Assembly (NCBI GenBank): GCA_900321635.1
Contig: ONWV01000015.1
Location: forward strand, 4,506-48,234
Length of the DNA: 43,729 bases
From: an uncultured Spirochaetaceae bacterium
Lineage (GTDB): Bacteria; Spirochaetota; Spirochaetia; Sphaerochaetales; Sphaerochaetaceae
Direction of reading: 5' to 3'
Shown: positions 1-43,729 of the stretch, piece after piece
Position numbering within the stretch: the stretch's first letter is position 1
Layout of the letters: each line of letters opens with the position of its first letter
Position numbers and translations under genes: made by a program
Notes under the pieces: model-generated
Seen by the model: the letters and a program-made list of their open reading frames with translations, nothing else
The model's database searches: none
Told to the model about the DNA's origin: nothing

Positions 1-2
1 TG

Positions 3-620
3 CTCATAGAGGAAGAAAAGCCGGATTTCCTGGTTTTGGGCGGTGATATCACAGACGAGAGAACATCCAAGGAAGATATGCAGTGGTTCTATAAACAGGT
101 CGGCAAGATAAACTGCCCGATCTTTTTCATCTACGGAAACCATGACCGCCAGCCTTCTGCGGATTTAGTCGGAGGACGGACATACTCTCCTCAGGAGCTC
201 TACGATACGATTACAAACAACGGAATAATGATTCTCGACGACGAATGGCGCCTGATTTCCGGAGACCTAATCATTCTCGGCCGCGACAGCTTTGACAGTC
301 CCGACCGTCTTTCTCCTGATCAGCTGGCACCCAGACCGTCCAATGCCTATGTGATCACGTTCGACCATTCTCCGTACGAGTACGCTGACATTGAGAAAAC
401 CGGATCTGATCTTCAGGTCTCAGGTCACTCACATGCAGGTCAGATTTTCCCGCTTAGGATTGTCTACGACATTGCCGGATACGATGTTCAGGGCTTCTAC
501 CACCACGGCAATACGGATGTCTATGTTTCCTCCGGAGTCGGCGGCTGGTATGTGCCTATCAGAACCGAAGGCCATTGCGCATACGAAGTGATAACACTTC
601 TGCCTAAAGAGGGTAAATAA
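3..620 (+). CDS. Metallophosphoesterase, calcineurin-like, 5'-truncated by the window edge
   Basis: The open frame enters from the left edge (first complete codon at 3) and stops at 618-620, so the N-terminus lies outside the window. Visible motifs are GGDITDE (a GD-x2-D metal site), GNHDR (the GNH-D/E motif) and GHSHAGQ, close to the GHTHGGQ motif of this family. These supply the di-metal centre of calcineurin-like phosphoesterases. The first motif, D-x-H, should lie just upstream of the window. The GHSHAGQIFP ending resembles the YkuE-like branch, which often carries an N-terminal membrane anchor; whether this one does cannot be seen. Substrate is unknown. It is convergent with the MFS gene, and the two stop codons abut with no terminator between them. 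Confidence 0.9.
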   Translation, partial: LIEEEKPDFLVLGGDITDERTSKEDMQWFYKQVGKINCPIFFIYGNHDRQPSADLVGGRTYSPQELYDTITNNGIMILDDEWRLISGDLIILGRDSFDSPDRLSPDQLAPRPSNAYVITFDHSPYEYADIEKTGSDLQVSGHSHAGQIFPLRIVYDIAGYDVQGFYHHGNTDVYVSSGVGGWYVPIRTEGHCAYEVITLLPKEGK

Positions 621-1874
621 TTAGTCTTTATCGTGCTTTCTGATTATCAGATAGGATCCTATGGTCAGGCATGTGAAAATCAGCGCCATTGTTGAGAATG
701 TCAGGCTGAATGCCATGCCTAAGCCCGTTGTTGCCACCAGCAGGTCAATCTCCACACCTGTGAGCCATTGTGAAAGCTGCTGTGAAAGACAACCGATGAA
801 GTTGTAGACTCCCATGACTGAGGCATTGTTTTCCGCCGTCGTGTGTTCTTTGACAAACACTCCGCCCTGAACGATGATCGAACCTGTGCTGAATCCGAAA
901 AGAACATCACAGAACATGGAGAACCAGAACATCGGGCTGCTTTCGGACTGCTTCGAGACGCTTAAAAGCATTGTAGCGGCTATGTGAAGGATGCAGATTC
1001 TGACAAGGGTCTGTCCCAGAGTCTTATTTGTTTTCTCTCTGTAAAGACTGACCCATGATTCTCCCAAGGTGCTTGCTACAATAGTTCCGATGCTTATTGC
1101 AATTCCGCTCAGACCTGAAAGATGCTCGAGCGAGGGGAATGCGACTGAAGTCCATTTGGTGCACCAAAGACCCTGGTAGCAGACAAGACTCGGAGCCTCA
1201 ATCAGCCAGAGCATGATGCCTGCGAGCAGAAGAGGCGTGGTGAATGTGAACTTCACATCTCCTGTTATGGTTGTAAAGATATTGCCCTGAGACGGCTGAG
1301 ATGTTCTTCTGCCTTCTATGACAATCATGAATAGACCCAGTGCAAATGTCATGGCAGAGATTGCACTGAACATTGACTTTGCCGGAACGACTTCCAGAAG
1401 TGCCTTCAGAGGGGCTGCTGCCACAATGCTTCCCAAAGCGCTTACAAAGATTCCGAATCCGTAGTATTTTGCATATCGGTCAGACTCAAAGGAATCACGC
1501 ATGAAATAGATCATGCCGATGAAAATCGGACTTGTTCCAAGACCTAATAGAAAGCGCCCTGCGGCAAGAACTGCCACCGTACTTCCGTTTGAAAAGATCA
1601 CAAGACCGCATGCTGCGATAATCAGACCCGAACCTATCAGCCTTCCTGCTCCCATCCTCCTGCAGAGCGTTCCGACAAACAGCTGCATGGTGGCATAGGG
1701 CAGAAAGTACATGCTTGAGATAAAGCCGGTCTGAGCTGAACTGAAGTTGTACCTCATCTGCAGGACCGGCATTATGATGGACGGAGAGAGCTTGATGAAA
1801 TAGCTTAAAAAGTAGGCTAAATAAAAGCCCATAAGAGCTGCAAAAAGTCTGGTCCCGGATGTTTTATCTTTCAT
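621..1874 (-). CDS. MFS transporter
   Basis: A 417-residue, highly hydrophobic protein with the size and 12-helix pattern of a major facilitator superfamily permease. An RRMGAGRLIGSG segment, typical of the loop between helices 2 and 3, is visible. Substrate is not predictable. The frame is open back to 1997, but those extra codons would overlap the divergent MutS-like gene. I start at the ATG at 1872-1874 (MKDKTSGTRLF), which leads directly into the first membrane helix. No Shine-Dalgarno sequence precedes it. A TATACT -10 box ends 8 bases upstream, so the message is probably leaderless or nearly so. The gene is divergent from the MutS-like gene, with only 39 bases between start codons. Confidence 0.85.
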   Translation of the reverse strand: MKDKTSGTRLFAALMGFYLAYFLSYFIKLSPSIIMPVLQMRYNFSSAQTGFISSMYFLPYATMQLFVGTLCRRMGAGRLIGSGLIIAACGLVIFSNGSTVAVLAAGRFLLGLGTSPIFIGMIYFMRDSFESDRYAKYYGFGIFVSALGSIVAAAPLKALLEVVPAKSMFSAISAMTFALGLFMIVIEGRRTSQPSQGNIFTTITGDVKFTFTTPLLLAGIMLWLIEAPSLVCYQGLWCTKWTSVAFPSLEHLSGLSGIAISIGTIVASTLGESWVSLYREKTNKTLGQTLVRICILHIAATMLLSVSKQSESSPMFWFSMFCDVLFGFSTGSIIVQGGVFVKEHTTAENNASVMGVYNFIGCLSQQLSQWLTGVEIDLLVATTGLGMAFSLTFSTMALIFTCLTIGSYLIIRKHDKD

Positions 1875-1882
1875 ATTGCTGA

Positions 1883-1888
1883 AGTATA
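1883..1888 (-). promoter_or_regulatory. Predicted -10 box for the MFS gene
   Basis: On the minus strand this reads TATACT, 8 bases before the ATG ending at 1874. No clear -35 box is seen at the usual distance. Its closeness to the start codon and the lack of a Shine-Dalgarno sequence suggest a leaderless transcript. Confidence 0.4.
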
Positions 1889-1901
1889 GCATATTGCATG
1901 C

Positions 1902-1907
1902 TAGAAT
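1902..1907 (+). promoter_or_regulatory. Predicted -10 box for the MutS-like gene
   Basis: TAGAAT lies exactly 6 bases before the ATG at 1914. A good -35 is not evident. There is no Shine-Dalgarno sequence in the 39-base divergent spacer, so transcription from this box would start at or next to the start codon. Confidence 0.4.
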
Positions 1908-1913
1908 TACTGC

Positions 1914-3638
1914 ATGGAAGAAAAAAGCGGTATCAGTATTATTTTCCCCAACGGTAGCTATGACAGATGCAGGACCCTCAGTGACATCACGATTCATGAC
2001 CTGGCCCTTGATGTCATCTGCAGGAGCCTCTCAGATAAGGAAAAAGAGCAGAGTCTGATTCTTGGAATCATGTCCAAGGTCACATCAGACCCCGAAGTTG
2101 TTCAGTTCCGCCTGGATGTGTTTGAGGACATCTACAAGAATCCGGCCTTCAGGGAAAAGATGCTCGAAGTTCTGGACAAGATCGAGTTTCTCAAGGATTT
2201 CGGAAGCTTCAGACGTGACAACGAAGAGGCCTCGGGAACCTGGGATCTGGTACACCGTCTTGAGGAAATCCGGGATTACATCGGCTATGTCGAATCCCTT
2301 CAGCAGTGTCTGTCTGACAGCAGCCTCAAGTCCAGAGGCCTGAAGGAACTTAAAAAGAAGATTGACGGAATCTACAATGACAGCAGCTTCACGGAGCTTA
2401 AGAAGGATATCGAGAGCCTGAAGGGCTCGACCTCGAACCTAAAGAGCGTGACGCTCGGTGTGAATCTGAATGAGCGTTTCGAGGCCAAGGAAATCGGACT
2501 GATATCGGTGAACGCCAAGAGCTTTTCGAAGTCCACGATTCTTGAGAATTTCGGAAACAGAATCGTAGGTAGGGATAAGATCAACAAGGATGAGACCTGG
2601 GACGGGAGCATGAAGTTTCAGCCGTTCTCAACCGGTGAAGGCACAACGACCGGTAGCCTCGAGGGGATGGCACGGGCAAGGATGATGGTTGAGAACCCGA
2701 TTCTGATGATGGCCATGGTGCCGGACGGAGATATGGGTAAGGATGTGACCAGCCACATGGACAGGATTACGGACCATATGCTGGCCAAGACGATGAAGGC
2801 CGTAAAGGAAGTTCTGAACAAATATGTGGGACTTTCGATTATGAACATTACGGCCCTGATTCCCGAGTTTCTGTACTACGTCAGATGGGCACAGTTTATA
2901 AAAAAGCAGCAGGATAGGGGACGGGTTTTCTGCAAGGCCTCAATTCTTGCAGATAAGGGCAAATCCCACACAAGAATGAATGCAAAGGGCTTTTACAACC
3001 TGCGCCTTGCCTGCGCCACGGAATCTCCGGCTGAGATTGTGGACAACGACCTTGTATTTGACGACGATAAGAACACATACATCCTCACCGGAGCCAACCG
3101 CGGGGGAAAGACTACGGTGACCCAAGCTGTGGGGCTTTTGTATGTTCTTGCCCAGGGTGGAATCTTCGTACCTGCCAAGGAGTTTGAGTTTACACCCGCG
3201 GACTGCATCTTCACGCACTATCCTGCGGATGAGGATAAGACGCTGGACTTCGGAAGACTGGGCGAGGAGTGTAACCGCTTCCGCGAGCTGTTTTCCCAGT
3301 GTACCAAGGATAGCCTGCTTCTTCTGAACGAGACGTTTTCCACAACATCGTTTGAGGAAGGTTTTTTCATAGCAAAGGACGCTGTCAGGGCAATATTGAA
3401 AAAGGGTACGAGGTGTATTTTCAACACCCACATGCATAAGCTTGCATCGGACATAGACAGTCTGAATCAGGAAAGCACAAAGGAGGGGGCAACGGTCAAA
3501 GCTGCATCTCTTGTTGCGCTTTCAGACGGAGGTCAGAGGTCTTTCAAGGTCTGTGTCATGCCTCCGCAGGGAATGTCATATGCAAGTGATATTGCCCGTA
3601 AGTACGGGGTGACCTATGAAATGCTTGTAAATAGCTGA
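1914..3638 (+). CDS. MutS-family ATPase (C-terminal domain type)
   Basis: A 574-residue protein whose C-terminal half is a MutS-type ABC ATPase. Walker A is GANRGGKTT (about residues 393-401). A TLDFGRLGEE stretch follows, then Walker B-like DSLLLLNE (about 466-473), then an FNTHMHKLA stretch like the H-motif region. The N-terminal half is helical and charged, like MutS lever and clamp segments, but the protein is far shorter than MutS (about 850 residues) and I see no N-terminal mismatch-binding domain. It is therefore unlikely to be the mismatch recognition protein. A Smr nuclease domain, expected in MutS2, is also absent. Walker B has Asn where Asp is usual. The start at 1914 is predicted to be leaderless. 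Confidence 0.85.
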   Translation: MEEKSGISIIFPNGSYDRCRTLSDITIHDLALDVICRSLSDKEKEQSLILGIMSKVTSDPEVVQFRLDVFEDIYKNPAFREKMLEVLDKIEFLKDFGSFRRDNEEASGTWDLVHRLEEIRDYIGYVESLQQCLSDSSLKSRGLKELKKKIDGIYNDSSFTELKKDIESLKGSTSNLKSVTLGVNLNERFEAKEIGLISVNAKSFSKSTILENFGNRIVGRDKINKDETWDGSMKFQPFSTGEGTTTGSLEGMARARMMVENPILMMAMVPDGDMGKDVTSHMDRITDHMLAKTMKAVKEVLNKYVGLSIMNITALIPEFLYYVRWAQFIKKQQDRGRVFCKASILADKGKSHTRMNAKGFYNLRLACATESPAEIVDNDLVFDDDKNTYILTGANRGGKTTVTQAVGLLYVLAQGGIFVPAKEFEFTPADCIFTHYPADEDKTLDFGRLGEECNRFRELFSQCTKDSLLLLNETFSTTSFEEGFFIAKDAVRAILKKGTRCIFNTHMHKLASDIDSLNQESTKEGATVKAASLVALSDGGQRSFKVCVMPPQGMSYASDIARKYGVTYEMLVNS

Positions 3639-3652
3639 GGCCACAGTATAAT
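3625..3652 (+). promoter_or_regulatory. Predicted promoter of the PreA-like/isomerase/dehydrogenase operon
   Basis: TTGTAA (3625-3630), 16 bases, TATAAT (3647-3652). The -35 box lies inside the last codons of the MutS-like gene. Transcription would start near 3659, and AAGGAG lies 10 bases before the ATG at 3676. Confidence 0.6.
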
Positions 3653-3675
3653 TCTTACCAAGGAGTATCCGCAGA

Positions 3676-5181
3676 ATGGAATATAAGCTAGATTTCGATG
3701 GTTCAGAAGTCAACAGATGTCTTCTTTGTTCAGACCCGCCGTGCTCAGGTGCCTGCCCGCAGGGGGCTCCGGTAGGGGATATAATGAGGTCTTTGTACTT
3801 CTCGAATGTCTCCGAGGCACATCGGAAATCCAAGAAGATAGACTGCACATACTGCAACGCCCCTTGCGTTGATGCCTGTGTTCTCAAGCACGAGAAAGTT
3901 CCTCTTGATATCAGAACCTGCATCATGAGCATCAACGATTCGGAAAAAGAGATTCCCAAACCCAAGATTTCAAAGGTGAATCTGTCCACCGATATCTGCG
4001 GAGTGAAGCTGGATAATCCGTTCCTGCTTTCGTCTTCCGTAGTAGCCAGCACCTATGACATGTGTAAGCGCGCCTTCGAAGCAGGCTGGGCCGGGGTTGC
4101 CTTCAAGACAATCTGCAACTTCCCTCAGCATGAGGCATCGCCCAGATTCAGCGCGATTCACAACCATGCCAACGCATTCTGCGGCTTCAAGAACATCGAG
4201 CAGCTTTCGGACCACAGCGTTGAGGAAAACATGCAGATTTTCAGGCATCTGAAATCCGACTTCCCCGACAAGGTCATTGTGGCATCGATTATGGGCAGCA
4301 ATGCTCAGGAATGGACACGTCTTGCAAGTGAATGTGAGAAAGCAGGCGCCTCCGTAATTGAATGCAACTTCTCCTGCCCCAACCTTGAGGACGGCGACCT
4401 TGGAGTCACCATCGGACAGTCCGAGACTCTGATCAAGCGTTTCACCCGTGCCACCAAGAGCGGAACAAGCCTTCCTGTTCTTGTGAAACTTACTCCGAAC
4501 ATCACCGACATGGTCCCCATGGCCCTGGCTGCCAAAGAGGGCGGGGCGGATGGAATTGCCGCCATCAACACAATCAACTCGATCACCGGTGTCAATATCG
4601 ATACCCTTGTGGCCGAACCTTCTGTTCGCGGAAGGTCCATAGTCGGAGGCTACTCAGGCTCCGCGGTCAAGCCCATCGCCCTGAGGTTCATATCTGATCT
4701 TGCCAAGGCAAAGGGCCTTGAGGGCCTGCACATAAGCGGCATGGGCGGAATCGAGACCTGGATCGATGCCCTTGAGTTCATTCTTCTCGGAGCAGGCAGT
4801 GTCCAGGTGACGACCTCTGTTATGCAGTACGGCTATAGAATCATAGATGACCTCATAAGCGGATTGTCTTACTACATGAAGGCCAAGGGCATCAGCTCGG
4901 TCAAGAAGCTCATAGGCGGTGCCGTGAGCTCGGTCGTGGACCACAGAAGCATAGAGCGTGGTACGATTCTTCTTCCTGTCTTTGATACGGAAAAGTGTAT
5001 TGGGTGCGGAAGGTGCTACATCTCATGCATGGACGGAGGCCATCAGGCAATAAGGTTTGACAAGGAAACCAGAAGGCCTCATCTTACAGGCTCAAAGTGC
5101 GTCGGCTGCCACCTGTGCCGTCTTGTGTGTCCCGTGAACGCTGTAGGCGTGGCTAAGAAAACAATAGGAAACAAGAACTGA
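3676..5181 (+). CDS. PreA-like Fe-S flavoprotein with extra N-terminal PreT-type Fe-S domain
   Basis: 501 residues in three parts. The N-terminus carries C15-x2-C18-x4-C23-x3-C27, the spacing of the first Fe-S site of dihydropyrimidine dehydrogenase (DPD), and a second cysteine set C57-x2-C60-x3-C64-x3-C68. The middle is a dihydroorotate-dehydrogenase-type FMN barrel closely like PreA (ECNFSCPNLE, GGYSGSAVKPIALRF, GGIETW). The C-terminus has two 4Fe-4S motifs (CIGCGRCYISC from about 441, CVGCHLCRLVCP from about 475). In DPD the N-terminal cluster domain is separated from the barrel by FAD and NADPH domains; these are missing, and no PreT gene is present. The loop that holds the DPD catalytic Cys (GLACGQ) reads GVTIGQ. 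It probably transfers electrons to or from a cyclic substrate; pyrimidine reduction is only one option. Confidence 0.85.
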   Translation: MEYKLDFDGSEVNRCLLCSDPPCSGACPQGAPVGDIMRSLYFSNVSEAHRKSKKIDCTYCNAPCVDACVLKHEKVPLDIRTCIMSINDSEKEIPKPKISKVNLSTDICGVKLDNPFLLSSSVVASTYDMCKRAFEAGWAGVAFKTICNFPQHEASPRFSAIHNHANAFCGFKNIEQLSDHSVEENMQIFRHLKSDFPDKVIVASIMGSNAQEWTRLASECEKAGASVIECNFSCPNLEDGDLGVTIGQSETLIKRFTRATKSGTSLPVLVKLTPNITDMVPMALAAKEGGADGIAAINTINSITGVNIDTLVAEPSVRGRSIVGGYSGSAVKPIALRFISDLAKAKGLEGLHISGMGGIETWIDALEFILLGAGSVQVTTSVMQYGYRIIDDLISGLSYYMKAKGISSVKKLIGGAVSSVVDHRSIERGTILLPVFDTEKCIGCGRCYISCMDGGHQAIRFDKETRRPHLTGSKCVGCHLCRLVCPVNAVGVAKKTIGNKN

Positions 5182-5182
5182 T

Positions 5183-6079
5183 ATGAAAGAATCAATTCAC
5201 AAGTATTTCCAGGTCGGAACAATTGTTTGGATGAGCTATCCCAACAGAGACGTTCTGGACGCAATAAAGACAATTGCCAGCGATGACTTTTTCGATGCAA
5301 TCGAAGTTACACAGAACAAGGATCCTCAGTCTAAGATCAAAGAGAAAGCTCTTCTTGATCAGTCCCACCTTAAAGTCTGCTACGGCGCACAGCCCAGGCT
5401 TCTTGGTCCGAAGCTTAATCCCAATGCCTTAGATGAATCCGAGCGCGCCAAGGCAGAGGCAACACTGATTGAAGCCATTGACGAGGCAGAGTACTTCGGA
5501 GCAAAGGGAATTGCATTCCTTGCAGGAAAGTGGGAAGAATCAACAAAAGATAAGGCTTATGAGCAGCTTCTCAAGACAACAAACAACGTCTGTTCCTATG
5601 CCGCAAAGAAGAACATGAACGTTGAACTTGAGGTCTTTGACTTTGACGTTGACAAGGCTGCACTGATCGGACCTGCACCTCTTGCTGCAAAGTTCGCTTC
5701 CGACGTTCGTATGAAGCATTCCAACTTCGGTCTTTTGGTTGACCTATCACATTTTCCGATCACTTTCGAGAACAGCCATCAGGTTATTACAACATGCCGC
5801 CCATACATCACACATTTCCACATCGGAAACGCTGTTGCGGTCAAGGGACGTGAGGGATACGGTGATTTTCATCAGCGCTTCGGTTTCCCAGGCTCGGCAA
5901 ATGATACCGCGGAGCTTCTTGATTTCTTCAGAGAACTCAAGGCAAACGGTTTCTTTGATGCAGACAATCCGTATGTCCTTTCAATCGAGGTCAAGCCATG
6001 GAAGGATGAGGACGAGAATATCATCGTCGCCAATACAAAGAGAGTCATCAACAGAGCGTGGGCTCTTCTTGAGGACTGA
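5183..6079 (+). CDS. Sugar phosphate isomerase/epimerase-like TIM barrel
   Basis: 298 residues of the AP_endonuc_2 (xylose-isomerase-like) TIM-barrel superfamily. Supporting segments are NVELEVFDFDVD, NFGLLVDLSHFPITF, ITHFHIGNAV and VLSIEVKPW, which place the conserved acidic and histidine metal ligands on successive strands. Members isomerise or epimerise sugars and keto-acids such as hydroxypyruvate, or cleave 3-keto-glycosides. The exact substrate cannot be read from sequence. It starts 1 base after the PreA-like stop, with a weak purine-rich site (AGGAAA) upstream, so it is co-transcribed and probably translationally coupled. The following D-2-hydroxyacid dehydrogenase suggests a keto-acid/hydroxy-acid pathway. 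Confidence 0.85.
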   Translation: MKESIHKYFQVGTIVWMSYPNRDVLDAIKTIASDDFFDAIEVTQNKDPQSKIKEKALLDQSHLKVCYGAQPRLLGPKLNPNALDESERAKAEATLIEAIDEAEYFGAKGIAFLAGKWEESTKDKAYEQLLKTTNNVCSYAAKKNMNVELEVFDFDVDKAALIGPAPLAAKFASDVRMKHSNFGLLVDLSHFPITFENSHQVITTCRPYITHFHIGNAVAVKGREGYGDFHQRFGFPGSANDTAELLDFFRELKANGFFDADNPYVLSIEVKPWKDEDENIIVANTKRVINRAWALLED

Positions 6080-6093
6080 TTGAGGATTTAAAA

Positions 6094-7062
6094 GTGAAGA
6101 TTGTAGTTCTGGACGGCTATACAGAGAATCCCGGAGATCTCTCCTGGGACGGACTTAAGGCTTTTGGCGATCTGAAGGTCTATGACAGATCTTCTCTTAC
6201 AGATCCCAATGATGCAATCAAGAGAATCGGAGATGCAGAGATTGTTTTCACAAACAAGACTCCCATCACAAAGCAGGTCTTCGATGCCTGCCCGAATATC
6301 AAATTCATCGCAGTCCTTGCAACAGGCTATAACGTTGTTGATACAGCCTATGCAAAGGAGAAGGGAATTCCCGTATCCAACGTTCCAACATACGGAACCG
6401 ACAGTGTCAGCCAGTTTGCAATAGCTCTTCTTCTTGAGCTTTGCCACCACATCGGCCATCACAGCAAGACCGTTTATGACGGAAAGTGGCAGAACCACAT
6501 TGACTGGTGCTATTGGGATTTCCCGCTTATTGAGCTTGCTGGAAAGACGATGGGAATCATCGGATTCGGTAGAATCGGTCACAGAACAGGACAGATTGCC
6601 AAGGCTCTGAACATGAACGTCATAGTCAATGATACCTTCATAAATCCGGCGTTTGAGGCAGAAGGCTTTGAGTATGTTGACAGAGACACCATCCTGGCAA
6701 AGAGCGATGTGATTGTACTTCATTGCCCGCTTTTCCCTGACACAATGGGAATCATCAACAAGGATTCGATCAAGAAGATGAAAGACGGTGTGATGATCAT
6801 CAACAACAGCCGCGGACCACTTATTGTTGAGCAGGATCTTTGTGATGCTCTTAACAGCGGAAAGGTCGCAGGTGCTGCCGTTGACGTTGTTTCAACAGAG
6901 CCGATTAAAGCTGACAACCCGCTTCTTAAGGCAAAAAACTGCATCATCACACCGCACATGAGCTGGGGCGCCAAGGAAGCAAGACAGCGCATCATGGACA
7001 TCAGCGTTGCGAACGTCAAGGCATTTTTGGACGGAAAACCTCAGAACGTGGTGAACAAGTGA
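6094..7062 (+). CDS. D-2-hydroxyacid dehydrogenase (glycerate dehydrogenase-like)
   Basis: 322 residues, normal length for the NAD-dependent D-isomer 2-hydroxyacid dehydrogenase family. The Rossmann fingerprint GFGRIG follows GKTMGII. The catalytic Arg lies in NNSRGPL, the Glu in STEPI and the His in TPHMSWG, so the triad is complete. It probably reduces a 2-keto acid such as hydroxypyruvate, or oxidises the D-hydroxy acid. Start is GTG at 6094, preceded by GAGGAT with suitable spacing; no nearby ATG fits the family N-terminus. It is the last gene of the operon beginning at 3676. Its stop is 3 bases from the convergent GntR gene, with no hairpin between. Confidence 0.9.
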   Translation: MKIVVLDGYTENPGDLSWDGLKAFGDLKVYDRSSLTDPNDAIKRIGDAEIVFTNKTPITKQVFDACPNIKFIAVLATGYNVVDTAYAKEKGIPVSNVPTYGTDSVSQFAIALLLELCHHIGHHSKTVYDGKWQNHIDWCYWDFPLIELAGKTMGIIGFGRIGHRTGQIAKALNMNVIVNDTFINPAFEAEGFEYVDRDTILAKSDVIVLHCPLFPDTMGIINKDSIKKMKDGVMIINNSRGPLIVEQDLCDALNSGKVAGAAVDVVSTEPIKADNPLLKAKNCIITPHMSWGAKEARQRIMDISVANVKAFLDGKPQNVVNK

Positions 7063-7065
7063 TTC

Positions 7066-7707
7066 TTACAGGGCAAGGCCTTCAGGGTAGGGTGACTGCG
7101 TGATGTGGTTATAAAGAAGCTCCTTGCAGTCCTTTTTCCTTCCTTTTTCCAGAATATCCAGAATCTTTTCATGCTGAGCGGTATAACTTCTCAGGTGTGA
7201 GCCGTAGATGTTCTGATTCAGTCTGAGCTGATGGATCTTGGCTCCGAGGTGCTCGTACAGGTACATCAGGGCACTGTTTTCCGAAGCGGCAACCAGCTCT
7301 GCGTGGAAGAAAGAATCATTTTCAAAAGCAAGAGCAAGATTTCCAGCTTCTAGGGCAAGCTGGCATTCTGATGCATAGCGCACAAGGTTCTTATAGTGCG
7401 CATTCAAGGAATCCTTGGTAATGAGATCAACTGCAAGGCACTCGAGGCGGATTCTTACATATGCGATGTCGGAGGCCTCGCTTTCGGTGAGGGTGGCCAC
7501 CTCCGCGTAGCAACGGGGTTTGATTGTTACAAGCCCGTATTCGCCAAGTCTTCTGACAGCTTCGCGGACGGGGGTGCGTGACACACCGAACTGCTTTGCC
7601 AACGACTCTTCGGGAATCTTTTCTCCGCCCTTGATTTTTCCGCTCAGAATCTGGGTCTTGAGCAGATTATAGATTTTGTCTGAAAGGTTCTGCGTCTTTG
7701 CTGGCAT
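7066..7707 (-). CDS. GntR-family transcriptional regulator, FadR/FCD subfamily
   Basis: 213 residues. The N-terminal winged helix contains ESLAKQFGVSRTPVREAVRR, the classic GntR recognition helix. The C-terminal part is an all-helical FCD ligand-binding domain (about residues 80-205) with the spaced acidic and histidine residues (ENDSFFHAELV, QHEKILD) that usually bind a metal and a carboxylic acid. FCD regulators commonly sense the organic acid handled by neighbouring enzymes, so the convergent hydroxyacid dehydrogenase operon is the natural target. GGAGA lies 6 bases before the ATG. A promoter and a GTATAC palindrome lie upstream. Confidence 0.9.
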   Translation of the reverse strand: MPAKTQNLSDKIYNLLKTQILSGKIKGGEKIPEESLAKQFGVSRTPVREAVRRLGEYGLVTIKPRCYAEVATLTESEASDIAYVRIRLECLAVDLITKDSLNAHYKNLVRYASECQLALEAGNLALAFENDSFFHAELVAASENSALMYLYEHLGAKIHQLRLNQNIYGSHLRSYTAQHEKILDILEKGRKKDCKELLYNHITQSPYPEGLAL

Positions 7708-7749
7708 TTAGGTCTCCGGTCTTGTTCTTTGTTAAATGTTTATACTGAA

Positions 7750-7777
7750 AATATATCACAGAAAGTATACAATTCAA
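7750..7777 (-). promoter_or_regulatory. Predicted gntR promoter with internal GTATAC palindrome
   Basis: On the minus strand: TTGAAT (7772-7777), 16 bases, TATATT (7750-7755). A GTATAC palindrome (7765-7770) sits in the spacer, where a bound repressor would block RNA polymerase, so autoregulation is possible. The operator role is inference. Confidence 0.5.
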
Positions 7778-7814
7778 GCCGATTGAGAGTATCATGGTTG
7801 ATAAAGGGGTTCTG

Positions 7815-8342
7815 ATGGAAAACAACATTATTTACATAATCCTCCTGGCTGTTCTTCTTTTTAATCTCTATGTCATGCTTGTGGGCCAGAGGCGCAAGAA
7901 GATGTCCGCAGCCGAAGTAAAGAGGCAGGAGACCGAGCTCGCCAAAATCGCCCTGGAGGAACAGAAAAAACACGGCATCAAATTCAGTGCGCACAACACA
8001 TACATGAACGACAAGGGTAAGGCCCTTTTGGCTGCAATAGACTCTAAAAAGCGCTTTCTCGGAATCTTTTTCGGAGATAATGCCCAGATTATAAGCTATG
8101 ACGATATCGAGGATGTCCAGCAGGTCATAGATGAAGATGACAAGTACATAAACACAATCAATGTGGAAATATCCCTGAAGTCGGGGCGCACTCTTTCTTA
8201 TCCGTTTGCGACGCAGAAAAGGCGCAAGAAGAGTTGGATATCACAGTTCATCATGAGGGATTCGGGGGGATTTGCCACTGCAATCCGAAATCTCAATCAT
8301 CCATGTTCTGAGGAAGAATCAGATTCTGAACAAAAGAAGTAA
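7815..8342 (+). CDS. Membrane-anchored protein of unknown function
   Basis: About 175 residues. One N-terminal membrane helix (NIIYIILLAVLLFNLYVML) is followed by a charged segment rich in Lys, Arg and Glu and a predicted cytoplasmic beta-rich domain (roughly residues 60-160). That domain contains FGDNAQIISYDDIEDVQ and INVEISLKSGRTLSYPF and recalls small PH-like or lipid-facing domains, but I do not recognise a family. The frame is open from an ATG at 7794. I prefer the ATG at 7815 because AAAGGGG lies just upstream and the hydrophobic helix follows at once. The C-terminus is acidic (EEESDSEQKK). No neighbour clarifies its role. Confidence 0.6.
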   Translation: MENNIIYIILLAVLLFNLYVMLVGQRRKKMSAAEVKRQETELAKIALEEQKKHGIKFSAHNTYMNDKGKALLAAIDSKKRFLGIFFGDNAQIISYDDIEDVQQVIDEDDKYINTINVEISLKSGRTLSYPFATQKRRKKSWISQFIMRDSGGFATAIRNLNHPCSEEESDSEQKK

Positions 8343-8486
8343 CGAAAATCACAGCCACAACACTCTGCGAGAAGATCGACTGGATGATGACAGGGAAGTT
8401 TTTCCAGATCCCGACATGCTTAACTTGTCATTTATTCTCAACAAACATTTATTGTATCATTTTAAAGGGACAGGGAGGTGTCCGTA

Positions 8487-10544
8487 ATGAGAAAAGCCCG
8501 GGTTGTTTTCACAGTTGCTGTCATTGTAATTCTTCTGCTTTCGGCATGTTCTTCCACAACGCAGAAGACAGAGCCCTTCGGAAAGCCGTGGCAGAGTACA
8601 TGTGTCATAGGCAACTTCCCGCCTGAAGCGCCCAGTGTTAAGGATGATTTGTACACCTATTACAATTACGACTTTATTAAGGAACACCAGGTCGGGGGCT
8701 CTATTAACCGGTTAGGCTCTAATGGCGATGAGTTTGCAAATGCGGTGATTGAAATAATCAATGACCCATCGATTCAAAGCCATGATATCAATCAGTTGAG
8801 GATAATGTACAATCAGGCGATGGACTCCGAGACACTCAAGGCCATAGGTTTTTCAGAAATCCAGCCGTACATAGATATGGTTGACAGCGCAAAGAGCATC
8901 GAGGAGTTCAACAATCTTCTGCTTTCAGAGGATTATCCGTTTTCACCGATTCGGACCGTGCTGGAGTTTGCTGATAATGAGTATTGTGTAAAGATATTGC
9001 CGAACCTGATTCTGTTTGATTCTGTTTATTCAATCGGCGAATACTATTATGATTCTGAAAATCCTGATGAGCAGGCTAGTTTGGAATATTTTCGTGAAGA
9101 ATATTTCAAAGATGCAGTTTTGGATTACGAACTTCTTTCCTTAAAAAGGGAAGAATTACACGAACTCTATAATCTTACAATCGGATTCGAGAAAGCTCAC
9201 GCAAAGTATCTGGAATCCAGCGATACCTTGTCAGCAGAACAGGAATATGGTGAAACCGGTGCCAGAACAGAATCTGCGCTTCATGGTTTTGATTCAGCCT
9301 GCTCCATATGCTCTTCACTTCCCCTGAGGCAGCTTATTCAGAAAGAGAAACTGGATAAGGTAGATACATTCGATGTTGACGAGCAGTGGCTTGAGGCCTT
9401 AGACAGTCTTTGGACAGAGGAGAACCTTGATGCAATAAAATGGATTGCCAAGATTCTCATACTCAACGAAACACGTCCTTACAGAGACCGAAGTCTGTAT
9501 TACAGCATTAGTGAAGAGTGGTTTCACAACCCTTTTCCATCTGCTGAAATATTGGCCTTTAAAACATGTGACAGTGTATACAGTTTTGACAGTCTGATAG
9601 GAAGATTATATGCGGACTACGTTCTGGGCCGGGAGTGCAAGGAAAAGATTACAGAAATAACGGAGAACCTAATCCTTTCTTACAAGGATCTGATTTCGCA
9701 GTCAACATGGCTCAGTGAACATGCCCGTTTACGGATTGAAAAAAAACTTGATAACATGACGTTGAATATCATTGAACCTGCGGGAGGGTTTACTGATTTC
9801 TGCGGTCTTGATCTTTTGCCTACGGAAGCAGGCGGAACGCTTTGGTCCAACTATCTTGCGACAAAAAAATATGTAAAGGAGCAGGAAATATCCAAGTTGG
9901 GGAAGAAGGCCGTTTCTGATATAATCTGGACTGCCATTGCAGTGAGTAGCGGAAATGCGTTTTATGATACCCTTGGTAATTCCATCTACATTTTCCCTGG
10001 AATAATGACCAAAGATTATTACTCCTCTGACATGAGTGATGAGGAGCTGCTCGGTGGCATCGGCTTCATAATCGGCCATGAGATAAGTCATGCATTTGAC
10101 TATAACGGATCTCAGTTCGACGAAAATTGTGCTTCCAATCCCGTCTTCGATGAAGAAGATCTTGTTCGTTTTCTTGATAGAACGCAAAAGCTTGCTCAGC
10201 GCTACAGCGAGATAGAGGTCTGTCCCGGACTTTATGTTGATGGATTGCTGGTTAACAGTGAGGCTACGGCAGACCTGTGCAGCATTCAGGCAATACTTAA
10301 TTATGCGGAACAGACCGACGGATTTGATTATGAATTGTTCTTCAAATCTGTCAGCCAGGCTATTGCAGAGGTTTTCACTCCGGATTTTCTGATTTCCCGA
10401 ATAATGAATGCGCACTCACTATCCAATGTCAGAATCAACATATCAAGTCAGATGTTTGATAAGACCTACGAAGTCTATGGCATCTCTGAAGGTGATGCCA
10501 TGTATCTGGCACCGGATAAGCGAGTTCTGATCTGGGGAGAATAA
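8487..10544 (+). CDS. M13-family zinc metallopeptidase, lipoprotein (neprilysin/PepO-like)
   Basis: 685 residues. A lipoprotein signal peptide ends in LLSAC, so the mature protein should be membrane-anchored outside the cytoplasm. The catalytic domain shows NAFYD, then HEISH (531-535) with the HExxH zinc ligands and catalytic Glu. Next come EATAD (E592 as third ligand, D596) and HSLSNVRIN near the C-terminus, matching the HS-x4-R-x-N substrate-binding element. These match M13 endopeptidases, which cleave small peptides. ENxAD is normal at the third ligand; here it reads SEATAD. The terminal CxxW motif appears as VLIW, without cysteine. Start is ATG 8487 with GGGAGGTG upstream; a GTG at 8478 lies inside that site. 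By eye the gene is more AT-rich than its neighbours. Confidence 0.9.
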   Translation: MRKARVVFTVAVIVILLLSACSSTTQKTEPFGKPWQSTCVIGNFPPEAPSVKDDLYTYYNYDFIKEHQVGGSINRLGSNGDEFANAVIEIINDPSIQSHDINQLRIMYNQAMDSETLKAIGFSEIQPYIDMVDSAKSIEEFNNLLLSEDYPFSPIRTVLEFADNEYCVKILPNLILFDSVYSIGEYYYDSENPDEQASLEYFREEYFKDAVLDYELLSLKREELHELYNLTIGFEKAHAKYLESSDTLSAEQEYGETGARTESALHGFDSACSICSSLPLRQLIQKEKLDKVDTFDVDEQWLEALDSLWTEENLDAIKWIAKILILNETRPYRDRSLYYSISEEWFHNPFPSAEILAFKTCDSVYSFDSLIGRLYADYVLGRECKEKITEITENLILSYKDLISQSTWLSEHARLRIEKKLDNMTLNIIEPAGGFTDFCGLDLLPTEAGGTLWSNYLATKKYVKEQEISKLGKKAVSDIIWTAIAVSSGNAFYDTLGNSIYIFPGIMTKDYYSSDMSDEELLGGIGFIIGHEISHAFDYNGSQFDENCASNPVFDEEDLVRFLDRTQKLAQRYSEIEVCPGLYVDGLLVNSEATADLCSIQAILNYAEQTDGFDYELFFKSVSQAIAEVFTPDFLISRIMNAHSLSNVRINISSQMFDKTYEVYGISEGDAMYLAPDKRVLIWGE

Positions 10545-11570
10545 TCAGTATTTGTTATGGACCTTTTCGGCAAAGCACATCATGTCTTTGACATTGATGA
10601 CAGTCCCGTCATCCAGAACGGCTTTGCCTGACATGCGTCCGAACACCTGATGCTGGTCTGACACTATGACCTTGTAATCAAGGCATGCCGCTCTGTCCAA
10701 AACGGGGATAAAGTCCATCTCAAATCGTCCGTCAGATGATGTGAAGGTCCATTTCTTCATGTAGCTGTCTGAAGGAATGTTGAACGTGATGTCATCCAGC
10801 TTGTGGGCCTTTCCGTTGTAGAAGATTACGTTCTCGGAGGCTGCCGAGGTGTTGCCGAATCCGTAGCCGATATTAAAGCCGAAGCTGTTTCCGTCTATGT
10901 CGGCATTTCCCGAACCCCAGAACCATGTGTTGTCATAGGTCCACACTCCGCGTCCCCAGTCGAGTGTTCCGAAGTCTTTTCCAGGATCGAAGGTATAGCG
11001 TTTTCCATCGAACTCCATCCAGCCCGAGGCCCTCATGCAGTTGATCTTCTGGTTGTAGTAGAACGCGTGTTTCTTGTCCCACGGGGTTGCTATGACCATG
11101 CTTTCCATATCAGGCTGGGCCAGCGTGATGTCGCAGTCAAAGCTCTTGTTTTCAAAGAATCTATCAAAGTGGCATTTTATTGTCCTGAATCCGGGAGCCA
11201 CATCGAATTTCATCTGAAGTCTTTTGTCCGAGTACTCGGTGGGGCCTGTGGAGGAGTCAGAGGGGAGTTTTATCTTACCCATGGGAAATGCGTTGAGCAC
11301 AGTCTCGGTATGCTCCCAGGGTTTGTCTCCGAATGTCAGAAGCGATACCGACTGAAGGCCTATGTAGCCGTCATCGGAAATTGTGAAGGCCCCTGCGAAC
11401 GAATCGCTTAGGACAAGATAGTAGTCCCATTCCTTGATTCTCCATTTCGGAGCACGGATCATGCTTCTGTCGTACTTCTGGACCATCTTTCTTGACCAGC
11501 CTGGTTCTCTGAGCTCTCCGCTGTTGTCCAGAAGAAGCTGTTCTTTTACTACCTCATGATTGCGCTGCAT
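10545..11570 (-). CDS. DUF2804 domain-containing protein
   Basis: 341 residues, recognised as DUF2804 from its overall pattern: an N-terminal GELREPGWSR segment, the WRIKEWDYY strand, the TLDWGRGVW motif and the WFWGSGN segment in the middle. The family is widespread and soluble, lacks signal peptides, and has no established biochemical role that I know of; the fold appears beta-rich. ATG at 11568-11570 is chosen because GGAGGGA lies 5 bases upstream; a longer frame to 11600 would place that site inside the gene. The stop codon directly abuts the stop of the M13 peptidase gene, with no intergenic terminator. Confidence 0.8.
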   Translation of the reverse strand: MQRNHEVVKEQLLLDNSGELREPGWSRKMVQKYDRSMIRAPKWRIKEWDYYLVLSDSFAGAFTISDDGYIGLQSVSLLTFGDKPWEHTETVLNAFPMGKIKLPSDSSTGPTEYSDKRLQMKFDVAPGFRTIKCHFDRFFENKSFDCDITLAQPDMESMVIATPWDKKHAFYYNQKINCMRASGWMEFDGKRYTFDPGKDFGTLDWGRGVWTYDNTWFWGSGNADIDGNSFGFNIGYGFGNTSAASENVIFYNGKAHKLDDITFNIPSDSYMKKWTFTSSDGRFEMDFIPVLDRAACLDYKVIVSDQHQVFGRMSGKAVLDDGTVINVKDMMCFAEKVHNKY

Positions 11571-11610
11571 GGTATCCCTCCGTCTGTCATTATCGCACAC
11601 TTATTTCCTG

Positions 11611-11639
11611 TTGACCGTTTATTTTCATATGTATTATAC
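11611..11639 (+). promoter_or_regulatory. Predicted promoter of the EamA permease gene
   Basis: TTGACC (11611-11616), 17 bases, TTATAC (11634-11639); an alternative -10, TATTAT, sits at 11632-11637. Transcription would start around 11644-11646, right at the in-frame GTG at 11645. The gene is therefore either leaderless from GTG or starts at the ATG at 11666. Confidence 0.5.
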
Positions 11640-11665
11640 CGTGAGTGGAGTCTGAATCCGTTGTT

Positions 11666-12550
11666 ATGACAGCTAAAGAAAAGAAAGGAATATTATATGC
11701 GCTTTTAGGCGGAACGGGATGGGGACTGTCCGGAACATGCGGGCAGTTTCTGTTCAGCTATTCCGATGCCTTGCCTCTTACGGTGACAATCTACCGCCTG
11801 ATATTCTCGGGCCTTCTTCTGATTGTGATCAATCTGATAAGTCATCCTCAGGGGATGCTGGACATCTTCAAGGACTGGAAGACGGTCCTTCACTTAGTGA
11901 TATATGCAGTATTCGGGGTGGGGCTGTGTCAGCTTTCATACCTCAGCGCCATCAGGTATTCAAATTCCGGAACAGCGACGGTTCTTCAGAGCTCGGGTAT
12001 CATTTTGGTCTTCATCATAGCAAGCATCATGCAGCATAAGGCCCCGCGAGCTGTCGAGTACCTTTGTCTTGCCCTGGTCATGGCAGGTGTGTTCCTTCTT
12101 GCAACCCATGGAGAGGTAAGGCATCTTTATCTTTCCAAGGAGGGGCTGTTCTGGGGAGCGGCTGCGGCTATAGCCGTTGCCCTTTATACTCTGCTTCCGG
12201 GTAAGCTCATGCCTAGGTTCGGAACAAGTCTGGTCTTAGGCTATGCCATGCTGATAGGCGGCCTGATTCTATTTGCCTTTTCCGGTGATGCCAGAGTTCT
12301 TACGGATACCCGTCCTGTGACGATTCTTTGCATAGCATTCATAGTCACAGTCGGAACCGCCTTGGGCTTTGGCTTCTATCTTACAGGAGTGGGTCTTTGC
12401 GGGGCAAAGAAGGCCAGTATGATTTCAAGTATCGAGCCCGTTGTCGCCACGCTATCATCGTTTTTGCTTCTTCATACTGCATTCATGCCCATGGACCTTG
12501 CGGGTTTCGCATCGGTTATCTTAGGATGTGTTCTACTGTCTGCGCTGTAA
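11666..12550 (+). CDS. DMT-superfamily EamA-type permease
   Basis: About 294 residues with ten predicted membrane helices in two EamA halves. The first half starts GILYALLGGTGWGLSG and contains LSYLSAIRYSNSGTATVLQSS; the second contains FYLTGVGLCGAKKASMISSI and EPVVATLSSFLLL. These duplicated segments are typical of drug/metabolite transporters. Substrate is unknown. The start is uncertain: ATG at 11666 gives the usual short cytoplasmic N-terminus but has GGAG 15 bases away, while GTG at 11645 would lie at the predicted transcription start. The gene is divergent from the DUF2804 gene and is followed, after 77 bases, by the cyclic-nucleotide-binding gene. Confidence 0.85.
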   Translation: MTAKEKKGILYALLGGTGWGLSGTCGQFLFSYSDALPLTVTIYRLIFSGLLLIVINLISHPQGMLDIFKDWKTVLHLVIYAVFGVGLCQLSYLSAIRYSNSGTATVLQSSGIILVFIIASIMQHKAPRAVEYLCLALVMAGVFLLATHGEVRHLYLSKEGLFWGAAAAIAVALYTLLPGKLMPRFGTSLVLGYAMLIGGLILFAFSGDARVLTDTRPVTILCIAFIVTVGTALGFGFYLTGVGLCGAKKASMISSIEPVVATLSSFLLLHTAFMPMDLAGFASVILGCVLLSAL

Positions 12551-12627
12551 GAATCTGCCAACTGGAACGGCGGGGAAAACAATGGTAGAATATTGGGTAT
12601 CTTGTGATTTAGGGAGAGGGTAGGATT

Positions 12628-13089
12628 ATGGAGATTGTTAAGTTCAAAAAGAACCAGGCACTTGTCCGTCAGGGGGAGATAGCAAATGAGATGTTCGAAA
12701 TCCTTACCGGTCAGGTCGGAATCTACATGGATTACGGTGATGAAGCCCAGAAGGAAATCGGAATTCTTTCAGAAGGGGACTATCTCGGAGAGATGGAGCT
12801 TATAGACTCATCTACCCGTATCGCATCGGCCATTGCACTTGATAACAATGTCACGGCAAAGAAGCTGTCTATTGAAGACTTCAATGATCTCATCAAAGAG
12901 AATCCGGCAAAAATAATTCTTATCATCCAGCAGCTTTGTTCCAGAGTCAGAAAGCTTGATAACCACTATCTGGATGCCTGTAAGACTATTGAAGAATTCA
13001 AAGAAGCTGTGGATGAGAAGAGGGAACTGAGCCCTGAGCTTCTTGTCAACATCCGCAATTTCACCTCAGTTGCAAAAAAACATAGATAA
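12628..13089 (+). CDS. Cyclic-nucleotide-binding domain protein
   Basis: 153 residues. Residues 1-115 form a cyclic-nucleotide-binding beta-roll: VRQGEIANEMFEILTGQVGIY, then GDYLGEMELIDSSTRIASA, the phosphate-binding cassette, which keeps the conserved Gly-Glu and Arg. A short helical tail follows, with no winged-helix DNA-binding domain, so this is not a CRP-type regulator. It could act on a partner protein when bound to cAMP, cGMP or another nucleotide. The start has AGGGTAGGA upstream. The stop TAA directly precedes the ATG of the P-loop gene, which suggests translational coupling and a shared function. Confidence 0.8.
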   Translation: MEIVKFKKNQALVRQGEIANEMFEILTGQVGIYMDYGDEAQKEIGILSEGDYLGEMELIDSSTRIASAIALDNNVTAKKLSIEDFNDLIKENPAKIILIIQQLCSRVRKLDNHYLDACKTIEEFKEAVDEKRELSPELLVNIRNFTSVAKKHR

Positions 13090-13656
13090 ATGATTATTCT
13101 CATCGGCGGAAGTTCACATGTAGGAAAGACTCTGGTGGCGCACCGGCTTGTAAAGAAGTTCGGTTATGAATGTCTGTCTCTGGACTCCTTAAAGGAAGCT
13201 TTCATGAAGACGCAGCTTGGAAGCCCCGGAACCCGAAGTGACTACCAGATGCGCTACTGGATGTGGCCGTTTGTGAGTGAGATCATAAAACACGCAATCC
13301 ACAACGGAAGAAATCTGATTGTGGAAGGTTGCTACATTCCTGCCGAGTGGGCTGAAAGCTTCTCCAAAAACGAGCTTTGCGAGATCCGCTGCGTGTTTAT
13401 CATAATGAGTGAAAACTATCTCAAAAGATATGAGGATGAGGTGAGAGTGCACGCAAACGACATTGAAAAGCGCCGTTGCGACTTTATAGACATCCCGCGT
13501 CTTATCAACTGCAGCCTTGAGTTCAAAGAGGACTGCCTCAGAACGGGCACCTATTACATTGAAATCGACGGCCCCTATGATGACGAATCGCTAACAGATG
13601 CGGTTGAGTCCGTGATAGAGGATTCCCATCCCCGCGACGGCGGCATAGTGCTGTAA
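13090..13656 (+). CDS. P-loop kinase-like protein
   Basis: 188 residues. Walker A is GGSSHVGKT at residues 6-14 and is followed by a helix. Conserved-looking segments are LSLDSLKEAF, LIVEGCYIPAEWAESF and RCVFIIMSENYLKRY. This resembles small nucleoside or 2-phosphoglycerate kinase-like P-loop proteins and uncharacterised AAA_33 proteins. The phosphoryl acceptor is unknown. The ATG follows the upstream TAA with no base between and without its own Shine-Dalgarno sequence, so translation should depend on the cyclic-nucleotide-binding gene. A strong terminator follows. Confidence 0.7.
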   Translation: MIILIGGSSHVGKTLVAHRLVKKFGYECLSLDSLKEAFMKTQLGSPGTRSDYQMRYWMWPFVSEIIKHAIHNGRNLIVEGCYIPAEWAESFSKNELCEIRCVFIIMSENYLKRYEDEVRVHANDIEKRRCDFIDIPRLINCSLEFKEDCLRTGTYYIEIDGPYDDESLTDAVESVIEDSHPRDGGIVL

Positions 13657-13670
13657 AACATAGTGAAAAA

Positions 13671-13696
13671 AAGGTTGCCCGAACTTGGGCAACCTT
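13671..13696. terminator. Bidirectional rho-independent terminator
   Basis: A perfect 10-bp stem (13671-13680 with 13687-13696) closes a 6-base loop. It is preceded by an A-run and followed by TTGTTTCTT, so it can stop transcription from both sides. It lies between the convergent P-loop gene and 3-hydroxyacyl-CoA dehydrogenase gene. Confidence 0.9.
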
Positions 13697-13720
13697 TTGT
13701 TTCTTAATCTGAAAACAGAC

Positions 13721-14692
13721 TTACTTATACTTGTAGAATCCTTCTCCGGCAGCCTTTCCGAGTTTGCCTTCGTCCAGATACTTCTTAAGAACCTTTTCCA
13801 TGCCCTTGAAGTTGTAAGGCATAAGCATCTTCTTGAGAAGCGGGCTGATCAGGCCGGGAACCTTCTGGTACTGCATGACAATGTGGTATGCGGTATTGAT
13901 TCCTACAACATCAAAGATCTCAAACGGTCCTCTCGGAGCACCTGTTCCGTACTTCCAGGCCTTGTCGATGCTCTCCGGATCGGAGACGCCGTTGACATAA
14001 AGATCCAGGCCGCTGAGCAGGAATGGAACCAGCATTGAGTTGAGAAGGTAACCGTTCTTCTCCTTGAGAACAGGAAGTGCAATCATTCTGATGTCATTTG
14101 CGAATTTGACAATCTCATCAAAATACTTGCTGTCGGTCTGGCTCTGTGCCATGACCTCGGCGGTATTGTTTGTCCAGATGTGGTTTGCAAAGTGCAGGGA
14201 AAGATACTTTTCCGGTCTTCCTGTGTACTTTGCGAAAGTCGAAGGAAGCAAAGTGGAGGAGTTTGTGACAATCACGGTCTTCTCCGGAAGATACTGCTTC
14301 ATCTTGGTGTAGAAGGCAATCTTTTCCTTTGTGTCCTCTGCCATGGACTCGATGACAAGGTCTGCATCCTCGAATGCCTTTGCCATGTCAAGCTCAAGCT
14401 TGAGCTTCTTGTATGCGGACTCGACCTTCTTCAGGCACTTTTCCTTGTCGAATGAATCGATATCAGCAAGTCCTCTTGCCCATACTGCCGGATTCTTTCC
14501 CTCCGGGGTATCCATCATTTCGATTGTCTTGATGTACTCGGCTTTCAGATTATCAATCTTCGGCTGTGTGCGTCCGATAGAACCTTCGCTTCTGAGCCAG
14601 ATGGTGACATCGAAACCGCAATATGCGGACTGGAAAGCAATCTGACTTCCCAAAACTCCGCCCCCTGCGACTACTACTTTCTTATATTTCAT
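13721..14692 (-). CDS. 3-hydroxyacyl-CoA dehydrogenase (3-hydroxybutyryl-CoA dehydrogenase-like)
   Basis: 323 residues. The N-terminal Rossmann domain starts VVVAGGGVLGSQIA, the NAD-binding fingerprint of this family. DADLVIESMAED and IVTNSSTLLPSTFA match the conserved catalytic-domain boundary. The segment LSLHFANHIWTNNTAEV corresponds to the family motif HF-xxP containing the catalytic His, although the Pro is not kept. The C-terminal helical domain ends AAGEGFYKY, a typical family ending. It interconverts 3-hydroxyacyl-CoA and 3-ketoacyl-CoA with NAD. GGAGGGAG precedes the ATG. It is a single gene with no thiolase or enoyl-CoA hydratase nearby, so the acyl substrate is uncertain. Confidence 0.85.
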   Translation of the reverse strand: MKYKKVVVAGGGVLGSQIAFQSAYCGFDVTIWLRSEGSIGRTQPKIDNLKAEYIKTIEMMDTPEGKNPAVWARGLADIDSFDKEKCLKKVESAYKKLKLELDMAKAFEDADLVIESMAEDTKEKIAFYTKMKQYLPEKTVIVTNSSTLLPSTFAKYTGRPEKYLSLHFANHIWTNNTAEVMAQSQTDSKYFDEIVKFANDIRMIALPVLKEKNGYLLNSMLVPFLLSGLDLYVNGVSDPESIDKAWKYGTGAPRGPFEIFDVVGINTAYHIVMQYQKVPGLISPLLKKMLMPYNFKGMEKVLKKYLDEGKLGKAAGEGFYKYK

Positions 14693-14753
14693 TATCTCCC
14701 TCCTGAAATATTTGTTTAGTTGGCCTTCAAATCGTATTACACAATCAGTATTC

Positions 14754-14781
14754 TTTCAATCTTTCATATGCGTGTTATTAT
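14754..14781 (+). promoter_or_regulatory. Predicted promoter of the HNH-motif gene
   Basis: TTTCAA (14754-14759), 16 bases, TATTAT (14776-14781). Only 6 bases separate the -10 box from the ATG at 14788, and no Shine-Dalgarno sequence is present, which predicts a leaderless message. Confidence 0.45.
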
Positions 14782-14787
14782 TAATGT

Positions 14788-15789
14788 ATGGAACAATATG
14801 CGAAGAATGTGACATCTAACGGCGACACCGGAAAGGGTACTGTCCTAAAAAGGCTGAGCAACATCACTTGCCCTTATACGGGAATCAGGATGATTTCAGG
14901 CGGTGCGATGATCAGGCTTGAATCTAAGCTTGATGACTGCACGAACCTGAGGGATAAAATCTATCTTCTTTCCCGTTATGCCAGAAACATGCAGCCTGTC
15001 GAGCACCGCATCTTCGACCACATCACTTATTTCCTTGATTCCTATCCTGACAGAGGACTTTCAGATTTCTTTGCAAGCAACTACGAAGACTGCCTTTCAA
15101 AGCTGAAGCTTGAGGAATTCAGGGTTATTGACAGCGTTGACAGAAAATCCACGCTGCTTTCTTCCCAGACGCAGCTTGCACTGCGCTCTGAGACCATCAA
15201 CTGCAGAAGTCTGATTCTGGACAGCAACGAGAAGGTATTCTTCAAAAGAAAGAGCTTCCTCTATGCCCTTGAGAGCATCAAGGCCAAAAACCCCTATGAG
15301 GAGCGGGTCCTTTCCGAAATCCGCAACCTTGCCCTGTTTCTTCCCACTTCCGGCAGCAGCGAGAACGCCTTCATCGTCAAATACTCAAGACGTCAGGAGC
15401 GTGATGTCCTAATCCGTCTTCTGATCGGATCTGTTGCCACCATTGAGCATGTGCGGCCCCACAGCATGGGAGGCAAGGACATAATCTCCAATTTCCTTCT
15501 GGTTTCCAACAACGGCAACAAGTACCGCGAGAACATTCCTCTTTCCGTCTACATTGACAGAAACCCGTCAATTCCCGAGTATTGCCAGACCCAGATCGAG
15601 GAGATAATCAGCAGCATCCACCGCGGTGCCATGAAGGGCAACGAGACCTATCCTTATCAGATCAAAAAGACCCTGTTCGAGGAATCCGAGGGAAGGATTC
15701 TTCTGGACCTCTCAAGCTACAGATATTCCGAGAAAAAGGCCCAGGAGCTTGAGCGACAGAAGAAACAGCATTTCTATCATCATAATTAA
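14788..15789 (+). CDS. HNH-motif protein of unknown function
   Basis: 333 residues, no signal peptide or membrane segment. Residues about 218-247 read ATIEHVRPHSMGG followed by ISNFLLVSNNGNKYR, the layout of an HNH nuclease ββα-metal site (His221, then Gly-Gly, then Asn residues). The flanking zinc-binding CxxC pairs of many HNH proteins are absent; only a lone ITCPYTG segment occurs near the N-terminus (about 28-34). The N-terminal 200 residues are helical and charged and match no family I recognise. It could be a DNA nuclease or a defence effector, but no modification or toxin partner is adjacent. The start is the predicted leaderless ATG. Confidence 0.65.
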   Translation: MEQYAKNVTSNGDTGKGTVLKRLSNITCPYTGIRMISGGAMIRLESKLDDCTNLRDKIYLLSRYARNMQPVEHRIFDHITYFLDSYPDRGLSDFFASNYEDCLSKLKLEEFRVIDSVDRKSTLLSSQTQLALRSETINCRSLILDSNEKVFFKRKSFLYALESIKAKNPYEERVLSEIRNLALFLPTSGSSENAFIVKYSRRQERDVLIRLLIGSVATIEHVRPHSMGGKDIISNFLLVSNNGNKYRENIPLSVYIDRNPSIPEYCQTQIEEIISSIHRGAMKGNETYPYQIKKTLFEESEGRILLDLSSYRYSEKKAQELERQKKQHFYHHN

Positions 15790-16000
15790 CAGGGCTGTTC
15801 GAGGCGTCTGCAGCTTGTCGAGCCCTCTGTTCTGGAACCCAGTAGTTGGACAATACCCGGCTTGGCAGGCCATTTAAGGTTTTAACCACAGGAACGGAGG
15901 AAACCTTCGCTATTTGTTGCTATTTCATAATGTGAAAACCACAAATCCAGAGCCTTTGACAGAAATAGTGGTCACGCAATCCGAACTACCATGTAAATAG

Positions 16001-16076
16001 CCACAATGCCAGCAGATATTACGGATTTTTGTTGTCGTCGCGACCACTGGAATGAGAAAAAATGCCGTAATTGTGG
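16001..16076. repeat. Long imperfect inverted repeat
   Basis: The 12-base arm CCGTAATTGTGG (16065-16076) pairs with two split arms, CCACAAT (16001-16007) and ATTACGG (16018-16024). The stem then continues inward through ATTTTT (16025-16030) against the A-run at 16057-16063. The loop contains the palindrome GTCGCGAC. Confidence 0.6.
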
Positions 16077-16143
16077 TCAAAGCCCTAAAATGCGATTGTG
16101 CGCAGGCTGTTCGCAGCCGGTGAAGTGGCCAGCCGGAGATGCG

Positions 16144-16184
16144 AAGCAGTCTGAAAACCATAGTTTGGGGTCTACAGACTGCTT
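16144..16184 (+). repeat. 10-bp inverted repeat followed by T-rich tract
   Basis: AAGCAGTCTG (16144-16153) and CAGACTGCTT (16175-16184) are perfect complements around a 21-base loop, followed by TTCTTC. It could terminate a plus-strand transcript, but the loop is long for a standard terminator. Confidence 0.45.
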
Positions 16185-16198
16185 TTCTTCAATCCTCA

Positions 16199-16331
16199 TG
16201 TCAATAAGCCGATGTGTGACCTGTGCATTGCGAACCTGCACAAGCCTAAAGGCCTAAGGCGCCAGGCTAAATGGCCGCACCTGGCCTTGCATGTGCAGAC
16301 AAGCGCACAGGTAACACACAGCTGATTGACA
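16199..16331. repeat. 133-base imperfect palindrome, candidate structured RNA or palindromic element
   Basis: Successive nested arms pair end to end. They are TGTCAAT/ATTGACA (16199-16205 with 16325-16331), AGC/GCT, TGTGTG/CACACA (16213-16218 with 16315-16320), ACCTGTGC/GCACAGGT (16219-16226 with 16305-16312), TTG/CAA, CTGCACA/TGTGCAG (16236-16242 with 16292-16298) and GCCAGG/CCTGGC near the tip. Small bulges separate them. This nesting is far beyond what a simple terminator needs. Confidence 0.6.
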
Positions 16332-16347
16332 ATCGGAGATGGGTAAA

Positions 16348-16374
16348 CAAAAAAAGCCGGCAGATGTGCCGGCT
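16348..16374 (-). terminator. Rho-independent terminator of the winged-helix gene
   Basis: AGCCGGCA (16355-16362) and TGCCGGCT (16367-16374) form an 8-bp stem with a 4-base loop. Read on the minus strand, the stem is followed by a run of seven T. It lies 22 bases past the minus-strand stop at 16396. Confidence 0.9.
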
Positions 16375-16395
16375 CTATGATGAATTGTTCTGAAA

Positions 16396-16725
16396 TCAAC
16401 CGAAGATCAGATCGTAATTCTTTTTGATTGCGTCCTCGCTCTTTTTAAGGAACTTAGCATACTTTCCGACAAAGTCTCTGCATGCAGGAGAAATGTGGAC
16501 GTTGTAGCTGTCAGCACCTTTTCTTGATTTTACGATTGCAGGCTGTCCGATATGCTTTGCAATAGCCTTGATGTATCTGTGAGCCTTGGCCTTGCTGATC
16601 TTCAGAGTCTTGGCAGCATCCTCGATGGACTTCTCTGTGTCGATAAGCTTTACAAGCTCAAGTGCTTCCTCTCCGATAATCTCGGCATCATTTTCAATCA
16701 AAACAATCTTTGAACAATATTCCAT
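16396..16725 (-). CDS. Small winged-helix DNA-binding protein, ModE N-terminal-like
   Basis: 109 residues. EEALELVKLIDTEKSIEDAA followed by KTLKISKAKAHRYIKAIAKH fits the LysR/ModE-type winged helix-turn-helix in which the recognition helix reads S-x-A-x-x-x-x. The wing corresponds to AIVKSRKGADSYNVHISPAC. The usual ModE C-terminal molybdate-binding domain is absent, so no ligand is predicted. GGAGAC precedes the ATG, and a promoter and terminator flank the gene, so it is a single-gene unit. It probably regulates transcription; the target is unknown. The neighbouring symporter gene, also on the minus strand, is one candidate. Confidence 0.7.
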   Translation of the reverse strand: MEYCSKIVLIENDAEIIGEEALELVKLIDTEKSIEDAAKTLKISKAKAHRYIKAIAKHIGQPAIVKSRKGADSYNVHISPACRDFVGKYAKFLKKSEDAIKKNYDLIFG

Positions 16726-16746
16726 TTTTTGTCTCCTTACTAATAT

Positions 16747-16775
16747 AAGATACAGTTTGAATCTGTGTTTTGCAA
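16747..16775 (-). promoter_or_regulatory. Predicted promoter of the winged-helix gene
   Basis: On the minus strand: TTGCAA (16770-16775), 17 bases, TATCTT (16747-16752). A Shine-Dalgarno sequence follows before the ATG at 16723-16725. Confidence 0.5.
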
Positions 16776-16796
16776 TTCAATTGTTGATTCACGGAC

Positions 16797-18446
16797 CTAC
16801 ATGCTCCTGTAGGTCTCCAAGTCAAGTTTGTTGGTCTGTCTGGCCACGATGGTGGCGACAACGACATCGCCCAGGCAGTTGCTCATACACAGGAACATTC
16901 CCAAAATAGGGCCGATTCCCATGACCAGAGTGACGGCCTCGGTCGGTACATGGAGCTGCTCCAGAAGAACAGACAGGCAGATGACACCACCGCCAGGCAT
17001 TCCGGGGGCTCCCATGGACAGGATGATTGTCAGAATCGCCATGGTGATGAGGCTTTCTCCTGAAACCGGGACGCCGTAGACCTTTGCAAGGGCCAGGGCA
17101 AAGACGGCAAGCTGAATGCATGTTCCGTTCATGTTAAGAGTCGATCCGAGCGGAATGGAGAGGCTGTAGACCTTGCTGTCCACACCGAGCTTGTTCTCGC
17201 AGAAGGACATGTTGATCGGAATGGCCGCATTGCTGGATGCGATTGAGAAAACCTGAAGCATGACAGGCGAGTACTTTCTGATGAAGGGAATCGGGCTCAT
17301 TCTGCCCAAGACTATGATCAGGATGCAGTAGACCACCATCATGCATACAAGGCCGAACAGGAAGGTTGCGAACATGTTCATGATGGAAATCAGAGTCTGA
17401 ACTCCCAGATCAAGAATCATCGATGCTGCGGAGCAGAAAACCGCAATGGGCATGAAGCCGATGAGGATACCTGCGATTTTCATGAACATTTCGTTGAAGG
17501 ATCTGAAGATTGACTGAAGAACCGCAGAGTACTGTCCGATAAGGCCTGTGGCTATGCCGCAAAGGACCGCAAGGACAATCAGCTGTGGCATGTCATCGTT
17601 CAGAAACGGCTTTATGAAGTTTGAAGGCGCCATGTTGATCAGCATCTCCTTGATGGAGAAGGATGCACCGGCACCTTTGGCGGCTGTGGCGGTCACGGCA
17701 GAAGACAGGGCCTCTGACCCTGGTTTGAAGAGATAGAACGAAAATATTCCTATCGCAACCGCAACAAGAGTTGTGAAGAAATAAAGGCCTATAGACCTTC
17801 CGCCGATCTTGCCCAGATCCGAAAGATTTGAGAATCCTGAGATGCAGGAAACGATGGAGAAGAACACCAGAGGCGCCACTATCATCTTCAGGATGTTGAT
17901 GTAGACGGTCTTGACGGGGCTTAGGACGTAGTCGTCCAGAATGTCATTGAAAGACTGCGGAGCAAAGATGGAAAGAAGAACTCCGATGAAGATGGCAGCA
18001 AGAAGACAGCCAATGGTTTTGTACAAAAATGCCTGCTTTGACTTTACCAGGGTGACTCGTATGTAGTTCACACCGTTCCTGTGACGGTACTTCAGGTCCT
18101 TGGCAAGAGAGCGCAGGAAGATGTTCTGTATCGTTTCCTGGGTCTGCGGGCCTATGTCGTCATCCATGGACAATGATGCGCTGGCCATGTCGTCTGAAAG
18201 GGAATACTCCGTTCCGGAAGTGGACATCTCAACGGTGATGTCACCGAAGAGGTGGTTTACAGTGATTGAGAGGTTTGTTTCGCCGTCACTGTGTGACATG
18301 AGGCTTCCGATGGCCTCTTCGGAAACAAGGGTACCCTTGATTGCTTCTTTTGAATTGATTCCGATTTCTTCCAAGCTGTGCTGGACGAATTCGACTGCAG
18401 AGCTGAGTCCGTCCGATGTTGTTTCAAATAATGCCTTTTTTTTCAT
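16797..18446 (-). CDS. Dicarboxylate/amino acid:cation symporter with N-terminal ATPase-like domain
   Basis: 549 residues, longer than the usual 400-440 of the DAACS (GltP/DctA) family. Residues from about 138 form the transporter. Segments SIASSNAAIPINMSFCENKLGV, GSTLNMNGTCIQLAVFALA and MAPGMPGG-like SMGAPGMPGGGVICLS are the reentrant hairpins and the NMNGT motif of this family. It probably imports dicarboxylates or acidic amino acids with Na+ or H+. The first 130 residues are soluble and resemble a GHKL/anti-sigma-factor ATPase fold (VSEEAIGSLMSH at the N-box position, GVNYIRVTLVKS as the last strand). The N-box Asn is missing, so ATP binding is doubtful. No Shine-Dalgarno sequence; predicted leaderless from a strong promoter. 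Confidence 0.85.
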   Translation of the reverse strand: MKKKALFETTSDGLSSAVEFVQHSLEEIGINSKEAIKGTLVSEEAIGSLMSHSDGETNLSITVNHLFGDITVEMSTSGTEYSLSDDMASASLSMDDDIGPQTQETIQNIFLRSLAKDLKYRHRNGVNYIRVTLVKSKQAFLYKTIGCLLAAIFIGVLLSIFAPQSFNDILDDYVLSPVKTVYINILKMIVAPLVFFSIVSCISGFSNLSDLGKIGGRSIGLYFFTTLVAVAIGIFSFYLFKPGSEALSSAVTATAAKGAGASFSIKEMLINMAPSNFIKPFLNDDMPQLIVLAVLCGIATGLIGQYSAVLQSIFRSFNEMFMKIAGILIGFMPIAVFCSAASMILDLGVQTLISIMNMFATFLFGLVCMMVVYCILIIVLGRMSPIPFIRKYSPVMLQVFSIASSNAAIPINMSFCENKLGVDSKVYSLSIPLGSTLNMNGTCIQLAVFALALAKVYGVPVSGESLITMAILTIILSMGAPGMPGGGVICLSVLLEQLHVPTEAVTLVMGIGPILGMFLCMSNCLGDVVVATIVARQTNKLDLETYRSM

Positions 18447-18454
18447 AGCATTCG

Positions 18455-18484
18455 ATTATAATCCCCGAAATATCCGTAAGGCAA
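18455..18484 (-). promoter_or_regulatory. Predicted promoter of the symporter gene
   Basis: On the minus strand: TTGCCT (18479-18484), 18 bases, consensus TATAAT (18455-18460). The ATG begins 8 bases after the -10 box, leaving a 5' leader of about 0-2 bases. Confidence 0.65.
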
Positions 18485-18496
18485 ACAAAAAATCTT

Positions 18497-18524
18497 TTGT
18501 GACTAATATACACTATGTTATTAT
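18497..18524 (+). promoter_or_regulatory. Predicted promoter of the MscS-like gene
   Basis: TTGTGA (18497-18502), 16 bases, TATTAT (18519-18524). Transcription would start near 18531, giving a 30-base leader that includes GGAG before ATG 18561. Confidence 0.5.
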
Positions 18525-18560
18525 TTTCGTAGTTTGAGTTAGTACTTCGTGGAGAGTAAC

Positions 18561-21500
18561 ATGGCTGAAGAGACAAAGAAAAAGAAGAATCTGCTGACCA
18601 GAAAACTCGTTCGTTATGTGATCACTATTTTCGTGACTCTTGCGCTGATGGTCGTTGTTCTTTATTACATGCAGACAAAAGGGCAGGCTGAGTATCAGAA
18701 GAACATGAGCCTTGTTCCTCTTCTCGATGAAGTGACTGAGGATCTGGATTCCCATACCAAAAGTGTCGAGGCCCTTACAAAGAGATTCCACAGTGCTAAC
18801 CAGATATCCGTACGTCTTGTAGGACTTTTTCTGGAGTCCGGCGCCTTCAAGGAACTGCAGCAGGCAACTGATGCTGCTTCCGGTTCGGCTGCCCTTAAGG
18901 CTCTGTCATCCAAGACCGGAATGTATTCGATGATGATTATCGATACGCTCGGAAACCTTCTTCTCACCGATGATGCGGATTTCTACAAGAGGGTGGGAAC
19001 AAATCAGAATATCAACATCGTCAGGGCCAAGAATAATGCTGCCGGAATATTTACAGTTGTTCAGTTTGATGGAATCACCAAAGCCATAGAAGGTTGGGAA
19101 GGAACCTACAGGCTTCTGGCGGACGGGACTCCTGAAATCAAACCTATTCAGGTATTTATCAATGCAGAAGACGGTACGACCAATGACGGCTATTACTACA
19201 GTACTCCGATAAAGGACGAAAATGGTAATTTTAGCGGATACTTTCTGGTTGCCATGGCCGATGCCGCACAGATGGAAGCTGATATCTCAGGCCTGACCAA
19301 TATGGCCGATGTCCTTGAGTCGGTAGGTGTGGGAAACGGTTTTGTCTTCTCTCTTGACCCGAAAACAGGAGATTTCACCTTCTTCAGGAATGAAGAAGGC
19401 CTTGATCTGACAGGTGAGAACTATAAGAAAACGGGGTTGACCGATGAAATACTTGTGGACGGATACTCCGGTCTTCAGGAAATCTGCGGCACAGAGTACT
19501 ACTGTGTGACAAAGATATATTCGTCCTCCGTGTTCGGAAAAAGAGTCGTCATTGCGGCAACGCTTCCTGAGACGGAGCTTTATGGCTCCCGAGTCTTTAA
19601 TATCTTCTGGGGAGTGCTGGCGATGTTTGTTGTCGGCAACCTGATTCTCACCTATGCGACAATCATCCAGATTGACCAGCTGAAGAAGGGAACAATCGAT
19701 GAGGCCCGCAGGATTATTTTTACCACCAGGAAGGGGAAAAAGTATTACTACAACCGTGCACTGGGACTGAAGATATTCCCGCTTATGGTCATAGGTCTGT
19801 TGGTTGTATTCGGAATTTCTTTCTACACACAGACGCTTTCCCAGCTTTCGTCGGCCGTCAGGGTTTCTGAATCCAGAATCAATTCAATCGGAACAGGTGT
19901 TTCGAAGAACACAAAGAGGGCGGATACCGTCGCCGCATTCTACAACAAACAGAACCTCAACAAGACCTTCCTTCTGGCAGATATCATCGCCAGGGCCCCG
20001 GAAGCCGTCTTTGATTATGATCTGACCGACACCGTACATTTCGATTATGCCAAAAATGATGACAACAGCGTTGTTACTGACAGCTACGGCAACCCTGTGC
20101 TTACGGCAAGGTATCATCCGAACCTCGAGGCACTGTGCAAGGCCTATGATTTTGAGTCCATGTACGTGTTCAACGACAGGGGCCGTGTTATTGCAACCAG
20201 CGCCCAGTGGTGGAACTTTGTCATAAGCGATGACCCGACGTCGCAGTCCTATCCTTTCCGCGATGTACTTGTGAACACTGATTACTATGTTCAGGATTAT
20301 CAGAAAAGCGATGTCGGAGAGTCTGATCAGTACATAGGCTGCGCCTTGTTCTATTACACATACAACGATCACGGAACCACTCGTTTTGCCTCAGAGTATG
20401 AGTATAAGAACGGCGTTCAGGATGAAAACGGAAGAATAATCGTTCCTTCATCTGCGATTTCAAGACACAGAGGACTGCTTCAGACCAGTGTCGCAACCCA
20501 CAGCATCGAGGATTACCTGAGCATGACTACCATTGAGTACACAATCACCGGTATGAACATGTTCTATGACGGCTACTTCCTCAGCTTCTCTGCGGACGAG
20601 TCCCATAAACTTCTGTATTCTCCGTTCGGAGAAAAGGTGGTCATCAATACAAGGGATGCAATGTTCTCCGGAGACTTCAACGGTTTCATTACAATCAACG
20701 GACAGAGATACTTCTCAAGCATCAGAAAATCAGGCGGAATCTTCATAGGAACCCTTATTCCGACAAGTGCTCTGTTCATGCTGAGAAACAACATCTCATC
20801 TGCCACCGTTATCATCGCTCTTATATCCTTCCTGAATCTGCTCGGCTTCATGCTGTACTCAACCAGCGATGAGGATGAGGTGCTCAAAGAAAGAGTGGCT
20901 GAGTATCTGAAGGAGAAGGAGGAGGAAGATGAGGAGCCGGTTGAAGGAAGTGCGAACTTTGATGTGACGATGCCCGACGGCAAGAAGAAACGCGTCAAAT
21001 CCGCTCAGTCCAGATGGAGTACAAGTTTCACCGAATGGCAGAAAAAGAGTGTCGAGCAGAAGTTCTCGTCCGTAGTCAAAGTCTGCAGCTTCATGATCTT
21101 TGCCTTTGTTCTTATTTCCGTGCTGTTCGCAAAGTACGTTTTCCCGGCTGATTCGATTATGCATTACATCATCAACGGGAATCTGGAAAGAAGCCCGAAC
21201 CTCTTCGGGGCAAGCCGCAGTGTCATGTATCTCATAGTTGTTCTGTTCGGTGCGAAGATTGCAAAGAGGATAATCAACGTCCTTTCTTCGAACCTCGGAG
21301 CAAGAGCGGAGACCATCGGACACCTTCTTGAGTCTGTCATCCAGTACGGAGGCGTTCTCGGCGTTCTGTTCTACTCCCTGTATCTTATGGGTCTTAACAC
21401 GGCATCGCTTCTGACATCAGCCGGAATCCTTTCCATTGTCGTAGGTCTCGGTGCCCAGAGCCTCATATCGGATATTCTCGCCGGTATCTTCATTGTGTTT

Positions 21501-22061
21501 GAAGGCGAGTTCCGCGTCGGTGATATCGTCACGGTAGGGGACTTCAGGGGAACGGTCATTGAGATCGGTATCCGTACCACCAAGATTGAGGACATCCTGG
21601 GCAACATCAAGATCTTCAACAACAGCTCCATCTCCGGAGTCCTCAACATGACCAAGGAGTACTCCACAGTGCCTATCGAGCTTGGCATCGAGTACGGCGA
21701 GTCGCTTGAGCGCGTCGAGGCGGTTCTGAAGGAGGAGTTCCCTGCAATCAAGAAGAAGATCAAGTCCATCATAAACGGACCTTTCTACAAGGGTGTTTCA
21801 AGCCTTGGAGACAACTCGGTGAATATTCTCATTCTTGCCCAGTGTATGGAAGGAGACAGAATCCAGCTGGTCAGAGATATGTACAGAGAACTCTATCTTA
21901 TCTTCAACAAGCATGGAATCAACATTCCGTTCCCACAGGTCACGGTCTCCTACCTCAAGGATGAGGAGGCAAAGAAGATTTCCGCCAAGGAAAAGCGTGA
22001 AGTCGAGGCATTTGTCAAGGAGCAGAAGAAAGTCTCTGCAGGAGTTGATGCAGGCGAGTAA
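18561..22061 (+). CDS. MscS-family mechanosensitive channel with two N-terminal sensor-like modules
   Basis: 1166 residues. Membrane helices are seen near residues 20-38, 345-368, 400-422 and 745-767, followed by the channel helices after about 850. The two long stretches between them (about 40-340 and 425-740) should lie outside the membrane and are rich in the aromatic and Asp/Gly pattern of Cache-like sensors; the family is not certain. The C-terminus is a canonical MscS core. The pore helix region contains AGILSIVVGLGAQSLISDI, followed by EFRVGDIVTVGDFRGTV and the beta domain TTKIEDILGNIKIFNNSSI. MscS channels release solutes on hypo-osmotic shock; the sensors suggest additional control. 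Start is ATG 18561 with GGAG upstream; an in-frame GTG at 18549 overlaps that site. Confidence 0.85.
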   Translation: MAEETKKKKNLLTRKLVRYVITIFVTLALMVVVLYYMQTKGQAEYQKNMSLVPLLDEVTEDLDSHTKSVEALTKRFHSANQISVRLVGLFLESGAFKELQQATDAASGSAALKALSSKTGMYSMMIIDTLGNLLLTDDADFYKRVGTNQNINIVRAKNNAAGIFTVVQFDGITKAIEGWEGTYRLLADGTPEIKPIQVFINAEDGTTNDGYYYSTPIKDENGNFSGYFLVAMADAAQMEADISGLTNMADVLESVGVGNGFVFSLDPKTGDFTFFRNEEGLDLTGENYKKTGLTDEILVDGYSGLQEICGTEYYCVTKIYSSSVFGKRVVIAATLPETELYGSRVFNIFWGVLAMFVVGNLILTYATIIQIDQLKKGTIDEARRIIFTTRKGKKYYYNRALGLKIFPLMVIGLLVVFGISFYTQTLSQLSSAVRVSESRINSIGTGVSKNTKRADTVAAFYNKQNLNKTFLLADIIARAPEAVFDYDLTDTVHFDYAKNDDNSVVTDSYGNPVLTARYHPNLEALCKAYDFESMYVFNDRGRVIATSAQWWNFVISDDPTSQSYPFRDVLVNTDYYVQDYQKSDVGESDQYIGCALFYYTYNDHGTTRFASEYEYKNGVQDENGRIIVPSSAISRHRGLLQTSVATHSIEDYLSMTTIEYTITGMNMFYDGYFLSFSADESHKLLYSPFGEKVVINTRDAMFSGDFNGFITINGQRYFSSIRKSGGIFIGTLIPTSALFMLRNNISSATVIIALISFLNLLGFMLYSTSDEDEVLKERVAEYLKEKEEEDEEPVEGSANFDVTMPDGKKKRVKSAQSRWSTSFTEWQKKSVEQKFSSVVKVCSFMIFAFVLISVLFAKYVFPADSIMHYIINGNLERSPNLFGASRSVMYLIVVLFGAKIAKRIINVLSSNLGARAETIGHLLESVIQYGGVLGVLFYSLYLMGLNTASLLTSAGILSIVVGLGAQSLISDILAGIFIVFEGEFRVGDIVTVGDFRGTVIEIGIRTTKIEDILGNIKIFNNSSISGVLNMTKEYSTVPIELGIEYGESLERVEAVLKEEFPAIKKKIKSIINGPFYKGVSSLGDNSVNILILAQCMEGDRIQLVRDMYRELYLIFNKHGINIPFPQVTVSYLKDEEAKKISAKEKREVEAFVKEQKKVSAGVDAGE

Positions 22062-22069
22062 AGAATCCG

Positions 22070-23077
22070 TTATCTTCGGACAATCGACTCTCTGGAAATC
22101 AGCTCTGTGTCCAGAAGAATCGATCTTGGCATGGTGTGGGAGTGAAGCAGCTCAAATAGCGATTCGGCTGCTGTGAATCCTGTCTGGAAGCTTGGCTGGT
22201 TGATAGTGGTAAGGCCTGGTGTTGTTATGGATGCCATCTCAATGTTGTCAAAACCTACAACACCAAGATCTGTGGGAATCTTCAGTTCGAATCTGTTTGC
22301 GGCCTTCAGGACGGAGGCTGCAAACACATCGGCTGCGCAGAAGATGGCATCTGGTTTTTCATCGGCTCCCAGAAGCTGGCATGCAGCCGAGTATCCCAAA
22401 TCGTATGCAACATCAGGAAGAGAGATTTTCCAGGTTCTTGGAATTATTATGTTGTGGCTCTCCAAGGCGGCTTCAAAGCCTCTGAGTCTTTCCTGGGCGT
22501 AGTTGAACATGATGGGGCCGTTGAGCAGGGCGACCTTCTTGTATCCCATATTCACTATATAATCTACTGCTCCCTTTGCCGCGGCAAAGTCATTGATGCC
22601 CACATATGGGGCAATCGAGTCCTTGTTGTACTCGCAGCACTGGATGAAGGGAATCTGCTCGAAGATGGAGTCTGCAAGATCTTTTTCCAGCTTGCGGCTC
22701 AGGCAGACCACACCACGGGTGTTGGTCATGTTTACAACCTTCATGAACTTGTCCACATTCGACTGTGTGATCGTGTTCTGATAGATTATGACCTCGAAGT
22801 TGTGGGATGAGGCAGAAGATTCAATACCCTTGAGGATTTTGTAGTAGAAGGGATTGATGATGGAAGGCACAACGACTGTGATGATGCGCTTGGAAGCCTC
22901 GGACTGAACCTTTAATAGCTCATCAAGGTCGTATCCGTACTCTTTGAGTTTGTTCTCTACTATAAGTCTTGTTTCCTGGTTCACCAATTCCCTGTGGTGA
23001 AGGACTCTGGATACCGTCGCAGGGGATAGCCCTGTCTCTTTTGCAAGCTTGTTTACAGGTATGTTTAATCTCTTCAT
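22070..23077 (-). CDS. LacI-family transcriptional regulator
   Basis: 335 residues, full length. The N-terminal helix-turn-helix reads VNKLAKETGLSPATVSRVLH, followed by a hinge helix region. The C-terminal domain is the periplasmic-binding-protein fold (IITVVVPSIINPFYYKILKG, GYKKVALLNG, PDAIFCAADVFAASVLKAA, LGVVGFDNIEMAS, the last close to the conserved VxGFD motif). It should bind a sugar or sugar-like inducer. It is divergent from the isomerase/Gfo/ABC operon at 23299, which is its likely target. The start has no Shine-Dalgarno sequence and the -10 box ends 7 bases before the ATG, predicting a leaderless message. It is convergent with the MscS gene with an 8-base gap. Confidence 0.9.
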   Translation of the reverse strand: MKRLNIPVNKLAKETGLSPATVSRVLHHRELVNQETRLIVENKLKEYGYDLDELLKVQSEASKRIITVVVPSIINPFYYKILKGIESSASSHNFEVIIYQNTITQSNVDKFMKVVNMTNTRGVVCLSRKLEKDLADSIFEQIPFIQCCEYNKDSIAPYVGINDFAAAKGAVDYIVNMGYKKVALLNGPIMFNYAQERLRGFEAALESHNIIIPRTWKISLPDVAYDLGYSAACQLLGADEKPDAIFCAADVFAASVLKAANRFELKIPTDLGVVGFDNIEMASITTPGLTTINQPSFQTGFTAAESLFELLHSHTMPRSILLDTELISRESIVRR

Positions 23078-23084
23078 GGTTTAA

Positions 23085-23113
23085 ATTGTATCACTATTTC
23101 AGAAACAGTGCAA
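23085..23113 (-). promoter_or_regulatory. Predicted lacI-family gene promoter
   Basis: On the minus strand: TTGCAC (23108-23113), 17 bases, TACAAT (23085-23090). Only 7 bases separate the -10 from the ATG at 23075-23077. Confidence 0.65.
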
Positions 23114-23125
23114 TTATTTCAGAAA
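23097..23125. promoter_or_regulatory. Two TTTCAGAAA sites spaced 20 bp, candidate operators
   Basis: TTTCAGAAA, a palindrome around a central A, occurs at 23097-23105 and 23117-23125, about two helical turns apart. The first lies in the spacer of the regulator's promoter and the second is just upstream of it. A variant in the opposite sense, TTTCTGTAAA, is at 23179-23188. Possible autoregulation sites. Confidence 0.4.
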
Positions 23126-23194
23126 GAAAATATCGGAAAGTTTAGTAACCGTTATTTATTTTTCATTTTACTACTTTCTTTCTGTAAAATATTT

Positions 23195-23206
23195 TCTTGC
23201 GAGAAT
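23195..23206. promoter_or_regulatory. Candidate LacI operator over the -35 box
   Basis: TTCTTGCGAGAA is an imperfect palindrome (10 of 12 positions symmetric) with a central GC, as LacI-family operators usually have. It overlaps the -35 box at 23197-23202. Confidence 0.4.
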
Positions 23207-23225
23207 CGAAAAGAGGATTTATAAT
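23197..23225 (+). promoter_or_regulatory. Predicted promoter of the isomerase/Gfo/ABC operon
   Basis: TTGCGA (23197-23202), 17 bases, consensus TATAAT (23220-23225). Transcription would start near 23232, leaving a leader of about 67 bases. The leader contains the inverted repeat TATGAAA/TTTCATA (23248-23254 with 23264-23270), a further possible operator. Confidence 0.7.
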
Positions 23226-23298
23226 CTGATTGTGACTGAAAAGAAAGTATGAAACATTTCTTATTTCATAGTATTTCATAAATTAAACGGAGTTTGAT

Positions 23299-24219
23299 AT
23301 GAAACTAGGTTTTGTAAGCGCCATTCTTGACGGCTGGACATATGAAGAGATGATGGATGTAGCATCCGAAATGGGCTTTCAGTGTGTGGAGGTTGCATGC
23401 TGGCCCCAGGGAAAGGCTGAAAGGCGTTATGCAGGAGTAAGTCATATAGATGTAGAGAAGGTCCTTACGGATGACAGTTATGCAAAGCACATTCTTGACT
23501 ACAGCAGAGCTAAGAAAGTGGAAATCTCATCTCTGGCCTTTTATCCAAACCCGCTTACACCGGACCTCAAGAAGAGAAGTGAGACTCTGGCTCACCTTGA
23601 GACTCTGATCAAGGCAAGTGCCAAACTTGGAGTGAACATGGTCACCACCTTCATCGGAAGGGATCAGACCAAGACGGTGGAGGAGAATCTTGAGCTTGTG
23701 GGTCAGATCTGGCCGCCGATTATCAAGTTGGCAGAAAAACTCAAGGTCAGAATCGGAATTGAGAACTGCCCAATGCTCTTTGGAAAGGACCAGTGGCCTG
23801 GCGGACAGAATTTATTCACATCTCCTGCAAACTGGCAGAAGGTTTTTGATGTTCTTAAGAGCGATAATCTCGGAATCAACTATGACCCGAGCCATTTCAT
23901 CTGGCAGATGATTGACTATGTCAAACCGGTCAGGCAGTTCAAGGACAAGATCTTCCACGTCCATTTCAAGGATATCAAGCTGTACCGCGACAAGCTGGAC
24001 CAGGTTGGGATCATGGCATACCCTCTGGACTTCATGGCTCCCAAGCTTCCGAATTACGGAGATGTGGACTGGGCTGCCTTCGTCGGTGCTCTTACCGATA
24101 TCGGATATGACGGCTATGCCTGCATAGAGGTGGAGGACAAGGCATTTGAGGGCTCTAGGGAGAAGATTCTGGATTCGCTGAGAATCTCCAAGAAGTATAT
24201 GGAAAACTTCGTTATCTGA
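23299..24219 (+). CDS. Sugar phosphate isomerase/epimerase-like TIM barrel
   Basis: 306 residues of the AP_endonuc_2 superfamily. Strand segments KLGFVSAILDGWTYEEMMDV, VNMVTTFIGRD, RIGIENCPMLFG, NLGINYDPSHFIWQMID, IFHVHFKDIK and GYACIEVED carry the acidic and His metal ligands in family order, so the active site looks intact. It is first in a long operon and is followed 14 bases later by a Gfo/Idh/MocA dehydrogenase. That pair recurs in inositol, sugar and glycoside catabolism, in which the dehydrogenase makes a keto-sugar and the barrel enzyme isomerises, dehydrates or cleaves it. GGAG lies 7 bases before the ATG. Confidence 0.85.
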   Translation: MKLGFVSAILDGWTYEEMMDVASEMGFQCVEVACWPQGKAERRYAGVSHIDVEKVLTDDSYAKHILDYSRAKKVEISSLAFYPNPLTPDLKKRSETLAHLETLIKASAKLGVNMVTTFIGRDQTKTVEENLELVGQIWPPIIKLAEKLKVRIGIENCPMLFGKDQWPGGQNLFTSPANWQKVFDVLKSDNLGINYDPSHFIWQMIDYVKPVRQFKDKIFHVHFKDIKLYRDKLDQVGIMAYPLDFMAPKLPNYGDVDWAAFVGALTDIGYDGYACIEVEDKAFEGSREKILDSLRISKKYMENFVI

Positions 24220-24233
24220 ATGAGGTGAAGAAT

Positions 24234-25268
24234 ATGAAGGTTGGAATAATCGGTTGCGGTTCAATTGCCAGACAGCGTCATGCTCATGAATACGGGCTCA
24301 ACAAGAATGTTGAGATTGCAGGATTCTATGATTTTGTCGCAGACAGAGCTGCTGACATGGTTTCTAAGTTCGGAGGCAAGGTGTATCCGACGGTTGAGGC
24401 TATGCTTTCGGACAAAGATATAGACCTTGTTTCCGTCTGTGTTGCCAATGCCTATCATGCGGAGATCACAATCAAGGCTCTTAAAGCCGGAAAGAATGTT
24501 CTGTGTGAAAAGCCCATGGCAGTGACATATGACCAGTGCCTTGAGATGGTCAAAACGGCCTCGGACTGCGGAAAGAGACTATTTATAGGTCATAATCAGA
24601 GGCTCACTCCCGCTCACAGGAAGGCAAAGGAGCTGATTTCTTCCGGCAAGATGGGAAAGGTTCTGACATTCGCCACATCGTTCTGCCATGCCGGTCCTGA
24701 AAGCTGGGGCATAGACAAGGGCAAGGGAACCTGGTTCTTCAGAAAGGATGCGGCAGCATTCGGCTCAATGGCCGACCTTGGAATTCACAAGATCGACCTT
24801 ATCAGATACCTGGTAGGGGATGAGATCAAGTCGATTTATTCAGAGATGTGCGTCCTGGACAAGACATATGAGGACGGAAGCCCGATTGATGTAGATGACA
24901 ATTCGGTAGAGGTCATCCATTTCAGAAACGGAGCTTTCGGAACCGTGACCACAAGCTGGACGCAGTACGGCGGAGAGAACAACCAGACCCAGATCAACTG
25001 CAAGAACGGGGTGATGAAGCTCTACATGGATCCGAAGTACTCGCTGGTTGTGACTCATCCGGACGGAAGTGTGGACAACTACGACCTTGACAGGATTCAG
25101 ACGAACACCGACAAGCAGCAGGCCACAAGCGGAGTCATAGACGAGGTTGTGGATTCGATTCTCACAGGCAGAAAGAGCATTCTTGATGCCGATTCGATAA
25201 TCGGATCTATGAAGGCCGTGTTTGCCTGCATGAAATCCATGGAAACAGGAAAGGCCGTGGAGATTTAA
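24234..25268 (+). CDS. Gfo/Idh/MocA-family oxidoreductase
   Basis: 344 residues. The N-terminal Rossmann fold starts KVGIIGCGSIARQRHAHEY. The conserved CEKPMAVT motif (EKP) follows, then a C-terminal alpha/beta domain with GSMADLGIHKIDLIRYLVG, which contains the G-x-x-x-D-x-x-x-H-x-x-D type catalytic site. Such enzymes use NAD(P) to oxidise or reduce sugars, inositols and related ring hydroxyls. ATG 24234 is chosen because GAGG lies 8 bases upstream; the in-frame GTG at 24225 overlaps that site. It lies between the TIM-barrel isomerase and the ABC binding protein and is clearly in the same operon. Confidence 0.9.
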   Translation: MKVGIIGCGSIARQRHAHEYGLNKNVEIAGFYDFVADRAADMVSKFGGKVYPTVEAMLSDKDIDLVSVCVANAYHAEITIKALKAGKNVLCEKPMAVTYDQCLEMVKTASDCGKRLFIGHNQRLTPAHRKAKELISSGKMGKVLTFATSFCHAGPESWGIDKGKGTWFFRKDAAAFGSMADLGIHKIDLIRYLVGDEIKSIYSEMCVLDKTYEDGSPIDVDDNSVEVIHFRNGAFGTVTTSWTQYGGENNQTQINCKNGVMKLYMDPKYSLVVTHPDGSVDNYDLDRIQTNTDKQQATSGVIDEVVDSILTGRKSILDADSIIGSMKAVFACMKSMETGKAVEI

Positions 25269-25334
25269 GAGGAAGAATACCCTGAGGGGTAGAAAAATAA
25301 AAATCATTTCTTTATTCAAGAGGAGGAAAAAGAT

Positions 25335-26429
25335 ATGAAAAAATTAGTATTGGTAATGCTCGTTCTTATGTGCGCATTTGCAGTATTTGCAAGCGGAGCC
25401 AGTGAGAAAAAAGCAGAGAGAATCTATGTTCTCGGACCTACACCTGACCACGGTTGGACAGCTCAGGCCGGTGCTTTCGCAGAGCAGAGATGTAACGAGC
25501 TGAAGGCCAGCGGAACAGATGCAGTATTCATGCCGGCATCTTCAGGTGAGACCCAGGTCGACTATGTCAACACAATCATCGCAAACGGTGATGCAAAGGT
25601 TGTTGTCATCCAGGTTCTTGATGATTCAGCAGAGGCCGCAGTCGAGGCTCTTGTCGCTGCAAAGATTCCTGTAATCCAGTTCGACAGATTCGCAATCGCA
25701 CTCAAGCCCAAGGCTATTCTGAACTTCGCAGGAGATAACATCTCATGTGGTGCCGGTATCGCAGCATGGCTCCAGAGCAACGGAATGAAGCCGGGTGATG
25801 CTATTGTCACACTGTACGGAGACAACGGTTCAGTCTGTATCGACAGAGAGTCCGGTTTCAGAGGCTTCCTCAGCGGAAAGGTTGATTACACCGACAACGC
25901 AACAGGAAAGACCGTCCACACAACAGAAGTCTGGCAGGAGAGCGATATCAAGGCTGCTCTCAGCACATACTCTGTCGTATGTAACTGGTCCGCAGACGGA
26001 GCTGCACAGTTCATGGAGCAGAAGCTCACCGATATCCTCGCTGATGCCAAGAAGAAGGGCGGAAGACTCTACATCTATTCAATGGATGATGAGATGACCT
26101 TCGGTGTCCTCAACGTTCTCGAGGCCGCTTCAGCCAAGGATCAGAAGGCTGCTGAAGATCTCAAGATCTACATCTCAGCTATCGGCGGAATGCAGGAGCT
26201 TTATGATGTCATGAGCGGCAAGTCAGCTCAGGCAGCTGTTGCAGACAGATTCTTCGACAACATGATGTCTGTTTCTTTCAACCCGTCAATGATGATCCAG
26301 GCCATCAACTTTGCAGTTGATTATGCAAAGGGCAACTGGAACTATCCTCTCGGAGCTGAAGAGAAGCAGCCGGTTTGGATTGTTGACAGAACCAACGCAA
26401 CTCAGTACCAGGGCTTCTTGGGTCACTGA
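25335..26429 (+). CDS. Sugar ABC transporter, periplasmic binding protein (type 1)
   Basis: 364 residues. A signal peptide (LVLVMLVLMCAFAVFA) with a signal-peptidase-I type site is followed by SGASEKK, and there is no lipobox cysteine. The mature part follows the ribose/xylose-type binding fold: VLGPTPDHGWTAQAGAF, then VDYVNTIIANGDAKVVVIQ with VLDDSAEAAVEALVAAKIPV, then SMDDEMTFGVLNVLEAA. The substrate is probably a monosaccharide or polyol. GAGGAGG before the ATG is the strongest ribosome site in this operon. A terminator-like hairpin directly after the stop would keep this subunit in excess over the ATPase and permease. Confidence 0.9.
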   Translation: MKKLVLVMLVLMCAFAVFASGASEKKAERIYVLGPTPDHGWTAQAGAFAEQRCNELKASGTDAVFMPASSGETQVDYVNTIIANGDAKVVVIQVLDDSAEAAVEALVAAKIPVIQFDRFAIALKPKAILNFAGDNISCGAGIAAWLQSNGMKPGDAIVTLYGDNGSVCIDRESGFRGFLSGKVDYTDNATGKTVHTTEVWQESDIKAALSTYSVVCNWSADGAAQFMEQKLTDILADAKKKGGRLYIYSMDDEMTFGVLNVLEAASAKDQKAAEDLKIYISAIGGMQELYDVMSGKSAQAAVADRFFDNMMSVSFNPSMMIQAINFAVDYAKGNWNYPLGAEEKQPVWIVDRTNATQYQGFLGH

Positions 26430-26451
26430 TTCTGTTGTAACATCATTAATG

Positions 26452-26481
26452 CAGGCGGATGCGCGAGCATCCGTCTGTTTT
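26452..26481 (+). terminator. Intercistronic terminator/attenuator hairpin after the binding-protein gene
   Basis: CAGGCGGATGC (26452-26462) pairs with GCATCCGTCTG (26467-26477), 11 bp with one G-U pair and a 4-base loop, followed by TTTT and a T-rich tract. Partial termination here would set the ratio of binding protein to transporter; it could also protect the 3' end of the upstream message. Confidence 0.75.
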
Positions 26482-26505
26482 AAGTTTTATTAGGAGCAGT
26501 AAAGG

Positions 26506-27996
26506 ATGAAAAGAATCCTCGAAATGAGCCATATCTCCAAGGCTTTCGGTGGAGTCAAAGCACTTACGGATGTTCATCTTGAGGTGAACGAAGGTGAGGT
26601 GCATGCACTTCTTGGAGAAAACGGAGCAGGTAAGTCCACACTGATGAATATTCTCACCGGTGTCCTTCAGGCTGACTCCGGAAAGATCACTTTCCTCGGA
26701 AAGGACTACTACACACCGACAATCACCCAGATGGAGGAGGCGGGAATCGCCTTTGTACATCAGGAGCTTAACGTAATCAACGACCTGACTGTCGTTGATA
26801 ATATTTTCCTGACCAGAGAGCTTACAGGAAAATTCGGTCTTATTGATGAAGACAAGGAAGTACAGAAGACCAGGGAGCTTTTTGAGAGTCTCGGAGTCAA
26901 AATCGACCCCACTGCAATGGTAAGGACACTCAAGACAAGCGAAAAACAGCTTCTTGAAATCTGCAAGGCTCTTTATACAGATGCCAAACTCATCATCCTG
27001 GATGAGCCAACGACATCTCTTTCAAACGAAGAAATAGACCATCTTTTCGGCATTCTCAGCAAGCTCAGGGAGCAGGGTAAGTCATTTATCTTCATCTCCC
27101 ACAAGATGCCTGAGATCTTCACCATTGCCGACAGATATACAGTATTCAGAAATGGCACTTTCATCTCCAGCGGAGACATCAAGGACACAACGCCCAAGGA
27201 TGTCACATCCGACATGGTCGGAACGACTTTCGTCGATGCCGACATGTATGAGCAACGAGAGCTCGGAGAAGAAATTCTTAAGCTTCACAAGCTTTCCGGC
27301 CGCGGATTCAGCAAAATCAGCCTTTCGTTCCGTAAGGGTGAGATTGTGGCCTTCACGGGTCTTGCCGGAAGCGGTGCAAGCGAATTGATGCAGACCATGT
27401 TCGGAGTTCTTCCGATAGAGGGCGGCTCGATCGAGTACAAGGGCAAGAAGCTTGAAGGCTCCATCGCACACTTCATGAAGAACAAAATCGCCATGCTCCC
27501 TTCGAACAGAAAAGAGAATTCCGTAATCAAGGACCTCTCGATTCTTGAGAATTTCTATATTGCCGAGCACGTTCTTTCCTTCAAGAAGCAGATAATCAAG
27601 AAGTCTGTCGAGGACGAGCGTTATGAGCAGCAGAAGAAAACGCTCAGAATCAAGGCCGCAAGCAGCTCGGCTGAAATCACCTCCCTTTCGGGTGGAAACC
27701 AGCAGAAGGTGTTCTTGGCAAAGTGGCTGAACACAGGAGCTGAGGTTCTGCTTTTCAACAACCCGACACGTGGAGTTGATGTCGGAGCCAAGGCGGAAAT
27801 CTACAGGCTGATTCTCGAGTTCGCCAAGGCGGGAAAGACCGTAATCTTCAATACTTTGGAAATCCCGGAGGTTCAGAAGATCGCCGACCGCTGCGTTGTC
27901 TTCTACGGAGGGAAGGTTGCGGCGATTCTGGACCACAAGGACGTTTCCGAGAAAACGGTCATGGGCTATTCAACAGGTATAAACACTCAGAGGTAA
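26506..27996 (+). CDS. Sugar ABC transporter ATP-binding protein, tandem-domain (RbsA/MglA type)
   Basis: 496 residues with two ABC domains. The first has Walker A GENGAGKST, the ABC signature region LKTSEKQLLEICKAL and Walker B LIILDEPTTSLS, so it looks active. The second has the degenerate Walker A typical of this subfamily (AFTGLAGSGASELMQ) and an intact signature SLSGGNQQKVFLAKWL, followed by LLFNNPTRGVDVG, where the Walker B glutamate is usual but here reads NNP. This matches RbsA, MglA and XylG proteins, which power monosaccharide uptake. AGGAG is found just before the ATG. It is followed after 4 bases by the permease. Confidence 0.95.
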   Translation: MKRILEMSHISKAFGGVKALTDVHLEVNEGEVHALLGENGAGKSTLMNILTGVLQADSGKITFLGKDYYTPTITQMEEAGIAFVHQELNVINDLTVVDNIFLTRELTGKFGLIDEDKEVQKTRELFESLGVKIDPTAMVRTLKTSEKQLLEICKALYTDAKLIILDEPTTSLSNEEIDHLFGILSKLREQGKSFIFISHKMPEIFTIADRYTVFRNGTFISSGDIKDTTPKDVTSDMVGTTFVDADMYEQRELGEEILKLHKLSGRGFSKISLSFRKGEIVAFTGLAGSGASELMQTMFGVLPIEGGSIEYKGKKLEGSIAHFMKNKIAMLPSNRKENSVIKDLSILENFYIAEHVLSFKKQIIKKSVEDERYEQQKKTLRIKAASSSAEITSLSGGNQQKVFLAKWLNTGAEVLLFNNPTRGVDVGAKAEIYRLILEFAKAGKTVIFNTLEIPEVQKIADRCVVFYGGKVAAILDHKDVSEKTVMGYSTGINTQR

Positions 27997-28000
27997 CAAT

Positions 28001-29074
28001 ATGAAGAAAACTAATAATCTTACCAAGCAGATCGGCTCTTTCTGGGCCCACTATTCATATATCGTGGTAATGCTGGTCATAATGATCGTCTATGCGATCA
28101 CCATTTCCGCAAACGGCAGCAGCTTCAGATGGAGCCATATCACGGCTATTTTAAGCTCGCAGAACACATGTATCATCGGAACCATGGCCATAGGAATGGC
28201 CCTTGTCGTCCTGACAGGCCAGATTGACCTTTCAATCGGTTCTTCTCTGGTATTCACAACAAGTGCCTGCATTGTCGTGTTCAACATGACCAACTCGATT
28301 CTGGCAATGATTGCCGCGGCTCTTATTGTCGGTGGAATTTTAGGCCTTATCAACGGAGCCCTTGTCGGTCTTGCCAAGATGCCTCCGTTCATAGCCACAA
28401 TGGGAACCATGCTCATCTACCGCTCTCTGTCGCTCTCTGTCGTAAGAAGCATGGATACCGCCATTTCGGGTTCCACATCCAGCCAGTTCGCTATGCTCAG
28501 GTCAAACAGCAAGTACGACTTTCTGAGATTCTCGTTCGGTACAGGAAAGATCCTGTCAATTCCGTACATCACGCTGGTGTTCCTTCTCATGGTCCTGCTT
28601 TTCATCTTTGTCACCAAGAAGACAAAGTACGGAAAGAGCATCTATGCCGTAGGTTCCAACGAGAAGGCCGCTCACCTCAGCGGTATCAACACAACGTTCA
28701 TAAAGGTATCGGTCTATGTCGTAACAGGCCTTCTTGTCGGAGTTGCCAGCGTCCTTCAGGCCTGCAAGCTCGGAAACATCACACCGGCTTCTTCCGGAAA
28801 GAGCTATGAGATGTATGCCATCGCAGCCATCGTTCTTGGCGGAATCTCAATGGCCGGTGGTAAGGGAAACCTTCTGGGAGTCATCTTCGGTGCACTTTCA
28901 TACACCACGGTGAACTTCATCATCGTTTCCATTCCGTCGCTTACGGTCGATATTCAGGATACATTCCAGGGCCTGGTGCTGATCATCGTCATCCTCATCC
29001 AGACTCTCAGTCCTGTTCTCAAGGAGAAGGCCCAGATTGCAAAGCGCCGCCGCCTTGCAGAGTCCGGGAAATGA
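28001..29074 (+). CDS. Sugar ABC transporter permease (RbsC type)
   Basis: 357 residues with about ten membrane helices. GQIDLSIGSSLVFTTSAC and NEKAAHLSGINTTFIKVSVY (the EAA-like cytoplasmic loop) are diagnostic of the ribose/galactose-type permease family, and YAIAAIVLGGISMAGGKGN is the conserved C-terminal segment. It forms the pore together with the preceding tandem ATPase; GAGG lies before the start. It is the last transporter gene. A 107-base gap with direct repeats and a possible promoter follows before the OYE-type reductase. Confidence 0.95.
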   Translation: MKKTNNLTKQIGSFWAHYSYIVVMLVIMIVYAITISANGSSFRWSHITAILSSQNTCIIGTMAIGMALVVLTGQIDLSIGSSLVFTTSACIVVFNMTNSILAMIAAALIVGGILGLINGALVGLAKMPPFIATMGTMLIYRSLSLSVVRSMDTAISGSTSSQFAMLRSNSKYDFLRFSFGTGKILSIPYITLVFLLMVLLFIFVTKKTKYGKSIYAVGSNEKAAHLSGINTTFIKVSVYVVTGLLVGVASVLQACKLGNITPASSGKSYEMYAIAAIVLGGISMAGGKGNLLGVIFGALSYTTVNFIIVSIPSLTVDIQDTFQGLVLIIVILIQTLSPVLKEKAQIAKRRRLAESGK

Positions 29075-29097
29075 AGTCGTAGCGAAACCGAACTGCT

Positions 29098-29123
29098 TCT
29101 GTCAAAATCTGTCACTCTCTGTC
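29098..29123 (+). repeat. Three TCTGTC direct repeats with 10-bp period
   Basis: TCTGTC occurs at 29098, 29108 and 29118, exactly one helical turn apart. They lie roughly 50-70 bases before the possible start of transcription of the reductase genes, where an activator would bind. Role is inferred. Confidence 0.5.
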
Positions 29124-29136
29124 CAAAAATTACGCT

Positions 29137-29164
29137 TTTAGCAGGAACGAAAGACAAGTAATAT
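29137..29164 (+). promoter_or_regulatory. Possible internal promoter for the reductase genes
   Basis: TTTAGC (29137-29142), 16 bases, TAATAT (29159-29164). The -35 box is poor, which would fit an activator-dependent promoter served by the upstream TCTGTC repeats. GGAGG follows just before ATG 29182. Confidence 0.35.
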
Positions 29165-29181
29165 TAAAAGCGGAGGTTCAT

Positions 29182-30471
29182 ATGAGCGCACACGAGAAGT
29201 TCGGTTTCAAGTCCCTGGAGGAGATTCGGGAGAAGACTCAGGCCCTTGGTCTGAATATCAGATATGATGAGAATCTGTCTGTTCTTGGAACACCCTATAG
29301 GATCGGTCATCTTCAGGCTGCCAACAGGTTTGCCGTTCTCCCGATGGAAGGTTGCGACTCAAATACGGACGGGTCTCCGTCGAAACTGGTAACAGACCGT
29401 TATGAGAAGCTTGCCAGAGGTGGATACGGTCTGATCTGGTTCGAGGCAAATGCCATTGTCCCGGAAGGCAGGGCAAATGAGCTTCAGATGATGCTCACTG
29501 CCTCGAACGTCTCCAAGTTCCGCAGCCTTGTCCAGAATGTTGACAGCATCAGCATGAAGGAGAACGGCTTCAAGCCTGTGAAGATCCTTCAGCTTACACA
29601 TTCCGGACGTTACAGCAGGCCGGAGGGGCATCTTGCCAGACCTCTTGTACCGCAGCATGATCCCTATCTGGACAGGGGTAACGAGGTCATTGTTTCCGAT
29701 GAGTATCTGGACAGCCTTGTTCAGCGTTATGTGACAAGCGCTCTTCTTGCCAAAGAGGCAGGTTTTGACGGAGTAGACATAAAGGCATGTCACCGCTACC
29801 TGATGAGCGAACTTCTTGCCTCACACACAAGAGAGGGCCGATACGGCGGAAGCTATGAAAACAGAAGCCGTCTACTTCTTTCCGTAATCAGAGAGGTCAG
29901 AAAGGCAACGGGAGATGACTTTATAGTCGCCAGCCGTTTCAATGTGTTTGATGCACATCCGTATCCTTATGGATTTGGGTGCGACCATGACGATATGTGG
30001 AAGTTTGATCCCCAGGAGCCGGTGCGTCTTGTCAAAGACATGGTGAAAGCCGGGGTCGGACTTCTGTCGAATTCGGGTGGAAACCCTTACTACATCTATC
30101 CTCAGGTCACAAGGCCGTTCGACAAGTCAAGCTACGGCATTCCTACGCCGGAGGAACATCCGCTTGAGAGCATCCAGAGGCTGTTTTATCTGACAAGTGT
30201 GGTACAGGAGGCCGCAGGAGATGTACCTGTTGTCGGTAACGGCTACAGCTGGCTGAGAAACTTCCTGCCGTATGCTGCATCTGCGAACATCAATGACGGC
30301 AGATGCCGCTTTGTAGGTCTTGGCAGAGAAAGCTTCGCGTATCCCGATGCTCCCAAAGATGTCCTTGAGAAAGGTGCTAATAATGCGCGATCACGGCACG
30401 ACCGGATGCGTAATCAGAAACAGCAAGGTTTACATGCCGATCTACAAGAAGTTCAACGCAGAGGCGGTTGA
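29182..30471 (+). CDS. Old Yellow Enzyme-family NADH:flavin oxidoreductase, C-terminus frameshifted
   Basis: 429 residues as read. The FMN barrel is clear: RFAVLPMEGCDSNTDG, then LTHSGRYSRPEGH, then CHRYLMSELLASHTREGRYG with YENRSRLLLSVIREVR, the HR-x-L and YGGS/ENR signatures of this family. It should reduce activated C=C bonds or related substrates with NAD(P)H. The end is abnormal. After VLEKGA (about residue 399) this frame yields an Arg/Gln-rich tail. The +1 frame from 30383 to the TGA at 30488-30490 instead encodes MRDHGTTGCVIRNSKVYMP and a normal family ending that overlaps the next start as ATGA. The cysteine-rich segment expected between the two is missing, consistent with an out-of-frame deletion. 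Confidence 0.85.
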   Translation: MSAHEKFGFKSLEEIREKTQALGLNIRYDENLSVLGTPYRIGHLQAANRFAVLPMEGCDSNTDGSPSKLVTDRYEKLARGGYGLIWFEANAIVPEGRANELQMMLTASNVSKFRSLVQNVDSISMKENGFKPVKILQLTHSGRYSRPEGHLARPLVPQHDPYLDRGNEVIVSDEYLDSLVQRYVTSALLAKEAGFDGVDIKACHRYLMSELLASHTREGRYGGSYENRSRLLLSVIREVRKATGDDFIVASRFNVFDAHPYPYGFGCDHDDMWKFDPQEPVRLVKDMVKAGVGLLSNSGGNPYYIYPQVTRPFDKSSYGIPTPEEHPLESIQRLFYLTSVVQEAAGDVPVVGNGYSWLRNFLPYAASANINDGRCRFVGLGRESFAYPDAPKDVLEKGANNARSRHDRMRNQKQQGLHADLQEVQRRGG

Positions 30472-30490
30472 GAGGGAGCACAGAACATGA
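30383..30490 (+). pseudogene. Displaced native C-terminus of the OYE-family gene, out of frame
   Basis: In the +1 frame these bases encode 35 residues (MRDHGTTGCVIRNSKVYMP, then an IYKKFNAEAVEREHRT ending). This matches the expected end of this OYE subfamily, and its TGA overlaps the ATG of the next gene. No start signal precedes it, so it is probably untranslated unless ribosomes shift frame. Confidence 0.65.
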
Positions 30491-31254
30491 AAAGGACAGC
30501 AGTAGTAACCGGTGCAAGCAGAGGAATAGGTCTTGCCATAGCAAAGCAGCTGGGCCTTGACGGTATGAATGTGGTGATGGTAGCCACAGGCTCAGAAGAA
30601 AAGAACATATCTGCTATTGAACAGCTTCAGAAGAACGGAATCACAGTCGGTTATATCCAGGCTGATATTTCAAAACATGATGACAGAATCAAAATCGTCC
30701 GTGATGCTGTCAGGTTATTCGGCAGAATAGATGTCCTTGTGAACAACGCCGGTGTGGCTCCTCTTCAGAGAGCGGACCTCCTTGAGATGACCGAGGAATC
30801 CTTTGATAGGGTTGTCGGGATAAACACAAAAGGCAACATGTTCCTTACCCAGGCCGTTGCAAAGCAGATGATAGCCCAAGAGCCCTTGGACGGAAGAAAG
30901 GGTGTTATCATAAATATTTCATCCTGCTCCTCGGTGGTCTCATCCGTCAATCGTGGAGAATACTGTGTGTCTAAGGCAGGCATCTCGATGCTCACGACCC
31001 TCTACGCAGACAGACTTGCACCGGAGGGCATTCTGGTTCATGAGGTCAGGCCGGGTGTTATTGATACTGACATGACAAGCACGGTGCACGGCAAGTACAA
31101 CAAGCTGATCGATGAGGGAGTGTTCCCGATTGCACGTTGGGGAAAACCTGAGGATGTTGCCAATGCCGTAAGTGCTCTTGCGTCAGACAAGTTCATGTAT
31201 ACCACCGGAAACTACATAGATGTGGACGGAGGCTTCCACATAAGGAGACTCTAG
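30487..31254 (+). CDS. Short-chain dehydrogenase/reductase (SDR)
   Basis: 255 residues, classical SDR length. TGASRGIG (residues 8-15) is the cofactor-binding motif, NNAGVAP the NNAG motif, IINISSCSS supplies the catalytic Ser and YCVSK the catalytic Tyr and Lys; DVDGGF near the end is typical. It should interconvert a ketone and an alcohol using NAD(P). GAGAGGGAG lies just before the ATG, and the start overlaps the native OYE stop by four bases. The next gene starts immediately after the stop. This tight spacing places the OYE, SDR and flavoprotein in one pathway. Substrate is not predictable from sequence. Confidence 0.9.
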   Translation: MKRTAVVTGASRGIGLAIAKQLGLDGMNVVMVATGSEEKNISAIEQLQKNGITVGYIQADISKHDDRIKIVRDAVRLFGRIDVLVNNAGVAPLQRADLLEMTEESFDRVVGINTKGNMFLTQAVAKQMIAQEPLDGRKGVIINISSCSSVVSSVNRGEYCVSKAGISMLTTLYADRLAPEGILVHEVRPGVIDTDMTSTVHGKYNKLIDEGVFPIARWGKPEDVANAVSALASDKFMYTTGNYIDVDGGFHIRRL

Positions 31255-33192
31255 ATGGACAGCATGGCTTATGAGGTCGAACGCATCAGGGTTCGCACCT
31301 GCATTGTGGGAACAGGAGCCGCAGGCTACAATGCCGCCTGCCGCCTGAAAAAGCTGGGACAGGATGATATTCTTCTTATAAGCGAAAACCGTCTCGGCGG
31401 AACCAGCCGCAACACGGGAAGCGACAAACAGACCTACTATAAGCTTACGCTCAGCGGAGATTGTCCGGACAGTGTCTATGAGATGGCCAGGACTCTGTTT
31501 GAGGGAAAGGCTGTTGACGGAGACATTGCCTTGTGCGAGGCTGCTCTGAGCTCAAGATGCTTTCTGAGACTTGCTGAGCTGGGACTTCCGTTTCCGACTA
31601 ACCGTTATGGGGAATATGTAGGCTATAAGACAGACCACGACCCCAGAACCCGTGCAACATCAATAGGACCTTACACATCCAGAGAGATGACCCGTGCTTT
31701 GGAAAAAGAGGCCATGCAGCTAGGAGTGCCGTTTCGGGATCATCTTCAGGTGATAAAACTCATATCGGACGGAGAAAGATGCTACGGCCTCATCTGTCTT
31801 GATACAGAAAAGACCCAAAGACCTCATTATGTGGTCATTGAATCAGATAACACAGTCTACGCTACGGGCGGACCTGCCGGCATGTATGCGGACAGTGTCT
31901 ACCCTCAGAGCCAGAACGGGTCGTCCGGCATAGCTTTTGAGGCGGGGGTAAAGGGCCGTAATCTGACTGAGTGGCAGTTTGGTCTTGCGTCTGTGAAGCC
32001 AAGGTGGAACGTAAGCGGTACCTATATGCAGGCTCTGCCCAGATTTGTCTCTACCGATGCAGAAGGAAAGGATGAGAGAGAATTTCTGATGGACTTCTTT
32101 AAAAGTCCGCAGCAGATGCTTTCAAATGTCTTTCTGAAAGGCTATCAGTGGCCGTTTGATGTGCGCAAGGTTGAAGGCGGGAGTTCTGTCATAGATATTC
32201 TTGTCTACCTTGAAAGCTGTAAGGGACGGCGGGTATTTTTGGATTTCATCCATGATCCGGTTGACGGTAAATTCAGTTTTGATGGCCTGAATCCTGAGGC
32301 ATATGAGTATATTTCACGTGCTAATGCCCTTGTCAGGACACCGATTGAAAGGCTTAAGATTATGAATCAGCCGGCGGTGGATTTCTACAGGGACAAGGGT
32401 GTTGACCTTAGCAGGGAGTATCTTGAGATTGCCCTGTGCGCCCAGCATAACAACGGTGGCCTTGATTTGGATATGTGGTGGCAGAGCAATATCAAGGGTC
32501 TTTTTGCCATAGGTGAAGTTGCCGGAAGCCACGGAGTATACAGACCCGGAGGATCTGCCCTGAACGCAGGTCAGGTCGGGTCAACCCGATGTGCTCAGTT
32601 CATAGCCGGACACTCTTCGGAAAAGATTCCAAGAAAAGCGGACTTTGAGGAGCTCTGTTCACGTGCTTTGAAGGAGATGACTGCACTGTGCTCTGTCACA
32701 CGTTCGGAAAAGATGAATGTTGAGTCTCTCATCAATCATTTTGAATCAGGAATGAGCAGAAACTGCGCTGCCGTCAGGGACCCTGAGGCTATGAAAGGTT
32801 TTCTTGATGAGGTGAATGACATGATCGGGGCCTTTAAGGACAGGGTAAGGTACTGTGAAAACCGTGATCTTAAGCTTGTCTACAGGCTTAGAGACATGCT
32901 CATCTCACAGAAATGCTACATAGAGAGCATGTTGGACTACCTTTCATCCGGAGGAAAGAGCAGAGGAAGTGCCCTCTATCATGACATCAACGGAAAACGT
33001 CCCTACAAGGAGCTTCCTGATGTGTTCACATACAGCCTTGATGACGGATCAAAGGATGCATTCATTCAGGAGATGTCCTACATAGACGGAAAGTGCTCTT
33101 TCGTATGGAGGCCGGTAAGACCCATTCCCAAGGATGATGATTTCTTTGAAAACGTCTGGAGAGAATTCCGGAAGGACGGAAATATCAGATAG
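31255..33192 (+). CDS. FAD-dependent oxidoreductase, fumarate reductase/L-aspartate oxidase family
   Basis: 645 residues. The FAD fingerprint is CIVGTGAAGYNAACRL, with LGGTSRNTGSDKQTYYKL after it; YATGGPAGMYADSVYPQSQNGS and NNGGLDLDMWWQ with GLFAIGEVAGSHGVYRPGG-SALNAG match the flavin-binding and active-site segments of the FrdA/SdhA/NadB/AprA group. The C-terminal 180 residues are helical, like the cap-following domain of that group. No signal peptide or heme motif is seen, so it should be cytosolic. It would reduce or oxidise a C-C bond of an unknown substrate. It begins directly after the SDR stop (an ATG at 31264 is an alternative). Its end overlaps the convergent GH43 gene by 8 bases. 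Confidence 0.85.
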   Translation: MDSMAYEVERIRVRTCIVGTGAAGYNAACRLKKLGQDDILLISENRLGGTSRNTGSDKQTYYKLTLSGDCPDSVYEMARTLFEGKAVDGDIALCEAALSSRCFLRLAELGLPFPTNRYGEYVGYKTDHDPRTRATSIGPYTSREMTRALEKEAMQLGVPFRDHLQVIKLISDGERCYGLICLDTEKTQRPHYVVIESDNTVYATGGPAGMYADSVYPQSQNGSSGIAFEAGVKGRNLTEWQFGLASVKPRWNVSGTYMQALPRFVSTDAEGKDEREFLMDFFKSPQQMLSNVFLKGYQWPFDVRKVEGGSSVIDILVYLESCKGRRVFLDFIHDPVDGKFSFDGLNPEAYEYISRANALVRTPIERLKIMNQPAVDFYRDKGVDLSREYLEIALCAQHNNGGLDLDMWWQSNIKGLFAIGEVAGSHGVYRPGGSALNAGQVGSTRCAQFIAGHSSEKIPRKADFEELCSRALKEMTALCSVTRSEKMNVESLINHFESGMSRNCAAVRDPEAMKGFLDEVNDMIGAFKDRVRYCENRDLKLVYRLRDMLISQKCYIESMLDYLSSGGKSRGSALYHDINGKRPYKELPDVFTYSLDDGSKDAFIQEMSYIDGKCSFVWRPVRPIPKDDDFFENVWREFRKDGNIR

Positions 33193-34690
33193 TTTCCTTT
33201 ATCTTTAAGCTCATTCCCTTTATGAAAGTTGCTTTTCCTTCCTGCGCGAAGATTCCAAGCATTGTCCCGGTGAAGCAGTTTCCGCATGTACAGCCTGTAG
33301 TGAGGGATGCATATGAAATCCTGTCTACTAGAATTCCGGCTGCATAGAACTCATACCATTCATTTGTGGTAACGATACTGAGATCAATTTCTCCGTGACA
33401 CTTTGGGATCTTCTTTTCTGTTGTTGTTGCTCCGAAATCATGAACATGTCTGTACATCGAGGCAAACACAGCATCGTTTTCCCGTCTGATCTCCAAACGC
33501 GCATGGTAGTTTGTCTGAAGCCAGGCACAGACTCCGGCAGTTCCTTCGAGACTGTCGGCATCAAGCTTTGCTGTAAAAACGCTGTTGAACTCCGGCTGTC
33601 TGAGAAGAAGCATGGTAGGGTGCCCAAGCGGCGTCTCAAGCTTCTGCTGTCCGACAAGTGTTAGAACAGATTCTTCAGCATTCCGGATATAGCAATCGTC
33701 TTTCGGGACTCTGATTTTCAGGACGGGGTAGTCGGAAAGAGACCTTGTGAAGTCCACAAAGAGACTGTCTCTGCGTTTCTGAACTGCAGAAACCACATCA
33801 TCCATGCTCAGCTCAACATGGCCGGACTGGCCTATGACGGGCCAGTCGTCATCTGTCCATGTGACAGGGGCCATGAAGGTCTCACGCCCGAGTGTTGTAA
33901 GCGGTACTGTTGTATTTCTCCTTGTTGCCAGAAAAACGGCAATCCAGTTGTCTGAACCAAGGTCTATGAGGTCGGCATGGCCTGTGCACTGAATGTCATG
34001 GCCTTTTCTGTTTGCATGGGACAGCACGGGATTGGACGGACAGCTTTCATATGGTCCGTGGATGTCACGGCTTCGCAACGCACAGACATGGTGGCCCATG
34101 CCTGTTCCGCCTTCTGCAAGAATCAGATAGTACCAGCCGTTTCTGAAGTAGATGTGCGGGGCTTCGGTTGAGGTTCCTCCGCAGCCTCCGGAAATCGGCA
34201 AAAGCGGCTCAAGAAGCTTTCCTGTATCAGGGTCGATGAAGGCTCCGAATATTCCGCGTGACTTGGTGTAGGGGTCGATTTCTCCGTTTGATGTGTAGAA
34301 ACAGCGTCCGTCTTCTGTAAAGAACAAAGAGGGATCTATGCCTGTTTTCCAGATGACGGCCGGCTCTGTCCACGGACCGTGTATGTTCTCTGCAGACACG
34401 ACGAAGTTGAATTTCAGGTATTTGTTTGTTGTTACCATGTAAAAACGTCCGCCGTGGTATCTGAGCGTTGCAGCATAGAGTCCCAGGCTGTCCGGAGATC
34501 TGTCTAAATCAAGGTGACGGGCAGTCTTGAGCACGCTGTCACAGTATGTCCAGTTCATCAGGTCCTTGCTTTCCCAAATGGTAACGCCCGGGAAATACTC
34601 GAATGTGGATGTTACGATGTAGTAGGTTCCATCCGCATAACAGATGGACGGATCTGGGTTGAAGCCTGTGATTATTGGATTTCTGAACAT
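33185..34690 (-). CDS. Glycoside hydrolase family 43 (beta-xylosidase/arabinofuranosidase type)
   Basis: 501 residues. The N-terminal five-bladed propeller opens NPIITGFNPDPSICYADG, which contains the catalytic-base Asp. GIDPSLFFTEDGRCFYTSNG gives the pKa-modulating Asp, and GGTSTEAPHIYF the general-acid Glu. The C-terminal 180 residues are a beta-sandwich as in XynB-type members. No signal peptide, so it acts on imported oligosaccharides. Likely substrates are xylo-oligosaccharides or arabinosyl side chains. It is divergent from the Lpl-type ABC operon (130 bases between starts), which may be co-regulated. A possible promoter on the minus strand (TTGACG, 17 bases, TAGGCT) is weak. Confidence 0.9.
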   Translation of the reverse strand: MFRNPIITGFNPDPSICYADGTYYIVTSTFEYFPGVTIWESKDLMNWTYCDSVLKTARHLDLDRSPDSLGLYAATLRYHGGRFYMVTTNKYLKFNFVVSAENIHGPWTEPAVIWKTGIDPSLFFTEDGRCFYTSNGEIDPYTKSRGIFGAFIDPDTGKLLEPLLPISGGCGGTSTEAPHIYFRNGWYYLILAEGGTGMGHHVCALRSRDIHGPYESCPSNPVLSHANRKGHDIQCTGHADLIDLGSDNWIAVFLATRRNTTVPLTTLGRETFMAPVTWTDDDWPVIGQSGHVELSMDDVVSAVQKRRDSLFVDFTRSLSDYPVLKIRVPKDDCYIRNAEESVLTLVGQQKLETPLGHPTMLLLRQPEFNSVFTAKLDADSLEGTAGVCAWLQTNYHARLEIRRENDAVFASMYRHVHDFGATTTEKKIPKCHGEIDLSIVTTNEWYEFYAAGILVDRISYASLTTGCTCGNCFTGTMLGIFAQEGKATFIKGMSLKIKETI

Positions 34691-34735
34691 GGTCTAAGCC
34701 TAATCCTGAGAGGTATTCACGTCAACAGGCAAATT

Positions 34736-34762
34736 TTGACATGTCAGTTTTTAATCTGTCAA
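34736..34762. promoter_or_regulatory. TTGACA/TGTCAA inverted repeat upstream of the Lpl-type operon
   Basis: TTGACA (34736-34741) and TGTCAA (34757-34762) form an inverted repeat. The first part belongs to the perfect palindrome TGACATGTCA (34737-34746). The element directly abuts the -35 box at 34763, an activator-type position, and shares the string ATCTGTCA with the repeats at 29098-29123. Confidence 0.5.
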
Positions 34763-34792
34763 TTTACAACTCGATTTTTTCGTTCTGATAAT
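34763..34792 (+). promoter_or_regulatory. Predicted promoter of the Lpl-type ABC operon
   Basis: TTTACA (34763-34768), 18 bases, GATAAT (34787-34792). Transcription would start near 34799, and AGGAGA precedes the ATG at 34821. Confidence 0.55.
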
Positions 34793-34820
34793 GAAGTTGA
34801 TACTAAGAGGAGACTGACTT

Positions 34821-35780
34821 ATGAAGGCACTTAAGTCAAATCAAAGCACTGGAGAAGTCTATATAAGAGAACCTCTCTCCAGTCGTCTCAGGAAGGACTG
34901 GAAGAAGAACAAGACTCTTTATCTTCTTTTCCTGCCTGTTCTTGCTTACTATATTGTATTTCAGTACGGACCCATGGCAGGTCTTTTCATTGCGTTTCAG
35001 AACTACAAGCCCATCAAAGGCGTGTTCGGAAGTAAATGGGTTGGACTGAAGAATTTCAAGGACTTCTTTGAAAGCTACTACTTCTGGAGAGTTCTCAGAA
35101 ACACAATCAGAATCAGTGTCACGAACCTGATCTTCAGCTTCCCGATGCCGATCATCCTCGCTCTGCTTATCAATGAGCTCAGGACAAAGCACTTCAAGAA
35201 GGCTGTGCAGACAATCACATATCTGCCGCACTTCATCTCGCTTGTCGTCATCATGTCGATGCTTGCCGACCTCACATCCAGAAACGGTGCCATCACACAG
35301 TTTCTGACGCACTTCGGTTTCACTCCGACAACAATGCTTCAGGAACAGAAGTACTTCCTTCCTCTTTATATTATATCCGGAATCTGGCAGAACATCGGAT
35401 GGAACTCAATCATCTACCTGTCTGCCATTGTCGGAATTGATGCCGAGCTTTACGAGGCGGCCAAGATCGACGGTGCAGGAAAGATGAGACAGCTTTTCTC
35501 CGTCACTCTTCCGTGTCTTCTTCCGACAATCATCATCATGTTCATCCTTCAGATGGGAAAGATGTTCAATGTCGGTCACGAGAAGATCCTTCTTATGTAC
35601 AACCCGCTCACATATGAGGTCGCAGATGTAATCAATACCTACGTGTACAGCCAGGGTCTTGTGAACATGAACTGGAGCTACTCCGCTGCAGTCGGCATGT
35701 TCAACTCGATTGTCAGCTTCCTTCTTGTCTGGGGTACCAACAAGTTCAGCAAGAAGCTCAGCGGTTCAAGCCTGTGGTGA
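34821..35780 (+). CDS. Carbohydrate ABC transporter permease, LplB type
   Basis: 319 residues with six membrane helices. LFLPVLAYYIVFQYGPMAG, IAFQNYKP-type IAFQNYKPIKG and the EAA loop AELYEAAKIDGAGKMRQLF are diagnostic of the LplB branch of MalF-like permeases. These import complex or acidic oligosaccharides together with an LplC-type partner and a family-1 binding protein, all present here. No ATPase gene is in the operon; as is common for this branch, a shared MsmK-type ATPase elsewhere would be used. It starts at ATG 34821 with AGGAGA upstream, and the next gene follows closely. Confidence 0.9.
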   Translation: MKALKSNQSTGEVYIREPLSSRLRKDWKKNKTLYLLFLPVLAYYIVFQYGPMAGLFIAFQNYKPIKGVFGSKWVGLKNFKDFFESYYFWRVLRNTIRISVTNLIFSFPMPIILALLINELRTKHFKKAVQTITYLPHFISLVVIMSMLADLTSRNGAITQFLTHFGFTPTTMLQEQKYFLPLYIISGIWQNIGWNSIIYLSAIVGIDAELYEAAKIDGAGKMRQLFSVTLPCLLPTIIIMFILQMGKMFNVGHEKILLMYNPLTYEVADVINTYVYSQGLVNMNWSYSAAVGMFNSIVSFLLVWGTNKFSKKLSGSSLW

Positions 35781-35791
35781 GGAGGTCCGGT

Positions 35792-36694
35792 ATGTCAGAA
35801 GAGAAAAACGTAATCATCAAGTCAAAGAAAGTAAGATATACCGTAGGAGAACAGATTTTCCACGCTGTGAACGTGGTAATCTGTACGCTGCTCTCACTCG
35901 CCGTCCTGCTTCCGATTCTGAACATCCTGTTCGGTGCTTTCTCCGATCCGTATGAGGTCATGAAGCACAACGGACTGTTTCTGTATCCGGTCAAGCCGAC
36001 ACTGTACAATTTCAGCCTGGTATTCAAAAATCCGAGCATCCTTACAGGATACCTCAACACACTCTTTGTCGTTGTGGTCGGAACTGCATTGAACGTGCTT
36101 CTTTCGCTGATCGGAGCATATGTTCTCTCACGCAAGGACGCAATGCTGGTCAAAGTACTGACACTGATGATTGTCTTCACAATGTACTTCCAGGGTGGAA
36201 TCATTCCGTCATATTTGGTTGTCGAGTCCCTCGGACTCATCAACACCAGATGGTCGCTGATTCTTCCGGGTGCAGTAAGCACATTCAACATGATAGTTAT
36301 GAGGACCGCCATGGCTCAGGTTCCGGACAGCCTTCCTGAGTCTGCTATGATTGACGGTGCCAAGCATCATCAGGTTCTGTTTTTAATCATGACACCGCTT
36401 TGCAAGGCGACTGTTGCGGTAATTGTTCTTTACTATGCGGTTGCACACTGGAACTCATGGTTCGGCGCATTCCTCTATCTGAGAGACAAGGCCAAGTATC
36501 CGCTTCAGCTGATTCTGCGCCAGATTCTGTTCCAGGATGAGACGAACAGCATGGCGGCTGAGTCACTGGCACTGTCAAGCGAGGCGGTAAAGTACGCAAC
36601 AATCGTCGTTGCCACACTTCCTATTCTGGCGGCTTATCCGTTCCTTCAGAGATACTTCGTTAAGGGCGTTATGGTCGGCGCAGTCAAGGGGTGA
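35792..36694 (+). CDS. Carbohydrate ABC transporter permease, LplC type
   Basis: 300 residues with six membrane helices. LLPILNILFGAFSDPYEV and NTLFVVVVGTALNVLLSLIG are typical of the N-terminal half. The EAA loop is ESAMIDGAKHHQVLFLI, and the protein ends RYFVKGVMVGAVKG, the standard end of LplC/YtcP proteins. It pairs with the preceding LplB-type subunit. ATG 35792 is chosen because AGGAGG lies 6 bases upstream; an earlier in-frame GTG at 35774 would overlap the upstream gene. Confidence 0.9.
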   Translation: MSEEKNVIIKSKKVRYTVGEQIFHAVNVVICTLLSLAVLLPILNILFGAFSDPYEVMKHNGLFLYPVKPTLYNFSLVFKNPSILTGYLNTLFVVVVGTALNVLLSLIGAYVLSRKDAMLVKVLTLMIVFTMYFQGGIIPSYLVVESLGLINTRWSLILPGAVSTFNMIVMRTAMAQVPDSLPESAMIDGAKHHQVLFLIMTPLCKATVAVIVLYYAVAHWNSWFGAFLYLRDKAKYPLQLILRQILFQDETNSMAAESLALSSEAVKYATIVVATLPILAAYPFLQRYFVKGVMVGAVKG

Positions 36695-36698
36695 TGAA

Positions 36699-37445
36699 AT
36701 GTTTGTTCCGGGTATGGTAAGCGCAACATTCAAAAACACGGATATCGACGGAGTCCTGTCAATCATGGACAGGGCCTCGCTGCATGCCATTGAGTGGAGC
36801 GAAAACCATCACATCAAGGCCGGAGATCTTGTTATGGCCCGTGAAACTGCGGCAAAAACTGCAGACAGGGGCATAGATATTGTCGGGTACGGCTCATACT
36901 ACAGGCTCGGAGAAGGTATGGACATCAGAACCAGCCTTGATAATGCTGCCTCAATGGGCTGCACGCAGATGAGAATTTGGGCAGGGACTAAGGCCTCTTC
37001 GGATGTCTCTCCCGAGGAACGTGATAAGTTGGCTTCTGAGCTTGGTCAGGCTGCTGAAATTGCATCCTCCTACGGAATCATCCTGAACCTGGAGTGGCAC
37101 AAGAACACCCTGACAGACACCAATGAGTCAGCTCTGGATCTTCTGAGACAGCTTGATGATCCATGGGTAAGGACTCTGTGGCAGCCGACCCAGGAACTGT
37201 CCTTCGAAGAGAGGGCAGAAGGCCTTGAGATGATTGCCCCGTACCTTTCGTACCTGCATGTCTATTACTGGGATGAGACGGGAAGAAGACCTTTCAGTGA
37301 AGGTCTTGAGCACTGGAGAAGGTATTTTTCGATACTTGATCCGAAAACTGTTTATCCTGCGCTTCTGGAGTTTGTCAAAGAAAACACCGAAGAGCAGTTT
37401 CTTATGGATGTTAAGGCTCTTAAGGGGCTTATTGAAGAGTTTTGA
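36699..37445 (+). CDS. Sugar phosphate isomerase/epimerase-like TIM barrel
   Basis: 248 residues, the shortest barrel enzyme in the window. Segments LHAIEWSENHHIKAGD, MRIWAGTKASS, IILNLEWHKNTLTD, VRTLWQPTQ and LSYLHVYYWDE follow the AP_endonuc_2 strand order with acidic and His ligands; however, the Asp-His of a typical DPSH-type strand is replaced by WQPTQ, so metal binding may differ. It starts at ATG 36699 after AAGGGGTGA, only 4 bases past the permease stop. Its place between a transporter and a PreA-like flavoprotein suggests action on the imported sugar. The reaction is unknown. Confidence 0.8.
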   Translation: MFVPGMVSATFKNTDIDGVLSIMDRASLHAIEWSENHHIKAGDLVMARETAAKTADRGIDIVGYGSYYRLGEGMDIRTSLDNAASMGCTQMRIWAGTKASSDVSPEERDKLASELGQAAEIASSYGIILNLEWHKNTLTDTNESALDLLRQLDDPWVRTLWQPTQELSFEERAEGLEMIAPYLSYLHVYYWDETGRRPFSEGLEHWRRYFSILDPKTVYPALLEFVKENTEEQFLMDVKALKGLIEEF

Positions 37446-37460
37446 GAAAGGAGAGCTTAT

Positions 37461-38684
37461 ATGGCTGACATGCATGTTGATTGTTTTGACATGATCAATC
37501 CGTTTGTGATTGCCTCCAGTCCCGCTACAAGGGGAGCCGACAATGTGATAAAGAGCTCCGCCTGCAAGCCGGGTGCTATAACAATGCGTAATTTCGGACA
37601 CGGAATGGGCGGCGGCGGATTCTTCTATCCGTCATTCGATGCCGTACTGAAAGGACAGCCGGCATTCCACTCTCATGCGGTCGGAAAGCAGCTTCCCGAT
37701 ACAATGGCATCTCTTGATCAGTACTGTGAGGAAGTCAGGCGCGCAAGACGTGATATGTATCCTGAGACAAAGCTCTGGGCATCTGTAGGCCATTATCATG
37801 ATATTGAGAAATATCCCGATTGGAAGGACAGATGGAAGAGGGAGGCCCGCGAGGTGGTAGCCGCCGGTGCTGATGCTGTTGAGCTTCATTTCAACACACC
37901 TGGTGTCGCAACAGCCTCAGACAGGCAGTTCAACTACTACCAGCTGGTTTCAAGCTGTACAAAGATGATCAAAGAAACCATCCCCGGAACTCCTGTTATG
38001 GTGAAACTTGCCATAGAGGACTGCGACTGTCTCACGTCAATAAGAGAGGCCGTGGCTGCCGGTGCGGATGCTGTCGGTCCTACAGCCAGATGGAGAGCCT
38101 TCTACTTTGATCTTGACTATAAGTCAACACAGCCCAGACCGGGCTCGGGTTACGGCGGAACACAGGCAAACCCACTGGTGTGCTTTGAGATTGCAGACGC
38201 CCGCACAAGGGGAATCACAATTCCGATGTATGCAGGCGGAGGTGTGTTCTCATATGATCAGGCGCTCAGATACATCATGGCCGGTGCCGAGATGGTTCAG
38301 CTCGGAGCTATTGCCTGCTCAGGCGGAATCAAGGTCTGCGAGAGACTTATCAGACAGTGCTCCGGTTGGATGGATAAGAACGGCTATGCAAGTGTCAGGG
38401 ACCTTAAGGGTGTGGCTCTTGAGCTCTTCAATATGAGCGGAGATTTTTCAAAGAGAAGACAGGATAAGCTCGGTGAGGCTTACAGACTTCGTCAGCCGGA
38501 TTCTGACAAATGCATCGGATGCGGACGCTGTCAGGATGTCTGCTGGTACAAGGGAATAGAGGTCAAGGACAAGAAGGCCGAAAAGACAGAGAACTGCATC
38601 GGATGCGGTTACTGCTTCCAGGTTTGTCCGACCAAGGCGCTTGAGGTCGATGCCGCAGGCATCCTCAAGAGCGCATGGGACTGA
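37461..38684 (+). CDS. Dihydroorotate-dehydrogenase-fold protein with two C-terminal 4Fe-4S motifs (PreA-like, divergent)
   Basis: 407 residues. Residues about 10-330 follow the FMN-barrel pattern of PreA (NPFVIASSPATRGADN, ADAVELHFNTPG, VMVKLAIEDCDCLTSIREAV, IPMYAGGGVFSYDQALRYIM, AGAEMVQLGA). At the end are two ferredoxin motifs, CIGCGRCQDVC from about residue 351 and CIGCGYCFQVCP near 375. Compared with the protein at 3676 it has no N-terminal cysteine domain, and the ECNFSCP segment reads ELHFNTP, so the catalytic neighbourhood has changed. It is likely a cytosolic Fe-S flavoprotein passing electrons to a sugar-derived or cyclic substrate. It lies inside an oligosaccharide uptake operon. 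GAGAAAGGAGAG precedes its start. Confidence 0.8.
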   Translation: MADMHVDCFDMINPFVIASSPATRGADNVIKSSACKPGAITMRNFGHGMGGGGFFYPSFDAVLKGQPAFHSHAVGKQLPDTMASLDQYCEEVRRARRDMYPETKLWASVGHYHDIEKYPDWKDRWKREAREVVAAGADAVELHFNTPGVATASDRQFNYYQLVSSCTKMIKETIPGTPVMVKLAIEDCDCLTSIREAVAAGADAVGPTARWRAFYFDLDYKSTQPRPGSGYGGTQANPLVCFEIADARTRGITIPMYAGGGVFSYDQALRYIMAGAEMVQLGAIACSGGIKVCERLIRQCSGWMDKNGYASVRDLKGVALELFNMSGDFSKRRQDKLGEAYRLRQPDSDKCIGCGRCQDVCWYKGIEVKDKKAEKTENCIGCGYCFQVCPTKALEVDAAGILKSAWD

Positions 38685-38696
38685 TGAGGTGATGTG

Positions 38697-39821
38697 ATGG
38701 AGACAAGAGTTCTGCTCTGCGGAATGGGCGGCTACGGTGAAAACTACGTCAAGGAATATCTTGAACGGGATGTTCTTGGCTCGACCCTTGTGGGAATTGC
38801 CGATCCGTTTGCTCAGAAAAGCCCTCTTTATGCCGATGTAATGGCAAAGAATATCCCGGTCTATGACTCTATGGACAGCTTCTATGCGCATGACAGGGCC
38901 GACCTTGCCATAATCTCATCCCCGATTCACACTCATTTTCCATATGTGATGTCGGCTCTTGAGCACGGCAGCTGCGTTCTTACGGAAAAGCCTGTCTGCT
39001 TTGACCTTAATCAGTTTCAGAAGATGATCGATAAGAGCCGAAGCACCGGTTTGTTCGTGGCCGTAGGTTATCAGCTGTGCTTTTCAAAAGAAGTTCTTGC
39101 TCTGAAGAAAGACATAATTGACGGCATGTACGGAAAACCCGTCAGGATGAAGACCATCAGGCTTATGAGACGCAATGATGTCTACTACGGCCGTTCCTCA
39201 TGGGCAGGGGCTCTGCGCTGCGGAGGTGAGCTTGTCTATGACTCACCGTTTACCAATGCCTGCGCCCATCAGTTCCAGAATATGGTGTTCCTGCTCGGAA
39301 AGAAGATGGATGAGAGTGCAACGACAGTCTCATGTAAAGGAATCCTTGCAAAAATCAGACCGAACATCACAAACTGTGACACCGCAAGTCTTGAGTTTGT
39401 AACTGATGACGGGGTTGTCCTGCAGTACCATGCATCCCATGCGGTGGACGAGGCTAAGGTAGGACCTCTCAGTGTCTATGAGTTTGAAAACGGCACTGTG
39501 GAGCAGGGAGAATCCGGCTTTGTGGGAAGGCTCAATGACGGAACCGTCAGAGACTACACCGGAATTGACAAGGGCGAACGTCTTGAGAAGCTCTGGGAGA
39601 GCATACGCTGTGTGCAGGAGGGCCGTGTTCCGGTCTGCACACTCAAGACGGCTTTCGAGCATACCCATGCAGTACTTATGGCACAGCAGATGGGAGTCAG
39701 GGATCTGTCTTCCCGTGCCGAGAGTAAAAAGGATGACAAGGGCATCGTCTATTACACGATAGACGGCCTTGGCAAAGAACTAGTGAATGCATATGCGCAG
39801 TGGCGCATCGCAGATATTTAG
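38697..39821 (+). CDS. Gfo/Idh/MocA-family oxidoreductase
   Basis: 374 residues. The Rossmann start is VLLCGMGGYGENYV; ADLAIISSPIHTHFPYV and LTEKPVCFD (the EKP motif) follow. The C-terminal domain has GGELVYDSPFTNACAHQFQNMVFLLG, where the usual D-x-G-x-H catalytic pattern is altered (DSPFTNACAHQ), although the His is retained. It should use NAD(P) on a sugar or sugar acid. ATG 38697 is preferred over the GTG three bases earlier because GAGGTGA is better placed. It is the second such enzyme in the window, again next to a TIM-barrel isomerase in an ABC operon. Confidence 0.85.
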   Translation: METRVLLCGMGGYGENYVKEYLERDVLGSTLVGIADPFAQKSPLYADVMAKNIPVYDSMDSFYAHDRADLAIISSPIHTHFPYVMSALEHGSCVLTEKPVCFDLNQFQKMIDKSRSTGLFVAVGYQLCFSKEVLALKKDIIDGMYGKPVRMKTIRLMRRNDVYYGRSSWAGALRCGGELVYDSPFTNACAHQFQNMVFLLGKKMDESATTVSCKGILAKIRPNITNCDTASLEFVTDDGVVLQYHASHAVDEAKVGPLSVYEFENGTVEQGESGFVGRLNDGTVRDYTGIDKGERLEKLWESIRCVQEGRVPVCTLKTAFEHTHAVLMAQQMGVRDLSSRAESKKDDKGIVYYTIDGLGKELVNAYAQWRIADI

Positions 39822-39866
39822 GAGAAATCAAAAAAGTGGGTCAAACCACAAAAGGAGAAGAAGAAA

Positions 39867-41438
39867 ATGAAGAAAGCATTACTCGTTTTGCTTGCTGTCC
39901 TTTTTGTCGCAGGTTCTGTGTTCGCACAGTCAGCAGCTGAGACAAAGTCAGAAGGACCGGATGAGCTCACCTACTGGGCATCACTGAACGCAGCCATTAC
40001 AGCAAACAGCTTTGATGAGCTTCCGTACTGGCAGGAGCTGATGGCAAGGACCAACACCAAGGTCTCTTTCCAGCATGTTGCCGCCAACAACAACGTTGCT
40101 GAGGCTTTCGCAGTCCTTACAGCATCCCGCAGATCCATGCCGGACATCATCGAGTACAAGTGGATCAACTACGCAGGCGGTCCTCAGAAGGCCATCGATG
40201 ACGGTGTCATCATTGCTCTGAACGACTACATGGAGTATGCTCCGAACCTCAAGAAGTTCCTCGACGAGCATCCTGATATCGCCAACATGGTCAAGACGGA
40301 TGAAGGCAACTACTACTGCTTCCCGTTCCTCAGAGGCGACAGCTACACCAACAACACCCTGCTCTACACAGAAGGCTGGGTCTACAGGACAGACCTTCTT
40401 GCCAAGGCTGGTGTTACTTCCATTCCTGAGACTCCGGATGAGCTCTATGACGCTCTTGTCAAGATCAAGGCTTCCGGACTTGTCGAGTGGCCGATTGCAA
40501 TCAGAGGCGACCATATCAACAGAGTCTTCGCTCCTGGATTCGATTCATGGGGAGAGAACGAGGGAATCTATGTTGACAACGGCGTCGTCAAGAGCGGACT
40601 TCTCGAGCACAACCGCTATGACTATCTTGTCTTCCTGAACAAGCTCTACAAAGAGGGACTTCTTTACAGCGACTATCTGACACTGGACAAGAAGGGAATG
40701 GGTAACCTGATCCTCAACAGCACAACAGCCATCGGATATGCTCCTGGCGGAAGCGGAATCGGAACATGGCTGCCTCAGATGCAGAAGAATGACCCGACAG
40801 TCACAATGAGCTCAGCAAAGCCGCTGTCACCTGTCAAGGGCAGACTCTCAATGTTCGCAAAGATGGATACCATCTACTCCAACGCCGGTGATTCAGCAGC
40901 CATCACAACAAGCTGCAAGAACATCCCCGCAGCAATGAGACTTCTTGACTATCAGTTCAGCAAGGAAGGTCACATGCTTGCCAACTACGGTATCGAGGGT
41001 GTCTCCTATAAGATGGAGAACGGCGAGCCTGTCTACCTCCCGGAGGTTCTGGCAGACAACGGAACCCTCTCATCAGAGAAGGCATGGAAGTACATGAGAT
41101 TCACAATCAACGGACCGTTCGTACAGGAGCCTGAGGCACAGAAGTTCTACTATGCTGTTCCTGAGCTCCAGCAGGCTCTCGAGCTCTGGGCACAGACAAC
41201 TTACGGCGAGCATGATATGTCTCTGATCACAGTCTCCTCCGCACATGCCGATGAGTATGCCAGAATCGTCAATGACGTCAAGACATACGCAAAGGAGTGG
41301 GAGAACAAGTTCATCACCGGCGCTGTACCTCTCAACGAGCAGACATTCGCCGAGTACCAGAACGGACTCAAGGGTCTGAAGCTTGAGCAGGCTGTCGCCT
41401 GGAGACAGGAAGCCTACGACGCTTATGTCGCAAGATAA
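39867..41438 (+). CDS. Extracellular solute-binding protein family 1, LplA type
   Basis: 523 residues, the size of LplA-type oligosaccharide-binding proteins. The signal peptide ALLVLLAVLFVAGSVFA ends at a type-I site with no lipobox cysteine. The mature part has SRRSMPDIIEYKW, the GVTSIPETPDELYDALVKIK segment and FAKMDTIYSNAGDSAAITTSC typical of this group. It would deliver an oligosaccharide to the LplB/LplC-type permeases. A strong AGGAGAAGAAG-rich ribosome site precedes the ATG. A terminator-like hairpin follows the stop, as after the binding protein at 25335. Confidence 0.9.
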   Translation: MKKALLVLLAVLFVAGSVFAQSAAETKSEGPDELTYWASLNAAITANSFDELPYWQELMARTNTKVSFQHVAANNNVAEAFAVLTASRRSMPDIIEYKWINYAGGPQKAIDDGVIIALNDYMEYAPNLKKFLDEHPDIANMVKTDEGNYYCFPFLRGDSYTNNTLLYTEGWVYRTDLLAKAGVTSIPETPDELYDALVKIKASGLVEWPIAIRGDHINRVFAPGFDSWGENEGIYVDNGVVKSGLLEHNRYDYLVFLNKLYKEGLLYSDYLTLDKKGMGNLILNSTTAIGYAPGGSGIGTWLPQMQKNDPTVTMSSAKPLSPVKGRLSMFAKMDTIYSNAGDSAAITTSCKNIPAAMRLLDYQFSKEGHMLANYGIEGVSYKMENGEPVYLPEVLADNGTLSSEKAWKYMRFTINGPFVQEPEAQKFYYAVPELQQALELWAQTTYGEHDMSLITVSSAHADEYARIVNDVKTYAKEWENKFITGAVPLNEQTFAEYQNGLKGLKLEQAVAWRQEAYDAYVAR

Positions 41439-41465
41439 TAGCAAAGGTTTATTATCCTGATTATC

Positions 41466-41499
41466 ATGTGGGGTGGCCCTTGCGGCCATCCCACATTTT
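41466..41499 (+). terminator. Intercistronic terminator/attenuator hairpin after the LplA-type gene
   Basis: ATGTGGGGTGGCC (41466-41478) pairs with GGCCATCCCACAT (41484-41496), 13 bp with one G-U pair and a 5-base loop, followed by TTTG. The short T-run suggests partial termination or 3'-end protection, which would favour the binding protein over downstream enzymes. Confidence 0.65.
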
Positions 41500-41514
41500 G
41501 CGGAGAACATTCAT

Positions 41515-43488
41515 ATGAAACAGATTGATATGCTGAGAGGCACTTTGAAGCCCGAGTTCAGCAAACTTTCCGGAAAGGAACTTCTGAAGCATTTCTCAGA
41601 GAGAAGAAAACCTGTCTATCTCTTTGAGGCGTCCGATGCGGCAGACATCAAGGATAATGGGATTCTTGAAGATGCACAGAAGGTAATGGACCATGACATA
41701 TTCGGCCATAAGTTCAACGGTCCGATCGACTGGATGTTCAACCCGACCACGGAAACCAGCCGCGACAACGAGTGGAGCTGGTCTCTGTTCCGCACCATCT
41801 ACTGGCAGCCCCTTGCCAGAGCATACGCCCTCACAAAGGACGAAAAATACACAAAGGAGTTTTTGGCAGAGCTCCATTCCTTCAGGGATGCATGGCCTGC
41901 AGATGAATTCATAAAAGATACGACCTTTGTGCCCAAGCAACCGTTCCCCGGAACCGCCTGGAGAACAATCGAGACCGGAATCAGAATCTATACTACATGG
42001 CTTCCGGTTTTTGAAATTTTCCGCTCATCGTCTGTCTGGACAGAGGATGACATCTCTGCGTTCCTTCTTGGAATCAGGGACCACGCCCTGTTTTTGATGG
42101 GGCATTATTCGAACCATGACAGGTCTTCCAACTGGCTCAGTATGGAAACAAGCGCTCTTTTACAGATAGCCATCATGTTTCCGGAGTTCAGCGAGGCAGG
42201 GCTTTGGTTCGACACAGCATACGGACGGGTGATGCACGAGGTCCGTTACTGCTTCTCAGACAACGGGGTTCATATGGAGAAGACCCCGATCTATCACATG
42301 GTTGCATCAATTGCCTTCGCACAGGCGATAGTCCTGTGTGACAAAAACGGAATATATGTGCCTGACTACGCCTGGGAGGTCATAAGAAGAAGCGCAAAAT
42401 ACATCTGCTCGCTCTTCAAGCCTGATCTCTCCACACCTATGATCGGTGATGCCGACAGGGATGATCTGACCACAAGGCGTGCGGACACCTCGATATATGA
42501 AGGAATGAACCTTTCGTTCTTCCCCAAGGACCTGAACGAGCTCAGAGCCTACATGAACTGGATGTACGATCTGTTCGGTGACGAGGATTTCAGGTATTTC
42601 GGAACACTTCGCAAGCAGGGAAGTGCACCGTCAGAGCTTGACTACAAATTCTCCGAGGAGGGTGTGTATGTCATGCGAAGCGGTTGGGACAAGGATGCCG
42701 ACTACCTGTGCACCCATTCATCTCAGCTTGAGCGCGGAGAGAAATCCACGCATTCACACAATGACAGCATGCATGCCGAGGTCACTCTCAGAGGTGAGGA
42801 TGTTCTTGTTGACAGCGGACGCTACATCTACCGCTCTTCTGTCTGGAAGGACTGGAGGGCCTACTTTGTCTCTGCTCTTGCCCACAATACCCTGTATGTC
42901 GATGACCACGAGATGGGTGCAATCCCCGGTGTGGACCGCGTCCGCGGAGTACGATGCCTGTGCCACCGGTTCGGAGAGACGCAGGGCCTGAAGATGATTG
43001 ACCTTGAGCATAACGGCTATGCATATCTGCCGGATCCTGTGTTCCACAGAAGAAAGCTGATTCTGGTTCCAGGCTCGGTCTGTGTGCTTGTTGACTATGT
43101 CGACGGTCTTGAAAAGGAAAATCATGACTTCAGACTGATGTACAATTTCAATACTGAGAAGGTCAGTCTTGAAGGTCACCATATGGATTACACCTCCAAA
43201 AACGGAATGAAATTCTGCCTTGATTTCGAGTCTGACGTTGATTTCGGTTCAAGACTGCTCTGCGGCTCTGAAGATCCCAAGGGCGGATGGATCAGCTACG
43301 GCTATCCTGTGCGTCAGCCTGTCGGACAAGTTACAATGTCATACAACGGAAAGGCTCCGTTTATGGCAGTCACAATTATCAAGCCTTCTGATGTGAAGGC
43401 CTCTGCCGTACTTGATGGCCGTGATGTGGTGATTGACGCCCCGTCCGGAAAATGGATCATCAGCAGAGAAGGAGTTAAAAGAGTATGA
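41515..43488 (+). CDS. Heparinase II/III-family polysaccharide lyase-like protein, cytoplasmic
   Basis: 657 residues. The N-terminal helical toroid includes RTIETGIRIYTTWLPVFEIF and NHDRSSNWLSMETSALLQIA. The C-terminal beta-sandwich carries THSHNDSMHAEVTLRGEDVL, VDSGRYIYRS and LAHNTLYVDD, the Hepar_II_III signature in which His residues bind metal or substrate. Such enzymes cleave uronic-acid-containing glycans by beta-elimination, giving 4,5-unsaturated ends. No signal peptide is present, so it should act on oligosaccharides after uptake. ATG 41515 is chosen because GGAG lies 9 bases upstream; the frame is open to 41473, but those bases form the hairpin. Its stop overlaps the next start as ATGA. 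Confidence 0.85.
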   Translation: MKQIDMLRGTLKPEFSKLSGKELLKHFSERRKPVYLFEASDAADIKDNGILEDAQKVMDHDIFGHKFNGPIDWMFNPTTETSRDNEWSWSLFRTIYWQPLARAYALTKDEKYTKEFLAELHSFRDAWPADEFIKDTTFVPKQPFPGTAWRTIETGIRIYTTWLPVFEIFRSSSVWTEDDISAFLLGIRDHALFLMGHYSNHDRSSNWLSMETSALLQIAIMFPEFSEAGLWFDTAYGRVMHEVRYCFSDNGVHMEKTPIYHMVASIAFAQAIVLCDKNGIYVPDYAWEVIRRSAKYICSLFKPDLSTPMIGDADRDDLTTRRADTSIYEGMNLSFFPKDLNELRAYMNWMYDLFGDEDFRYFGTLRKQGSAPSELDYKFSEEGVYVMRSGWDKDADYLCTHSSQLERGEKSTHSHNDSMHAEVTLRGEDVLVDSGRYIYRSSVWKDWRAYFVSALAHNTLYVDDHEMGAIPGVDRVRGVRCLCHRFGETQGLKMIDLEHNGYAYLPDPVFHRRKLILVPGSVCVLVDYVDGLEKENHDFRLMYNFNTEKVSLEGHHMDYTSKNGMKFCLDFESDVDFGSRLLCGSEDPKGGWISYGYPVRQPVGQVTMSYNGKAPFMAVTIIKPSDVKASAVLDGRDVVIDAPSGKWIISREGVKRV

Positions 43489-43729
43489 GATTCGGACTTT
43501 GTGCTGACATCAGGAACGTTCTTGAGGTACAGGATGCCGGCTATGACTATATCGACGGAAAGCTCAATCAGATTGCGCTTTGGAGCAACGAGGAGTTTGA
43601 CCAGGCCCTGGCAATCATTCGCAAGGCCCGTATAAAGATGGAGCGCTGTGCTCTCCTTTTCCCGAAGACCATGGTTGTCATAGGAAAACAGTATGACGAG
43701 AAAGCCATGAGGGATTATCTTGAAGTTGC
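43485..43729 (+). CDS. Sugar phosphate isomerase/epimerase-like TIM barrel, 3'-truncated by the window edge
   Basis: The first 81 codons are visible. The sequence MRFGLCADIRNVLEVQDAG, then YDYIDGKLNQIAL, fits strand 1 and strand 2 of an AP_endonuc_2 barrel. ATG 43485 overlaps the stop of the lyase gene by four bases, a mark of translational coupling. GAAGGAG lies further upstream inside the lyase gene. This is the fourth such barrel in the window. Function cannot be narrowed without the rest of the gene. Confidence 0.7.
   Translation, partial: MRFGLCADIRNVLEVQDAGYDYIDGKLNQIALWSNEEFDQALAIIRKARIKMERCALLFPKTMVVIGKQYDEKAMRDYLEV

Follow-up and report, generated by a model that had tools for sequence, protein, structure and literature searches.

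A probable ferredoxin-dependent, FAD-less dihydropyrimidine dehydrogenase gene set apart from uracil-breakdown genes in an uncultured spirochaete

The window (the whole stretch of 43,729 nucleotides that was analysed, from an uncultured member of the Spirochaetaceae) lies within contig C40 of a 1.83 Mb genome that is assembled in 92 contigs and is 80.6% complete, so that absences from that genome are weak evidence. Downstream of a MutS-like gene, a plus-strand open reading frame opens with an ATG at 3676 and closes with a stop ending at 5181; its product of 501 amino acids is the subject of this analysis, and its parts, together with the genes that follow it, are collected in Table 1.

Table 1. 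The 501-amino-acid reading frame, its component features and its downstream neighbours (positions in the window; row counts refer to an alignment of 85 homologues)
Feature	Position	Strand	Basis and remarks
Probable PydAc-type (FAD-less) dihydropyrimidine dehydrogenase gene	3676..5181	+	501 aa; profile, alignment and structure matches
N-terminal DPD domain I / PreT-type Fe-S domain, about aa 1-100	3676..3975	+	AlphaFold pLDDT about 83-93 for aa 11-100
First N-terminal Cys set: C15, C18, C23, C27	3718..3756	+	85/85 rows; aligned with DPD C79/C82/C87/C91
Second N-terminal Cys set: C57, C60, C64, C68	3844..3879	+	all eight N-terminal Cys in 82/85 rows
FMN-type dihydropyrimidine/dihydroorotate dehydrogenase barrel, aa 102-400	3979..4875	+	PF01180, 141 bits
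Codon of catalytic cysteine C234 (= DPD C671)	4375..4377	+	DPD alignment; 85-row alignment
C-terminal two-cluster ferredoxin: eight Cys, C441-C485	4996..5130	+	PF14697, 59.8 bits; 84/85 rows
Xylose-isomerase-like TIM barrel	5183..6079	+	PF01261; one base after stop; neighbour common only to 93% sibling
D-2-hydroxyacid dehydrogenase	6094..7062	+	PF02826/PF00389; neighbour
GntR/FCD regulator, convergent neighbour	7066..7707	-	Pfam search

The first-pass annotation had seen in this protein an Fe-S domain of the kind found in PreT and in dihydropyrimidine dehydrogenase (DPD), joined to a PreA barrel and a C-terminal ferredoxin, with the FAD and NADPH domains missing; profile and alignment matches bear this out. 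The NCBI PreA model (NF006183; cut-off 335 bits) covers the barrel and the C-terminal ferredoxin with 534 bits, and alignment with E. coli PreA gives 52% identity over 393 amino acids (443 bits); a Pfam search places the two-cluster ferredoxin domain at residues 434-490 and finds no FAD or NADPH domain in the protein. The N-terminal domain is 31% identical to the N-terminus of E. coli PreT over 149 amino acids (E 1e-10), and the C-x2-C-x4-C-x3-C spacing already remarked upon (C15-x2-C18-x4-C23-x3-C27) aligns with that N-terminus as well as with the DPD cysteines. One match counts against this reading: the Pfam DPD Fe-S domain (PF14691) reaches 20 bits at the N-terminus, below its cut-off of 25.8. 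The AlphaFold model of the whole protein (mean pLDDT 81.1, pTM 0.78) aligns with pig DPD over residues 4-501 (460 residues, Z 36.8, rmsd 5.0), and pig DPD ranks above the dihydroorotate dehydrogenases (Z about 30) in this fold comparison. The entire arrangement is kept in full-length homologues at 49-93% identity; the architecture is thus more than chance.

How are the N-terminal clusters held? The Fe-S ligands of DPD we take to be C79/C82/C87/C140 for one cluster and C91/C130/C136/Q156 for the other. In the alignment of 85 homologue rows, which is the source of all conservation counts, the second N-terminal set of the 501-residue protein (C57-x2-C60-x3-C64-x3-C68) is incomplete in three rows (L014, L063 and L094), and the column of the E. 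coli PreT glutamine is occupied in 83 of the 85 by M, L, I, F, V or N, its six commonest letters. Since glutamine is not among the common residues in that column, four cysteines are probably the ligands of the second N-terminal cluster. The annotation had allowed that the N-terminal cysteines might turn out to be unconserved in relatives; they are instead conserved, as Table 1 indicates, and the single row without the complete C-terminal eight is that of a truncated contig. One homologue from the window's own genus (L014, in G003; 52-55% identical) keeps the first four N-terminal cysteines and has lost C60, C64 and C68, so that the second N-terminal cluster is probably absent there; it groups in the tree with L094, from Lachnospiraceae, which is also missing part of the second set.

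The annotation had further stated that the catalytic-cysteine loop of DPD lacks its cysteine in this protein, and had suggested that something other than a pyrimidine might be reduced. The statement is wrong, and the suggestion, which rested on it, is left unsupported. The loop reads NLSCP in wild-type pig DPD (NLSAP in the C671A chain, 1h7x; NLSSP in the C671S chain, 7m31) and NFSCP in the window; C671 aligns with C234, which is invariant (85/85 rows), and loss of the catalytic cysteine is rejected. What had been looked at was probably another cysteine of the DPD loop (LACGQ), which is missing from E. coli PreA too. DPD residues K574, T575, N609, E611, N668, S670, C671, K709, N736 and T737 are identical in the 501-residue protein and in E. 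coli PreA and, of the residues counted, none of the 85 rows departs from N173, E175, N231, S233, C234, N298 or T299. This retention of the mapped pyrimidine site argues against a substrate that is neither uracil nor thymine, such as an intermediate of the urate pathway, as for UacX. Such a substrate would suit a gene that lies away from any pyrimidine-degradation gene and whose product departs from DPD in the loop following NFSCP (NLED vs. HGMG); moreover, UacX of C. difficile is described, in the available text of PMC12507026, as similar in architecture to PydAc, the ferredoxin-dependent enzyme to be considered below. E. coli YgfK, the UacX counterpart, nevertheless gives no significant match (best E 0.087), to be set against 52% and 443 bits for PreA. 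On that comparison a urate-type enzyme is rejected, and a non-pyrimidine substrate of whatever kind is very unlikely; a pyrimidine reductase remains the preferred reading.

The window contains a second PreA-like gene (37461-38684, plus strand, 407 amino acids), flanked by xylose-isomerase-like and GFO/IDH-like genes. Its product is 27% identical to the 501-residue protein and reaches 120 bits with the PreA model, against the cut-off of 335; at the places of DPD N668, S670, C671, N736 and T737 it has H, N, T, A and R. It probably has a different substrate. Between these two PreA-like genes (29182-33192, plus strand), an Old-Yellow-Enzyme-like oxidoreductase, an SDR-like gene and a fumarate-reductase/L-aspartate-oxidase-like flavoprotein follow one another downstream of an ABC sugar-transport-like operon; the NCBIfam matches of these genes are far below curated cut-offs, and SDR and ABC are called by a look at the sequence only.

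Where do the electrons come from? The FAD-less, ferredoxin-dependent architecture and its electron donor were published in 2020: purified PydAc of Clostridium chromiireducens used electrons from reduced ferredoxin or methyl viologen for the reduction of uracil (with reduced methyl viologen, kcat 0.92 per s and Km 0.13 mM; Wang et al., PMC7332683, available text), and its authors propose that ferredoxin electrons follow the cluster route that FAD electrons take in DPD. With this publication the novelty implied by the title of the first-pass annotation is unsupported. Its remark that no electron entry site is visible holds insofar as there is no NAD(P)H or FAD domain; the entry itself is accounted for by the retained N-terminal clusters, which are the electron route in the model of PMC7332683, so that the "missing" site is explained. 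Its proposal that electrons are taken from ferredoxin is well supported by analogy with purified PydAc, which has the same domain set. It is highly probable that 3676-5181 encodes a PydAc-type ferredoxin-dependent dihydropyrimidine dehydrogenase, and the 501-residue protein most likely reduces uracil with reduced ferredoxin, to go by the homologue of the same architecture. The genome encodes a pyruvate:ferredoxin oxidoreductase (1704 bits) and an RnfC (517 bits); no ferredoxin gene adjoins 3676-5181.

An NAD(P)H-dependent enzyme could also be thought of, with this protein as its PreA half and an unlinked GltD/NfnA-like or other Pyr_redox flavoprotein as the partner. The score with the NCBI PreA model, far above its cut-off, would fit, as would the public annotation of Selenomonas and Parabacteroides homologues as "NAD-dependent ... 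PreA", and three PreT-like proteins elsewhere in the genome (frames of 474, 948 and 1092 amino acids at 36, 35 and 29% identity) are potential electron suppliers. Relatives of PreT of this kind are, however, present in 60 of 61 related genomes, with or without a long PreA, and are thus not partners specific to it; the 501-residue protein itself already includes the PreT Fe-S domain; and PydAc, the published homologue, is active without a flavoprotein partner (PMC7332683, available text). Genes of PreT grade (E <= 2.9e-95 with the E. coli PreT query) were found in five of the 61 related genomes, all five of which also have a shorter canonical PreA-type match, the two adjoining in four of the five. 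The ten carriers of the long form among the 61 (G000, which is the window's own genome, G001, G002, G003, G008, G010, G016, G017, G027 and G034) have no PreT-grade gene and, among the matches listed, only PreT relatives at 27-38% identity; a search of 50 public carrier genomes, with the 61-genome search as positive control, yielded no PreT at E <= 1e-65. The possibility raised by the annotation, that this architecture might always co-occur with PreT, is not what these genomes present. The best PreT match in the window's own, incomplete genome has E 4.9e-53 and 36% identity (query 8-309), and the sole match in the window is the reading frame's own N-domain region, in agreement with the annotation that no PreT is nearby. 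An NAD(P)H-linked partner is accordingly considered improbable, and ferredoxin is preferred as the donor.

The following course of events is proposed for the ferredoxin-dependent enzyme. The N-terminal Fe-S domain would be the docking site of reduced ferredoxin, and from its two clusters electrons would move to the two C-terminal clusters and on to the FMN of the barrel, presumably in that order; by analogy with DPD, passage from N- to C-terminal clusters would occur within a dimer. At the FMN, uracil or thymine would be converted to its dihydro form, the proton coming from C234. Dihydrouracil would then be largely released as product, because PydC was not found (in the form specified below) and no PydB lies nearby.

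Might the gene belong instead to a sugar or hydroxyacid pathway, shared with the TIM-barrel and 2-hydroxyacid dehydrogenase genes that follow it? The first of these is on the same strand at one-base spacing, and no terminator-like site was found in 3500-7300. Against this, the TIM-barrel gene is matched at three of 87 loci (the window and one sibling contig present twice) and the dehydrogenase at two of 87 (the window and one 31% match), while other carriers have different neighbour genes. The functional link to these downstream genes, unconserved over the 87 loci compared, is rejected, and a joint pathway is most improbable; we retain the reading of a ferredoxin-dependent pyrimidine reductase.

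A search of the window and of the contig's first 4.6 kb gave no hydantoinase (PydB) and no PydC. PydB and PydC stand together beside the gene at one of 80 public loci (L064, a Clostridium), many of these loci being short-flanked: of the 78 with an intact reading frame, 47 offer at least 3 kb on both sides. On the scale of genomes, PydC of the M20 type (query from G027) was not found in nine of the ten long-form carriers among the relatives, the window's incomplete genome included, or in 44 of the 50 public carrier genomes. G027, a family member, has PydC, and its long-form gene lies within a full Pyd cluster; PydC-like matches in the other six public carriers are distant in two (28-30%) and close in four (67-81%), one of them with an in-frame stop. 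Of the 50 public carrier genomes, 21 encode a strong hydantoinase, above the family cut-off, at some locus, and in carriers with such an unlinked hydantoinase the reductase may still have a role in a pathway. The hydantoinase of the window's own genome scores 403 bits, just over the cut-off of 393. Most members of the window's family, with or without a uracil reductase, have a spirochaetal hydantoinase near the cut-off (L113, on contig C57 of G000, and L115-L126), and its neighbours, read from translated open reading frames, are presumably glycine-metabolism (glyA, gcvP), cytidine-deaminase or HAD-type genes. As a dedicated PydB this common enzyme is rejected, because it occurs with and without the gene and beside genes of other types; it could act on dihydrouracil.

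The less usual feature is that the gene stands by itself, in the window as in the majority of its close relatives from animal guts, apart from the other genes of uracil breakdown. With the degradation pathway partly not found in most carriers, the dihydropyrimidine may be the end product. One can then think, tentatively and with the balance tilted somewhat against it, that orphan uracil reductases dependent on ferredoxin form a large group among anaerobes of the rumen and gut, spread in part horizontally and present in at least four phyla (Spirochaetota, Bacillota, Bacteroidota and Actinomycetota, by record titles). They would serve to dispose of surplus reduced ferredoxin (or to remove pyrimidine analogues) rather than for feeding on uracil, and would release dihydrouracil. 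Little literature was found on dihydrouracil or PreA in the rumen.

The public near-relatives, the homologue at 93% identity among them, belong to "Spirochaetales" MAGs obtained from the digestive tracts of ruminants. Carriers in cultivation include Butyrivibrio sp. MC2013 and WCD3002 and [Clostridium] aminophilum DSM 10710. In a tree of 83 rows the window falls in a set of 31, among Bacillota, Actinomycetota and Spirochaetota. The grouping of nine spirochaete rows (eight from the window's family and L028, Spirochaetales) as one clade is rejected (p-AU 0.00014), for a group that includes L015 and was chosen after the tree had been seen; the long branches of L015 and L023 meet in the tree, and their placement is consequently unsure. 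Phylum labels change four times on the whole tree, the least possible number being three, so that transfers between phyla, if real, were few. Several acquisitions, or transfer between phyla, are likely from these sequences, not proven. Full-length homologues are also found on Selenomonas ruminantium plasmid pSRC1 (L022, which has an IS110 transposase some 1.7 kb upstream) and in a Parabacteroides distasonis plasmid record (L023); both are annotated as NAD-dependent PreA, with no preT within 8 kb among the genes listed in an incomplete gene table. A Paludibacteraceae MAG (L051) and an "archaeon" MAG (L052), both from horse faeces, have nearly identical genes; the label or the binning of the latter is doubtful.

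What follows from this for the naming and counting of such genes? Those annotated as "NAD-dependent PreA" are named for a cofactor that is probably unused and a subunit that does not adjoin. Surveys of pyrimidine or 5-fluorouracil reduction that go by preTA pairs, or by homologues with a coverage of human DPD of at least 70%, as did that of PMC11580864 according to its available text, would miss them. The possibility that the dihydropyrimidine is an end product makes the idea of uracil as a rumen electron sink directly testable.

Among known systems, UacX of C. difficile has the FAD-less architecture in common with the window's protein (PMC12507026, available text); it belongs to the urate pathway, and its E. 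coli counterpart is the YgfK that fails to match significantly. Mammalian DPD shares domains I, IV and V, the catalytic C671 and the pyrimidine-site residues; the 501-residue protein is without domains II and III, and its family differs in the C-x2-C-x3-C-x3-C spacing of the second N-terminal cysteine set and in having no common glutamine at the PreT glutamine place. In E. coli PreTA, PreA corresponds to the barrel and C-terminal ferredoxin at 52% identity, and the N-terminus of PreT is homologous to the N-domain; PreT is a separate subunit with FAD/NADH domains, whereas the window's protein keeps only the PreT Fe-S domain, fused to PreA. PreTA, too, stands outside the degradation pathway, according to PMC7332683. 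The survey in that paper retained a sequence only if a PydB candidate lay no more than 10 open reading frames away, as its available text has it, so that orphans like the window gene fall outside it by design; a term search of its text finds none of the stems spirochaet, treponema, bacteroid and rumen, and the window's host belongs to a group, the spirochaetes, that this text does not name. The architecture is in that paper; the stand-alone context, away from uracil-breakdown genes, is not in its available text. PydAc is encoded within a Pyd cluster, in a host that can grow with uracil as its source of nitrogen, whereas the window gene is without such neighbours, and M20-type PydC was not found in its genome. 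For the rest, and by published description, PydAc and the window's protein are alike: each is a single open reading frame with two Fe-S (Fdx) domains of eight cysteines apiece, an FMN domain and no FAD or NADPH domain, each from a genome with no PreT-type gene, and both hosts are anaerobes (PMC7332683, available text).
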